64,000 nt of DNA from assembly GCA_946699065.1 (NCBI GenBank), contig CAMPDV010000518.1, positions 62,001 to 126,000 on the forward strand, in the 5' to 3' direction. This document shows positions 1-64,000 of this stretch, piece by piece (the stretch's first letter is position 1; each line of letters begins with the position of its first letter). A program made the translations under genes and the position numbers. The DNA comes from Loxodes magnus (lineage: Eukaryota > Ciliophora > Karyorelictea > Loxodida > Loxodidae). The notes beneath the pieces are model-generated. The model was not told where the DNA came from. It did no database searches and worked only from the letters and a program-made list of their open reading frames with translations.

Positions 1-1145
1 AAATAACTAAAGTTAAGTGATATTTATAAAATACAATACTTGCTCTATAACTATAAATGCTTATAAAAAGTAATATTAACTATATGGCTTATGATTCAGT
101 ATTGTTCATAGAGAAACTTGCTAGTAAATTACCATAAATTGACTAATAATGGAATTTTAAGAGATAAGTCATGAGTTATTTATTAACTAGAGCTTTCAAT
201 CATTTTTTTTATTAAATAGCACGTAGTACCTCAATGGTGCGCATCACTGTTTAAAATGCCAATTATTAAAGTCTCTCTGTAACTAATTGTTCATATGAAG
301 TCCTTCATCTAATAGCGAACTTGGTTGCATTTCTTTATATCCCCAAAGCTCAGGACGCCTTCAAGCGATCACATGTCCACTTTCCAACCTATAGTAAAGT
401 GAATAGTTCGGTCCAATATTTAGATTCTTAAGTCCTCAGTCAAATTCCTCATTGGGAGTTTCTTCTTGGTCCCCTCTTAAGTCAAGGTGCAGCCTATTCA
501 AATTATATATAACAATTATAAAAATTAGCAGCTTACTACTGTATTAGCAAACTAAGGAAATAGTAGAGCATTTAATGATAGAGTATTTAAAGATTAACCC
601 TGATTGATAGCAAACTGTATTAGATCTATATTATAAAGGTAAATAAAGTTGTTCAAACTTAGTAATTCTAGGTAATTAGATTAACTATAAAAAGAGTTAG
701 CACAGCTGGATCCATATTTTATAAGTAGCAAGATTATGAGAATAGTGAAGGATAATTATATTATAAGCTATGCTTAAACTAATTAAGAGCATGGTATTAA
801 ACTAGTTGCTTTGCACATTTTCTTATCATAATTAAATACTATAGAGGAAGCTAATACTTCATGATACTTCCTGAGAAATTAGAAAAATGTATTTAAATAG
901 CTTTTATAGTCGAAGCTATTTTAACGTAATTTTTTAAATAGAAGCTAAAGTTGAATTTCGTAGAAGTAATAAGAGGAATAAAGAGAGGGGATGAAATCTA
1001 TGAGTAGTAAATATAGTTAGCAGAGTGTATAAATAAGCAGGAAAAGTGAGATAGTTAGTAGAGTATATGATAGTAGGAGTAAGATACTTCAATTCATATT
1101 TTAAGTATAAAATTTCGATTTAAAAAATTTAAATAAAAGATCGAA
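1..1145. other. Intergenic, AT-rich; contains one diverged repeat
   Basis: I found no gene I can support here. The only distinctive part is a less AT-rich block at about 218-495, listed separately. The rest is AT-rich sequence without recognisable motifs, leading to the ATG at 1146. Confidence 0.5.
218..495 (-). repeat. GC-richer repeat copy, 24.5-kb family
   Basis: On the minus strand this block ends with a motif (plus 220-248, containing ACCTCAATGGTGCGCATCA) that resembles the end of the block at 24516-24800 (CACCTCAATGATGCACAG). Read in one minus frame, both copies also give a similar peptide patch, ILD followed a few residues later by IGWK. The copies are diverged and I see no intact gene. 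It may be a remnant of a mobile-element 5' region, but that is inference. Confidence 0.4.
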
Positions 1146-3569
1146 ATGTCTTTCACAAGTGATAGGACATTCACTAAAAATAACCATGTGATCGTATTTA
1201 CAGAAAACATTTCAGCTGAGTTCTATATGATATTTAAGGATAAAATTAGTAAAATTAAGCAAGAGGAGTAAAGCTAGAACTAAGTACAGCCTGATGCTAG
1301 TTTAAATAAAATCATAATTGAAGAATAAGGTTCTCCAAAACCTTAAGCCAAGTAAATAATTTATGGTAAAGTGAGTCCTGATTTTAGATTAAAGTTTGCA
1401 AGAAAAACTTCTAAGATAGTAGACATGGAATAGGTAGAAAACTAAGATTAAATGTGGAGTTCCCAGCAAGAAGTACGATTGAATATAGAAAAATAAGCGA
1501 CTTAGAAAAATGTAAGTGAACAGAATAAAACGTTCAGTCTTGAGAAGGTTTAAAAAGAAACATTGCAACCTAATACTTAATCTGAGAGGAATAACTTATA
1601 GACTAATTTATAAAAAGTAGAGCCTAAAAAAAACTTAAGCAAAATTAATAGTATGCTAAAGAAAAGCCTACAGTGAAACTAAAAGGATAGCTAAACTTAA
1701 TAATCCTAAGACTAATAGCAACCAAAATTACTTAACACCATTCAGAAAACTTCAGAATAAAAAAACTAACCTTAAATAGAAAAAGCAGCAGCTTTAAATA
1801 ATTATCAGGAGAAGAATATAGAAAAAGAGTTGGAAAACTTTAACTAAAGCTTATAAACTAAAATTGAAAGCAAATAAAGTGAAATTTAGCAGATCATTTA
1901 GTAGTAGCTTAACTATGAATTCCAGTCTAATGAAATAAAACAACAATAACCTTAGAAAGATCAGACTAACTAGTAGTAAGAAAAGGGCTTAGATAGCTTA
2001 CTAAAATAAAGCAATGAGGATGTTTTAGAATTAGATTTATAATGTGAGCTATTCAGTCTTTTAAAAGAAGAGGGTTAAGTAGAAGGAAGCAGTTCTTTAG
2101 GAGATAGTAATAAAAATAAAGACTAATAAATAGATATTCCAGTAAGTGGTGGTAAGGCATATAATCTAAAGTAGTAATTTGAATACTAAGATATAAAGAG
2201 TTAATCAGAAATCCTTAATATATAAAATAACTTTAAAAAGGGAACTTTGCAACCCTTAAAAGACTAGAAGTTGGAAAAGCAAGAATTTTAAGAAGGAATA
2301 GCTCAAAAAAGTAATTCTTAGAAAAAAGGAATATTTACTGGCAAATTTACACTACAGGATTTAATAAATAATCCTAATCAAATTCAACTAATAGACCTCG
2401 CAGATAAAATTCTAGAATAAGTATACTAAACAAAAGACTAAAGCACTATTTAAAATTCTATTAAATAGAAGGAAAACTAGTTATAACCTAATTTAGTTCA
2501 GAAAATTAATAGCTATATAGCCAATAATCCACAACGCTAGAGTAATATTAAAGCGCTTATTATAAGAGAAATACAAACATTGCTATAAAATATTAATCAA
2601 GAAGGCTCGATAAAAAAAGACTATTAAAGTTAAAAAGAAGACAACTACAAGTAGACTGATTAAATTAATTAGCATTCCCTTGATTAGCATTCTGGAAACA
2701 AATCTTAAAGCTAGGAGTCTAATTATAAAAAAAGGTTAAGAAATAACTCTATGAAAAGTACCTGAAATAAAGACAAATAATATACTGATTCTAGGAATTA
2801 ATAATCAAATTAAAGTGAAAAGAAAATAGATTCCCAGCAATCTAGTTACTCTAAGAAGTATAAAGTAAACTATCACCGAAGAAATTATGACTATCATAAG
2901 CATAATCAAAGTTCTTTGAGAAATATAAACTAAAGAAAGCATTAAAGATAGAGTCTAGAAACGAAAGAAGAACTTTTTAGAGAAGGGGAATAAAATTTTA
3001 AAATAGAGGGTAGAGCCTATCGCTAGAAGCTTGTAAGTTTATTTCAAGGTTTATAGTTATATTAACAACAAAGAAGTTCTAAATATGATTCTATCCGAAA
3101 AAATGAGCATGATTAGCACCAAAAATTAAGCTAGAAAGAATACTTAGAAGATCAATAATACATTCAACAGAATTTTAAAGAAATAAGAGAAGATATTCCT
3201 GAGATTCGACATTTGGTAGTTGTTTAATAGCATGAAAAGTTTAATTCATTTAAAGTAAAACTAAACGAGGAAGAAAAACTTTGAATCGATTTATCTGTTA
3301 AAAAGAAAGCATAATATCTAGAAGATCCTTAATCAGAGTATTAGCAATTTTTGAAATAGTTTGATGAGGAGCATTTTTAGAATGAAAGATGAGATATTAG
3401 TTACAAAACTGAAAATGATATTATAATTGTTTTTAATCCATAATTCACTTTCTTTTCCTTCTCTTTATATACTAAGCAAGATATTTAGCTTATTAATATG
3501 TTTCATATAATAATTGCCTTCAACTCAGAATCGAGCTACTTTGGCCTTAAAGAGAAAGAATCTTGTTGA
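1146..3569 (+). CDS. Gln/Lys/Ser-rich protein of unknown function
   Basis: The frame opens with ATG 1146 (MSFTSDRTFTKNNHVIVF) and stays open for about 807 codons only with TAA and TAG as Gln. TAA/TAG are extremely frequent, giving a low-complexity Q/K/S/N-rich protein for the first 600 residues. The last 150 residues are richer in charged helix (for example EIREDIPEIRHLVVV and LKQFDEEHFQNERWD, with TGA as Trp). Internal TGA at 3282 sits in EEKLWIDL. I end the gene at TGA 3567 because the next in-frame TGA (3981) would make it overlap the convergent gene on the minus strand; the longer version cannot be excluded. No known domain is recognised. The low-complexity composition suggests a scaffold or disordered regulatory protein, but this is a guess. 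Confidence 0.6.
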
Positions 3570-3819
3570 AATAATAGTTGGATAATAATCTTATTTTAGC
3601 TTACTAAATAACAAAAAAGAAGCTGTTTTCTAGTGATTTTGATTAATAGAAATAGTATTATCATAATGGAAACTACTCTATTGCTTATTTCCAGATTTAA
3701 TTAAAATATAAATACAAACTTTTGCATTTCATAAATTAGATAAAAAGACTTTTAATGCTTAGTAAATGAGTCAGAACGTACCATAATTATAATAATAGGA
3801 GTGTAGAATTAGGATGCTT

Positions 3820-5148
3820 TCAGGGTAGAAACAAAATTAAAACTGATAAGGGCAATTTCTTCTATCGATATTGCTTATTCCTTTTTTGTAGAATTTAGAG
3901 ATTGAAATTATTTTAGGTTATTTGGTAATGGAGTATTAGGCGATAGTAATAAAGAAGATAAATATACTATAGCGGATAACTGAAGATAGTATGATATTAA
4001 AAGTTTAAAATTAGTAATATACAACCAAGAATTATAGCGATTAGGATGCATATAATGGTGCAACATAGGAGTTTTCTTAGTCTAGATATTTGCTCGATAG
4101 TTCTATATCCAGTTTTATATTAGTTTAATTATGGGGATATTTGCTAGGCCTAAAACTTTGATGTATATGGTATCAGTTTCTTATTAACTTATAAATCTAT
4201 AAAAATTCCAAAATGATCGCTAGGATAGAGATAACTACAGCAGCACGAAACTTAAATTTTTTCCGTTCCGAAGATAACCATCTAGGAATAAGGTTAAAAC
4301 AGAATACTCTTACTTTTTAAAGCAATTCTATCTAATCTCATTCTTCTATTGTCTAAAGGATAAATTAGCTTTATGAGACTATTTCTTTATGCATCCCAAG
4401 TAAAGCCATTATATCTATCCTCATTATGAGTTTCTAATCAAAGATCTATGAAGTCGTTTTACAGCAAATAGTTAGTTTCTACAGGCAAATGGAAATTCAT
4501 ATCTCCTTAGATAATTAAATTTGAGTTTTTGATGGCTGCTTAAAAATATTCCATTAGCCCATCTTAAATATCATTGTAACTATAGACTGCCTATAAGATT
4601 TGACTTAACTACTTTTCCCTATTTAGATAATTAACCTCTGCAGCTTGAAGATGTTCACATATCACTATAAAACTAAATTCAGGTACTTGGAAATCTAAAA
4701 TAAAAAGAGCAATAATACACTTAGAGTTGGTGCTAATTTAATAGCACTACATAGGTAGTTTAGCCAATATTAAATTACCGAAACTTCTAATAACTCTCTT
4801 GCTGGTATTAGAGATAAACATATTATCTTATATCCAACTTGAACCTAAAAGTATATCTAAATAAGGCTTCGTAACTTCATTTAAAGTAAGCACATCTGCA
4901 TTAACGCTAGGAAATATTCGATCCATCTAAAACTGGTATCTAAGCAAGCTCTTCTAGATAACTTTTTCAAGACATTTTATATTATTCTAAAACAGAACGT
5001 TATAATTAGCAAACCTGAGGAATCTATCTCTATAATCAGTCTATTTAGTTAGGTAAGTATTAACGAAGTCCTAGTATTCTATTTATTCCCACGAACCAAA
5101 GATCTTATTAAACTTAAAAGTAGGCTATTTTTATAAAGTCCTGCTCAT
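3820..5148 (-). CDS. Endonuclease/exonuclease/phosphatase (EEP) family enzyme, TDP2- or nSMase-like, with C-terminal membrane anchor
   Basis: The 442-codon frame starts at ATG 5148 (MSRTLQKQPTFKFNK). It carries the EEP catalytic motifs in order: NYNVLF near residue 56, ADVLTLNEV (metal-binding Glu) near 97, IIQGDMNFH near 220, NGFTWDAQRN near 266, RLDRIA near 290 and PSDHFGIF near 330. EEP enzymes are Mg-dependent phosphodiesterases. The TWD, RxDRI and SDH motifs recall TDP2, which cleaves tyrosyl-DNA bonds, but neutral sphingomyelinases share the fold. A hydrophobic segment around 360-376 (LLCCTIICILIAIILGC) predicts a tail anchor, which fits the membrane-bound sphingomyelinase idea better than a nuclear enzyme. 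The first in-frame TGA is at 3822-3820. A short intron near 4018-3976 could give another tail. It converges on the upstream plus-strand gene. Confidence 0.8.
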
Positions 5149-6434
5149 TTTTTACACTTTTTTGAATTTACTTACTAGTAATATAACTTCCTAGTTATAT
5201 TACTCCTTTCTTTATTTATCGTTTCTTTAATTTATGCTACTAGGTTAATAATTTTAACTATCATAAGCTAATAATCATGCTAAAGAGATTAAGCGTTAAA
5301 TAGCTTTTGATTAAGATACTATTTATTATATGCTTAGGCAATTAAACTTAGCTATGATAGCTTAGTCTATTCCCTTATTTTAGCTTAATCTTCCAGTTAC
5401 TTAGTTCCCCTTTTATTAATTATGCTTTATGAGACTCTATTATGCTAATCTGCTTCTATCCATTAGAAGCTTTATTTGGAGGTTTAAGTCAGTGTTTATT
5501 TTAGTAAAACGAAGAGATTAGATGAGCATATTAATAATCTGGCAGGATGCTTATATATAGCAGTAGTATAAGTGTAGAAGTAATAGATAGAGTAACTAAT
5601 AAAGAGATCTAAAAGAAGCTAAAGGCATAAACCTCTTAGATTAGGTTGCATTGATAATCCTTTTGCATTTAGAGACTAATTTAAGAGATAGTAAGAGAGT
5701 AATATTTTCAGATTGAAATCACTATAATAAAATTAACTAGGATAGCATAAATAGTTATTAAGGAGCATAATAGCCATATACAACTTTAAAAATAAGCCTA
5801 TTATCAAATAGGTCTTTATTAATAAGTTAAATTATCTAAATGTTAACTAAACTGTATCAAGAACTGAACTGAATACACTTCAGTCTTTAAATCAAAAGAT
5901 ATAAGGAATAAGCTTTAGCTTTATAGTAACTAGTTCTCTAAATATGAAGTTATAATGTTATCATCCATTTTATAAATATGAGAGTAATCGGAGGCTAAAT
6001 TTCTATCTTTATTATATAGGATTAGAGCGTTAAATCAGATATACTAAATTAAATCAGCCTAACGAAAAGCAGAGCAATAGAAATAAGTGCCTAATCTAAG
6101 AATAAATAGACTTCATATATAAAATAAGCATTATATCTCAAATTTGCACTTCAGTCTATATAAAATTAACCAAAATAAAGGATTAACTTCATAATACTAT
6201 AATGAATTAACAAATAGAAAGCATAATATAAACTATAAATCAAGAAGCTTTTTATATAAGATAATCTAAGATATACAAGAGTAGAGCCTTTTTAGCTACT
6301 TTAGTCAATATTAGTAAATTTATAGTAATTATATACTTCTTATTATTATAATGCTTAATTAATATTGCTGATATAAAGACATTCTCTAATTGTTAACATT
6401 AGAATAAGAGAAAGTATTAGAGTTAGGAACTAGA
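5149..6434. other. Intergenic, no supported gene
   Basis: AT-rich sequence between a minus-strand gene start and a plus-strand kinase gene. Open frames exist on both strands, as expected when only TGA stops translation, but none shows a recognisable motif. It should hold the promoters of both divergent genes. Confidence 0.4.
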
Positions 6435-8258
<1,824 letters not shown>

Positions 8259-8695
8259 CAATTGGTGTATTTATTTCTCTATTTCATTAACCTTATAAAT
8301 TTCTTTCAAACCCTTTATCTCATCTAACTTTCAAATGTTCCTTTAAGAGTTAATTTACTTCACTAGCAAATCAGTTTTGAAAATTACTATAGTTCTATTC
8401 TAAAGTCATTTATAACTATAAAGGAACTAAAATTAATATAGCTAATACAATCCCACTTTCACCTTTATAACTATACCTATTTCTTTTTTATTAGTCTAGA
8501 GAAACTAAAGGATAAGAATAAAGCTTCTACTATTTCAAATATTTTAAAGAGTGTAAAGACATACTAAATGCCTAAGGTTACTAAGCATGCAAGAGAGTTT
8601 TAGATGGTTTATTGCTGGTATACAACTTGAACAGATAGGAGATTTTCTAATTTAAAACCTTTGAAATATACTAAGTTAAATAAAAGATTTCTTAA
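8259..8695. other. Intergenic between convergent genes
   Basis: About 440 nt of AT-rich sequence between the kinase stop and the stop of the minus-strand carrier-protein gene. I see nothing else in it. Confidence 0.5.
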
Positions 8696-9034
8696 TCAGT
8701 AGTTGTCAGCGAAAGGCCAGTGTCCAATGTGTTCAGCTATATCTTCAATATTTTTAAATCTCTCAGCGATATCATCATTGAACTCCATGAAAAAGTCTTT
8801 TTCTACTTCTAATAAGAGTTCCACCACATCAAGGTCGTGTAGTTTTAAATCTGTCTTGAAATTTGCAGCTGGAGTAAGTCTAGCAACATCCACTGATTCA
8901 TGAGCAGAGAAGATGTTCATAATTCTTTTAACCGCTACTTTAGGATCAACCCAGTGGCCTTCTTTTCTTGGCATAACTACATAATCCTTGCCGTATGATC
9001 TTCTTATAAAGGAAAGAATTGTTCTTCTGAACAT
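8696..9034 (-). CDS. Mitochondrial acyl carrier-like protein lacking the phosphopantetheine serine
   Basis: The 112-residue frame starts with an Arg-rich amphipathic presequence (MFRRTILSFIRRSYG), typical of mitochondrial import, and ends on TGA. The remainder fits the four-helix acyl carrier protein fold, as in NDUFAB1 of respiratory complex I and mitochondrial fatty acid synthesis: FKTDLKLHDLDVVELLLEVE, then NIEDIAEHI. The canonical site is DLGLDSLDxVE with Ser carrying 4'-phosphopantetheine. Here it reads DLKLHDLDVVE, so Ser is replaced by Asp67 and the preceding Asp by His66. The protein therefore cannot be a working acyl carrier and is probably a structural subunit, for example of complex I or an LYR-protein complex. 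No in-frame TAA/TAG is used. Family call firm; subunit identity inferred. Confidence 0.85.
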   Translation of the reverse strand: MFRRTILSFIRRSYGKDYVVMPRKEGHWVDPKVAVKRIMNIFSAHESVDVARLTPAANFKTDLKLHDLDVVELLLEVEKDFFMEFNDDIAERFKNIEDIAEHIGHWPFADNY

Positions 9035-9814
9035 TTTTAACTTTAAATTTAATTCTTATTATTAACTAAAATTATAATTAATTCTTAAACTATTCCAGAT
9101 CCATAATCATTACTATCTAGTTACAAAATTATTACTCTCTATTTCTTTATTTTGCATTCATCAAATCTAGAATCTGATCTTAACAGTTTAACAAAAAGCC
9201 TCTTTATTTTATCTTCTTTCTATTTCTTTATTTGAATAAGATTTTTATTATTATAATGATTTTAGAGTTATAATTATATTTAATAGCAGGTTATAGAGAT
9301 TTGATGACAATTATTTTTAAATAATGGTTACTTTACAATTATATACCTATCATTTATCTATTTTGCTCTATAAATATAATTATCTTTTATTTACCCTTTC
9401 TTTGATTATATTTTCCATTTGCTATTCATTTTCTTTTCAGTCTATAAATAAATCTAAACGTGAAATCTCCATAATTACTTCTTGCCTCAAGCTTAGGGCT
9501 AAAGCTTTTTCTTTGAAAAGGTACTTCTTGATAGAGTTAAAGAATCATAAGCATAAGCTATTACTTTAGAATAGTTAAAGGTTACGTTTTACTTCTTTCT
9601 ATCATAATATCTTTATAAAAGCAATAATAGTATAATTTATGATTCGAATGCTTCATCTAAATATAAATTCTAGTTACTTTCTAGTTCTAGTCTTATAAAT
9701 GTATCCTTTCATAATTTTAATACCAGTTTTGAGTAAAAATGTGCATTGTTTTAATATAAAAAAGGATTTTATACTAGAAGATTTACTAATTGTGATGCTC
9801 GTTTCGTTTTATAA
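9035..9814. other. Intergenic, no supported gene
   Basis: AT-rich region between two genes transcribed away from each other. A hydrophobic 81-codon frame at 9324-9569 has the composition of random AT-rich sequence and no motif, so I do not call it. The region should contain both promoters. Confidence 0.5.
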
Positions 9815-10707
9815 ATGGTTGAGGATTAGGTTGATCTTGGACGGAATTTGTCTACAGTTTAAGCTCAACTGAAATAAATCTAGGAAGAGGATATAAAATG
9901 ATATTTATTTGAAAAAGCAGATAAAAGAAAGCTTTAGAGTGCTCTGAACTAAGCACAAAAAGAGCTAAAAGATGTATCTCCTGAATTATATGAGTAATTT
10001 TAATAATTAATTGTAAGTAACTATTAATAAGAATTTCTTTCATAGTTTACAAACTTACTGAATTCAAACTTAATAATACTCAAAGAACTTGAGTATTTTT
10101 TAAAGAATTAAAGGATAGTTTAAATTCAATTAACTGTGATATATTTATCATGATCTATCAACATGCTTAATGATATTTTAATTTACGATAATAGGGAACA
10201 AAATTTAATTTTTTAGCTTGATAAATAAGTAATAACTTTTATTAAATATAACGAAGCTAAACAAACTATACAATTAAAAACTGATGGAATTGTGAAATGA
10301 AAAACTTAGCAAGGAAGAAGCTTTTTAGTTTTTGATAGCGATATTCTTAATTGAGAAAATTGGAAGTGAGTTTGATATGTTTGCTGAGGAATAAAATTAA
10401 AGAAATGAAGTGAAAGAATAAATGAAAAGAGTTTTATATGAATTTCTGAAAATTGAAAATGAGAAGTTGGATATTATTTTATCTGCAATGCTTTAAAAAG
10501 GATAAATATTTAATAGATTAAAATTTAATTATGAAGAAGAGATTTTAAAGCCTATATGTTTTTATTTTTAATAGGAGAAAAAAAAATATAACTACGAGTT
10601 ATATAATTTAAAAATTTTTTAGAAAGTATTTGGAAGAAATCACTGAAAATCTAATTGAATTAAATTACTAAATATATTTGAAGGAAGGAATCAGTGCATA
10701 GGCATGA
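9815..10707 (+). CDS. Helical protein of unknown function, three exons
   Basis: Exons 9815-10228, 10257-10597 and 10623-10707 give 279 codons plus TGA. The start MVEDQVDLGRNLSTVQAQL leads into an almost entirely helical, Gln/Leu/Lys-rich protein (for example NKLYNQKLMELWNEKLSKEE and MFAEEQNQRNEVKEQMKRVL). Frame logic supports the two introns: the reading frame changes at each, and GT-AG removal restores continuity. I do not recognise the family; the pattern suits a coiled-coil or adaptor subunit. The end is uncertain: TGA 10705 may instead encode Trp, because the same frame continues as DQGPVVGIENDNGQNIGFGQ and about 30 more protein-like residues before becoming featureless. Confidence 0.65.
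10229..10256 (+). other. 28-nt intron
   Basis: Begins GTAATAACTTTT and ends AACGAAG. Removal at phase 0 joins IFQLDKQ to LNKLYNQK and shifts the frame as needed for the rest of the gene. Confidence 0.6.
10598..10622 (+). other. 25-nt intron
   Basis: Begins GTTATATAATTT and ends TTTTTTAG. Removal joins KKKYNYE to KYLEEITENLIEL, restoring one codon split across the junction. Confidence 0.55.
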
Positions 10708-12270
10708 GATTAGGGACCTGTAGTAGGTATCGAAAATGATAATGGCTAAAATATTGGTTTTGGGTAATCTGTCATATTACTACTCGGATTTTTCAATTAA
10801 TCGCACCATGATTCGAGTCCATATTACCAGCTTAACGACATTAACTTTCAATAACCTTTTTAAATAACATTTTCACTAATTTTATAAACGTTTTATTTAA
10901 ATAACTTCTTGTTTTTATCTATTTAAGTTTATCAAAAATGCAAATTTTATCATTTAAATCGAAAATATAATTAAAATATGATCTGTATTATCTATATTAT
11001 CCATATGAAATTAAGGTTTCAAATAAAGCTATATATTTATAATCAAAATACTAACTATTATTCCCTATTTTTTATATTTTTAAGGTCTCATTTTTATAGA
11101 TATTTTTATAACTTGATTAATTGTCTCAGAACAGCAAATAATAGTGAATTAAAAAAAATGTGTTTACTAGTTTTGATAATTATGCTTTTAACATTTACAG
11201 CAGAATAAATCTTGCTGCTTCTGTTTTTTAAGCTATATCTTTAATTATTTTTTCTAAGATAAGCTCGATATAAAATTTAGCTAATTAATGCTAATTTAAA
11301 TATTTCTGATTATTTAAGCAGAGCCTTCTTTAATTCTAGCATTTCTTATATTTACAGTTAGAGCATTTTGCTCAGATTGGAATGTTTAAATAAGAATATT
11401 AAGATATCTAATTTAGATGTATTGAGGTAATTTGCATACTAGCATGTTTTATGCCTAGTTTTAATATTCAATCACTTCTTTACTTTTTTTACGATTTAAC
11501 ATGAGATAAATAATGGTGCTATTGATTACTTTGACTTAAATACTTTATCCTACTTTAGAATAAGATTATCTTCTAAATAGCTTTTAAATTTGCCTTTTAT
11601 TTCGATAGTTGAATTTTTTAATTATACCATTCAAGATAAAGCTAAAACCAGTTAAATATCTACTGGAATAGTTTTATACTATAATCGCAATAAGGCTATT
11701 TAAGCTTGCTTAGTTAGCTAGATTTATAAATATGATATAGCAAACTAAAGACTAAGGATGAAGATTATTTCTATCGTTTGCTAATTACTTAGATCTCTTC
11801 TACACTTCTTCGCTTTTTTAATTGCTTAAAGCCTTTTCTCATATTTGCAATGAATCTAGCAAGATGATAGTTTATTAATCTGATATAAGCTCCTTTCGAA
11901 TATTGATAAGTCTAGCAAATATTGATGTCATTAGTGGTTTGCCCTGATAGTGATTATTAATTAAGATATATTTGAAAGTTTTTATTTAAGCTTAATCATA
12001 TCAAGTGAATTGTAGCTTTTATAGTTTGAAGTTAAAATAGTCTAAATTACAATTATAGCTAGCTCTTTAAAAATTAATAGAATAGATACAGTAAGTTGAT
12101 AGAAGAAGCATATTGAAGATAAGAATGGAATGATATAGAGGGTGCTTCTCTATGAAAGTTAGATTGAAGTAACAAGAGGAGGAAATCTAAATGGAGATGA
12201 GATGGCTCTTTTAATAATGAAGAGGTTTAAAAGTTTTTGTATTATTTATTTTAATTGTTCTTTATAAAAA
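10708..12270. other. Intergenic or 3' continuation, unresolved
   Basis: The first 150 nt may be coding continuation of the preceding gene if TGA 10705 is Trp. The rest is AT-rich with long chance frames, including a hydrophobic one at 10978-11208, and no motif I can name. Confidence 0.35.
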
Positions 12271-12501
12271 ATGGATGTGACCTACAAGCCACCTATGGAG
12301 TTCGCACCTGAGTGCGAAATGCTTGAAAAAAATTACATAACTTGTTTAAAAGAAAAGGCAGTTAAAGATACACAGACAATGAATTGCAATGTCGAACAGT
12401 TACTTTGGTTTAATGTAGATTGTCCTAGCTATTATAGTAAATTCACAACTAGAAATGGCCTTTAGGATATTTACAAAGCACATCGCGACTGATTTGGTTG
12501 A
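12271..12501 (+). CDS. CHCH-domain mitochondrial intermembrane-space protein
   Basis: A 76-residue protein starting MDVTYKPPMEFAPEC. It has C15-X9-C25 followed by C39-X11-C51, a slightly altered twin CX9C (CHCH) pattern. CHCH proteins are imported into the intermembrane space, folded by the Mia40 disulfide relay, and are often small subunits or assembly factors of respiratory complexes. The C-terminus, QDIYKAHRDWFG, needs TAG 12463 as Gln and TGA 12490 as Trp; the true stop is TGA 12499, only nine bases later. This makes it a compact example of the dual use of TGA. Which complex it belongs to cannot be read from the sequence. Confidence 0.75.
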
Positions 12502-12810
12502 TAAAACACTTAACATTTTATCAATAATAAGTATAATCTTAAGATATTTCTTTCCTTTCTTAACATGATCAACTTCTTTAATAATATCTAGTATCCTCTA
12601 ATTAGTCTGCTATAGTCATATATTAAGTAAAAAAGATAGAGTATTATAGTACGTTATGTATTTATGATCTTAATAATTAAAATTTTTTATTTGCTTTATG
12701 AAATACGCGATAAATAAGAAAACTAGGATATTTATTAATATCGAATTTAAAGAATAGGAGTCTTTAGTTTTTAATCTAATAAATGTTTAACTAAATGTTG
12801 AAGCTAGACT
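12502..12810. other. Intergenic between convergent genes
   Basis: About 310 nt of AT-rich sequence between the CHCH gene stop and the Nudix gene stop. Nothing recognisable. Confidence 0.5.
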
Positions 12811-13383
12811 TCAAGGGAGAGCTTTTTTCTAATTGTATCTCTAAAGAGCTAACTTGAAAATTTCGAAATGATCGAATGACCATGCCTAAGGATTTTCTTA
12901 AAATTCGCTCACTTTTTTGAACTGAGCTGTTGCTGCATCATCTCCAGCTTTTGGTTCACCTTATGCGTTATTTATTAAATAGCAGATACTTACAACATGT
13001 TTTCTTGGATCTCTACTTGGATCTCCTCTTACTGTTAAGAGTTCAGCATCTGTAGCATCTAATAGTGTTTCTTCTTTGAGCTCTCTTAAAACTCCTGTTT
13101 GTGGATCCTCACCATAATCCACAAATCCTCCTGGAAAAGCAATGCATCCTTTGAATGGATCATATTTTCTAGTGATCAATAGCAAATATAATTCATTATT
13201 AATCTCCCTAAAAACTATAGCATCAGCAGCCATACAAGGATTTCTAAATTTGTCTGGCTAAAGAGGAGGCATAGCTCTTCCCAAATTATCTACTTCTGAT
13301 CCACATTAGGTGCAACGTTTTACTACAGGCTTTGCTTATTCTACCATTCTTAATAAAAATTTAGATCTTTTAAATAAAAACAT
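12811..13383 (-). CDS. Nudix hydrolase with N-terminal Cys motif
   Basis: The frame encodes about 190 residues. The Nudix box is complete: GGFVDYGEDPQTGVLRELKE plus ET, matching GX5EX7REUXEE, the Mg-binding catalytic helix that hydrolyses nucleoside diphosphates linked to another moiety. Upstream, KRCTQCGSEVDN followed by NPCMAADAIVF resembles the zinc ribbon of NADH pyrophosphatase-type Nudix enzymes, although only three Cys are seen. The end, SFDHFEIFKLAL, is typical of small Nudix proteins. TAA and TAG serve as Gln; the stop is TGA 12813-12811. Two in-frame starts are possible: ATG 13383 adds a basic, hydrophobic leader (MFLFKRSKFLLR) suggesting mitochondrial import, while ATG 13347 (MVEQAKPVVKRC) gives the cytosolic core. 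Substrate unknown. Confidence 0.88.
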
Positions 13384-14443
13384 TAAAGATGCTAAAACAT
13401 TCCCTCATCCGTTTCCTTAATTTTCTATTCAACAATCATTTCATTATAAATTTCCTATCCATTATTACCACTTCAGCTACTTAAACTAAGCAAAAATAAA
13501 TCTCCTTAATCTAATCATCTAGACACTTAACCGTTTCTATCATAATATACTCATAATTAGAGCTTTCTTAATGATTATACATGTTAGCTCCTTTCATAAA
13601 CTTAGCTTGTCTTGTTGGTTAATAGTTAGACTATAAGTTATTGAAATGTATTGCTTAGTAAAAAATTAATAGTCTAAATTAACTCTAAGGAGTATTTCTT
13701 TATACCACTAATCATCTAGGAAAGGAACTAATTTATATTTTAATTGAAATGCCATAAAAATATTTAAATATTTGGTCCCTGAATTTGGATAAAAAAGTTC
13801 CTTTTTATGTGTCTATAGATCTTAATATGATAATCATATAAAAGTCTGTAATGAATAGTTATTCTGTATTCCTTTAATTTAATTCCTATTTAGTTATTAA
13901 CATTTTAGCTATTATAGGCTAATATATTTTAGAATCAGGATAAAGGTTTTATTATTTTTAGTTGTTTAGTATCAGTCAAATTCTTATTTTTAAATTAAGA
14001 GTCTAATGCTTTTGTAAATTTTGGATATTAAGCTAAAATTTTAAATCTGGAGAGATTTTAAGATTAAGCTAAGGTATTGTAGAAAAGTAATAATTAGCTC
14101 TTTTCTATAGCATAATCATTCATTATAATATTTTATATTTCAGACCTTTATTAGAAGAAACTCTCTTTGAATTCGTATACTTAATAGAATGAATAATCTT
14201 ATGGATTTTAATCCTTCACTTAATTGTGATGGTAGTTCTTTGATTAACAATGTAACTAGTTTAAAATAGCAAGAGGTTTTCATTTTTATTCGTTTTTAGA
14301 ACTTTTTCTATTTGTTTATTATTAGTTGCTATGTAAAAGGAAGTTTGAATTTATAGGAATATAGTGTGTTTTAAGAGTGGAGAAAGTTGACTAATGTTTA
14401 TTTAAGCAAATTAAATTTTCTTAGTCTTGTTTTAATTTATATT
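13384..14443. other. Intergenic, no supported gene
   Basis: About 1.06 kb of AT-rich sequence between two minus-strand genes. No conserved motif in any frame; it should contain the Nudix gene promoter and the 3' end of CSL4. Confidence 0.45.
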
Positions 14444-15163
14444 TCAACCCTCAATTCCTTCAGGTCTTGCTGTTTTTCTTCCTTCTTATTTACCACAGTC
14501 AACGCATATCATCGCTTCATTGGTTAAGGGAGCTAATTATCCGTAACATTTTCTACATCTGGCATACACAACTCCTAAACCTAGATTTTCGTTAGCAGTT
14601 CCTAAATAGAACCTTTGACTGTCACCTAAGGAAATAACTTCTGCTTTAACTATATCTCCTGGCATATAGCTTTGCTCTATTTTTACTCTATCAATTTCAT
14701 ATGATCTAATATCTTATTTTCTTATAATAGCTAAAAAATCGTGAGGAAGAGGTAAGCAAATTTCGTTTAATTAACTATTTTCCTATGTTTCTTCGATTTC
14801 CATTGGCTGACTTTAATCATTTTAGTTGTTTAAATTCTTTTAAGTATTTTGAACAGGAATATTTAGGTTCTTATTCTGATAAACAATTGCCTAAATTAAA
14901 GCTTTTACTCCAGTATCATAACTCAATCCTGTTATTTTGCAATAAACGATATCTCCAACCATAGGTTGCTAACTAATCTATTTCAATGGGATGATTTCAA
15001 TTTTATTATTCTACTAGTCAATTTACACTACTCCTTGCATAGTAGATATGATTCTGTTATAAGCAATCTTCAAAGTTCCATAACCTGCTTCTAATTCTTT
15101 ATCAGTAGAAACTGTTTATCCAGGTAGTGCCTTAATCTGTTTAGCAATATTTAACTATTACAT
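14444..15163 (-). CDS. CSL4: Exosome complex subunit CSL4 (EXOSC1 family)
   Basis: The 239-residue frame has the three-part CSL4 layout: an N-terminal beta region with the PGQ motif (KALPGQTV), a central S1 RNA-binding domain (from MVGDIVYCKITGL through MPGDIVKAEVISLGDSQRFY) and a C-terminal zinc ribbon (ARCRKCYGQLAPL and AMICVDCGK, two CxxC pairs). CSL4 is one of three cap proteins on the RNA exosome ring, guiding RNA into the 3'-5' exonuclease core in nucleus and cytoplasm. A Gln/Asn-rich insertion in the S1 domain (about residues 90-125) is encoded largely by TAA/TAG. Length and zinc ligands are normal for the family. Start ATG 15163; stop TGA 14446. One of the firmest calls in the window. 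Confidence 0.95.
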
Positions 15164-16408
15164 ACTATTTTTAGTTAATATGATTAAATACCAAACCTTA
15201 TAAATCTAACTTATTCCTTCATCTATTTTATCAACTCTATCAAACCTTTTAATTTAAATTCCTTTTCTTTTGCAAAATCCTATTGAAGTATTATTTACAG
15301 TTTATAATTAAAAAAAGAGTCCTAGAATATAAAACGCCAAAAGCTTTTCCTTTTACTAACTTCCTTTATTTATTAATATAGTCAATGCTTCCATATCATA
15401 GAAGCATCTCTTTCTTTATATACTTTTTACTATCCTTAACTCTATTCTTAGTTCTATCTTCCAGTTATCATAATTTTTGCGTTTATATCTTTAATTAAGA
15501 GTTACCAATATTTAATAACTAATCATGCTTTCTTAAAGCTAATTTATTTACTAGCTAATCATACTTAATAGACAGGAGCTAATTCCCATAACTTAGCAAA
15601 CTAATTTAGAAGGATTCATTTGATATTTTAGAAAAGTAGCAAATTGATATAGCTTGAAAGCAATAACACTGATATAGTTACTAAAGTAGTGCTATGTAAT
15701 AGCATACTAAGTACTTTAGATATAAATTGAATATAGTAACTTAGATAGATAATAATAGCTTAATTTATATCAGAAGGATAGTAAGCTAATACAATATATA
15801 TATAAAGGTTATAGTCACCTGAGAATTCTAGTTTATTAAGATTATTATTTAAACCATTTCTAGTCTACCTGCTAGTTCTATCAGATGAGGATATAAATTA
15901 AATTAATAGAAAGAAGATAAACTGCCATTTAGCTAACTTCTCTATAGTCTCATGAAGTACTGTAATAGAATATTAGGAAGTGGTTAAACTATTTTATGAC
16001 TATTGATTTTGCTTTAAACTAGATGATCAAGATATTTAATATAATTACTTATAAAGCATATAAGGTAAGAGCTTATAAGACACTTATTTTTTGAATAATT
16101 AAAACCATATAAAGCTTATTTTATCACAGTACGCTAATAATTAATTCTGACTTACAATAATTAAGCAACTTATAAAGATATTTAACTTAAAGAGATTACC
16201 TTATAGACTTTAAATGCTGATATATTGTTTAATCCTTAAAGACACAATTTATTATCCTTACTCTCTTACTGGAAAAACTTAAGCTTGCAATCAAGTGTAT
16301 AAGCTCCATTGGTTTATATGAATAGAGATATTTATCAAAGGAGTATAGAAAGTTAAGGAAAAGAAAAGATATAAATTCTTCAATGGTTAAAATAGAAGTT
16401 TAGGTAAA
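15164..16408. other. Intergenic, no supported gene
   Basis: About 1.2 kb of AT-rich sequence between two minus-strand genes. I see no motif, RNA gene or clear repeat. Confidence 0.45.
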
Positions 16409-19400
16409 TCATATGAATGAGGGATTTAAACTTCCCAGATAATTACTTAGAGTTCGATTTCTTTCATTCAGGAGTTTATATATTGATTACAATTGATTTA
16501 CTTCCTTGAACAGCTTTTCTTCCTTTTAAGTATACTAAAGATAGAGCTTGAAAGATTATTCTATTTATCGCTTCAGGTCTAAAATCACTTCCTCTAATTA
16601 TAAGATTTATTTTTCCTAAATGATGTTCAAAATTCTACAGAAATGTCAGAAAACTATCAAACTGCTTTAAAGATTTAGCTGGTTTTGCAAGTTCTTAAAA
16701 TCATTTTTTCCTTCAAGTTGCTTCTTTTTAGAAAAATTAACAAAGTTCAATATTTTTAGCTTTGCTTACTCGAAATTTACGAATATTTATTTAATCTGAG
16801 TGGCTTAGTTTTTGCTCCATAACTCTATATCTTCAGATTATTCTATCCCTGATTAGTATTGAGAAAGCTGTTAATGAATACTTGTTATCTAGCTCTGCTA
16901 TTAAGTATGAAGATGCCTCATTTCAATTTCATCCCTATTGATTACTTTAGTACTCTCGCTCTATTTTCTAAGCTGCCTCTTCCTTTATATTTGCTTAAAG
17001 CTTTATAAGAACTTTTCTAAATATCATTTCATTACCTTAGATACATCAAGAATGTCTTCTCTTTGAGATTGAATTTTGGACTTTTTTAGAGTTTTTCTTT
17101 GAATTGAAATGAAAATGTTAATACAGATGTAAATGAGAACAAAGACAAAGGGAAATATAAATAGATCAGAGATTATAGGATCAGCTTCTTTTAACTTGCT
17201 GTAGTCGAATTCTCACACTAGGAAAATAAAGCAGGTCAGTATCGAACCACCAAAGGAGTTAAATTAATAGCTTGAGTGGGAAAAAGCGAAATAGCCTAAA
17301 TTGGCAAAGGCAAGAGTGATAACAAACAGTATGAATAAAAAATAGAACAAATCTCTAGCTGCAATTGTAAATGCGTTTCATACATTTCTCATTCATTTAT
17401 ATTAAGATATTGAAGTTAGAAGCTTAAAAGATAAGAAAAGGAAGCAAAGTCCTGAAATTATGGAGTACATATATCTAAAGTTTCCCACTGATTTAAAATC
17501 GTACCAAAAGTTATCTGCTGTCCTTTAGATAGGAAGCTTCGAAAATGATTTATCTGTTGAAATAAAAAGTATCCAGCTTATTATGCAAATTATCGCAAGG
17601 CTTTGAACTAAAATTTCTAGCATCATAGTATAATCAAATACAAAGCTAAATCTTCTTATTCACTCTGGCTTTGATTATCATCTCAAAAACTTTAATTAGC
17701 TAGGCAAAAAATCGATATTTTGGGTTTTTCATTTGCTGTAGCTTCTGTTTAAATCAATTAGTCGACTAATAGTTCTTTTGATATAAAAAAGTGTTATAAT
17801 TACAAAAATTATTTCTAGAAAGAGTCTAAAGAAGTCTAGCTAAGTATGATAATATTACATTTTTGTAGGCAAATACTAATGCCATTGAACAATGTTTCCT
17901 TAAGCTTCTGGTTAAAAGGATAGCATAATGTACATAAAGTTATTATTATCAGAATTGTAAGTCACTAATTCAATTACCATGCTATTTAGTCTCAAGTTCG
18001 CTATCCCATCAAAAGCTAACAGATCTATTTATGTTGAGTTATGAGGTTTGAAGTAGAAAACATATCCTCCTTTGTTATTAAAGCCAGAGTTGATTTTATA
18101 GTTATACTTTCTTTAAGTAGAAAGTCCAATGACTGATTCAGTAAATTCATCATCAGCTTTTCCCTTTGAAAAGTCAAAGTTATACAAAGGTCTTCTATTT
18201 TCTTAGTATTTAATGAAATTCTTAACTTCGTTTTATTTAGTATTATAGTACCTAAAAGTTACTTGAATAGGTCCCTTATTCTCAAGTTTTTAGCCCACTA
18301 AGTAATTTACATCGTTATAGTACCAATATTCCACCCCATTTACTTAATCAGTCTAAAAATAGGTGAAAATAAAAAACCTAAACCACTGCATTCATTACTA
18401 TGGAATTTAAATGTCCTTCATTCTCATCTCTTATTCATTAAAATACTTATTTTCTAAAGGTTACTAAATTGATCTTCTCGCTGCATAGGTTTACTATTGA
18501 TTGATTGTTAGTATAATCAATATTAGTAGAACAATTCAATAAACTAAAGTAATTCAGAAGTTTATTATATTTTGGCAGCACTTTTTTCTTTTATACGGGT
18601 CTAGACTTTCTTCTTATAGCAGCAATAGTTTATCAGACAGATCTGGATTTTGAAGGATATAAGAGTAATCAATATTATAAGAAAAGTCCATTCTATCTGA
18701 TTTGTTTTCATCGTCTTCTTGCTTTAATTTATTTATTTCCTAGTCTAAAAGATCGTTAGCTAACTATAGAGGCATTCGCTTTCTATTCTTGTAGATGAAT
18801 TTAAGTTAAATGATCTTCAGTTTATAGAATCTTCAAATTTTGAACATAACATGCTTATCATCTTTCTTAACCTTCTTCTACTTGCTCTCTAGTATATTGT
18901 CCTGCTAATCATAATGTGTGCAAATTAAAGCTATCAGAAGACTCATGAAGATTCAGGATAGAAAGACTTGACAGCCAATATATAGAATCCAAGTGTACAC
19001 TTTCTCTATGCTATAGCTTAATTTAATATCGTCAGTTTTGAATATTATTATGAAGAAGATGTTAGCAAGAGATTAGGTAACCTCGTTAAACCCTTCTTAA
19101 AATTAGCCAAATTGGATATAAGCTAAGAAAGTGAAAGCTAAGCAGATTGTTAGCATTATTATTAGAAAATTCGTAATTTCCTCTCGTGCATAGTGCAAAG
19201 TTGCAGGAACTAAAGAAGCTCGTGGAATGACTGTAAGAAACCTAATTAGTCTTACAGCTAGCATCATAAAGCTAACAGCTTGTATTCTTTTATAGTTCAA
19301 AAAAAACTGTGCAAGCTTGTTAAATTCATCTATTAACTCGTAACTTCCTAATTAATACTTATCAGTATCAACCATATCTATTCTAAATTGGTCCCTTATG

Positions 19401-20755
19401 TATGAAAACCACAGACAAAAACCAGCCAGAATTAAAATAAACGAAACTATATCAACTGCATTCCAAAACTAGCTAAACCAGATTTTGGTTGCCTTTAAGA
19501 AGAATTTAATCCACTGAGTTCTCTCTATATTCTTCTATAGAGATTACATTAGTTTGTCTTTCTAAGAGTTTGTTACATCTTATTGAATATTCTGACTCTT
19601 TTGCTCTTCTTTGTTGGCCTTCTCATCGATTTACTCATAAACAGTTTACTATTTTTATTATTTTTCTGGCTTTTGTTGGGTGTTTAGGATAGAAACTGCT
19701 TAAGTGTTTTTTTAGTCGTTTTCCAGTTTTAAAAGCTTTGATAAGCCTTTAATCTTTAAGATTACTTAAACTACATTTCATATAGTTATTACAGTCAAAA
19801 TTATTTCCAAAGCTAGTCTCCATCAATGATCGCTTAAGTAAAATAATTCAACAGGCATTGACTAAATCTATGACGAAGGCGTTCAGATTCCTCCTGCTTG
19901 GATATCTAACTTTAGAATAATGTAAGTAAAAAGCTAGAAATTAGCATTGTAAGTTACGAAATCTATGAAGAGCTGAATGGTTTAGACATCGATAAATTGG
20001 TTTTGAATGGCTTGAGAAAATTAGCTCGTAAACTCTGATTTATTTTGTCCCAATGCTTCTAAATTCCATATAAACCCTCCTTCTCCAAATAAGCCTCCTT
20101 TAGTATAATAAAAGGTTTAATTAGGACCATAAGGCAAATCACTTTCTATAGAGCTGTCAAATTATGAAGGCAGTTTCTTTGCAGCTCAATTTAATTTACA
20201 AAATTCTGAGTATTTAGGAGAATCATTTTCTACTAGTTTGACTCTTCTCTAAGTTACTCTTATAGAAGAAATTAGCTTATTGTAAAAATTAATCATATAA
20301 GATTCTAAACGATCTGTATTATTATTTATCTGCATTGGAAATAACTCTAAAGGAAATGATAATTCAATTCACTTTTTGAAGTCTTCATAGTTAAGAATTT
20401 CAGAAAACTTGTTATCATTAATTTTGTTTGATCACTTTCGAATAGATTGATTTATTTTAAATGCGTTGTCAAGTTTCAACTAATCTTGAACGACTATGAA
20501 CAGCAAGATATAAACTATTAAATACTTTATCAAGTTTGTCCATTTGAATTCGTCTATTTTACTAGTAGTAATATCCTCTTGCTCTTCTTCAACTTTCTAT
20601 AAGCTTTTTTACTCTTCTTATAATAAATTAATGTCATTAACTTCGCATAACTCCCCTTCCTTTTATAATCTATTATCTCTTGAAGTAAAAGAAGTGTTCA
20701 ACTTAGAAGGATTCTCATCATAGTATTGCTCGCCTTTTTCATGTATTTTTTCCAT
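16409..20755 (-). CDS. Tandem two-domain polycystin-2-like cation channel (1,448 residues)
   Basis: A single frame from ATG 20755 to TGA 16411. Unit 1 (about residues 1-610): TM1 KYLIVYILLFIVV near 72, a polycystin extracellular domain with the signature FIDFVTYNANF, TM2-TM5, and a pore/TM6 region (SLANIFFIIIFKTDD, CQVFLSWIFMSLLIALI). Unit 2 (about 725-1290): a new TM1 (WITLVYWIVLLILIILTI) beginning exactly at TGA 18556, a second polycystin domain (VIELVTYNSDNNNFMY), TM2-TM5, and a classic PKD2 pore GGSILTCFIFLVWEFDYSKL near 1170. The C-terminal 150 residues are coiled coil. Start, TGA 18556, the pore codon at 17233 and the end are all in phase, so no intron is needed. Normal PKD2 channels have one six-helix unit and form tetramers; a fused pair would assemble as a dimer, as two-pore channels do. 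Many conserved Trp are TGA. The main risk is that TGA 18556 is a stop and these are two genes, but unit 2 would then lose TM1. Confidence 0.88.
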
Positions 20756-23078
20756 TAGCAATTAAATATTTTAATTATCAGTTTGAAATTAGAAATGTAA
20801 CTATCCTTATTTACAGTAGTTGGTACTTTTACTTTCTTTAGTGCTAAATTATTGAGTTAAGACTTATTAAATATTCATTTATGCTTATTTACATAAACTA
20901 TTATTCTACAGTGTAGTGCTATATTAAGTTTGCCTTTACATTTATATAGCTAATGTTACTATTGTCTTCATATACTTATACCAAATTACCTTGTTGTTTT
21001 AATATTATCAATATTGTCTTTTCATTAATGCCATTAACTAGTCTAATTCTATATTATCATTGCTAACTAAAAAAATAACAAAAAAAGTAAACATTTTTAT
21101 GATAATCCTGTGAGAAAAAAAAAGGTTTAGGAAGTAGAAGGATTTGCTTAAAATAGTTCACAAGCTCATTCTGAATAAATACAAAGGTTAACTGTAAGAT
21201 GCTTTAACTTTTTATTTATCAGACTAAGATACTTTTAATTAAATGACATGCTAATTATGCTAAATGCTATCGGTATAATAACTTAGATAGCTAATAAACA
21301 GGGAAAATTAACTAGACAGTACCACATATAATTAACCTTTTACTCTAAAGGATTCCTTTTATTTATCTCATTAGTATGAAATATTTGCTGCTTAGATGCA
21401 GAAACTTATTTAGCTTTTTAAAGGATTTTCAGGAAGAGATGAATAAGGGTTTTGTGCTTTGAATAGTTTATTAAAAGTAAAAAGTAGAATTTAAGCTTTA
21501 ACTTAGCTTAAATGAACAGCTTCATGTTTCTATTTCACACTTTCTTCTCTTTAAAGTTATAATATCCTTTGCTCACTTTCCTACTAGTAGATTAGATTGG
21601 ATAAGGCTTATATATAAGTATTTTTTATGGGGATTCAAATAGTTTAAACCTCAGCAAATGTAAGCTAAAGAGGTGAAAAGTAAATAGCATTTAATAGATC
21701 TATAATTGAGCTAATTATGAAATAAGGTAGCAGGAATGCTAGCTAAGTTATTTAAGAAAAAGACTCTTCAAAGCATCGAAAGTCATTAAGTGTAAGAAGT
21801 AATTTACTTTTACGAAGCTTTAGCTCTATTTAAATTAGAATCCACGGTCATTAGCTTTGAAATTTAGCAAAACTAAATGAGAAGTAGACATTGTGTAGAA
21901 ATTGGGGTTTATATAGTAGAGTTTAAATTGTATCTAACTGTTAGTTAAATAAGCATAAAAAGACCTATAAGTGATAGCTTGATGCTAATTTGAGAAGTAT
22001 ATTAAACAGCGTTAATATATTTGCGTGTTTTATAACCTTTAGTGGTAAAAAGTGGTTAAAAGATAGTTACTAAAAGCGAAAGAAAATCTAATAGTTTAAT
22101 TTTATTAGCGAACGTTAAATTTCTAAGTATAGACTAAAAGCATAATAACTTTATCTATTTAATTGATTAAATAACAAACCAGAAAGAATCGCTAGAAGTG
22201 CTTTTTTATCAAATGCTAAATAGAGAATAAAATGTGAGAACAAATGCATCTTTTGTTAATTAGTTAGGTAATAAGTATATCCGTCAAGTTTTAAATAAGA
22301 AGAGTTTTATGCTATATAATCTACTATAAGTATAGATAGAAATTGTAGAAGGAAAGAAGAGAAATAAACATATAGCAAAATCTTAATAAATGTAGTAATA
22401 ATAAACACTCAATAAATGAAATTAATTAAGATATTTAGACTAGAAGTCACATTAATATTAAGAAAATTGATCTTTTTAAATGAGCATAGTAAGTAAATCA
22501 CTATCCCATATTGAATTAGCAAAAGAAAAATTTATCAAAAATATAAAAAAATAGACTTAAGTAGAGGACTAATTTTTTAAATCTCATTATCTCAATCATT
22601 TACTATTTTTAAGTGTGTGAAGATAATGATTAAAAAACGGATTTAAAATAAGTTTACTGAATGTAATATAGAGGAATACAGTTAATAGAGAAACAGTTTT
22701 ATTTATTAATAATTAAAATAAGCAACTAAGCAAGAACATTATTCTTCAAGAAGTAGAAAATTAGAGAAATTTTATTTTTAAGAAAAGTATAGATAAAAAA
22801 CAAATTTTGTAATATTTAAGTATAAAAGCGTATAACCTTGTGAAATTGATATATTTAATCATATTACAAGCTTTAAGGCATATTAAAAATATCAGATAAA
22901 TGAATTAAATAAACCTTAAATGAAACATACCAAAATATTAACTTTATTTTAATGATTTGATGGAGAGAAAAAATTCAAGAAGTAAAGAAAAAAGTTGAAT
23001 AAGTTTTAAATTTGCATACAAAAGTATTCTTGTATAGTTTATTTAAGAAGTTAAGGTAAAAATTTAAGAAGAAAATAT
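20756..23078. other. Intergenic, one weak open frame
   Basis: About 2.3 kb, mostly featureless AT-rich sequence. From ATG 22478 a plus-strand frame (MSIVSKSLSHIELAKEKF) reads as Lys/Gln/Ile-rich protein for about 200 codons and runs into the next gene in another frame. It uses several TGA close together early on, so I do not call it a gene. It could be an upstream exon of the membrane protein that follows. Confidence 0.35.
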
Positions 23079-23963
23079 ATGGTCAACATAATGATTTGAG
23101 CATTACTTTTATAAAGTCGTTTAAAATATTTTTAAATTGTCAGCTGAGTAACTGAAGGTATAACAATAATTTACTAGAAAGAAATGGAAACAAATCCTAA
23201 TGATATCAATACTGAAATTTTAAACTAAATAACTAGATCTGGCTTTAAATTTTAGCACATTATTTTATTCAATTCTATACAATCAGGAAAAGGAGTTTAA
23301 GAAGGTCTGGATATGCTTATATCTTTTCATGAAAGATTACTTGGATACCATGCTTTTATGGCCGGATTCGAATTCTTAGGACTTTCTTTTGGAATAGACT
23401 CATCAGAAGATCTTGGTGCTGTGGCAATAGGTATTCTTACAATTGCTTTTTTACTAAGTGCTATGGGATCAGTTGTTTCTTTTATTGCAATTGAGTATTT
23501 TAACGGAGTTAAAAACGAGTCAGATTTAATGATTATTGAAGGACTACTAAAGTACTGAAGATTCTTCTATGTTTCTGATTAAATGGGATTCTTGTCTACT
23601 TTGACTTTTATGGTAGCAGTCAACGTACTGATTCATATTGATTTACCAGATTGAGCATCATTTACATTAAATGGAGCTACATTTGTCGGCTCTTCAATTT
23701 TAATGTTTTGCTTTAAGAAAATTATATTAAATAAGCAAGTGTACGGAGGAGGTAGGAAAATATTCTCTCATGCAAATCAGAATTTAAATACTCAGTTACA
23801 AGAGAAGACACAAAGTGTTAATTTAAGTTTAAAGTGAGCAGATTCAAATACCTTTCATTTTAATTAAAGTAGCTTTTATACTTTAAATTTAATTAAATAT
23901 TAGAGTCTCTATAGCAAGAAGTCAAATTTTATGACACATAGAAATATTTCACTTCATTCGTGA
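23079..23963 (+). CDS. Four-helix membrane protein, weak Orai-like pattern
   Basis: Starts are ATG 23079 (MVNIMIWALLLQSR) or, perhaps better, ATG 23184 (METNPNDINTEILNQITRSG). A soluble helix (GVQEGLDMLISFHERLLG) leads straight into four hydrophobic segments: AFMAGFEFLGLSFGI, a long VAIGILTIAFLLSAMGSVV, MGFLSTLTFMVAVNVLI and ASFTLNGATFVGSSILMFCF, then a polar tail. Size, the amphipathic N-terminal helix running into TM1, and a Glu inside TM1 (GFEFLG) resemble Orai store-operated calcium channels, but this is a pattern match without a signature motif. TGA at 23556, 23653 and elsewhere are read as Trp. The end is either TGA 23835 (after VNLSLK) or 23961; the tail between them looks protein-like, so I give the longer version. 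Confidence 0.65.
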
Positions 23964-24515
23964 AAGTTTTAAATCTTCGTTTCTTATTTAGTTTGTTAGA
24001 TAGAGTGAGAAAATACTAGTGGATTAAGAATTTGAATTACCTATTTAGTATCTAGGCTTAGCTATTTTTAAATACATTTTTACCTGTTTAATCTAATCTG
24101 ATTTCAAAATTAGATTCAATTGAGTTCTTTGAACTTTGCTTCTGAAGGCCACTAACTTATTAGTGTCTTCTAAGAAATTTTAAATTTTTTCTAGTGGCTA
24201 ATTTAAATATAAAAGTAGCTAATAAAGGTTTTTGCTTTTACGATCTTATAATGTTTAATTTATCTTTTATGAATGAAACATCTTCATAGCATTATTATAT
24301 AGAATATTATAATCAAATTTAAACAAATTGGGAATTTAATTTAGTCTATGTCTGAAAGCTATTTATTAATGAGAACTCTCTAAATGTTCCTAATTTTTAC
24401 TCTTTATATAGCTAATAAATAACTATAGTTAGTTAAATTTATATAGCGTTTATTGATTTTCTTAGTATTTTGCAAATCTTTTGAGTATCATTTTTGATTA
24501 AAAAATTATATTATA
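23964..24515. other. Intergenic, no supported gene
   Basis: AT-rich stretch after the four-helix protein gene. Nothing recognisable. Confidence 0.45.
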
Positions 24516-24800
24516 GAACGTGTTTCACCTCAATGATGCACAGATTTTTAAAAAATTTATTTGTTCTTATTAAGTCTTAGGGAGGTTTATCCATGTGCTA
24601 GCATTCCCTGAACTGCTTTGTAACTATAAGGTTGCCTTCGAAATGCTACTCTAAGAAACCTTAAAGTCCTAGAATCTTTCAGCCTATTTTTACTTAAAGT
24701 CTCGAGTCCAAAATTCTCTCCCAATCACTACCAAAACTCTTTTTCTGTTCTTCATCACTGAGTACTTCCTGGTACCAGAGGTCCTTCGTTCTAAATTGAG
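24516..24800 (-). repeat. GC-richer dispersed element, inverted relative to the 26.8-kb copy
   Basis: Two blocks are shared with 26821-27060 in inverse orientation and at similar spacing. On the minus strand ACCTCTGGTACCAGGAAGTA (24783 down to about 24764) matches AACTCTGGTACAGGAAGTA (26857), and GGGAATGCTAGCACATGG (about 24608) matches GGGATGCTAGCACAGGG (27024). In one minus frame the copy reads as plausible protein (DLWYQEVLSDEEQ, GSDWERILDSRL, FRECQHMDKPP), so the element may derive from a coding part of a mobile element. Compare the block at 218-495. Confidence 0.5.
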
Positions 24801-26820
24801 AATAGCTCTTCCCTTTGAAATTAACAATTGTTAATAAGGTTGTATAGATTTAGCTTACAAAAGAAAAGATAAGAATTAATCAGTAGTTTGAAACTATAGA
24901 TCATAACCAAATAAGATAGACTATAAAAAATCATACCTTTAATCATTATCTATCATATACTATTTAAACTGCTTATTTGCCTTCAAATTTTATTTTGATA
25001 TATATTACAAATATTCAATAGATATCAGTCTAGATATTTGTTCCAATTAATATGATTATACTGCTAATCAAGAATATACATTGCAAATAATATTTTCATG
25101 CAAGTAATTTTAATTACAATGTAAATCTCTAAAGATATTTAAGTTTGAAAATCTTCATTTTAAAGCATTAGATTCATTCTACATAAGCCTTAATTTATCA
25201 TGTGCTAAAGATTAAATTCAAATTTAATATTATAATAATAATTAAATAATGTTATTCCTCCTTTTATTAGATCATCATGACTTAGGTTAAAACAATTGTG
25301 CTATTGCTTATAAAAAATTCCATATTGCTACGGTATTTATTTATATTTCTTCCTATTCTTTCTTTTCAGCTAAGTTCTCTTTTTATACTTTTAAGATTAT
25401 GCGTTCTGTAGCTCTTTTTAACAGTTTTTTCTTTTTTATTCTATTCGCTTCTGTTGTTAATTCATGTAATTTCATTCCTCGATACAATTTTTCGAAATAA
25501 ATTTTATCTTCTTATGTTCAATATACTCAACTTAATAAGTTCCAAAATTTATTCTTCTATTCTTGTAGTTTTGGTAAACTTTTATTGTCCCTTCTTATTG
25601 CAGTATCAGGATTCTAAAACATTTCTCTGTTTATTGATGTAAACTGGCATTTACTCTTTCTCAACATCCATATGGTCCTTAAGTTAAATAATTTGAATCC
25701 GATCAAATAGATTTTATTTATAAATATCAAACTATAATCCCACAATTAAATATTGTTAATAATTGTCCATATAAAATTTCTTATTCAGCTCCTTTATTAT
25801 GGTGTAATCTTCTAATACTCATATCATCTATAATAAGTGATGATTTTTGCTTTGTAGAAGAATTTTTATATTTTATATGGACCAAGTGACATCTTTTCGT
25901 TTTAATCTATTAGAAATTTTTTTTCTACGGAATTTCAAATTTTTTCAATAGCAATCGATTTTTATTATTTTTTACGCTTTTAGTTTTTATGATAAAAATC
26001 AGCAAGTTAAAGCTATTTCTAGATTAAATACTGAATAATTAACAACAATTTATTTAAAAGAGATTATAAATATCAAAATTATTTAATCAATAGTATAAGT
26101 ATAAATATTTAAGTTTCTAATACTTTAGTATAATCCAGTTAAGACGTAATATTTTTAACCTTTTAATTTGTTAAGCTTCTTAGAATTATTAAAAATAAGG
26201 AAATTCCTGTTTATATAATGCTTTTTAATATTAATACTAATTTTAATTTTAAGCTGCTTAAAGAAAAAAAAATTATAATGTCAGATATTTTATTTTAATC
26301 AAGCAAACACAAAATAATTATAAAAATTGGATCACTGTTTATCTAAAATAAATATAAGATAATAAGAATTAAATTAATAAATATGCATTCTTTATAGTTT
26401 GATGTAAGATGCAAAATTAATTTAATATGCCTATTTGCTATACTTTTCTATTCTATATTTTTTTAATAAATCTATATAAATTTTACTTTTTCTTTTGCCA
26501 TTTTTTTTAGTTTTATATCCTATTTTTTCAATATTTACTACATCCTAAGAATCTTATTTTAAGTGCTTACTAATGATAGTATGATATTTAAATGGTATCA
26601 TGAGGGTATAAGTAATATTTAAATTATGTATTTATTTTTTTAACTTTTCTCGAGTTATTAAGTATCTATTTATGCTAAATTTTATAATTTATATATCTTG
26701 CTATCAAGAATTTATAAGTAAGTACTTATGATAAGTATGATATTTAAATAAGATATCATTAGTATTATTGTACTTTCATAATTTAAATATTTTTTGATTT
26801 TATTAAATAATTGATTTTAA
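24801..26820. other. Very AT-rich intergenic stretch
   Basis: About 2 kb with no supported gene. A short motif is repeated near 26570-26600 and 26727-26760 (AGTATGATATTTAAA followed by a TATCAT half-site), giving two imperfect palindromes. These may be remnants of small element ends. Confidence 0.4.
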
Positions 26821-27083
26821 AAAGGGAGAAGAAACCCTTCCACTGTGATTGATAGAAACTCTGGTACAGGAAGTACCCTGTGTGAAGACTTAACAAGAAT
26901 CTTGGCAGGAGTCAGAGATGTCAAGACCAGTCACCAAGTAACGACATGTTGAACGATGCCTGAGAATAAAATCTCTATATGAAAGCACTCCGACATTGGC
27001 CCTATAAGAGACAAGAAATTACAAGGGATGCTAGCACAGGGAAGACCGTAATGTAAAACGTTTTTAAACTTTAAAGAACTTTA
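26821..27083 (+). ncRNA. Possible structured RNA or element 5' region
   Basis: An abrupt GC-richer block in very AT-rich surroundings, about 260 nt long, followed directly by a perfect hairpin and a run of eleven T (27084-27124). Block plus hairpin plus T-run has the outline of an RNA polymerase III transcript. It does not match SRP RNA, RNase P, 5S or spliceosomal RNA motifs I know. The related copy at 24516-24800 favours a dispersed element, possibly a SINE or the 5' part of a retroelement. Confidence 0.35.
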
Positions 27084-27124
27084 ATTAAAGAGCTACGCGC
27101 TCTTTAATCTTAGTTTTTTTTTTT
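27084..27124 (+). terminator. Perfect hairpin followed by T-run
   Basis: ATTAAAGAGC at 27084-27093 pairs exactly with GCTCTTTAAT at 27099-27108 across a five-base loop (TACGC). T11 follows at 27114. In eukaryotes a T-run alone ends polymerase III transcription; the hairpin may stabilise the 3' end. It could also be the tail of a mobile element. Confidence 0.45.
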
Positions 27125-27838
27125 ATTTATTTTTATTTTTTTGGTATAAATATTAGTAAGATTTTTCTATTAGTAATTTTTTCTTAGGATTTTGAAGATT
27201 TTTAATATGCATTTAATTTTTTAATTTTTTAATTTTAATAATTTATTATATTATTTGAATTTTGTTTATAAAGGTTTCTAGTTTTCTTTGATATTTTTTT
27301 AATGCTTTTTTGGTATCTATCTATTCGACTCAAAGCTCAAATCGATTTTAGAACTTGATCAATAATATAATTTTACTGTTGGATAATTCTTTTTAAAAAA
27401 ATATAAAGTTTCTTTGCTATTATTTTATTTTATTACTCTTAGTAACTCTCTTCTCAATAATCTTCTGCCTTTTATCTATATTTTATGTTATTGTTAGGCA
27501 CACTTTTCGTATGAGGATTATTTGCAATTTTTTCACAATCACTTTGTTGTTTTTATTCAGTTTTAAATGATCGTGATAATTTCTATCTGCATTTTGTCTT
27601 TTATTAGTTTTTTTTTTCATTTTTTGTCGATTTATTTTTATAATATTTGATGTCTTTCTTCAGTATTTTAGTAGTTTATTTTCTAGTTCTATCTCCTTCT
27701 AATAATAGGTTTAAGTTAGAATACTCTAGTTTTTAGATATTTTTTTAAGGTGTTATGGTTTTTTCTTAATCTTGATTCTTTTTTATGATTTTTAATATTT
27801 ATCTTTATATAATCGTTTCATTATAATTTTTTATTAAG
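27125..27838. other. T-rich intergenic sequence
   Basis: About 700 nt, strongly T-rich on the plus strand, with no gene or motif I can support. Confidence 0.45.
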
Positions 27839-28190
27839 ATGGAAACTCACAAACTTTAGTTTACTTAGCTTCCTTTACGGGTGGAACTCTCCGCAGGAAC
27901 CTAATCCAGATTCGAAGAATGATGTTGAAAAGGATAGCTTTATCGGAGGTTGGAGAATTTAAGTACCCATAATAAATTATGTACTGTTTTGGTTTATTCT
28001 CGGGATCTTGAAAGGATAGGCCTTTGGCTCTGAAGGCTATTTGTCTTGAAGCTGGACTTGAGGTGATTAGTGAGTATTGCTTTGGTAATCTTAAGAAAGT
28101 AAACCTACCCTGACTCCATTTTTAAGATGCATCCATTTTCAGTATTGAACAGTTTTACAGTGATGAACCTAATTGAAAGGTAGAATAACT
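27839..28190 (+). other. GC-richer island with coding-like frames
   Basis: The base composition changes sharply. From ATG 27839 one frame reads METHKLQFTQLPLRVEL and continues as LVYSRDLERIGLWLWRLFVL. Another frame reads SFTGGTLRRNLIQIRRMM and MYCFGLFSGSW. Both look like protein, so I cannot choose. It sits 350 bases before the structured repeat at 28540 and may be part of the same mobile-element neighbourhood. Confidence 0.35.
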
Positions 28191-28539
28191 TTAATTAATA
28201 ATTATTATCTATTTTTACTATTTTTACTCTTTCTGTAATTCAAACATCACTTTGATCAAACAATTTTTTTATCAGCATTAAAATCTGAGATTTATTTAAG
28301 CAAATTATTTAACCTTTCTTCAAAGATTGGAATTTCAACATTGTGGGTAATTTTATTGCTTTATTTTCATTATGCCTAGAATTTCAAAGTTACTGATTTC
28401 ACAAAATTTTTGAAAGTCAAAAAATTTTAATTTTTCCTTTTTTTAATTCTAATTTTTAGAAGATCAATTAAATATTAATCTTCTTTAATCTATTTTATAT
28501 TAATACTTTTAAATAATTTTATTATATATATTATATAAA

Positions 28540-28712
28540 ATGGATGTCGGCCGCGTCAGCCAAACTAATAGGTAATCTGGTGCAGTGTATACTGCATTGC
28601 GAGTAATCTCGCACTAGATGCCACCACGGGGAAGGGTGGATAAGCTCTGTTGAGACGTACCTAACTTACCCCGAGGGTTCTCTCTAGCAGTATGAAAGTT
28701 TGACTGATAATA
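28540..28712 (+). repeat. Structured dispersed repeat, copy 1
   Basis: Matches the minus strand of 50468-50640 from ATGGATGTCG at one end to a conserved GTTTGACTGATAAT-like end. Three hairpins are visible: 28580-28597 (stem GTGCAGT with ACTGCAT, loop GTAT), 28598-28613 (TGCGAG with CTCGCA, loop TAAT) and 28621-28639 (CCACC with GGTGG). In the other copy the stems differ in sequence but still pair, mainly through G-U changes. One frame is also conserved at protein level (LHCEQSRT), so it may be both RNA structure and coding leader. Confidence 0.6.
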
Positions 28713-30364
28713 ATGGTATAAAAAGTTAACCTTAATAGTAAGATATAAAGAATAAAGATAATAGTAGATAATAAAGCTTAGGATAATAAAGAGACTAGCT
28801 TTAATAAAGGATTATATAATAACTATTAACTTTTCTTTATTACCAATAACTAGTTACTGCTTATATATTAGATACTATACTTCTATTATCTTTAATTCTC
28901 TTAGTTCATTATAAGGCTAATTAATATTATTAGTCTTATCTAAATTGTTTAAACTGAAACTTTGACAGTGATAATGCTTTGTAGTTATATGATATATTAT
29001 TGTTAGAGTCTGCTTTTTATCTACTAATAATATAATCTGTTTGAGTTATAAATCTAATGCCTTTAAATGTCTATTTTATTACTTTTATAAGAGTTGCTTT
29101 TGTTCTTTCATCTAAAATAGCTACTTATCTGCCAGTCATCTGATGCTATTTATATTCTAGTTATATACTAGCAATAGATAAAGTTATCTATCATGCTCAT
29201 TCCTATTTCTTGATTTATACCTATGATATCTTTAATATCTTAAAGTGATATTAGTTAATTACAAATTTCTTAGTCAAATCTTCTAATAAAAAGTTCTTAA
29301 GATATAGTAACTGGATTAAAGGTCTATCGGCATAGAAGATAGAACATGAAAGAGATAAATTAAGATAAAGAAAAATAATCTTGTAAAGCCAGCAAGAAGC
29401 TGAATAAGCTAGTACTAGATTGAATGTGGATAGATGCAAGTAGATAATGATAACTAGAAAATGTGTCTCATTATATAAGAAACTGAGCTAGATTTTTATT
29501 TAACTTAGTTGAGAAATATTTTAGATTATAGTACTATTTCGGTTTAAAATTCGGGTAACTAAACTAATCATATCAACCTATTTTGCAGATTTAAGATTCA
29601 AGCTTGTAGGTTTTACCAAAGCAACACTGATAATATATAAAAAATTTCAAGTGTCTGAATTTGGAGATTTAGACTAGAATTATATGAAAGGTAAAGATAA
29701 AGCTTAATAGAGTGCTAAGCTCGATTGAGAGTAAATTTGAAAGGGAATTAGCTGGTACTGAAAATGTAAAAGTGAAGTTAATATTGTAAAGGTGAGAGTA
29801 GAAAATGAGATCTTAGAGCTTATCCTTAGCAAGCTGTATGAAAAAGCTACATCACTAAAATTGAATGCTCCCCAAAAGACTTTGCTTATTTCTATATCTA
29901 TTTCTTAACTTCTAGAAACTTGCTACAACTAATAATCTACTGAGATCTTTTCAATGAAGAAGATTAGTATCTAATAGAGGTAAAATCTCACCAAGTAATT
30001 AATTTCAGTAATATTTAGAAAAGCAGCTCAAGGGGATAGATAAGGAAGACTTATAGCGATAAATTATCAAGAAGTAGCAATTCACAGTTAATAGTCTTAC
30101 CGACTCCAATAGTTTTAAATTTAAATTTTATTAATCCTAAGAAACTTAAAAAAGCAACAACCATCAAAGTACTTTTATCTTAAAATTGTTCGATTATATA
30201 GCTATAATAATTATTTTAGATCTATAGAGTAGCCGTCTACAGTAGCTCACTAGTCTCTCAATTGAGTTTGCATTCCAATCCTATAAAAAAGAGATTTTGA
30301 AGGAACATTCAACTTAGCGATTATATGGATTCACTTCAGAAGATAAACTTGAATACTAATCTTA
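28713..30364 (+). repeat. Decayed element A, upstream part
   Basis: AT-rich sequence related in the same orientation to 32560-33960. For example the stretch with AATCTACTGAGAT and GAAGAAGATTAG near 29930-29965 recurs near 33125-33160, and the runs containing GATATCTTTAATATCTT near 29223 recur near 32614. Short coding-like pieces occur (YGFTSEDKLEY near 30325) but no continuous frame with a start. I read it as the eroded 5' portion of the gene whose end is at 30365-31021. Confidence 0.45.
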
Positions 30365-31021
30365 ACAGAAGCAGATATAAAAGAATTACCCCACCACTTT
30401 AAAACTTTTAGCTTTTAAAGTAAAGATTATTTGCTTGCGACAATTGGATATACTAATCATATAGATTGTGGCTATATTGTCAGGAAATACTCTAAAATTT
30501 ATTTTAGAAGGGACAGAAAATAAGATCTAGCTTTAAGTTTTATTGCCTCTGACAAAAAACCCTTTAAGAAAAATGGATTTAGAAGTTTGAATCACCCAGA
30601 TTATTTAGAGCTAAAAGCACAAAATTAGAAGAAAGACTAAGAAAAAAAAGGTTACTTGCATTAAGATCTTAAAAGGATATAAAAAGGACTAACGCTTTAT
30701 ATAAAGCTGCTTTATAAAAAATAAAGAAAATTATAAAAGTTTAAGGAGGCAATTAATAAAAAGTTAATCCAAAAAGATTACGATAAATGAAAACATCAAT
30801 AGTTTATGGATATAAATGTTTACCAAATCCAATTTGATAGTTTAAGACTAAACTTTTAGAATAAACAGTTTAATAGTTTTATAAAGATAGATTACTTAAT
30901 CAGAATTTGTATCTTAAGCTAGACTTATATTAATTATTTTTAGTTTAAAGATCTTATTAATAAAGATTTATCTTCTCTCTATATAATTTTTAAGAAGATT
31001 ATTATTTTTAAATAAATTTGA
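30365..31021 (+). pseudogene. Frameshifted ORF of element A, unknown protein
   Basis: Reads TEADIKELPHHFKTFSFQSK, then YLLATIGYTNHIDCGYIVRK, YSKIYFRRDRKQDLALSFIA and on through Lys/Gln-rich sequence, with TAA/TAG as Gln. Near 30738 one extra base, compared with the inverted copy at about 57960-58020, shifts the frame. The protein then continues as FKEAINKKLIQKDYDKWKHQ and QIQFDSLRLNFQNKQFNSF and ends at TGA 31019. No known domain: no reverse transcriptase YxDD, no DDE triad seen. The single-base difference suggests a decaying multicopy gene. Confidence 0.5.
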
Positions 31022-31690
31022 ACCATAAACTATTATATCTTTTGTAAAATTTCAAAAAGAGGGGGAAATATTTAGGTATAATTAACAAGATAATGGTAAT
31101 ATTTTAAAATTAGATTAGATTAAATGATTAAATATAGTTATTAACTTGAAGCTACTCTATTTTATTTAAATAACATCTTATCTTTTAAGTTTCTATTTTA
31201 ACTATTCTTTGCTAATTATTTAGTTATTTATTTATTTACATTTAAGCTACCACTTAGGTTGTTATTTTAATAAGCTTTTATAAAAATGATGATTGATTAG
31301 TCTTATTTTAATAACAAGCAGAGAGGTATAATAATAAAGATGCTTTTGTTAAATAAATAACTACTTAATAAAGGGTTGATATTCCTTTCTCTCTTTAAAT
31401 TAATCTCTGAATTCTATAATTTAAATATTAGGCTCTAATCTGCTTAATCTTGTGTAGCTTAATTTCTTAAATAAGATTTAAAGTTCTTGCTCTGTAATTG
31501 AGCATTTTAGTTTTTCAGCTGTAAGTTTGAGTCTGTTTAGAAGAAATAAGACTTAATTTGTATGTTGACTTAAAGGTTTGTTGTGAGAAAAGTAAATCTG
31601 ATTGAATAAATAGTTAGGGTTTAGATAGATAGTAAGTATGTATTGATGATTAGTACTTTAGGTTTGTATATGATTAAGCCTGATTATTGA
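30710..31690 (+). repeat. Inverted dispersed repeat, arm 1 (partner 57000-58040)
   Basis: About 1 kb matches the reverse complement of 57000-58040. Exact or near-exact stretches include CATTTAAGCTACCACTTAGG (31239; complement at 57464-57483), the run around GAAAATCATCAATAG-like sequence near 30790, and AGATTTAAAGTTCTT with TTCAGCTGTAA near 31470-31520. Conservation covers the ends of two convergent reading frames and the roughly 300 nt between them. Confidence 0.7.
31300..31560 (-). pseudogene. Partial minus-strand ORF of element A
   Basis: Minus frame reads RLKLTAEKLKCSITEQEL, against RLKFTAEELRCWITEEEL in the inverted copy on the plus strand at about 57190-57245 (TGA read as Trp). Conservation in the protein frame, with substitutions mostly conservative, argues that this was a real gene transcribed towards the gene ending at 31021. 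No start was found and no family is recognised. Confidence 0.4.
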
Positions 31691-32559
31691 TATGATGCTA
31701 TATGGTGTTTTAGAATGGTATATTTAATTTAGAATTATCTACTAGACAATTTAACTAAAACCTTTATTCTCATATAGGTTAAGTTTATTATTCTAATGTA
31801 TAAATAGCTCTTTTAGTAATTATACTTGCTACACATCAACTACAGAGCTAACTTATTATACCATATCTTCCATAAACGTATCCACAATCTTATGGTCTTC
31901 TAAGTTTTTACTTTTAAATTAAAAAATAAAATGCAAGAGTTTTCCCTACTTTTATACTTATGAAGTATATAGGAATAAATGATTATTTATGAAATATACC
32001 TATGGCTAGCATAGATAGAAAATCATAATAACCTTAATCAAATCCATTGCCTCAATAAAAGCTAAAACTAATTCATTATTTCAATTAACACTACATAAGT
32101 AGTTAGGATAAGAGAACTAAAACACCTTAAAAAACCATTATTTAGTAGTAAGTAGAACAATTTATCAAAATCAATCAATTCGATACATTTCAAAAGTCCT
32201 AGTAGAGACGCTTTAATTTAATAGTCATTAAAAAAATAAAGATAATTGCTCATAATTAAGCTTAAGATTATTAAAACACTAATTTTAATCTAAGGCTTAC
32301 ACTATACAAATTCATTTCTCTTTTTTAATCAACATCAACTAGTTATATAGATATCATTATCTAATCTTATTGCCTTCAATTATCCTTTTTAATAACTCAA
32401 TATTCTAAACATTATTATTATATTCATTCCTCTTAACTAAACAATACATAGTCTTCCTATACCAATATTATCTCTTTAATCATCATCAGCTTAAGTCATC
32501 AATCATCATACACTATCACTCCAGTCTTATTCTCGCTTCAGTTTAACCTACTCCTTATC
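31691..32559. other. AT-rich spacer, no supported gene
   Basis: About 870 nt between two decayed element copies. Weak similarity to the upstream part of the inverted copy near 56.9-57 kb is possible but too diverged to claim. Confidence 0.35.
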
Positions 32560-33960
32560 TGTCATCTGCTAATTGTCATAACCATATCCATCATACTCAT
32601 TCATACTACTATATCATCATATCTTTAATATCTTCAAACTTCAATTCTAGTTTCAACTTTTTAGCCAACCCTTTAAAAAAACCCATCATAACCTTAAAAA
32701 CAGAGCTACAACTAAAGTTTCTACAAATATAAAATCTTCATTTAAGCTAGTCACTAGATTGGATACAGATGTAGATAATCATAATTACCAATAATATAAC
32801 AAACTGTCACTACATTTAAAGGGATATTTAAATTCTGCATCTTCAAACTTCAACTATCACTAACCAACCCCATTCCACTTCCAACCATTTCATATCATCT
32901 AATCCTTTCAATATCAAACCTAAATTATTTAGCAAAGACTAAAAGCTAGACACAAAGGGAAAAAGCGAAGCTAAGACAGAAAGCTGAAGGAGAAAATGAA
33001 ATCTTAGGATTTATTGATAATAGACTATACCAGAAGCTGAATCCACAAAATTAAGACTCTTCAACATAATTTAGTTTATTCATATAACTACTTCTTACCT
33101 GCTCTAGAAATGTGTTGCTACTAATTATCTACTGAGATATTTTAAAGAAGAAGATTAGCTTCTTATGAGGAGAAAGCCATATCAAGTAATTAAAATAGTA
33201 AGACTAAAACAATCAGATAAGCAGTGCAAATGAATAGCTTAAGAAGACCCAAAGAATAGCTCTGATCTATAAAGAAGTAGCTTTTCTAAGCTACTTTTCT
33301 TACCAACTTAATTATTAAAAAAATTTTAATTTTATTTAATACTAAGAAGCATAAATAGCTTCAGCTATCAAATTTCTTTAAACCTAAAATTCCTCTATCA
33401 CATAACTAGTGAAAACTACTTTAGAATTACAGAATATTAGTCCAATAGTAACTTAATAATTATATAACTTAGTTCTGCTTTTATCCTTAAAAAGAGAATT
33501 TGATGGAATGCTCGGATTATTGATCAAAGGCTTACTATATAAGATCGCTTCAAACTTGATTTTAAAAAGAACTTATAATAGATGCCCTATCACTTCAAAA
33601 GCAGTTGGTTTAGAAGAAAAGACAATTCCCTTTACTATAATTGGATATAGCAATAACGAAGAATAGACCTAAATGGTCAGTCAAAGATTACTAGTCTTCT
33701 TTAAAAGGGAGATAAAAATAAGATCTTGCAGTAAGTTTACCTCACCTCAAAGATAAACCCACTAAAAATAGAACTAAAAGCTTGTATCATCTAGATAGTT
33801 CAGAGACTATAGTACAAGAATAGGAGATAGACTAAGAAATAAAGCAAGCTGAAGAGCATTTAGATCTTAAATAGTTTAGAAAAGCTAAATACCTCATAAA
33901 GGTACTTAAACTTAAGAGATCAAAGAAAAAGGCTGATAATAGATGATTTATTTTAATTCC
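32560..33960 (+). repeat. Decayed element B, diverged direct copy of element A
   Basis: Several short blocks in the same order as in 29130-30600 identify this as a diverged direct copy. Frames are broken: the region matching YLLATIGYTNH in A is disrupted here. Spacing between A and B is about 3.2-3.4 kb, suggesting an old tandem duplication or nested insertions. Confidence 0.45.
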
Positions 33961-34090
33961 TAAATTCCTTACCTAAGCTCTAATCCTTATCTCTAGTTTA
34001 GTATAATTTGTTCTAAATTTTTATCTGGACACTCCTAGTTTTAATTAGATTTGCTAAGTAGGTTAATAATCTGAAGTGTAATAAAACTGA

Positions 34091-34546
34091 TCACTCTATT
34101 TCATACTTTCTCTCTTTTATAAATATAGATAGGCAAAGTTTGTCTTAACATTTAGAGCTTAGCCTATCTGCTATAACTAGTGATTTAACATTCCTTTCTA
34201 AACTTATTCTCCAATCTATAACATAGAGTTTATTATTTCTTATTTTCAGCTTAGCTTTAATTTCATTTTTGGATACTATCAGATAAAAGTTCCAACCACT
34301 ATAATTTAGTTTATAGGTATAATAGAAGCTATTAGGAAAGGTAAAATAATTAATACTTGGAATAAAAATTAGCTTTAGGTTAGTTAAACGTGGCAATATC
34401 TTCCAGTGGTGTTCGAAATGCTATATAGAGCAAACTTGTAATGCTATCTATTATTCATAAATCATATTATTCTATAGCAATAAAAGGTAGAAGTAAGATA
34501 CTAGATTTAATAAACAGTTCTGAAAAAGGCTTTTATTATGACTCAT
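34091..34546 (-). CDS. Hypothetical 151-residue protein
   Basis: ATG 34546 to TGA 34093. An N-terminal hydrophobic run (NCLLNLVSYFYLLLLQ) could be a signal or anchor. The middle (FTFPNSFYYTYKLNYSGWNF, YLIVSKNEIKAKLKIRNNKL) looks like beta-rich protein, and 84 codons in a row there avoid TAA, TAG and TGA. An alternative minus frame through the same DNA also reads as protein (RTPLEDIATFNQPKANFY), so confidence is limited. No family recognised. Confidence 0.35.
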
Positions 34547-35169
34547 AATTAATTTAAAAGCTAAGATATAAAGTAATCTCTTAGATAATAATTATTAATT
34601 TTAGCAAAGCAGTAAGTATATAACTATAAACGAAAGATTAAACTAATTTCTTTAAATCATTCTTTGTTTAAATCTATTTTTTACTACAGTATTAAATTTA
34701 CTATATTATAACACTAAAACTAATACTTAGTTATTAACGCAAATCATTTTACTTCTTAATATCCTATTTTTTCCTTATTATTTCATATTTTTACCTATAT
34801 TCTTTCTCTTAGTAGCTGAGCTTAAATAATACAACATTAATTTTTCTCCAATGAATGTCCAGTCTTGTAATGTTAGGATGAATATGCCTTTCTCTTTTAT
34901 TATGTTTAATCTAAATTTTTACTTGAATATGGATTTCATGATCCTTCTTAAAATCTTGTTTCATTATTCTTTTAGTTCTTTTATAGATCTTCCTTCTGAA
35001 CTATCTGCTTCATATCTATTAATAAGATCCTTGGCTTATGCTATAATAGACTACGTTGGTTGCTTAGTCTAATTACTAATTATACTTCTTTGGTATCTTT
35101 AATATCTAAGACTTTTACTAATAAAAGTTTACTAGTTTACTTATTAATGTAAAGATCTAACTTAATGAT
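34547..35169. other. Intergenic, no supported gene
   Basis: About 620 nt of AT-rich sequence between divergent genes. A 73-codon frame at 34851-35072 is hydrophobic and motif-free, and I do not call it. Confidence 0.4.
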
Positions 35170-36297
35170 ATGATAAAATAGTTAAAATCATTAAAGCAAG
35201 ATTAAGAAAACTTAGAACTAGACCAAACAGATTAAAAATAGAGTCAAGTAAAGTATGAGCTTCATGCTAATCGTAATTACCCAATTTGCCTAAACAACTT
35301 TCCAGATATTAAATTTAAATAATTTAAATTAAGTTTAGAGATATAAAGTGAAGCTTATGAGAAGATACTGAACTAAATATATATACTAATGCAAACTTAA
35401 AGTACTGTTATCCCATATGCTGACCGATAGTTAAAGTCTCTAGAATAATTATATAATTAAGATAAAATTTCTACTTGCTTATTACCTCACTAAAGAGAAA
35501 TCAGGTTAACATTGCTATATATTACGACTATTTTAATAAAAATAGTTTAGGAAATATCTTTAGAAACTACTTCTATAATGTTGTATAACTTTATAGACCA
35601 TTTACTCTTAAGACTTTTATAAGATTAAGTTTCTGTAGTATTTTCTTGATAATTTCCTAGTTAAGTTAATAAATTGGATACTCATAGCTTGACTCTATAG
35701 TCTAATGCATGTTTCTATATCGCTTTTTTCAAACTTACAAGCTAAAATGCAAGTGATACATCAACTATTGAAAGTAGAATATGTAGCCAAATTAGAATAG
35801 GTTAGAGTAGCCAGTTTTTCCTACTATAGATAAATTATTCCTCAGGATATTTAGGATATTTGCATCAAAAGTACTATTGGATTCTTAAATTAATTCTTTA
35901 CAATATTTCGGTAATTTAAATAGGAAAAGTATAATATAAGAACGTAATTTAAGGTGATATCTAAGAGTTTAGAAGTTTCGTAATAAGGTTTAACATTAAG
36001 CCATACATAAATACTAGAATCTGCTATATTTCTTAAAGAAAGAAGCATACAAAGATGTTTAATAAATATAATCGGAATATAGATTAAGAAAGGTAGAGAA
36101 TGCAAAAAGAAGAATCAAGATACAAAAGATATCAAGTTTTAGGGTAAATGTAAACTAAATATAAAAAAGGAAAAGTGAAATAAAAATAGAGTAAATGAGA
36201 ATGAAGATACAAGATCTTGAATTTGGTGGAAGACTAACTTTATATTTAAGAAACCAAACTGAAGACAAATTTAAAAGTTGAAAGGTAGCACATGTGA
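35170..36297 (+). CDS. Unknown Gln/Ile-rich protein with basic coiled tail
   Basis: ATG 35170 (MIKQLKSLKQDQENLELDQT) opens a 375-codon frame. It contains a conserved-looking core (YELHANRNYPICLNNFPDIK, EIQSEAYEKILNQIYILMQ) and a Lys/Arg-rich C-terminus (NKYNRNIDQERQRMQKEESR). TGA 35647 falls in VVFSWQFPS and is read as Trp. The stop is TGA 36295, or possibly 36196 after KQKQSK. It converges on the RING/B-box gene, about 100 nt away, which fits the compact gene spacing elsewhere. Function unknown. Confidence 0.5.
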
Positions 36298-36399
36298 TTA
36301 GCTAAAGAAGATATTTAAAAGGAAATTGTTTTCTTATAACTTAAATAGCTTTCAGTTTATTCTTTATATATGCTTAGGAATTTAAAAAAGCATAAAATA

Positions 36400-37345
36400 T
36401 CAAAGTTACTTTTAGTTTAAAATTATTCTTTTAAATTACTCTTTTAATTTTTATAATTATTGATCTTAGTCAGTTAATATTATATTTAGATTTGATAGTT
36501 TGTCCTCTATACTTTTACTTTAGTTATCTATTTTATCTTTTTATTCTTGAATAACTAGCATCCATATATCTTTTATAAAGCATTATAATAGACATATTAA
36601 CCTACTTAATCTTAAATATTTAAATCTTCTAATTTAGTTTCTAGTTAAGTAACTGTGCTATAAGCTATCTTTTTCTGTTTCTTTAACTCACATTGATCTA
36701 TAGTAATCTCTTCGAGCTAGACAACATAATTTATTTGCTGGTATTAATTATGTACTTTGGATAAGCTAGAATTAATCTTATCTTTTGATCTATCTAACTA
36801 GCTTAAAATTTAATTAAAGTACTATTAGCAAATATGAATAACCTAAGAAATGCTCGCTTGCTTCTAGCATGGTATTTCTAGTAGCAAGCTTTGATTCATT
36901 TATCTGTTATTAAGCTTTACTAAAAATTGCTGTTTTATCTTATAAAAGCATAGTTTAATTTAATAATAGCAGCTTCTTTTATTTTACTCCTATAGGACCT
37001 TAATTTTTTCCTATATAAGTATATTTTCATGATTATGAGTTGAAATTAGGCAAGTATTACATGCAAGTTAATTATCTCAAGCACATATGATAGATAATTC
37101 AAGCTGATGTTCTTTACACAAGTTCTAGACTTTAATTTCAATTGATTTAAGCTCATGAACAACTTAGTTGATTTAGAGTTATGAAGATTATAGATTATCA
37201 TATTAGTTCGCTTATACATCGCATTTAAAAATTGTTCACAAGCTATACATTTACATTCCATTTCTTTAGGGTTCTTATTAGTCTCATTAAACTCTTCATC
37301 ACATAAAGGACATACAGTTGCTTACATTTAAATAATTTTTAACAT
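36400..37345 (-). CDS. RING-like / B-box / coiled-coil (TRIM-like) protein, with short introns
   Basis: From ATG 37345 (MLKIIQMQATVCPLCDEEF) the first frame gives a RING-like start (CPLC, then MECKCIACEQF). A second frame then holds a clear B-box: NLCKEHQLELSIICAWDN followed by QLACNTCLISTHNHENI, with its Cys/His ligands in order. A third frame gives a long coiled coil (KTAIFSKAQQQINESK, QDKIDNQSKSIEDKLSNL, QDQQLQKLKEQFKR) ending at TGA 36402. The frame changes imply at least two short introns, whose exact ends I did not fix. Proteins of this layout are usually E3 ubiquitin ligases. The RING is atypical: its usual His and later Cys pairs are not seen in the first frame, so it may be non-catalytic or have another exon junction. 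Confidence 0.7.
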
Positions 37346-37695
37346 TAAAACTAATTAAATGAAAACAAGCTGGTTTATCTAAAAATTACTAATTCTAAAT
37401 AAAATTAGAACGGATTATAAGATGAAGTAGCTTAGTAAACTTAATCCTTTTATTTAGATGTCTATATTTAAAGCTAAATTAATTAATTTAATTTACTAAG
37501 TCAACCATTATCATAACTATATAAACTATATAATTCATAAATATTTACACGAGTTTTACCATTTCAACTATACAGAATACATACCACAACATCTTTAAAA
37601 CTAATAAATCCTCAGAAGGAGACATTTTCCATTCTTTATACTAAACTAGATTTAAACATCTTATTATTCTTCATCTTTCTAATTACAAATTTTAC

Positions 37696-39077
37696 TCAAC
37701 AAACTTATTTTTCTAGTTTAACTAAATAAAAAACCTAGTTAGAAATATTGCACCATTAAGCTTGGTCTTCGTTGTGTAATATAGTTTTTAACTATACCAT
37801 ATGATTGATTTAATCATCTCTTTTCTGAAATAATTAAGAGTACAATACTATAATCTTATTCGGTAATTGATAGAAGAATCTATAGCTTTGATTTTTTATC
37901 TAGTAAAAGGTAATTTATAGCAATTTGATGAAAGGTGTTAATGTCATATCTGCTTATCTGATTTCAATTGATACTTGTTGGTAATAAACTTAATTAAGGT
38001 TGCAAGCTTAAGCTTTTTCTATTTATTTCTTAATCTTTCTACAGTATCATTTTGTTACTATTGTTTCCTCAACTAGATATGAGATTTAACTATATGATCA
38101 ATTTTATTATAGATTAAGTATATTGTTATCTTAACTTCATTTCACTTGTAACATCAGTTAAAAGTTTGGTTTTTAAGTTAATGAAACTTTTTAAGTAAAA
38201 TTTTCGGGATTTGACTAGCTTTTTTTAAGCCAAAGAGTGTCTTCTATAATTTTATTAGACTTCAGGCTCTTTTTACCAAATTCATTTTGAATTAACTATG
38301 AGTCACTTAAATTTGCTGTGTTTGTTTACTAAAATAATAATCAAATTTTAGATTTTTACTTTCATATCAATTTCTCTTCTTAAATATTTAGCTCTCAACT
38401 CTTATTCTTAGTTTATTTTTTATTTTGTTTGATAATAAGGTTTATCATTTATCTTTCTTCTATTTTGCTCATCTTTTCTACCTTGAAATAATATGCAGGT
38501 TTTTTCTATTTTGGTTTAGGTTTCTGTCACTTTTATTCAATTAATTTTTATTATCTAAAAACAAAATTTGGCTTTGAATAATTAGATTTGCTATTTCTTT
38601 AACATTCTTTTTATTTTTTTCCTTTTGGCTGTATTATAACTTTATTGCAATAATATGTTTGTGCAGCAAAATTATTAAATCTTCAATCAACTTTCTATAA
38701 TACCTGATTCCTCTATCATTATTAACTTTAGTAATTTCTTTCCTTCTTAGCTATTTCTTTAACCTTCTCTTAATAACCTTCAGTTAATTAATTTTGCTAA
38801 AGAGTTATAATCTTTCATTTTTTCTCTTCTTCTTAAATTCACATTTTTTAACATAATTTTTTCCTTCTACTTCTTCCAGTTTTTAGAAGTGTTTATTTTC
38901 TTAAAACTATCTAACTACAGTCATTAATTTTTTTTCTTTGAGAGTCTTTTTTTAACTGAAATAAATAAAGAATTGTTCTTAAAAAATAAGTAAGCAGACT
39001 TAACTTGTGCTACATTTGGCTAAGACTTTAATTGTATTCTGAATTTTAAATGTTAATCCTTTTTTATCTTTAGACAT
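37696..39077 (-). CDS. Unknown protein, multi-exon, basic centre
   Basis: ATG 39077 (MSKDKKGLTFKIQNTIKVL) begins the gene. Coding-like sequence continues in at least two frames down to TGA 37698, so short introns must lie between. The centre is very basic with low complexity (QKWQKPKPKQKKPAYYFKVE). The C-terminal part is well formed: LVEETIVTKWYCRKIKKQIE, ADMTLTPFIKLLQITFYQIK, YRFFYQLPNKIIVLYSQLFQ. No domain recognised; a nuclear or nucleic-acid-binding role would suit the basic centre, but this is inference. Exon ends are not resolved. Confidence 0.5.
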
Positions 39078-40630
39078 AATTATTTAAATTATAGCTATTT
39101 ACTAAACAAAAAGTCTTATCTTTATTAATAACTAAATTAATTAAATAAATATCTTTAATTTACTTTTTAAGCATTACTATTAAACTAAGATATAATTAGT
39201 ATCTTTTGATAGTTAGATACTTTCTTACTTATTTAAAGTCTTTATTAATACTAAGATTTTTAAACTTTAGTATTATAATTTTAATTTAAGGTATTTTAGT
39301 CATTAGAGGACTTATTATTTCAGAGTTTAAATTTGTAGTTTTATTACACTAATACCGCCTAAATTTACTAAGCTCCTTTTTATAAATCTAAAATCCTTAC
39401 TCCTCTGCTCTTATCTTTATTTTTTATAATGTACTGCTTTTACACCTTTCTCAATCCTTTCTTCGATTCTACTTTTGGTGATGACTAATTAGTAAGATTA
39501 AAAGACACTTGATAATTTATCTTAGTAGATGCAATCGATTTTATAACTTCTATTAGTGAAAAGGCAAAATTGCTTATTTCTCAATTTATGCTATACTTTC
39601 CATATAAAACTCAATTTTAATATTTTATCTTCTAGCAAACTTGCTTCCAAACTTTCTAAATTATACTGTTACTTTCTCTTCTGTATGCATATCATAATTG
39701 ATTTAAAATTTAATTTTAGATCTTTTGAATATAATTAATCCACAAGGAAATATAACCAAAATTATTTCTAAAATTTGGGTTTTTTAAGCCAATAATATTA
39801 TTTGTATCCTGGTATTTGTAACTAGAAAATATATATAAAGTAAATAGTATTAAATACCTTTAGTTAGAATATTAGAATTTAAACCTATTAATATCTGTTT
39901 ATATCTAATCCATAACTACACTATCTTGAAGTTTAAATTATAAAATAATTGATTGGCTAATAAATGTTAGCTATTAAACAACTTGAAATCTTAAATTCTT
40001 TCTTATTGCTAAGAATAATAAAGAACATTTGGTTCCTTTAATAAATAAACAGTTTAATTTAAAGCATCTTAGAATAATTTTACAGGGAGTAACTGTATTT
40101 CCAGCAAAAGATAACTAGATACATAATATACAATTAAATATTAAAATAAATTCTAGATTTAAGTTAATTTATGGTAAAAACAAACTGAGATAGCTAATAA
40201 AATAAGTAAAACCTACAAATTAAATAAACAAATCTCTATTAATAATTAATAAAATATTATGCTTTTAGTTCATAAATTAAGAAACTTATTGCTATAACCA
40301 AACCTATTTTCTCATTAAGTATCAATATCTAGATATTAAAATAAAGAGGCTATTTTAATTTAGATAACAGTGATTTCTATGCTACTAATTATTAGGAATT
40401 TTATTGTTATCTAAGAAACAAAAGGAATAATTAATTAATTCTTAATTAAAAATAATTTAAGTTACTTTTAATAGAAAAAGGATTTTCTAGCAATAAAAAT
40501 TTAAATTATACTTAGAGAAGTATATGCATTCAACAATTGAGAAAGAGTAGCTTAAAGGATATAAATAAATAAAAATAAATTATAAATAGATATATTTAAA
40601 TAGCTTTATAATTATTTATTTAATAATAAA
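39078..40630. other. Intergenic, no supported gene
   Basis: About 1.55 kb between divergently transcribed genes. AT-rich; a 60-codon frame at 39556-39738 has no motif. It should contain the promoters of both neighbours. Confidence 0.45.
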
Positions 40631-43600
40631 ATGAAAATAACAGTACTGATGCTAAGTCTTTGGATTATCTAATTTACTTTGGCTTAACTAGATTTCTTTG
40701 ATATAATGATTCCCAACTCTCCTAAATCTTATTCTTAATAATAATAAGCTCCTTCCTAAAAATTTTAAGACTATAATTTTAATCCTTAGACACAAACTCA
40801 ATTTAGTATTACAGCTTGGATTAAATTCGACTAAACTTATTAGAGCGCTATCTTTTTATAATTATATCAAAGTAATTCAATTTATATAGAGTTTTGCATG
40901 TTATAAGTAACAAATGCATTAACTTAATTTTGCGTAAACCTTAGAAATTATTAGTCTATTACAATTATAACTGAATATATTTATGATATTTGAGTGTTTA
41001 TATTATTTTCTCTTAATAACTAACTGAAACCCTTTTTTACTTTAACACACTCTAAAACTAATAATATTTTTATTAGTGATTAGCAAACTTTTCTTGAATG
41101 AATAACTTTTACTTCAAATAATCTTATTTACTAAGGAAGCTATAGTAAACTTTATAATTTTAATGGATGGATGTATTCAGCTAGATATTATAAGAATTCA
41201 TACTTAACTGTAAATGATTTTACTCTTATCTTAAGCTATTAATTTTAAGGTTTTACTTCAACTTAAATAGTTTAATGCTGAGATTACTGCTTAAAATGTT
41301 ATGGCGCTCAGACAAGTAATTGTTTATAATGCTATTATGGTTGAGTATTTTAGGGAGATTAATGTCTATGTTAATAAAAAATTTCTAAGGAAAAGGAGTG
41401 TTTACCTAATTGTTTTGGTAATTAATAAGATAAAGATAACGATGGAGTATGTGATTACTGTAACTAAACTATTGGTTTCTGTTAAAACTGCACCTAATAA
41501 GGAGATATTTGTATTTAATGTTAAGAATCTTATCTTCATCTTGATAATTAATGTGCTGATAGTTGTCCTAATAATACTTATTTTGTTTAAAATGAAACTT
41601 GCACTAAATGTGATTAAAAGATAAAAAATTGCTTAGAGTGTGATTTAGAAGGAGATAGTTGTACAAAATGTTAAGTTCCATGACTCTTACTAGAAGATTA
41701 ATGTTTTTCAAGTTGTCCAGACTAAACTTATTTTGATAAAGACTAAGTTTGCTTAAAATGCAACTAAAAGATATAAAATTGTTTATATTGCGAAAGTGAA
41801 GGATAAATATGCCTATAATGTTAGTTTCCTTATCTTTTACTTGATGGAAAATGTGTAGAAAGTTGTTCTTCTGATAATAGTTATTTTGTTTATAACTAAA
41901 CTTGCTTTAAGTGCAATATAAGTATAGATAATTGTAATAATTGCAATATTGATGGAAATAGATGCATTAAATGTAAAGATCCTTATTTATAATTGGAAGA
42001 TTAATGTGTTACAATGTGTCCAAATGAAACTTATTTCTAATAAAATTAGACTTGCTATAGATGTGAAGAAAAGAATGATAAATGTGCTTAATGTGACTTA
42101 GCAGGACTAGAATGTAATAAGTGTATAGAAGGATATTATTTATTAGATAATATTTGTGTTTAAAGTTGTCCTTAAAACGAGTATTTTATTTAAAATTAAA
42201 CATGCTATAAATGTGAATTGATAACTGATAAATGCTTAAACTGTCATGAGAATGGAAGAGAATGTTTAAGATGTAAAGATGGTTATTATTTATTAGAAGG
42301 TTAATGTGTTGCCAAATGTCCTAATTAATTTTACTTTTAATAAAATTAGACTTGCTAAGAATGCAAAGTAAATTTAGAAAAATGTTTATAATGCGATTTA
42401 GACGGTAAAATATGTAATAAATGCATAATAGACTATTTTTTAATTGATAATGAATGTGTTTCAGAATGTCCTTAAAACTTAACTTACTTTACTTAAAATT
42501 AAACCTGCTATAAATGCAATTAAAAGATTGATAATTGCTAAGAATGCTAGTAAGAAGGAGAAATTTGCACGTAATGTCAAGAACCTTTTTAACTTTAAAA
42601 TGGTAAATGTGTTTAAAGATGTCCTAATGGTACTTATTACAGCTGGAATTATACTTGCCTTAAATGTAGTTATAAAATAGATGGTTGCTTAGAATGCAGT
42701 GAAGATGGAGAAAAATGTATCAAATGTGAATATAAATTTTATTGAGATCAAAGAACCTGTATAACAAATCCTTAAAATAATTCTTTAGAAGGCAACTAAA
42801 CTTAAGAAGATGAATAAAATAAATAAGATGACTAGAATGAATAAGGCGAGTAGAATTAAGATTAGTTTAAAGATATAATAAATAGTCTTAATGATTTTTA
42901 AATCTCTAATACAGAAAAAAAATTTATTCAAAATTCTTCAAATTTATCCGCTGCTCTTGTTTACACAAGTGCTTTAGTAAGTATAAGTTCTGTATTAGCT
43001 AACCGTTTTAGTAAATCTAAGTATTCAGCAAGTACTTCAAAATTTTTATAAAGTATTTTTATTACTCAACTCATACTTATGAATGGATTTGTTGATGTCA
43101 TGCGAACTGAAGTTCTTAATGCTTATTATTTTACTAATTTTGATAATGATTAAGAATAAAATGGACTAAGCAATAATAATATTTTAGGTTTAAATCTCCA
43201 CTCTAGCAAACTTAAAATAGATAAATAAATTTATGTTTACTTGAATTACTAAAGTTACACTATATTAGCTAATCTATTTGAAGCTCTTTTCCTATTATTA
43301 ATTCTATTTTTTATTGATTTGCTGCTTAAATTTATTGGACTAAAATACTGCAAGACTAAGATAGAAAAAATAAGAACTAAATTTACTAATAGAAACTACA
43401 TTTCAGTGATTTACAGTATCAAAGCTCTTTAAATAAATAATGCTGTTATGTTACAACTTTACCACTTTACTGTTTCTGATTTCTATTCAGGCTTAAACTC
43501 ATTCCTAGCTATTTTAGTACTTGTAAGTTTTTATATTTAGATTATTCAAATAGTTTGCATATTTCATAGCTTTTAAGTGCTTAAAAAATATTTGAGTTTG

Positions 43601-44344
43601 AAAACTATATTTAAGGAAGCAAAAGAGGAAAGTATAGAGAAATAGATGAAACAAATAAAAGAAAAGTATATAGTTTACTTTGACTAAAAGAAATAGAATA
43701 ACTAAATGTAAACACTTTACTAAACTTTCTTTCTAGTAAGAAGACTTTTTGTTTCGTTTGTAGCTATTATTTTAGTAGAGGTATAAGTAGCTTAAATCAT
43801 TTTATATCTTTGCCATTGTTTAGTTTGGTTCTTTTATATAGTTTATTTCAAACCTTTTGAAAATGTTTTACTGAATGTTATAGAGATAATTGGAGAAATG
43901 GTACTTATTTTTATTTATTTCTTTAATTTCTATTTCCATGCTAACAACCATGGTATATAAGATAGTGATTAAGACAGATAAGCATTAGGAGTAGTGATCA
44001 CAGTTGCATGTAGCCTTTTTACAATAATAGCTTTGGTAATATCACTTATAGTTACTTTAGTAGATTTGTATAAATCTTGTAAAAAAGCAAAGTAAGATAA
44101 AATCTAATAACATTAAGAGGCTGATTAATAATAATAGTAGCATTTAAGCAAACAAGATTATTCATAGCAAAAAGTTACCATCAATTTTCAAAACACTACT
44201 CGTATAGAAAATCAACGAGAAAATTAGGAAATACTTAACTAGCTTCATGGAAGTGAAGAAGAATAAAAAATACCTAAATATAATAAAAGACAAGTTAGGA
44301 ATAAAAAGATGAGAAATCCTAAATCTAAACATTAAAGCAAGTGA
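40631..44344 (+). CDS. Large surface protein: signal peptide, LamG-like domain, furin-like Cys repeats, membrane helices
   Basis: One uninterrupted frame of 1,237 codons from ATG 40631 to TGA 44342. Residues 1-20 (MKITVLMLSLWIIQFTLAQ) are a signal peptide. About 50-200 look like a LamG/concanavalin-type beta domain (FSITAWIKFDQTYQSAIF). From about 215 to 715 there are about nine repeats of roughly 50 residues with the pattern CxxC...C..C...G..C..C...Y.L....C...CP....YF, for example QTCYKCELITDKCLNCHENG, typical of furin-like/growth-factor-receptor Cys repeats. After an acidic Gln/Glu/Asp linker come several hydrophobic helices (LANLFEALFLLLILFFIDLL, LFVSFVAIILVEV, TVACSLFTIIALVISLI) and a polar cytosolic tail. 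Many ciliates carry families of such receptors. Gln is mostly TAA/TAG, often inside the repeats. Likely a cell-surface sensor or adhesion protein. Confidence 0.93.
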
Positions 44345-44681
44345 CAAACTCAACATTAAACTCTATATCTTATTCTTTGAATTTTATATTTCTCCTTTTA
44401 ATGAAACATAAAATCATTTCATATATAGAAATTTATCCCAATAAAACTTTTAAAAAAATTAATTAAAAAATAGATAAAGCAAGCTTTATCTGAAGTTTTA
44501 ATTTTTAAATAATGTATTGATATAGAATCTTTCTTTCCTTAACACTTTTATAATAAGTAGCTAATTTAACAAATTTTTAGAGCTATTATAAAAATTTTAT
44601 TAAATCTCTTTATTTATTCTTATAATTCCTATTTATTTATAAAAATATATGCAGATTAAGATATTTATATATGAGCTGTTT
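44345..44681. other. Intergenic between convergent genes
   Basis: About 340 nt of AT-rich sequence; nothing recognised. Confidence 0.45.
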
Positions 44682-45090
44682 TCATTTTTTATTTTTAGCT
44701 TATTTAAGCAATTCATTTATTCCCGACATCTAACGATCTGATATAATTTGTTTATTTTTATCTTTAAAGGTTTACTTATAATTGAAAAGATGGTGGGAGC
44801 TGATATTGGCCTTCTTGACTAAATTTTCTTCTTTTATGGCTAGAAACAAGTTCCTTTCCTGTCGCTGAGAAAGTCCCTGGTCAAAGTCATTTTCTGAAGA
44901 GAACTCTGTCTTTGATATTATCCGCTCTTGGTAGGGGCTTGAAGTCTGGCTGCTCATAGCGATAGAGCTACCTAGCAACTGTGTCTGGAGCACAACGGGA
45001 TATCTCCATTATTCCTTAAAAAAAGAGCGTTGGGTCTTCTAACTGGAAGGAGCTTCCGGTTCCAAAAACTCTTTTAGTTAAAATTAATTA
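44682..45090 (-). CDS. Small protein in a GC-rich island, start unresolved
   Basis: A sharp GC-rich island. One minus frame reads AMSSQTSSPYQERIISKTEF, then FDQGLSQRQERNLFLAIKEE, and continues past TAA (Gln) through NKQIISDRQMSGINELLKQA to TGA 44684. A second minus frame over the 5' half is also protein-like: VFGTGSSFQLEDPTLFFQG, MEISRCAPDTVARQLYRYEQ, FKPLPRADNIKDRVLFRK. The two could be exons joined by a short intron, giving a protein that starts in one frame and ends in the other, or the island could be a mobile-element module. Gln here is mostly CAG/CAA, unlike neighbouring genes, which suggests a different origin. No family recognised. Confidence 0.5.
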
Positions 45091-45243
45091 ATTAAAGGTT
45101 TACTTGATTATATCTTAAAATTCAGTAAAAATCATAACTATGTGAAAGTGCTAAGTCAAGATAAAGAAATTTTTTCTTTAATTAATAAATTTATTTTTAT
45201 TAATTTTCTAGATATAATTATGACATTGCTTTTAGTTTAACAT

Positions 45244-47857
45244 TCAATTTTCTTATGGAAATAAAATATTTTAAAATATATTGTTTGAGAACTTAAAATA
45301 TTAATTTTGTATAAATGATTCATAAGCTTCACTTTTTTCCAATATTTCTTTTATTTTTGAAAAAATCCAGTTAATTACTTAATTTACTTTTTCTTGCAGT
45401 ACCTTTTCTATTTCTCTTTCGTTCTTTATTGAAAGTTGGAACTAAAGAGTCTTTATTCTTAGAATAACTTGGAGCAATGAAAGTTCAGTTATTTGTTTAC
45501 TTTCTATTTAAATTTTTAATTGTAATGATTAGGCAAGATATTTTATTATTAAAGCCTTAAATTCGATGACATAAAATTTAATTTTCAAGTATGTTTTTTG
45601 ATTATCTGATTAAATTTTGTTAAGCTTGCTCAAACATAAACTGTTTGAAATTTGAAAAAAGCATCTTGAAATAGACTTTCCATTTTTATAATAATCGGAA
45701 ATTATGGTTATCACTATGTAAATTTAAAGTTAATTAATTTAATCTAATCTTTTAGATTTCACTCATATAAATTTCAAGGAATTATTTAAACTTTATTTTA
45801 ACTTTTGAAATTTCAAACAAATGAATATTATGTAAAACTTAAGAATTTATAGTTACATATATTGCATCTAAATTTTTTAAACTATTTAACATTTTTTAAT
45901 TTTACATCTCCAATATTTTCCTTCTTGTTTTGAATGTATTTTAAATTCCCTCTATAGTTTTGCTTTTATGCGTTTTTAGTAATTTCTTACTTCAAATGTC
46001 ACATATGCAAAGATTATATTTCTTAAAAACAGACTAATATTATTTTTAGCTTTTCTTTAGAATTATAACTTGTAAAATATTTATCTTGTAATATTTATAT
46101 CTTAAAATCATAAAGTTTAATAAGATTTAATGTTGAATATTCATTTTAATACTCCATTTTAAATTATTTGTCTATATTTTAATTTCTGTATCTAAAATAT
46201 CTTTCTAGTCTCATTAAAATTCCCTAATTTATTTTTTTGTAACAAGTAACTTTATGTCAGTGATGCATAATATATGAAATAAATATTAACTTAATTATTT
46301 ATCATTTAAAATGGAACATTTCTTTAAAAAAGATTCTTCTTTAAAAGGATTCATCTCGGTCAAACTATGATCAGTAAACAATATTTTAAGACCTAAAAAT
46401 TAAATAATAAGAAATTTAAAACTTTTAAGACAAGTATAAGAGCTAGAAAGAAAAATTGAATACCTGATGATTAATACAAATGTGTATTCAGACTTTTTGC
46501 AATTAAGAAGATAACATTTACAGGAAAAAATACTCTATCTAAACAAAGAAGCTCCATATATATAAAAAGCAGTTAATGAATTCAATAAGAAATGAATGGG
46601 AAACGACTGATAGAAAACTATTAAAAAGAACAATCTAAAAATCATAAAAGACTTATGATAGACGTGATCCAAACAAATTTGAAGTTAATGCTTTTATTTA
46701 GCATTAAATTTTTAATTCGTGATAAACCAAATATAGGTAAAATCAAGTTAATTAGTTATTATTATTATTCATTCATATCATTTATTTTATTTTATCAAAA
46801 TTACTTCAAATTCTGATATAAGATTCTTTTTCGAAAAGTCAAGAAGGTGTTACTAAACTGTTTTTTGTCAGTTAACCTTTTAGAATAACAATTCATTATT
46901 TTGATCTTCTATACAGTTCATTAACTCCCGGAATTTTTCTTCTTAATTAAAGAAACTTTCTTTATATTTTGCAATTTAAGTTTTCATTTGTTAAATTTAA
47001 TTTAGAGTAATTTGTTATTTTGAGTTACAGGAATAACTTATTCAGTAAGAACAATTATTACTTTTCCCTCTGAAGATCAGTTAGACTCTTGATTCTATCT
47101 TCGTTTTTTTAGCTCCTCGTTAGTGTCTCCCTTTCTTGCTTTTCTTTTTTAATTCTTAGACGGAAGTTCTACTCCATTTTATCCTTAATTAAGGACAACA
47201 TATTAATATATAGCATAACATAATTTATTGTTTTGGCGTCACTTTTTTTGGTTTACCACATATTATTTTATTGCTTAAAAATTCTCTTCTCTAGCTGCTT
47301 GAATCTTAACTGTTATGAGTCTTGATAATTTTAAGATTTTTAAATTATTATTTTCCTTTAAAAGTAAATCTTCAACTTGAATAGTAAATTTTAAATATAT
47401 CTTACCATTATTTTTCTATTATTCTCTTTTATTTTTATTAAATTTGTAGCAGTTTTATACTTTATATCTTTAATGCTTGCAATACCAACATACCATTACG
47501 CTCAGATAGGAAATTTCTTATGTTAGTGATTGCTTTTCTATATCCATTGAGTCTTAGTTATTATAGTTGTTCTGGCTTAAAAATTTTAAAATATACAAAT
47601 TCCTTTATGATCTATTCTTTCTATGAGATTCATCCTTAAATTTGATACAGGAACGGATTTAGAGCTATTTCCTATCGTAATATTGATTTTTCATATTTTA
47701 GAATTTCCAGAATGTTGATCAGTTCCTAAGTTTGCTGATAAAGCTAAGTTATAGCCTTTGCTAGATCCTGATTCTCATCTAAAGAAAGTAGATAATTTGG
47801 CTACACTTACTAAGAGTTATTAGGTTTTTTAGAGGTTTGTTATTTCTTAGGTGGCAT
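45244..47857 (-). CDS. Long coiled-coil protein, multi-exon, structure unresolved
   Basis: ATG 47857 starts a basic, Pro/Gln-rich leader (MPPKKQQTSKKPNNSQQVQ), followed by coiled coil (DLAKAITQLYQQTQELINIL). Further coding-like segments lie downstream in different frames: NQKRKARKGDTNEELKKRRQ near 47130, SDYYKNGKSISRCFFQISNS near 45690, and a strong terminal coil IKNEREIEKVLQEKVNQVIN near 45400 ending around TGA 45246. I infer one gene with several short introns, but it could be two genes. The segment WSSEGKVIIV near 47060 resembles SSSEGKIMIC in the 264-residue protein at 52466-53260. Function unknown. Confidence 0.4.
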
Positions 47858-48472
47858 TTTATATATAATATAATTTAGATAAAAATATAGTTATATTACG
47901 CAATAATTTTGGTCATTTTTCTGAGACAGTAAGAATAGTGTAAAATGGTAATTTTTAAATTAAATTAAAATAATTAAAGTCTAATATCTTGAACGAAGCT
48001 ATAATATAGGTATAACTTAAAAAAATTGGATATATATAAGATATTGATAAATATGATAAATTTAAAAATTAGATTAAACATTTTTTGGAGATATTAAAAT
48101 ATTTGCATTCTAAACTATATCAAATTGCATGTACTTAAAAAGATCAAAAGATCAAAAATAAGAATTTAAGATTTTAAGAAGACTTAAAATAAATAAAAAT
48201 TATATAAATATCACAAGAATTCGCAATAAATGCTTGCTTTTACTGAAAATCATCATAACATTATTGTTATAAAGTTAAAGTTTCTAAGTAATAAAATGGT
48301 CTTACTTAAATCTTAAAAATTATTGAATTAAAAAAAATGCTTTACTTAATGATATAAATTAGTTTTTCTAATATACTTTAATCAAAAATAATAAAATAGG
48401 AAAAGACTAGAGAAAATTAGTCAAATTAAAAGTTAAAATTACTTATTCATTGTTTAAAAGATAACTATAACT
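47858..48472. other. Intergenic, AT-rich
   Basis: About 600 nt with no recognised gene; it lies upstream of the long coiled-coil gene and downstream of the next minus-strand gene. Confidence 0.4.
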
Positions 48473-49298
48473 TCAATTTATAAATGACGCTAGATTAAAG
48501 GTAAAATATCTATGATAATAATTAATTATAGTAGATCTATCATAATAAGATTAACAACTATTAAGTTAAATTATGTTGTTATTGTAGAATTTCTGTTGCT
48601 TAAATATATCTTATTCTTATTCTTATTCTTATTCTTCTTTTTCTTTTTCTTTTTCTTCATCTTAATCTTCATCTTACTATGAGTTTCAGTCCTCTTATTT
48701 CTCTTTAATTATCATATGTTCTTTTAGTTTCTTCAAACATTTTTTTCAATCTTTTATTGATAATTTCCAATACTGATTAGTGTAATTACAGTTTTAATAC
48801 AATTCTTGTATTGATCTTACCTTCTCTTAAGCAATTATCTAGCTCAGTTTGGTCCATAATCTTTTTTCCTCTATTCTTTATTTTTATTTAAATATTAACA
48901 TTGTTTTACGAGGTTTCCTTTCTACTTGCAGAATCAACATCTAATATATTTCTCCTATTATAGATATGAATTAATTTTTGGTCTATTTCAAATTCCTTAG
49001 GATGTTTATTGATTTAGTTTTATAGGATTATCTGATTATCGCTATAAGGTATACTAGTTGAATATCTATTCTATCTAATTTAGTTGGAAATTTACTATTC
49101 CTCTTCTACTTACTTCTAATTTTCTTTTTTAATTAACTATTTTCTTGTTAAATCTTCGCTAATTATAACAAGAGCTTAATTTTTCGTTTAATTACAAGTA
49201 TTAAGATTTTAAGATCTGATTCTCTGAGAGCAGTTGCTATTTCTCCTTATTAGTTAAATTAAGATTGCTTATTTTTATGAAGAATAAGTTTAATCCAT
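48473..49298 (-). CDS. Coiled-coil protein with acidic low-complexity tail, paralogue of the 52.5-kb gene
   Basis: Start ATG 49298 (MDQTYSSQKQA), with an early short intron needed to reach the main frame: NKEKQQLLSENQILKSQYLQ, LNEKLSSCYNQRRFNKKIVN, further down YQMLILQVERKPRKTMLIFK and RIEEKRLWTKLSQIIAQEK. The YQMLILQVERK patch resembles SQIMLVLQVKST in the 264-residue protein at 52466-53260, so the two genes are probably old duplicates. The C-terminus is an acidic run (DEDQDEEKEKEKEEQEQEQ) encoded by a microsatellite at 48609-48676. The first in-frame TGA after it is near 48475. No known family. Confidence 0.5.
48609..48676. repeat. Microsatellite encoding an acidic tail
   Basis: Repeats of TTATTC, then TTTTTC and TTCATC on the plus strand. 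Read on the minus strand they encode Glu-Gln and Glu-Lys pairs with TAA as Gln. Length is likely variable between strains. Confidence 0.75.
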
Positions 49299-50467
49299 TT
49301 TGTATTATTCACAATAAAAACAAAAAATATTAACAAACTAAAGTATTTTTAGGGTTAGTAAGATGAACTTGTAAGATATTATTGAAACAAAAGATTTAAA
49401 AATTAATAATTTATGCTCATTATATAAGTCATAAATTTAGCATAATTATAGTATAAACTATTATGAAGGAACAAGATATTTAAACCTAGTTTTTAAGTTT
49501 TAGTCTATTATTCTAGAAAAAAATCTAAAGCACACACTTTCTCAAAAATATCAATATTTAAATATAAAACTAAATCAAATGAAAGAAAATGAGTATACTG
49601 ATTATTATAAATTAATTTTTAAAACTTATTTATATAGATCTAATTTGCTATTATGTAAAATAAAATGGTATCTAAGAAATAACATACCTCTCTTAATAAA
49701 TAACTAAAAAATAAATAATATCTAACTTAGTTGAAACAATCACCTTAATAAAATAAAGGACGATAATAACTGGAATCTTTTCATAATCAGTCATTAAAGA
49801 ACATCAAGTCTACAATAAGAATTTTTAAAAAAAAGATTAAAGATATAAAATTAGGTCAGATATTAGAAAAAAATAGACGAAAAACTAAATCGTTAATTTC
49901 CATATAAAAGAAGCATTAAATAGCTTAAATTCGTAAATGGTATATAAACTGGATGAGATTAACAAATAATTTAATTTAATCCTTTTAATACTCTAATTTT
50001 AGTTTTCTTCGTACCAATATCAAATAAAAGAACTCTAAGAAAATAAGCAAAATAATAAGAAATTATTAAAGAATCAATGGATAACAGGGATACATCTATG
50101 GTTATTTATAATAAAAGAATAATAATAAAGTAAATTAAGAAAAATAAGCTTCTATATATGAAAAAGTAGCATAATTATAAAAGATGCTGGTGAAAACCAA
50201 ATTTATGAAAAGAATACAAAATTCATAGTAAATTAATTAATTAATTAGCGTGATATCACCGTTAATAGGTTTGATACAAATTAACCATTAATGCTTATTT
50301 AAATGTTCTCATAATCTAAATTGTATTGGTATAGACATCAAATAATCAAGTAAGCTTCTACAAAAGGTAAATTTTTTATTCTAAATTTATTCTTTAATCT
50401 TGTTGTAATCACAAAAGTTTTCTAAAATCAAGTCCAAGAAAGAATAAAAATTTAAAAAAATTAAATG
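49299..50467. other. Intergenic, AT-rich
   Basis: About 1.17 kb, with no recognised gene or motif. Confidence 0.4.
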
Positions 50468-50640
50468 ATCATCAGTCGAACCTTTGTACCGCTTTTGAGA
50501 ATTTTCTGACAAGTTAGGCCTGTTTCTTCCGAGCTTTTCCACACTTATTCGTGGCGATATCATGTGCGAGATTACTCACAATGCAGCATAAACTACATCA
50601 GATTACCTAAAAATTCTCCCTTTCTTCTATCGACATCCAT
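50468..50640 (-). repeat. Structured dispersed repeat, copy 2
   Basis: Minus-strand copy of the repeat at 28540-28712. Stem 1 is ATGTAGT with GCTGCAT (minus strand of 50581-50598), stem 2 is TGTGAG with CTCGCA (50565-50580) and stem 3 is CCAC with GTGG (50539-50554). Each differs from copy 1 at several bases yet still pairs. The frame with LHCEQSRT is also kept (MDVDRRKGEFLGNLMQFMLH). No longer element could be traced downstream on this strand. Confidence 0.6.
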
Positions 50641-52465
50641 TAATATAATAAAAGAGATATTTAAAATATAAATTACTTAAACTGATATACTGAAAAAATC
50701 TTTATAATAGTAAATCTAGCATTTTTTAAATAACTTTTAGATGAAAAAGGATCTTATATAAAATACAAATTTTAAACAAGGATGACGTATTGAAGAAATC
50801 CAAAGCCTTCTTTTAGATAAAGAAAAGCCATTTTCAAGATTTTTTGTCTATTTTAAGAACGTTATTAATGATAAAAACATTTGATAAAAATTTAACTGAA
50901 ATGAAGATATATGAATCAAGTAATTTAAAATTTGTAAAACTAAATCTGGTTTAATAATATAGAAGGAAAAATGTTTTTAATTATTTATTATTATAAAAGT
51001 TGATAATTATTTAAAATGAGATTATATAAAAATTAAAAAAATAATTTAAGAGTTAACATTTTATACTCAATATTTTTACGATTAGAAACTAAAAATATCA
51101 CTTTTAGTTGCAAAATCAATAAGAAAAAAATAATATTTGATCAAGAAACTAGAAAGTAAAAAATAAAGCATATTAGTACTCACTATATAAAAATTTTGGT
51201 AAATTAATTAAATTAAGAATCACATTTATTTTAAACTAAGATTATATGCAGAGTAATTTATTATAAAAGATTATGATCATTAGTAAAAATACGTATCAAT
51301 AATATAATTCTAGATTTTGTCCTTTTATGCAATTTTTTTTATTCATGAAAAAAATGTTTAATTATATATACAATGAAAAGTTTTAAATACAATATAAATT
51401 AATTAGGAATTTACTTGAAAGGATATATTATTTTTAAAGAATGAATTTCTTCCTTCATAATTTAACATAATATTTGGTTAAAAGGTAGTTAGAACTTTTT
51501 AAATATTCTTGCGGATTGCCATGTTTTGTCTGCCGTTTCTATAATTTATTTTTTCAATCGTTTTTGGTTAAGCAATCAAGTTTATTTATTTTAAATTTAA
51601 CTAATTATTTTTATTATATTTTTCTAAACCAAAATACTTTTTATTTTAAATTAATCCTAAATTATTTTATGATATCATCTTTATTAATCGATTGAATATT
51701 AATCTTTTTTACTTAGATTGTTTTCAATTTTTTTTACATACCTTCAAATAATTTTTGACTTTATTTATCTACTTTAATACGTGCGTTTTTAGCTTTTATC
51801 TCTAAATAAAAAAATTTTATCTTCTCTAAAAAATTGCCTTAAAAAGAAAAAAGTAAATAAATTCTGTAAAAATTTTAAGCTTATAAAATTCTTTATAAGT
51901 TTTTACAAAAGAAGATACCTTTTCAGATATTAAATGATAGAAAATTAAGAAATTAGTAGCAATAAATCTAACTAATTTAAAATTTAATAAATAATTGTAT
52001 TTAATTTACTAATATTATTTTTAATAAGCTATTGCAACTAGTTCTCTATAAACATAAGAACTATATTTAAGTATACAAATCTAGAGAGCAAGTACAGAAT
52101 TATTGACATTTTAATAGTTTGAAAACTTCTGATACTAAAGTCTTAATATACGCTTTAAAATTCAAAGAGGGTAAAATTATTAAAATTTCTAATTAAAAAG
52201 ATTTCTTAAAGTATATTACTAAAGATATAAATTCAAAATGCTTATTTTTCTAATAAATATTTATAAATGTTTATCTAATAATAAAGAAGATTGAGAGCAA
52301 AATAGTTAACATCAGTATAACTGTGACTTTAAACAAACTGTTAAGTAATTTATTATCTTTATATTTTTTTATTTATAAAATTTAGCTAAAATTAAAATAA
52401 AAATTATTAAATTAATGGCAATAATAATGAACTAAAAGTTAAAAAATCTTGCATTATCTAAGATC
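50641..52465. other. Very AT-rich intergenic stretch
   Basis: About 1.8 kb with no supported gene, RNA or repeat apart from its border with the structured repeat. Confidence 0.4.
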
Positions 52466-53260
52466 TCAACTAGTTTTTTGCTTCCATTTTTTGGATGTGG
52501 ATGGATACACAACTAAGTTTTTTATTTGGGAGGTAACCATTAAAAATTTTTGAGCTTCCTGAAATATTTTTCTCTTGTAGATTCCGGTTTAAGTAATTCT
52601 GAGATTAGTAAACATCTTTCGCGTTCTTAATTTTTCTTTTATTTAGATTTATTCTAACCAACACAATTTCTTAATAAATGTCGATTTTACTTGCAAAACC
52701 AACATTATTTGGCTTGCTATTTCTGAGGTTTTTTCTAAAATACTCTTTTCAAACTAATCAAATCTAATCATTAAATTCGAGTAAATTCTTCCATCGTTCT
52801 GTTTTTCTTGGAAATTCGTCTATTACAATCTTTTTCAATAATCATATCTTGGTTTCATTTAAGATTCGTTTAAAACTGTTAGTACAGTTGCTAATCTGTA
52901 CTAAATGTTTCTAGATTAACTGAGTTCTAATTATTAGCAATTAATTATTTAAATCTTCTTTGAAATTCATTAATTCTCATTTTTTCTCCTTGATCGTAAA
53001 TTGTTTCTTGATACTCTTAGATTGCCGTTTTCATTCAATCTAGCTAAAGAATATTTTAATTTATTTTCAATTTTGCTTGGATTTTTCTCAACTGTACAAA
53101 TCATAATTTTACCTTCTGAGGAAGAGCTTGATTACTCTTCTAGTTGTTGCTATTCCACAGATTATTGCCCTTATATTTAGTATTATCTATTTTTAAAATT
53201 TCTAAAATTAGATCCACTATCATAGATTCCATGAATCGAATATTAGATTATTATTGACAT
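52466..53260 (-). CDS. Unknown 264-residue protein
   Basis: ATG 53260 to TGA 52468 is one exact frame. The N-terminus is MSIIIQYSIHGIYDSGSNF, followed by a Gln/Ser-rich stretch (SVEQQQLEEQSSSSSEG) and a basic part (RVSRNNLRSRRKNEN). The C-terminal 130 residues look folded: YDYWKRLQQTNFQEKQNDGR, RFDQFEKSILEKTSEIASQI, MFTNLRITQTGIYKRK, PSTSKKWKQKTS. Internal TGA give Trp in NQWISKK and YDYWKR. It is related to the gene at 48473-49298 and shares SSEGK with a segment near 47060. It is divergent from the next gene, with only about 150 nt between the two ATGs. Function unknown. Confidence 0.7.
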
Positions 53261-53409
53261 TAAAAATATTTAATAAAAAATACTAGAAAATTAAGACTGT
53301 AACCAGTATAATAAAAATACTGCTTTAACTCTCTAATTCTCAATTCATAAAATTAATAAAAGAAGATTTATAAAGAAGTAAGACTCTCAGTAATAAAAGC
53401 TAGTCAAGC

Positions 53410-54546
53410 ATGGCGAAAGTTGTTGATCTAGTCACATTAGAACAAAGCTTAAATTAATTTTAATAATTAATTTTTGTGACGATTGGAAGTAAGAAGGTAT
53501 AAAATTAATAATATCTAAGATAAAAAAGATTATGATTATTGAAGTGTAATAGATGTAGGGAATTAGATACTAAAGAATAAATTAAGTTTGCTATTTTGGC
53601 TTTTTAAAATTATAGATTCCAAAATTTCTTCAGTTGAACGTAGATACGCTATGATGGAAGTTGTAACTGTAACTAGCTAAATTTTAGAGTAAAAGGAACT
53701 AAAAGTTTAGAGAGTAGAAGGAAAGAGAAGCTTCTGATACAGTTTATTTAGAAGACTAAAAGAGTTAAATTTTTTAGCTTTGAAATTAGAATCGGTTAGC
53801 TCAAATATATATCAATGAGAAAGTTTAATTAGTAATTCATAGAGATAGAATTCACTGAAACTAACGTTAAAGAATAACACTATTTCGGAAAAATTATTGA
53901 AGATTTATATAAATTAGCTTTTTCATTACGTTGATATGATAAATTTCATGACGTAAAAGACCAAAATGACTATAGAAAAAAATAAAGCAATAATAGACTA
54001 AAACTAGTTTATTTTATAGAACTCAAGAGAGATTATGAGAAGAATACTAAACTATAAAAAGTGAAAAATATGTTTGAAGCTATTCTTTACAGAGTTTAAT
54101 TTAAAGAGGTTAAAGATAATTGCTTGGTCTAATATTAAAATAAATGATAAAGGAAAAGATAATCAAACTAAATGACATTGATAAATATAAGAAACAATTC
54201 AAAAGGAAATAAAAGTAGAAAATAATTAAAATTGAAGTTTGTAGAATGGAAGTAGTAAGATATAAATCAAAGAAAGTTTATAAATAAGATGGTTATTTGA
54301 TATACCAAAAAATTTAATATAGAGGATTTGGCTAATTAGGGAAATAGTTAGATCATATAAGAGGCTGTAATAAAATTTAGCTTACATAAATTGACAGATA
54401 AATTTAGTTCAAAACACTATTTCAAATAAGAAAAAAGTTAAAAAGCTACTTTTTTTAAGAAATGAACAATTTTTAAATTCAAGTTTAATTGCTTAAGGGA
54501 AATTAATATTATCATTATGAAAAGACTGATAATTAGCAAGCACTGA
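53410..54546 (+). CDS. Unknown 378-residue protein
   Basis: ATG 53410 (MAKVVDLVTLEQSLNQFQQL) to TGA 54544 is one exact frame, dependent on TAA/TAG as Gln and TGA as Trp. Internal segments look like folded protein: RCRELDTKEQIKFAILAFQN, EQHYFGKIIEDLYKLAFSL, YDKFHDVKDQNDYRKK, KLVYFIELKRDYEKN, NMFEAILYRVQFKEVKDN. The C-terminus is basic. I do not recognise a domain. It is head-to-head with the 264-residue gene, so the 150-nt gap must serve as promoter for both. Confidence 0.65.
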
Positions 54547-56179
54547 TTAAGTAAACAATACTTTCTATAATCATTTAAGAATATTAAGTCTCTACTGGTA
54601 ATAATTATATCTTAAGTTTATTCTATACTATAATTGGTATCTTAAATAGAGTAAATATTATAGAAGATTCTAAATTAGCTGGAACTTAGCAAATATCTAA
54701 TAAGTTCTGTAAGAAAGTATTACGTTAAATTATATAAAAGTTTAAAGTAATTTTTGCAAAGCATTGAAGAAAGAAACATTTAAAGTTGTATAAACGAAAG
54801 AATCAGAATATAAAGATATTAAAGTCAGAGACAGATTCAAAATAGAATGCTATGATTAATCGAGGGATTAAGCTATTTGCAATCTGCAAATTTCTTATGA
54901 AAAGGAAAAAGCGAAGAAAAATGAAAATACTCAAACTTGAAATATGAAGTCTTAAGGCCATATCATAAAATAGCTTTAAGATAACATAAGCCAAACTTAT
55001 ATCTAATCGCTAAATTACTAAAATTATAATTTAGTATATCTCTCTCCTCTTTGCATTAATCCAGTGTATCTCTTTCTGCTAAAAGCTCTTAAATTAGTAA
55101 ATCTGGTAAATTGGATTAAAAATTAAGTTACCTATATCTTAAATTAATTAGGATTTCTAAATAACATTTCTAAGTCTTATATTTTTAGAGCTCCACATTA
55201 GTACTTATCATCTTTATCGTACCTAAATTAACTTAAACTACTTTTTTATACTTTATAATGCTTTTCTAGTTCCATCCTTTCATCAAATGTGAGATAGACA
55301 GTTTTTAATGCATAATAGCTGTATGAAAAGCAAATGTTGGAGCTTTCTTATTTGATATATAGATATTTTGAAAGTATTTAGGATTGTGTTACGGCTATAA
55401 GACTGTAGCTAATAGCACTAGTAAGATAAATAATTAAGATCTTCTTTTATTATAATGTTTCAATCAGTGCAACTCAAACTCTATAAAAATTAATAGCTTT
55501 TATATATTACTAAATAAAAATCTTATCTATATATTTTTATTCAGTTACTCAAACATGATATTAATAGTTTTGCTATTAAGAAATGTATAATAATAAAAGC
55601 CTAATAATGATAGCATAAAGTAAACTAATAAAGAATTACTTTTAACTATATAAGAATAAACTATTTACTTAGCTATTTATAATATAACTATATTAAAATA
55701 GCTATAGTTATAATTATTATCTAGTTAGTTTCATTACTAGTACACTATTTCAAACTATAGAAACATTAAATTAGGTGACTAGAATAAAACTATGATCAAA
55801 TAATAAAGATTAAAATTTAAGAGCATGGAACTAGAAATAGAGTAAAATATTTAAAAATAATCAAAAAAGAGAATTAATCCTATGTCTTTTGATACTTCTA
55901 TATTACCTAGTTTTCATAACTTGTCAAGAAATTAAGAACAAGAAAATTAATCTTTGTTTGGAATCTTTTTTTTAATGCTCCAACTCAATCTTTATAAAGT
56001 AGAAAGGAATTAAAGACTTTCAATTCCTAGGCTAATAAAATATTATTTAAAAATTATATGCTATAAACCTTTCTACCAATAGAAGTTTTAAAATGACTCT
56101 AAAATAATTACTTTAGCTTATCAGTGTTAAATAATGATTCATCTACTTAAATATTTTAGTCCTAAGTTGAAAATTAAGT
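54547..56179. other. Intergenic, AT-rich
   Basis: About 1.6 kb. Long chance frames occur but none with a motif or convincing composition. Confidence 0.35.
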
Positions 56180-57081
56180 TTTTACATGAAAAAAAGAATC
56201 TTAAAGTTAAAAATCTTGGATGTAAAAGAAATAATTGAAAAAAAATGTAAGTTTGAAGTATTAGATTCAAAGTATAGTACAATAAAAAGTTTATTCTTAA
56301 TGATATAAGAGACATAAGTAGCAAAACATTTCCATTTTTCTTTTAATTTGGTTCGGAGTCATCAACATGTCAAAAATATTTTGAAAAGAAAGTTTTAGTT
56401 AATAATCAAACAGCAGAAGATTTAGTATATACAAAAAGAAATAATATATGAAAGTGAACTACTGAAATACTTCATCGCTATTTCTAGAAATTAATAAGTG
56501 CTATTTTTGATTGGAATTCTAAACTAAATATTGAATGGAAGATTTTATAGAGTGATCTAGAAAGTTTTAAATAATAAGAAAACAATGAATTATAGCAAAA
56601 AATCTAATGATTATTACTAGCCAATTTGAAGCAAACAATTTTACTACATCATTTGAACTTAAAAAAATTAAAAGGAAAAAATAAAAACATCATCATAAAG
56701 TAGAAAGTAATAAGTCAGGCTCTTATAAATTGATTGATATATCTTCGGAATAAACAAGAAAAAGCTTTGAATTACAAAAAAATGTTTAAATTATTTGAAG
56801 AAAAGGTTAGAGCCTGAGTTTAGGAGCCTTATTTTATTAGAGAAGAAACATCAATAAGACTTTGAAAATATTTTTCTTTAAAGGCGTCAACGAATCAATG
56901 AATCAGACTGAAAAAATTAGAATGTTGAATATAAAGCTTGACTCTAAAACCTATTTTAAAGCAAATAATACAAAATTCTAAAAGGTAGTAAGTTATAAAG
57001 CATTCTAATTATAAAAAAGATCATAATGCTGAGTTGATGACAGAAACTATGAGATAGTGTTAAATTTTTAGAAAAAGTTAG
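56180..57081 (+). other. Coding-like stretch, frames unresolved
   Basis: Two plus-strand frames read as Lys/Ile-rich protein (MKKRILKLKILDVKEIIEKK from about 56186; KSLFLMIQETQVAKHF). It probably contains exons upstream of the conserved frame at 57082 of the inverted repeat, but I cannot order them. Confidence 0.25.
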
Positions 57082-58040
57082 GGCTTGAAAGATGAAATAT
57101 AAGTTAACATCCAACGAGATTTACGTTTACCAGAAAAAAAGTTTAAAGTCAAGATAAAAAATGAAGTCTAATTTCTTATAAAGAGACTGAAATTTACAGC
57201 TGAAGAACTGAGATGCTGAATTACAGAAGAAGAACTTTAAATCTGATATAATAAATAAAGCTAAAGAAGATTAAACGGATATGAGCGAAATATTAAAATT
57301 ATAGATTTCGGTGAGATTAATTTAAAGAGTGAAAGAAATATCAACCCTTTATTAAGTAGATATTAATTAATTTAACAAAAGCATCTTTATTATTATACCT
57401 TTCTGCTTGTTATTAAAATAGACTATAAATAATAATTTTTATAAAAAACTATTAAAATAGCAACCTAAGTGGTAGCTTAAATGTAAATAAATAAATAACT
57501 AAATAATTAGCAAAAAATAAATAAAATAGAAACTTAAAAGAGAAAAAGATAATATATTATTTAAATAAAATAGAGTAGCTTTAAACTAATAACTATATTT
57601 AATCATTTAATCTAATCTAATTTTAAAATATTACCATTATCTTGTTAATTATACCTAAATATTTCCCGCTCTTTTTGAAATTTTACAAAAGATATAATAG
57701 TTTATGGTTCATTTTTATTGAAAAAATAATAATGTTCTTAAAAATTATATAGAGAAGATAAATCTTTATTAATAAGATCTTTAAGCTAAAAATAATTATA
57801 ATAATCTTAAGATACCAAACTTTAATTAATTAATCTATCTTTAAAGAACTATTAAATAGTTAATTCTAAAAGTTTAGTCTTAAACTATCAAATTGGATTT
57901 GGTAAACATTTATACCCATAAACTATTGATGTTTTCATTGATCTTAATCTTTTTTTTGATGAACTTTTTACTAATTTCCTCCTTAAACTTTCTAATTTTC
58001 TTTATATTTAGATAAATTTAGTTTCTTACAAAATTTGCCT
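57000..58040 (-). repeat. Inverted dispersed repeat, arm 2 (partner 30710-31690)
   Basis: Reverse complement of the block at 30710-31690, 26 kb away, with long near-identical runs. On the minus strand it carries the better preserved frame of the element protein: IKKIRKFKEEISKKFIKKK, corresponding to the frameshifted site in copy A. One more base in A than here is the clearest lesion. Confidence 0.7.
57082..57432 (+). CDS. Plus-strand ORF of the inverted element, partial
   Basis: Reads GLKDEIQVNIQRDLRLPEKK, then RLKFTAEELRCWITEEELQI and YNKQSQRRLNGYERNIKIID. The central part is conserved with the minus strand of 31300-31560, with TGA as Trp in CWITE where the other copy has Ser (TCA). An overlapping frame (KMKYKLTSNEIYVYQK) is also open but is not the conserved one. 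Start and stop are unresolved; the gene is convergent with the minus-strand ORF that enters from 58 kb. Confidence 0.4.
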
Positions 58041-59400
58041 GATTTTACTTAAAAACCTTCTATTTTGAGATGTTTATATTGTCATACAGTTGTCATTCAG
58101 TTATTTTCGATTCTTTTATTAGAGTTTTATATAAACGATTTGCTTAATTGAGCTAATTGAGCTAATTGAGTCTCCTCTAGTCTTGAAGAATTAATCTTTC
58201 GAGATTAGATTATTTTATTTTTTTATTTTATCTTAGATTTTCTGTTAAGGTTTAGGATAAAATATTTGCTTGAATAGTTAAAGTTGCTATGCTCTAGTTT
58301 AATTAGAAAGCTGCTATTAAATTCGGAGTAGTATTTATTAGCTGATTTAGCTGATTAATTTTTCTAATTAGCAGTTCTGAATTTTTAGATACTAAGTACT
58401 TGCTGGTTACTCACTTATAGCAAGCCTTATAATATTTGAGATTGGTTTTTTATTTCTAATGCATTTAGAAAGGTGTATAAGGTTTAAAATTACAATTAGA
58501 TACCTGTCTCATTCCTTATTTTGATTATTGACAAAAGTAAACAGTTCTTTTGATTTTACATAATTTGATAAATCTTTAGGATATTACAGAAATACTTTTG
58601 GCTACTAAATACTTTTATTTCTTTTGAGTAAAGCTTGCTAGAAGTCTAGGTATTTCAAGTTAATACACAAATAATATTGCAGCACTATATAATAAACCTA
58701 CATCTGGTATATTTGCTTAATTTCAAAGTTAAAATGCTATTTAGCTTACAAAAAGCAATAATAAAATAAAAGTGATAAAAGAAGATTAGTGGCTTGCTAA
58801 TTACATTTTAGGGTTATTATCAACTACCTAAAATCTATAATTATATTATACTAAGATTCATAAAATTAATACTAATTAACACTATTAAACTAATACTCTT
58901 TGATGATTCTAGTTTAATAAGATATAGCCTTTAAATTATTATTATCATATAAACAAATCTAAGATCTTTATTTAAGTAATCACTCTTATGTAATAAACTT
59001 TAAGGGCACATGATTTATATTAGATTTTATGTTGAGAATACTAAAAAGATTAATACATTTCATATACTTTATGACTATTTAAATTAAATCAGTTTAATTA
59101 TAAAGGATATTGCTAATTCTCTAATACTAACTTTATTCTTCTTTCTCTTACCTAATAATACCTAACATAGAGCACAATCATTCAATTTAATTTATTTTAC
59201 TACATTCAGATAAATGTTCCAATTTAAATATCAGTGATGATATGTTATTTCTAATAAGTATATCTTTAGAATATTTTTAGAATGAGTTTAACAAAAAGGA
59301 TAACCAAAGATATTTGTCACTCTTAATGAGGTAAAAAAGAGACAATATTTTTAGAAACTAACTACAATTATTAAGCTAATGCAGGCTATTTTTATCTATT
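58041..59400. other. Remnant of the element and AT-rich intergenic sequence
   Basis: The first few hundred bases continue the minus-strand ORF of the inverted element (NRLYKTLIKESKITEWQLYD near 58110). Beyond about 58.3 kb I see nothing supported. Confidence 0.35.
58146..58170. repeat. Short tandem repeat, 9-bp unit
   Basis: AATTGAGCT is repeated nearly three times. In the minus-strand frame of the inverted element it would add short Ser-Ile repeats. Confidence 0.7.
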
Positions 59401-60150
59401 ATTCAGAACAGAGTTTTAAAAATAACTAGGATTACAATAAAAACTTATGAAAAAGAATATTATTGCTTCTGCTGCTATACTAAGCTGTAAAAATGAAGCT
59501 TACATAGTTTAATTAGAGCTTAATACTTATTTCAAGATATTCCACATAGATTTTTAAAAAGAGACTTAATAAGATAGAAAAGAAGTGTATTCAATTTATA
59601 ACGTTAAATTGATTCAAAACTATATAAATTTTAAATTGTCTATTAGATGAAAATTATACTCCAAAAATCGCTGATTTAGGCTAATCTAATAACTTTAATA
59701 ATTTGCCTCTTTATTTTCAAAAGGAATTACTCAATGTATGGTACAAAATGTTTTACATAAAATAACTTTTAAAAGGAATATTTGAGCCCTTGCCAGTGTA
59801 ACTATAAATATCGTGGATAAATCTATTCCTTATACTTTCTTGGAATCTTAGAAATGAAATCTCTTTCCTTAACAAAGTAAACTAGCTTAAAATGATTATC
59901 ATCTTGCTCCTAAATAATTAAAAAATAAAAGATTACTGAGATCTTACAGAGGATAATAATAATTCAGCTCAAAATAAACATTTATAAGCCTTTGTTTAAA
60001 TAGTTAAACCAAAACTAATTTAAGGAAAAGAGAAAATTTGTTCAGGTTATGAAGGAAAGAAGAATAAATGAGAAAACTAAAATACTTTTTAACTAAAAGA
60101 ATGATTAAATAAAATAGAAGATGTATTTCTAAAATATCTTAATGCTAAAA
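59401..60150 (+). pseudogene. Decayed protein kinase fragment
   Basis: The plus strand reads NCLLDENYTPKIADLG, the end of a kinase catalytic loop plus the DFG segment; compare [16 protein letters not shown] in the kinase at 6435-8258. Just upstream the expected HRDLKPE is degraded (LNWFKTIQIL), and downstream pieces such as IYSLYFLGILEM (expected DIYSLGxxLxEM) lie in another frame. The HRD Asp and DFG Phe are missing and frames change without clear introns, so I call it a pseudogene or pseudokinase. Confidence 0.5.
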
Positions 60151-60205
60151 TAATAAAATAATACTTATGTATTCGTATTTAAGAAAAATTGGTTATTTAA
60201 AAGAA

Positions 60206-61387
60206 TCAGTTAACTAATAAAACAATTTTAGTTTCTATCTTATCTTTTATTAGCAAAAGAACCATTAGAAGATTTTCATCTGTAATATTTAGTCGTTAAT
60301 GTTTATAAGATTTTGTAATTATTTATTAATTTTAGATTTTGAAGAAATTTAGTTAATCATTATTAATTATTTTTTAAAAGGCATTAATCTTTGATAGTTT
60401 AATAAACTTTTAGATTTATTTCCATGAATAAGTTTAAATAAGAAGTAAATCAGTATTTGCATGAAAGGTCTCATCTGCAGCTTTAAATATTTTTATTCCT
60501 ATCTTTATATAATTAATAGTTTATCCCAAATCAGGAATAGATCAGCCTAATAAACTTAAAATTTGATTGATTATCTTTTCGATAATATCATCTACTGGAA
60601 ACTATTCCATTATCTTTTTTAATTAATTATTATCGTTTTCAAAAGAAAAAGAAGTAGCTCTCCTTTAAGATAATTACAAAGTTAAAATTTAAGGAAATTG
60701 CAAATTCTTTTAAATATTAAGCTTCATATTTTAAAATCCAAATTTCTAGCATAATGGATTACAGTTGTGATTTGTAACTACTTAAACTATTCCTATTTTT
60801 CCTAAATCGGTCATACCAAATTCTTGACTTAAAGAATTAATACAGCAATCGGTAAATTAAAAGCAAACATAATTATTACTTCAATTAGCAACTCCTTACA
60901 AATCACAAAGAACACCTTTACCTCTTAAAGCAACAAAGGATCAATGAGTTAGAAAGGAAGGAAAATAAAATGAATCATCTTAAAAGCCAGTATTTGAGGT
61001 AAACCGTTAAAAATCGTATCCAGTGCCAATGAAAGGCTCAATAAGAGCTATATTACCTTTTTCAAAGTTTGAATCATCAAGCCATGCCCAAAACGACTTT
61101 TCTGTTATTTTGATCTTAAGAGGTTAAACAACATATGCTCTTATATTTCAACTCTCACCAACACTTTAAATACAATTCATCACTATTTTTTAAGCTTATT
61201 TGGCCAAATGAATCTCTATTTATACATTTCGTTCTTATCTATATTTAGATTCTTTAAAATTTTTAACTACATAATATTAGCCATTGTAAATTCCTTTATA
61301 TACTTATCTAAAATTTCCTTCCCAATCACAATTTTTATCAAAATAAATTCTGCTACCATTTTGAGTAACACCAGCGGAATTACCCAT
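60206..61387 (-). CDS. Alpha-kinase (MHCK/EF2K family)
   Basis: ATG 61387 (MGNSAGVTQNGSRIYFDK) to TGA 60208 is one exact frame of 393 codons. The alpha-kinase core is clear: NFRQVYKGIYNGQYYVVKNF (Lys of the ATP site), then SFLTHWSFVALRGKGVLCDL with QGV, then FGMTDLGKIGIVQVVTNHNC and NPLCQKFGF, which contains the HxCNxxC zinc site typical of the family. Alpha-kinases phosphorylate Ser/Thr in proteins such as myosin heavy chain and elongation factor 2. Trp in THWSF and in ANWSN are TGA. A C-terminal helical extension of about 150 residues has no known domain and may be regulatory. No other regulatory domain is fused, so specificity is unknown. Confidence 0.93.
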
Positions 61388-62592
61388 TTTATTTTTTTGT
61401 AAAAAAACAATAAAAAAATAAAAAATGAAATAATTAATATTAATAAGCTTAAGTTTAATTAATAAGTTTTTTATTAGAAAACTTAAATGTCAATTTTGAA
61501 TTTTTTATATGAATAAAAAAATTTAGTAAGAATAGTTAATTAAGCGTATTTATAGCATAGAACAAGTTTTTTCTCAATATATAGAAATCATAGTTTTATT
61601 TTCTGTTTCATTATAATAATTAAAAACTATAAGAATTTAAATATTCGATAATAATGTGGTTTAATAGCATAATTACTTGGAAATAATCACGTAGATTATA
61701 TGTAAAATACAATATTTTTACTCATAAAATCTCTCAATCTAAAATATCATGCTATAGAGCCTAATCACAGATTTCTTATTTCTTTTTCAAATAAAAAAAT
61801 TAATTTATATTTCTTTTAGAAATCTGAAAATCTTTAAGCACATTTTAAATAAATACTTGTGAAAGGCATTGATGAAATTTTAAATTTTATACATTTTTTT
61901 TTGTTTAATTGATTTTTGTAATTAAATACGCATAAAATTTATTTATTAATTTTCCCCTTTTTTTACAACTAAAAAGTCCTAAAAATATCCGAAATATAAA
62001 AACAATAAACATCCGATTATATTATTAAAATCTGAATAATATAAGTATAATGCAATTAATTAGGTTAGAGCTGACTTAAACTGATTTCATTAAAATTAAT
62101 ATGAATAAATTTTCAGCTTATAAATGGAAAATATCTCCTCAACAAACATTAATGAGAATTCGTATAAATTGCCTAAGTAAGCCGCCTTTAATCTTTTTCT
62201 ATTAAATCGATATATCTACTCGCCTTGGAATGAGTTTTTCTTTAGAAATATTCTCAGAAGATCTTTTAATTAATTTTTATTTTTTTAATTACTCATTCTT
62301 TGAAATATCATTCTGTTTAAATTTAGATCTAGTATTACTTGAGGTTTTATTTTTTTATTAACTTATTTATTACACTTCTAACTTATTTTATTAGAGAGTT
62401 TAATGCTAACGTTTAAGAGATTTATCATTAAGATTTAAATTGCTAACTTAACTTTTAATACAAATCTATTGTATGCTAATTTGCTAATGTATTTACCTTT
62501 TAGTAGCTCCCTTTGTAATGAAGATGTATTCAATCAATTTTAAAGTAATTGAATACCAAAATTAATATTAATTCAATTTTATTTAAGTAATC
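61388..62592. other. Intergenic, AT-rich
   Basis: About 1.2 kb between the alpha-kinase promoter side and the 5' end of the retroelement. Nothing recognised. Confidence 0.45.
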
Positions 62593-62666
62593 ATGTCAAG
62601 ATTCAAATCACGATTTTTTCTGCTTCAAAAAGCAGGAATTAACAACATACTAGAAATGCTACGACA

Positions 62667-62903
62667 ATGAAAAGGAAACTAAAAAGTTCATCAATCAAGT
62701 CGAATTTTCCACTTCTGAAGAAAAGCCTAGGAAATAGAGTTAAAGTATTAGGCGCTCGGTATTCTCGAATCTCACCACAGAATATAAATAACTATTATAT
62801 GCTGATAAAAGTGATGATAGACCTCAAGAAAGAAATCAAAAAACTGAAGAAAGATAATAAGAGACTGATGGAAAAACTTGAACTTGCAGAGGAAATAGAA
62901 TAG
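62667..62903 (+). CDS. Small basic coiled-coil ORF of the retroelement (ORF1-like)
   Basis: Starts MKRKLKSSSIKSNFPLLKKS and ends in a strong Lys/Glu coiled coil (DLKKEIKKLKKDNKRLMEKL). Basic coiled-coil proteins are common as LINE ORF1 RNA chaperones. A TAG at 62901 ends it in the standard code; in this genome it would read on as Gln (QRLMTQGGGF), so the true end is later and unresolved. An overlapping frame from ATG 62593 is an alternative start by splicing or frameshift. Gln as CAG and the higher GC set it apart from resident genes. Confidence 0.5.
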   Translation: MKRKLKSSSIKSNFPLLKKSLGNRVKVLGARYSRISPQNINNYYMLIKVMIDLKKEIKKLKKDNKRLMEKLELAEEIE

Positions 62904-63343
62904 AGACTCATGACCTAAGGGGGTGGTTTTTAAAATATGTTGGTAAATTAAAATTATTATAATAAATATAAAGAGACCATCTATTATATTTTCTAAATTA
63001 AAATTATTTATTAATTGTTTATATAATATATGAAGTTGTAAAAGTGTACTATCTATAAAATAAACATTTTTTATATAATACAGAAATTTTTAGATATTGA
63101 GTCTTTTATTTTTATATTATTTGAAATATGAAAAATGAATCGCTTGTTATAATAAAATTAGATAGAGCATCTCTTCAATAAAATTAATAACTATATTTTA
63201 CTTTATAAATTTGATAGAGTTCTTAAATAATTATAAAAGATGTTTGTTAGTAATTTCGTCTGAGAGTTTAGAAAAATAAGTTTCTATATTTGTTTTGATA
63301 GAAAGAGGAATATTTAAACTTTAAAATAAGAAGGGATTTATAG

Positions 63344-63667
63344 ATGTTATTAGCTTTAGAACATTATATTACAATAAAGAAACTATATGAGGAAGTTCTT
63401 AGAAAAAAACATATAATCAAGCAGAGCTGCAGGTAGACTAAAAAGAAAGTTCTAGAAGCGATTATGAAATGCAAGAAGATGTAAGAAACTATATGAGAAG
63501 AGAAGTTTAATATTAACAAATTCAAATTTAAGATTAGTACATATTTAGATTAACCAATAAGGATAGAAAAGTATTTGCATTTACGAAAGTGGACTACCTT
63601 CAGGATCGGAAAAAATTAGAAAGGACTAATAAATTTAAAAAATAAAGATGGGACATATAAATATTGA
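63344..63667 (+). CDS. Small ORF before the endonuclease ORF
   Basis: ATG 63344 (MLLALEHYITIKKLYEEVL) gives 107 codons ending with RKWTTFRIGKNQKGLINLKN and TGA 63665. It overlaps the start of the endonuclease ORF by 20 nt in another frame. TGA at about 63494 is read as Trp. It may be the C-terminal part of ORF1. No domain recognised. Confidence 0.4.
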
Positions 63668-64000
63668 TGAAATAGCGAGCAAGTGCTTGAATATTGAAGA
63701 ATTTATCAGAGATAACAGTATAGATATTTTATCAATAAACGAAACCTGATAAAAAGATAACTTTCCTCCAATATTGATAAATAAATTTAAAAAATATTTT
63801 AAGAACTCAGGAAAAGGAGGAGGCGTATGCTTAATTGTAGGAGAAGAATTTAATAGTACAGAAATACATATATAAGTTGAAAAAGAAATAAATCAATTAA
63901 TAACAATTAAACTGAATAATATTTTAATCACATCTTGTTACATGCCTGATAGTGGAAAAAGTTAAGATATTAAAGATTTAGCGTATAAACAACTAAATAC
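63648..64000 (+). CDS. LINE ORF2 N-terminus: APE-type endonuclease (partial)
   Basis: ATG 63648 opens MGHINIDEIASKCLNIEEF, then NSIDILSINETWQK, then GKGGGVCLIVGEEF and ILITSCYMPDSGKSQDI. This is the standard start of the APE endonuclease of LINE elements: N.N..I..K...I, DIL.INETW with the catalytic Glu, G.GGGV.L and Y.PPD-like motif. The enzyme nicks target DNA to prime reverse transcription. The Trp of NETW is TGA 63747 and the next Gln is TAA, so the element is adapted to the host code and is probably resident. The frame runs off the window without a stop. Confidence 0.88.

Follow-up and report, generated by a model that had tools for sequence, protein, structure and literature searches.

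The two-unit polycystin gene of Loxodes magnus described here carries, in a single frame, two units that are both homologous to polycystin-2, joined across a junction under coding constraint. As judged from the sequences compared, it belongs to a real, old and expanded channel family and is neither a misread frame nor an assembly error. The reading we favour, at a probability of roughly 0.7, is that a single gene encodes a tandem polycystin and that its chains pair into a four-fold, pseudo-tetrameric channel. The gene lies in a stretch of 64,000 nucleotides (C518:62001-126000, hereafter the window) of a genome of 705,730,643 bases in 7,843 contigs; the macronuclear assembly of this ciliate is given as 706 Mbp in the portion of the source available to us (PMC11441545).

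Two polycystin units in one frame

The same portion of that source reports UGA as the sole stop of Loxodes magnus, coding also for Trp, and describes its introns as some 19 bases long and its 3' ends as short (PMC11441545). Translated with the karyorelict code (table 27), the gene contains 19 TGA, 57 TAA and 25 TAG as internal codons, and under table 6, where TGA is a stop, the frame is interrupted at its 19 TGA codons. A first-pass annotation of this DNA had placed two polycystin units in one frame of 1,448 codons, with the start, TGA 18556, the second pore and the stop in phase. Translation of 20755-16409 and the paralogue loci agree with this, and the strand, unstated in that annotation, is minus (Table 1). 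As a code without a dedicated stop leaves frames almost never closed, the open frame is in itself weak evidence, and the single gene was therefore tested via its paralogues, by recurrence, junction evolution and history. It is these paralogues, and not the openness of the frame, that rule out a chance open frame.

Table 1. Features of the two-unit polycystin gene, in window positions
Feature	Position	Strand	Basis
Two-unit polycystin gene	16409..20755	minus	ATG 20755, 1,448 codons, TGA stop 16411-16409; table 27 translation
Unit 1 TM1 (residues 75-93)	20477..20533	minus	hydropathy; alignment with polycystin-2
Unit 1 polycystin extracellular domain (about residues 94-313)	19817..20476	minus	Pfam PF20519 at residues 117-300, E 3.8e-12
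Unit 1 TM2-TM6 and pore (residues 314-611)	18923..19816	minus	PF08016 at residues 424-616; hydropathy
Unit 1 filter triplet I571-F572-K573	19037..19045	minus	aligned to L-G-D of polycystin-2
Cytosolic linker (residues 612-732, about 120)	18560..18922	minus	conserved; gaps in threes
TGA codon 734 read as Trp, start of unit 2 TM1	18554..18556	minus	sense, non-Trp codon in 23/23 aligned paralogues
Unit 2 TM1 (residues 733-751)	18503..18559	minus	hydropathy; profile alignment with unit 1
Unit 2 polycystin-type extracellular domain (about residues 752-973)	17837..18502	minus	unit 1 profile-profile alignment; last part aligned to PKD2L1
Unit 2 TM2-TM6 and pore (residues 974-1216)	17108..17836	minus	PF08016 E 2.3e-17; hydropathy
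Unit 2 filter triplet V1180-W1181(TGA)-E1182	17210..17218	minus	aligned to L-G-D of PKD2L1
Single C-terminal cytosolic tail (residues 1217-1448)	16412..17107	minus	resembles paralogue tails

Hydropathy with overlapping windows merged gave six helices in unit 1 (residues 75-93, 314-332, 433-451, 493-511, 527-545 and 593-611) and six in unit 2 (733-751, 974-992, 1048-1066, 1098-1116, 1136-1154 and 1198-1216), the latter with an additional pore helix at 1165-1183. Taken alone, each unit matched PKD_channel (PF08016; cut-off 22.4 bits), unit 1 at E 3.4e-12 and 46.7 bits and unit 2 at E 2.3e-17 and 63.6 bits. Between TM1 and TM2 of unit 1 the polycystin extracellular domain PF20519 scored 46.6 bits against a cut-off of 23.6; a single-sequence Pfam search of unit 2 did not detect it. 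Profiles of the two units (23 rows for unit 1 and 22 for unit 2, window rows included) aligned over 485 columns including the extracellular domain, with a probability of 99.9 and E 3e-37; that of unit 2 was thereby aligned full-length to unit 1, and to PKD2L1 over its last part only. The best match among solved structures was polycystin-2 for the unit 1 profile (E 1.3e-44) and PKD2L1 for that of unit 2 (E 9.9e-40), and the polycystin-2 entry 5k47 was matched at E 1.3e-44 by unit 1 versus E 1.9e-35 by unit 2. The earlier proposal that each half has its own TM1, extracellular domain, TM2-TM6 and pore is upheld by hydropathy, by PKD_channel in both halves and by the profiles, with PF20519 found in unit 1 only and the extracellular domain of unit 2 probable. 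The second TM1 does lie at TGA 18556 as proposed, this triplet being the second codon of the helix.

The segment ahead of TM1 in unit 1 is just 74 residues long, and among Pfam families at E up to 1 none had its best stretch in it. Pfam likewise gave nothing above a cut-off in the C-terminal tail, which was compared among 18 of 24 loci. A single-sequence structure prediction of residues 64-1252 reached a mean pLDDT of 36.8. Downstream of the channel gene, on the minus strand, lie two ordinary neighbours with a NUDIX domain (window 12880-13230) and an exosome CSL4 (EXOSC1) domain (14627-14965), and a Pfam search in six frames of 20770-25670 gave no match at E up to 0.001.

Recurrence, junction and history of the fusion

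The junction between unit 1 and unit 2 is crossed in one frame at 35 loci of the same genome, and 29 of these have both units whole. A tblastn search with the window protein (277 candidates, 32 places scored) found the junction crossed in one frame at all 32 places and both units covered at 27, among them L031, which has a frame break in the pore of unit 2. A divergent query added loci on C38, C126 and C134, the last matched in two pieces, both in one frame. Besides L031, five junction-crossing loci are shortened or broken (C640:165934, C91:268791, C877, C2360 and C7221). Across 24 compared cores the other 23 were 26-65% identical to that of the window, and the near-identical L033 and L040 may represent a single gene that was assembled twice; some of the approximately 30 two-unit loci may be allelic copies.

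Searching the genome for the PKD_channel family returned at least 144 matches (150 of 299 candidates scored), with 37 pairs of same-strand neighbours less than 4.5 kb apart, 31 of them at 1.7-2.0 kb and the other six at 2.1-2.8 kb. Phase 0 was kept in 26 of the 31, all belonging to the two-unit polycystin family, and five were out of phase (C56, C75, C10, C18 and C5). These phase-shifted pairs were considered as further fusions and rejected after reading one of the five, C56: its locus L054 (C56:178000-183600) is a four-repeat voltage-gated channel of the Ca/Na (CaV) type, which perhaps explains the other four pairs also.

Some further features of the copies may be mentioned. The contigs C39 and C48 carry six tandem-polycystin loci each, a local expansion. 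The frame breaks in or after unit 2 in L031, L046 and L050 may represent decay, unspliced introns or assembly errors. Ten contigs (C877, C2360, C7221, C526, C591, C3373, C163, C1216, C2491 and C6617) gave matches of equal score and equal make-up to unit 1 or part of the tandem gene, four of them at contig bases 326-907, as if repeat-borne or left over from assembly.

The linker contains the motif NIDYSYILQNP at 18644-18676 in the window, seen as DxD..ILxNPE in other loci, and an invariant Cys directly ahead of unit 2. Over residues 700-770 pN was lower than pS in 11 of 12 pairs; the nearest relative, L045, differed from the window with pN 0.19 and pS 0.90, L033/L041 showed barely any constraint (0.032 versus 0.043), and the exception, L031/L038, had one difference and no visible constraint. 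Gaps occurred in the linker in three of eight pairs (6, 9 and 3 bases, all multiples of three), and the third codon position was the most variable in six of the eight, the other two being near-copies. In the 300 nt past the terminal TGA, on the other hand, all eight pairs had off-frame gaps and codon periodicity was absent. Since the linker shows codon-type gaps and periodicity and the DNA past the terminal TGA does not, it evolves as coding DNA; a contrary detail is a 2-base alignment gap between L035 and L045 within their final 300 coding bases. The core has 18 TGA codons, and 15 of them align with Trp among the six commonest paralogue codons, the exceptions being 734, 1121 and 1244. As none of the 23 paralogues has Trp at position 734, the TGA there could, for the window gene only, be a nonsense change of recent origin.

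A tree built from 47 unit rows, where the placement of the long branches L008m, L042 and L036 is unsure, had a 100/100 branch splitting unit 1 from unit 2, and the same pairs and small groups recurred within each. With two other Loxodes polycystin units and segments of PKD2 and PKD2L1 as outgroups, unit 1 and unit 2 each formed one group (support 100/98 and 100/99), in a tree where the two units need not be each other's closest relatives. The distance matrices of the units, taken over 22 of 24 loci, correlated at 0.987, a value that no permutation out of 2,000 reached, and linker distances correlated at 0.90 with the distances of each unit. The two supported groups and the correlated distances therefore argue for a single fusion before the family expanded; by these comparisons the fusion is old and the pair later expanded as a unit.

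Both ways of dissolving the gene into two can be weighed on this evidence. That unit 1 ends at TGA 18556 and an adjacent gene for unit 2 starts after it is suggested by TGA being the only stop of the code, where it can also be Trp (PMC11441545, in the part at hand). Yet a stop at 734 would cut the first helix of unit 2 at its second residue, the paralogues have a sense codon there in 23 of 23 cases, and coding constraint runs through this position, with TGA 740 aligned to TGG Trp in 9 of the 23; the paralogue codons and the constraint contradict such a split, which we consider very improbable. The frame breaks in the related copies L031, L046 and L050 show that the assembly may hold errors, but a false join of two genes would have to recur at 35 places on many contigs, among copies as diverged as the cores above, and is extremely improbable. 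Such a join, which the first-pass annotation had itself named as fatal to the fusion, is contradicted by the 29 whole loci, the coding-type evolution of the junction and the correlated unit distances.

Pores and the predicted channel

The L-G-D selectivity filter is absent from both units of the window, which have I-F-K and V-W-E, and the Trp of the latter is encoded by TGA (window 17213-17215, minus), the ambiguous stop codon. Read by eye in 24 loci, the unit 1 filter is I-F-E in 12 and I-F-K in the window copy only; in divergent loci its third place is Asp in five and other residues in six. For unit 2, also by eye, close relatives have V-W-E or V-Y-E, and most of the distant loci have T-G-T, T-G-A, S-G-I and others. 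An earlier description of unit 1 as divergent and unit 2 as classical in the pore does not hold as worded, as neither filter is L-G-D and the unit 1 profile fits polycystin-2 better; the single-sequence PKD_channel score alone (63.6 versus 46.7 bits) favours unit 2. Because polycystin-type proteins with other filters have been reported, at least in the portion of PMC7399828 available, a missing L-G-D alone does not exclude a polycystin.

Two-pore channels assemble as dimers. As described in the section of the source at our disposal (PMC7312350), they have 12 helices, arranged as two six-helix repeats in one chain. By analogy we infer that two Loxodes chains form a similar pseudo-tetramer; since four TRPP subunits make one channel, two chains should, by homology, suffice. 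Each chain consists of two six-helix TRPP units that share one C-terminal tail and are connected through the conserved linker, a cytosolic stretch of about 120 residues. Contacts between extracellular domains would hold two such chains together as a dimer, a cation channel with four-fold arrangement in which units 1 and 2 alternate. Unit stoichiometry would be fixed at 1:1, with one tail per two units, and the filter would be built of two different halves, so that in the window protein Lys and Glu come in turn, which may affect selectivity. The predicted role is that of a sensory or Ca2+/cation channel, in cilia or an internal membrane, as for other polycystins. The repeats of two-pore channels are of the voltage-gated type (Ion_trans), whereas the Loxodes units match PKD_channel; Ion_trans in unit 1 stayed at 22.8 bits, under its cut-off of 25.

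A fused precursor cut in the linker would instead release a pair of conventional polycystin subunits for later co-assembly. In its favour, the linker lies in the cytosol and varies in part, and the Chlamydomonas Pkd2 of 210 kD is cut into two smaller proteins before entering a compartment, according to the available part of PMC6627415; a bare cleavage site, however, would not need the linker motif to be kept and constrained, and just one C-terminal tail follows the pair. We regard cleavage as unlikely. PKD1-type chains are regulatory, non-conducting partners of PKD2, and in Loxodes one unit might similarly conduct with the other tied to it by fusion as a non-conducting regulator, which would not make a two-pore channel. 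The Lys at the unit 1 filter position of the window, a place occupied by Glu or Asp in 17 of the 24 loci, speaks for this, as do filter triplets that differ between the units in all 23 loci readable by eye for both (L031 is broken there). Against it, the pore region and S6 are kept in both units, matching polycystin-2 or PKD2L1 through the pore, and a pseudo-tetramer would in any case need both units around its pore; we find a regulatory unit quite improbable.

Going back to the pairing of intact tandem chains, the chances seem evenly balanced for the broader proposal of a natural two-unit TRP channel family from an old fusion of polycystin units, its pseudo-tetramers having two kinds of filter halves (Glu/Glu in close relatives, Lys/Glu in the window), with about 30 Loxodes loci that possibly include the channel of the gravity-sensing organelle. 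The gravity-sensing Mueller vesicle has been described, with its channel unnamed in the available text of PMC5460273 and PMC10954788, and the placement of two-unit polycystins in it is only a lead.

Relation to other channels

In polycystin-2 and PKD2L1 (TRPP, PF08016 and PF20519) we find the same order as in each Loxodes unit, with TM1, a polycystin-type extracellular domain (probable in unit 2), TM2-TM6 and a pore. In these known channels a chain holds a single unit and the filter is L-G-D; the Loxodes protein has two units, with I-F-K and V-W-E. TRPP proteins are taken to have one six-helix unit per chain, and two in one frame were found at 29 whole loci; because two units share one frame, we class the Loxodes protein as a two-unit variant of polycystins. 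In PKD1-type polycystins the PKD2-like part is preceded by big additional modules at the N-terminus and by another five helices, unlike the Loxodes protein with its short N-terminus.

Paramecium PKD2a, PKD2b and PKD2L are ciliate polycystins too, and Pkd2 there has the usual six-helix TRP plan; they comprise two close PKD2 paralogues and one more distant gene, as given in the available part of PMC6627415. Set against these three PKD2-type genes, the roughly 30 two-unit loci, some perhaps allelic, indicate a channel expansion in Loxodes. The oomycete PKDRR proteins are likewise a lineage-specific polycystin architecture, with filters LGA and AG(D/E); there R domains are added to the channel, and the part of PMC7399828 available has no mention of two channel units.

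No two-unit polycystin or TRP channel was found in titles and abstract openings of the literature, among the matches listed. Comparable architectures may nonetheless lie unnoticed in protein databases, and other eukaryotes may have the fusion, perhaps already annotated. Searching non-eukaryote collections of viral and genome contigs with the unit 2 profile gave 600 and 482 pattern matches, respectively, none of which was a relative. On the prevailing view, fusion took four-fold channels from one unit per chain to two and on to four, with the two-pore and CaV/NaV channels as cases from the voltage-gated branch. If our reading is correct, a TRP-branch family that halted with two units would add a separate instance of unit fusion, and its members would be natural concatemers of fixed stoichiometry, useful for asking the role of each unit.

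Other Loxodes polycystins were seen along the way. On C82 (L056 and L012) the S6 of an upstream polycystin unit continues in frame into a cytosolic linker, followed by a likely 28-base intron and, about 240 residues on, by TM1 of the next unit. C80 (L030), read in its downstream part only, resembles this tandem, and L055 (C193), from a partial reading, seems to be a polycystin of one unit whose N-terminus is soluble. Loxodes may therefore have, beside single-unit genes, another and divergent tandem class in which the linker is longer and introns are short.
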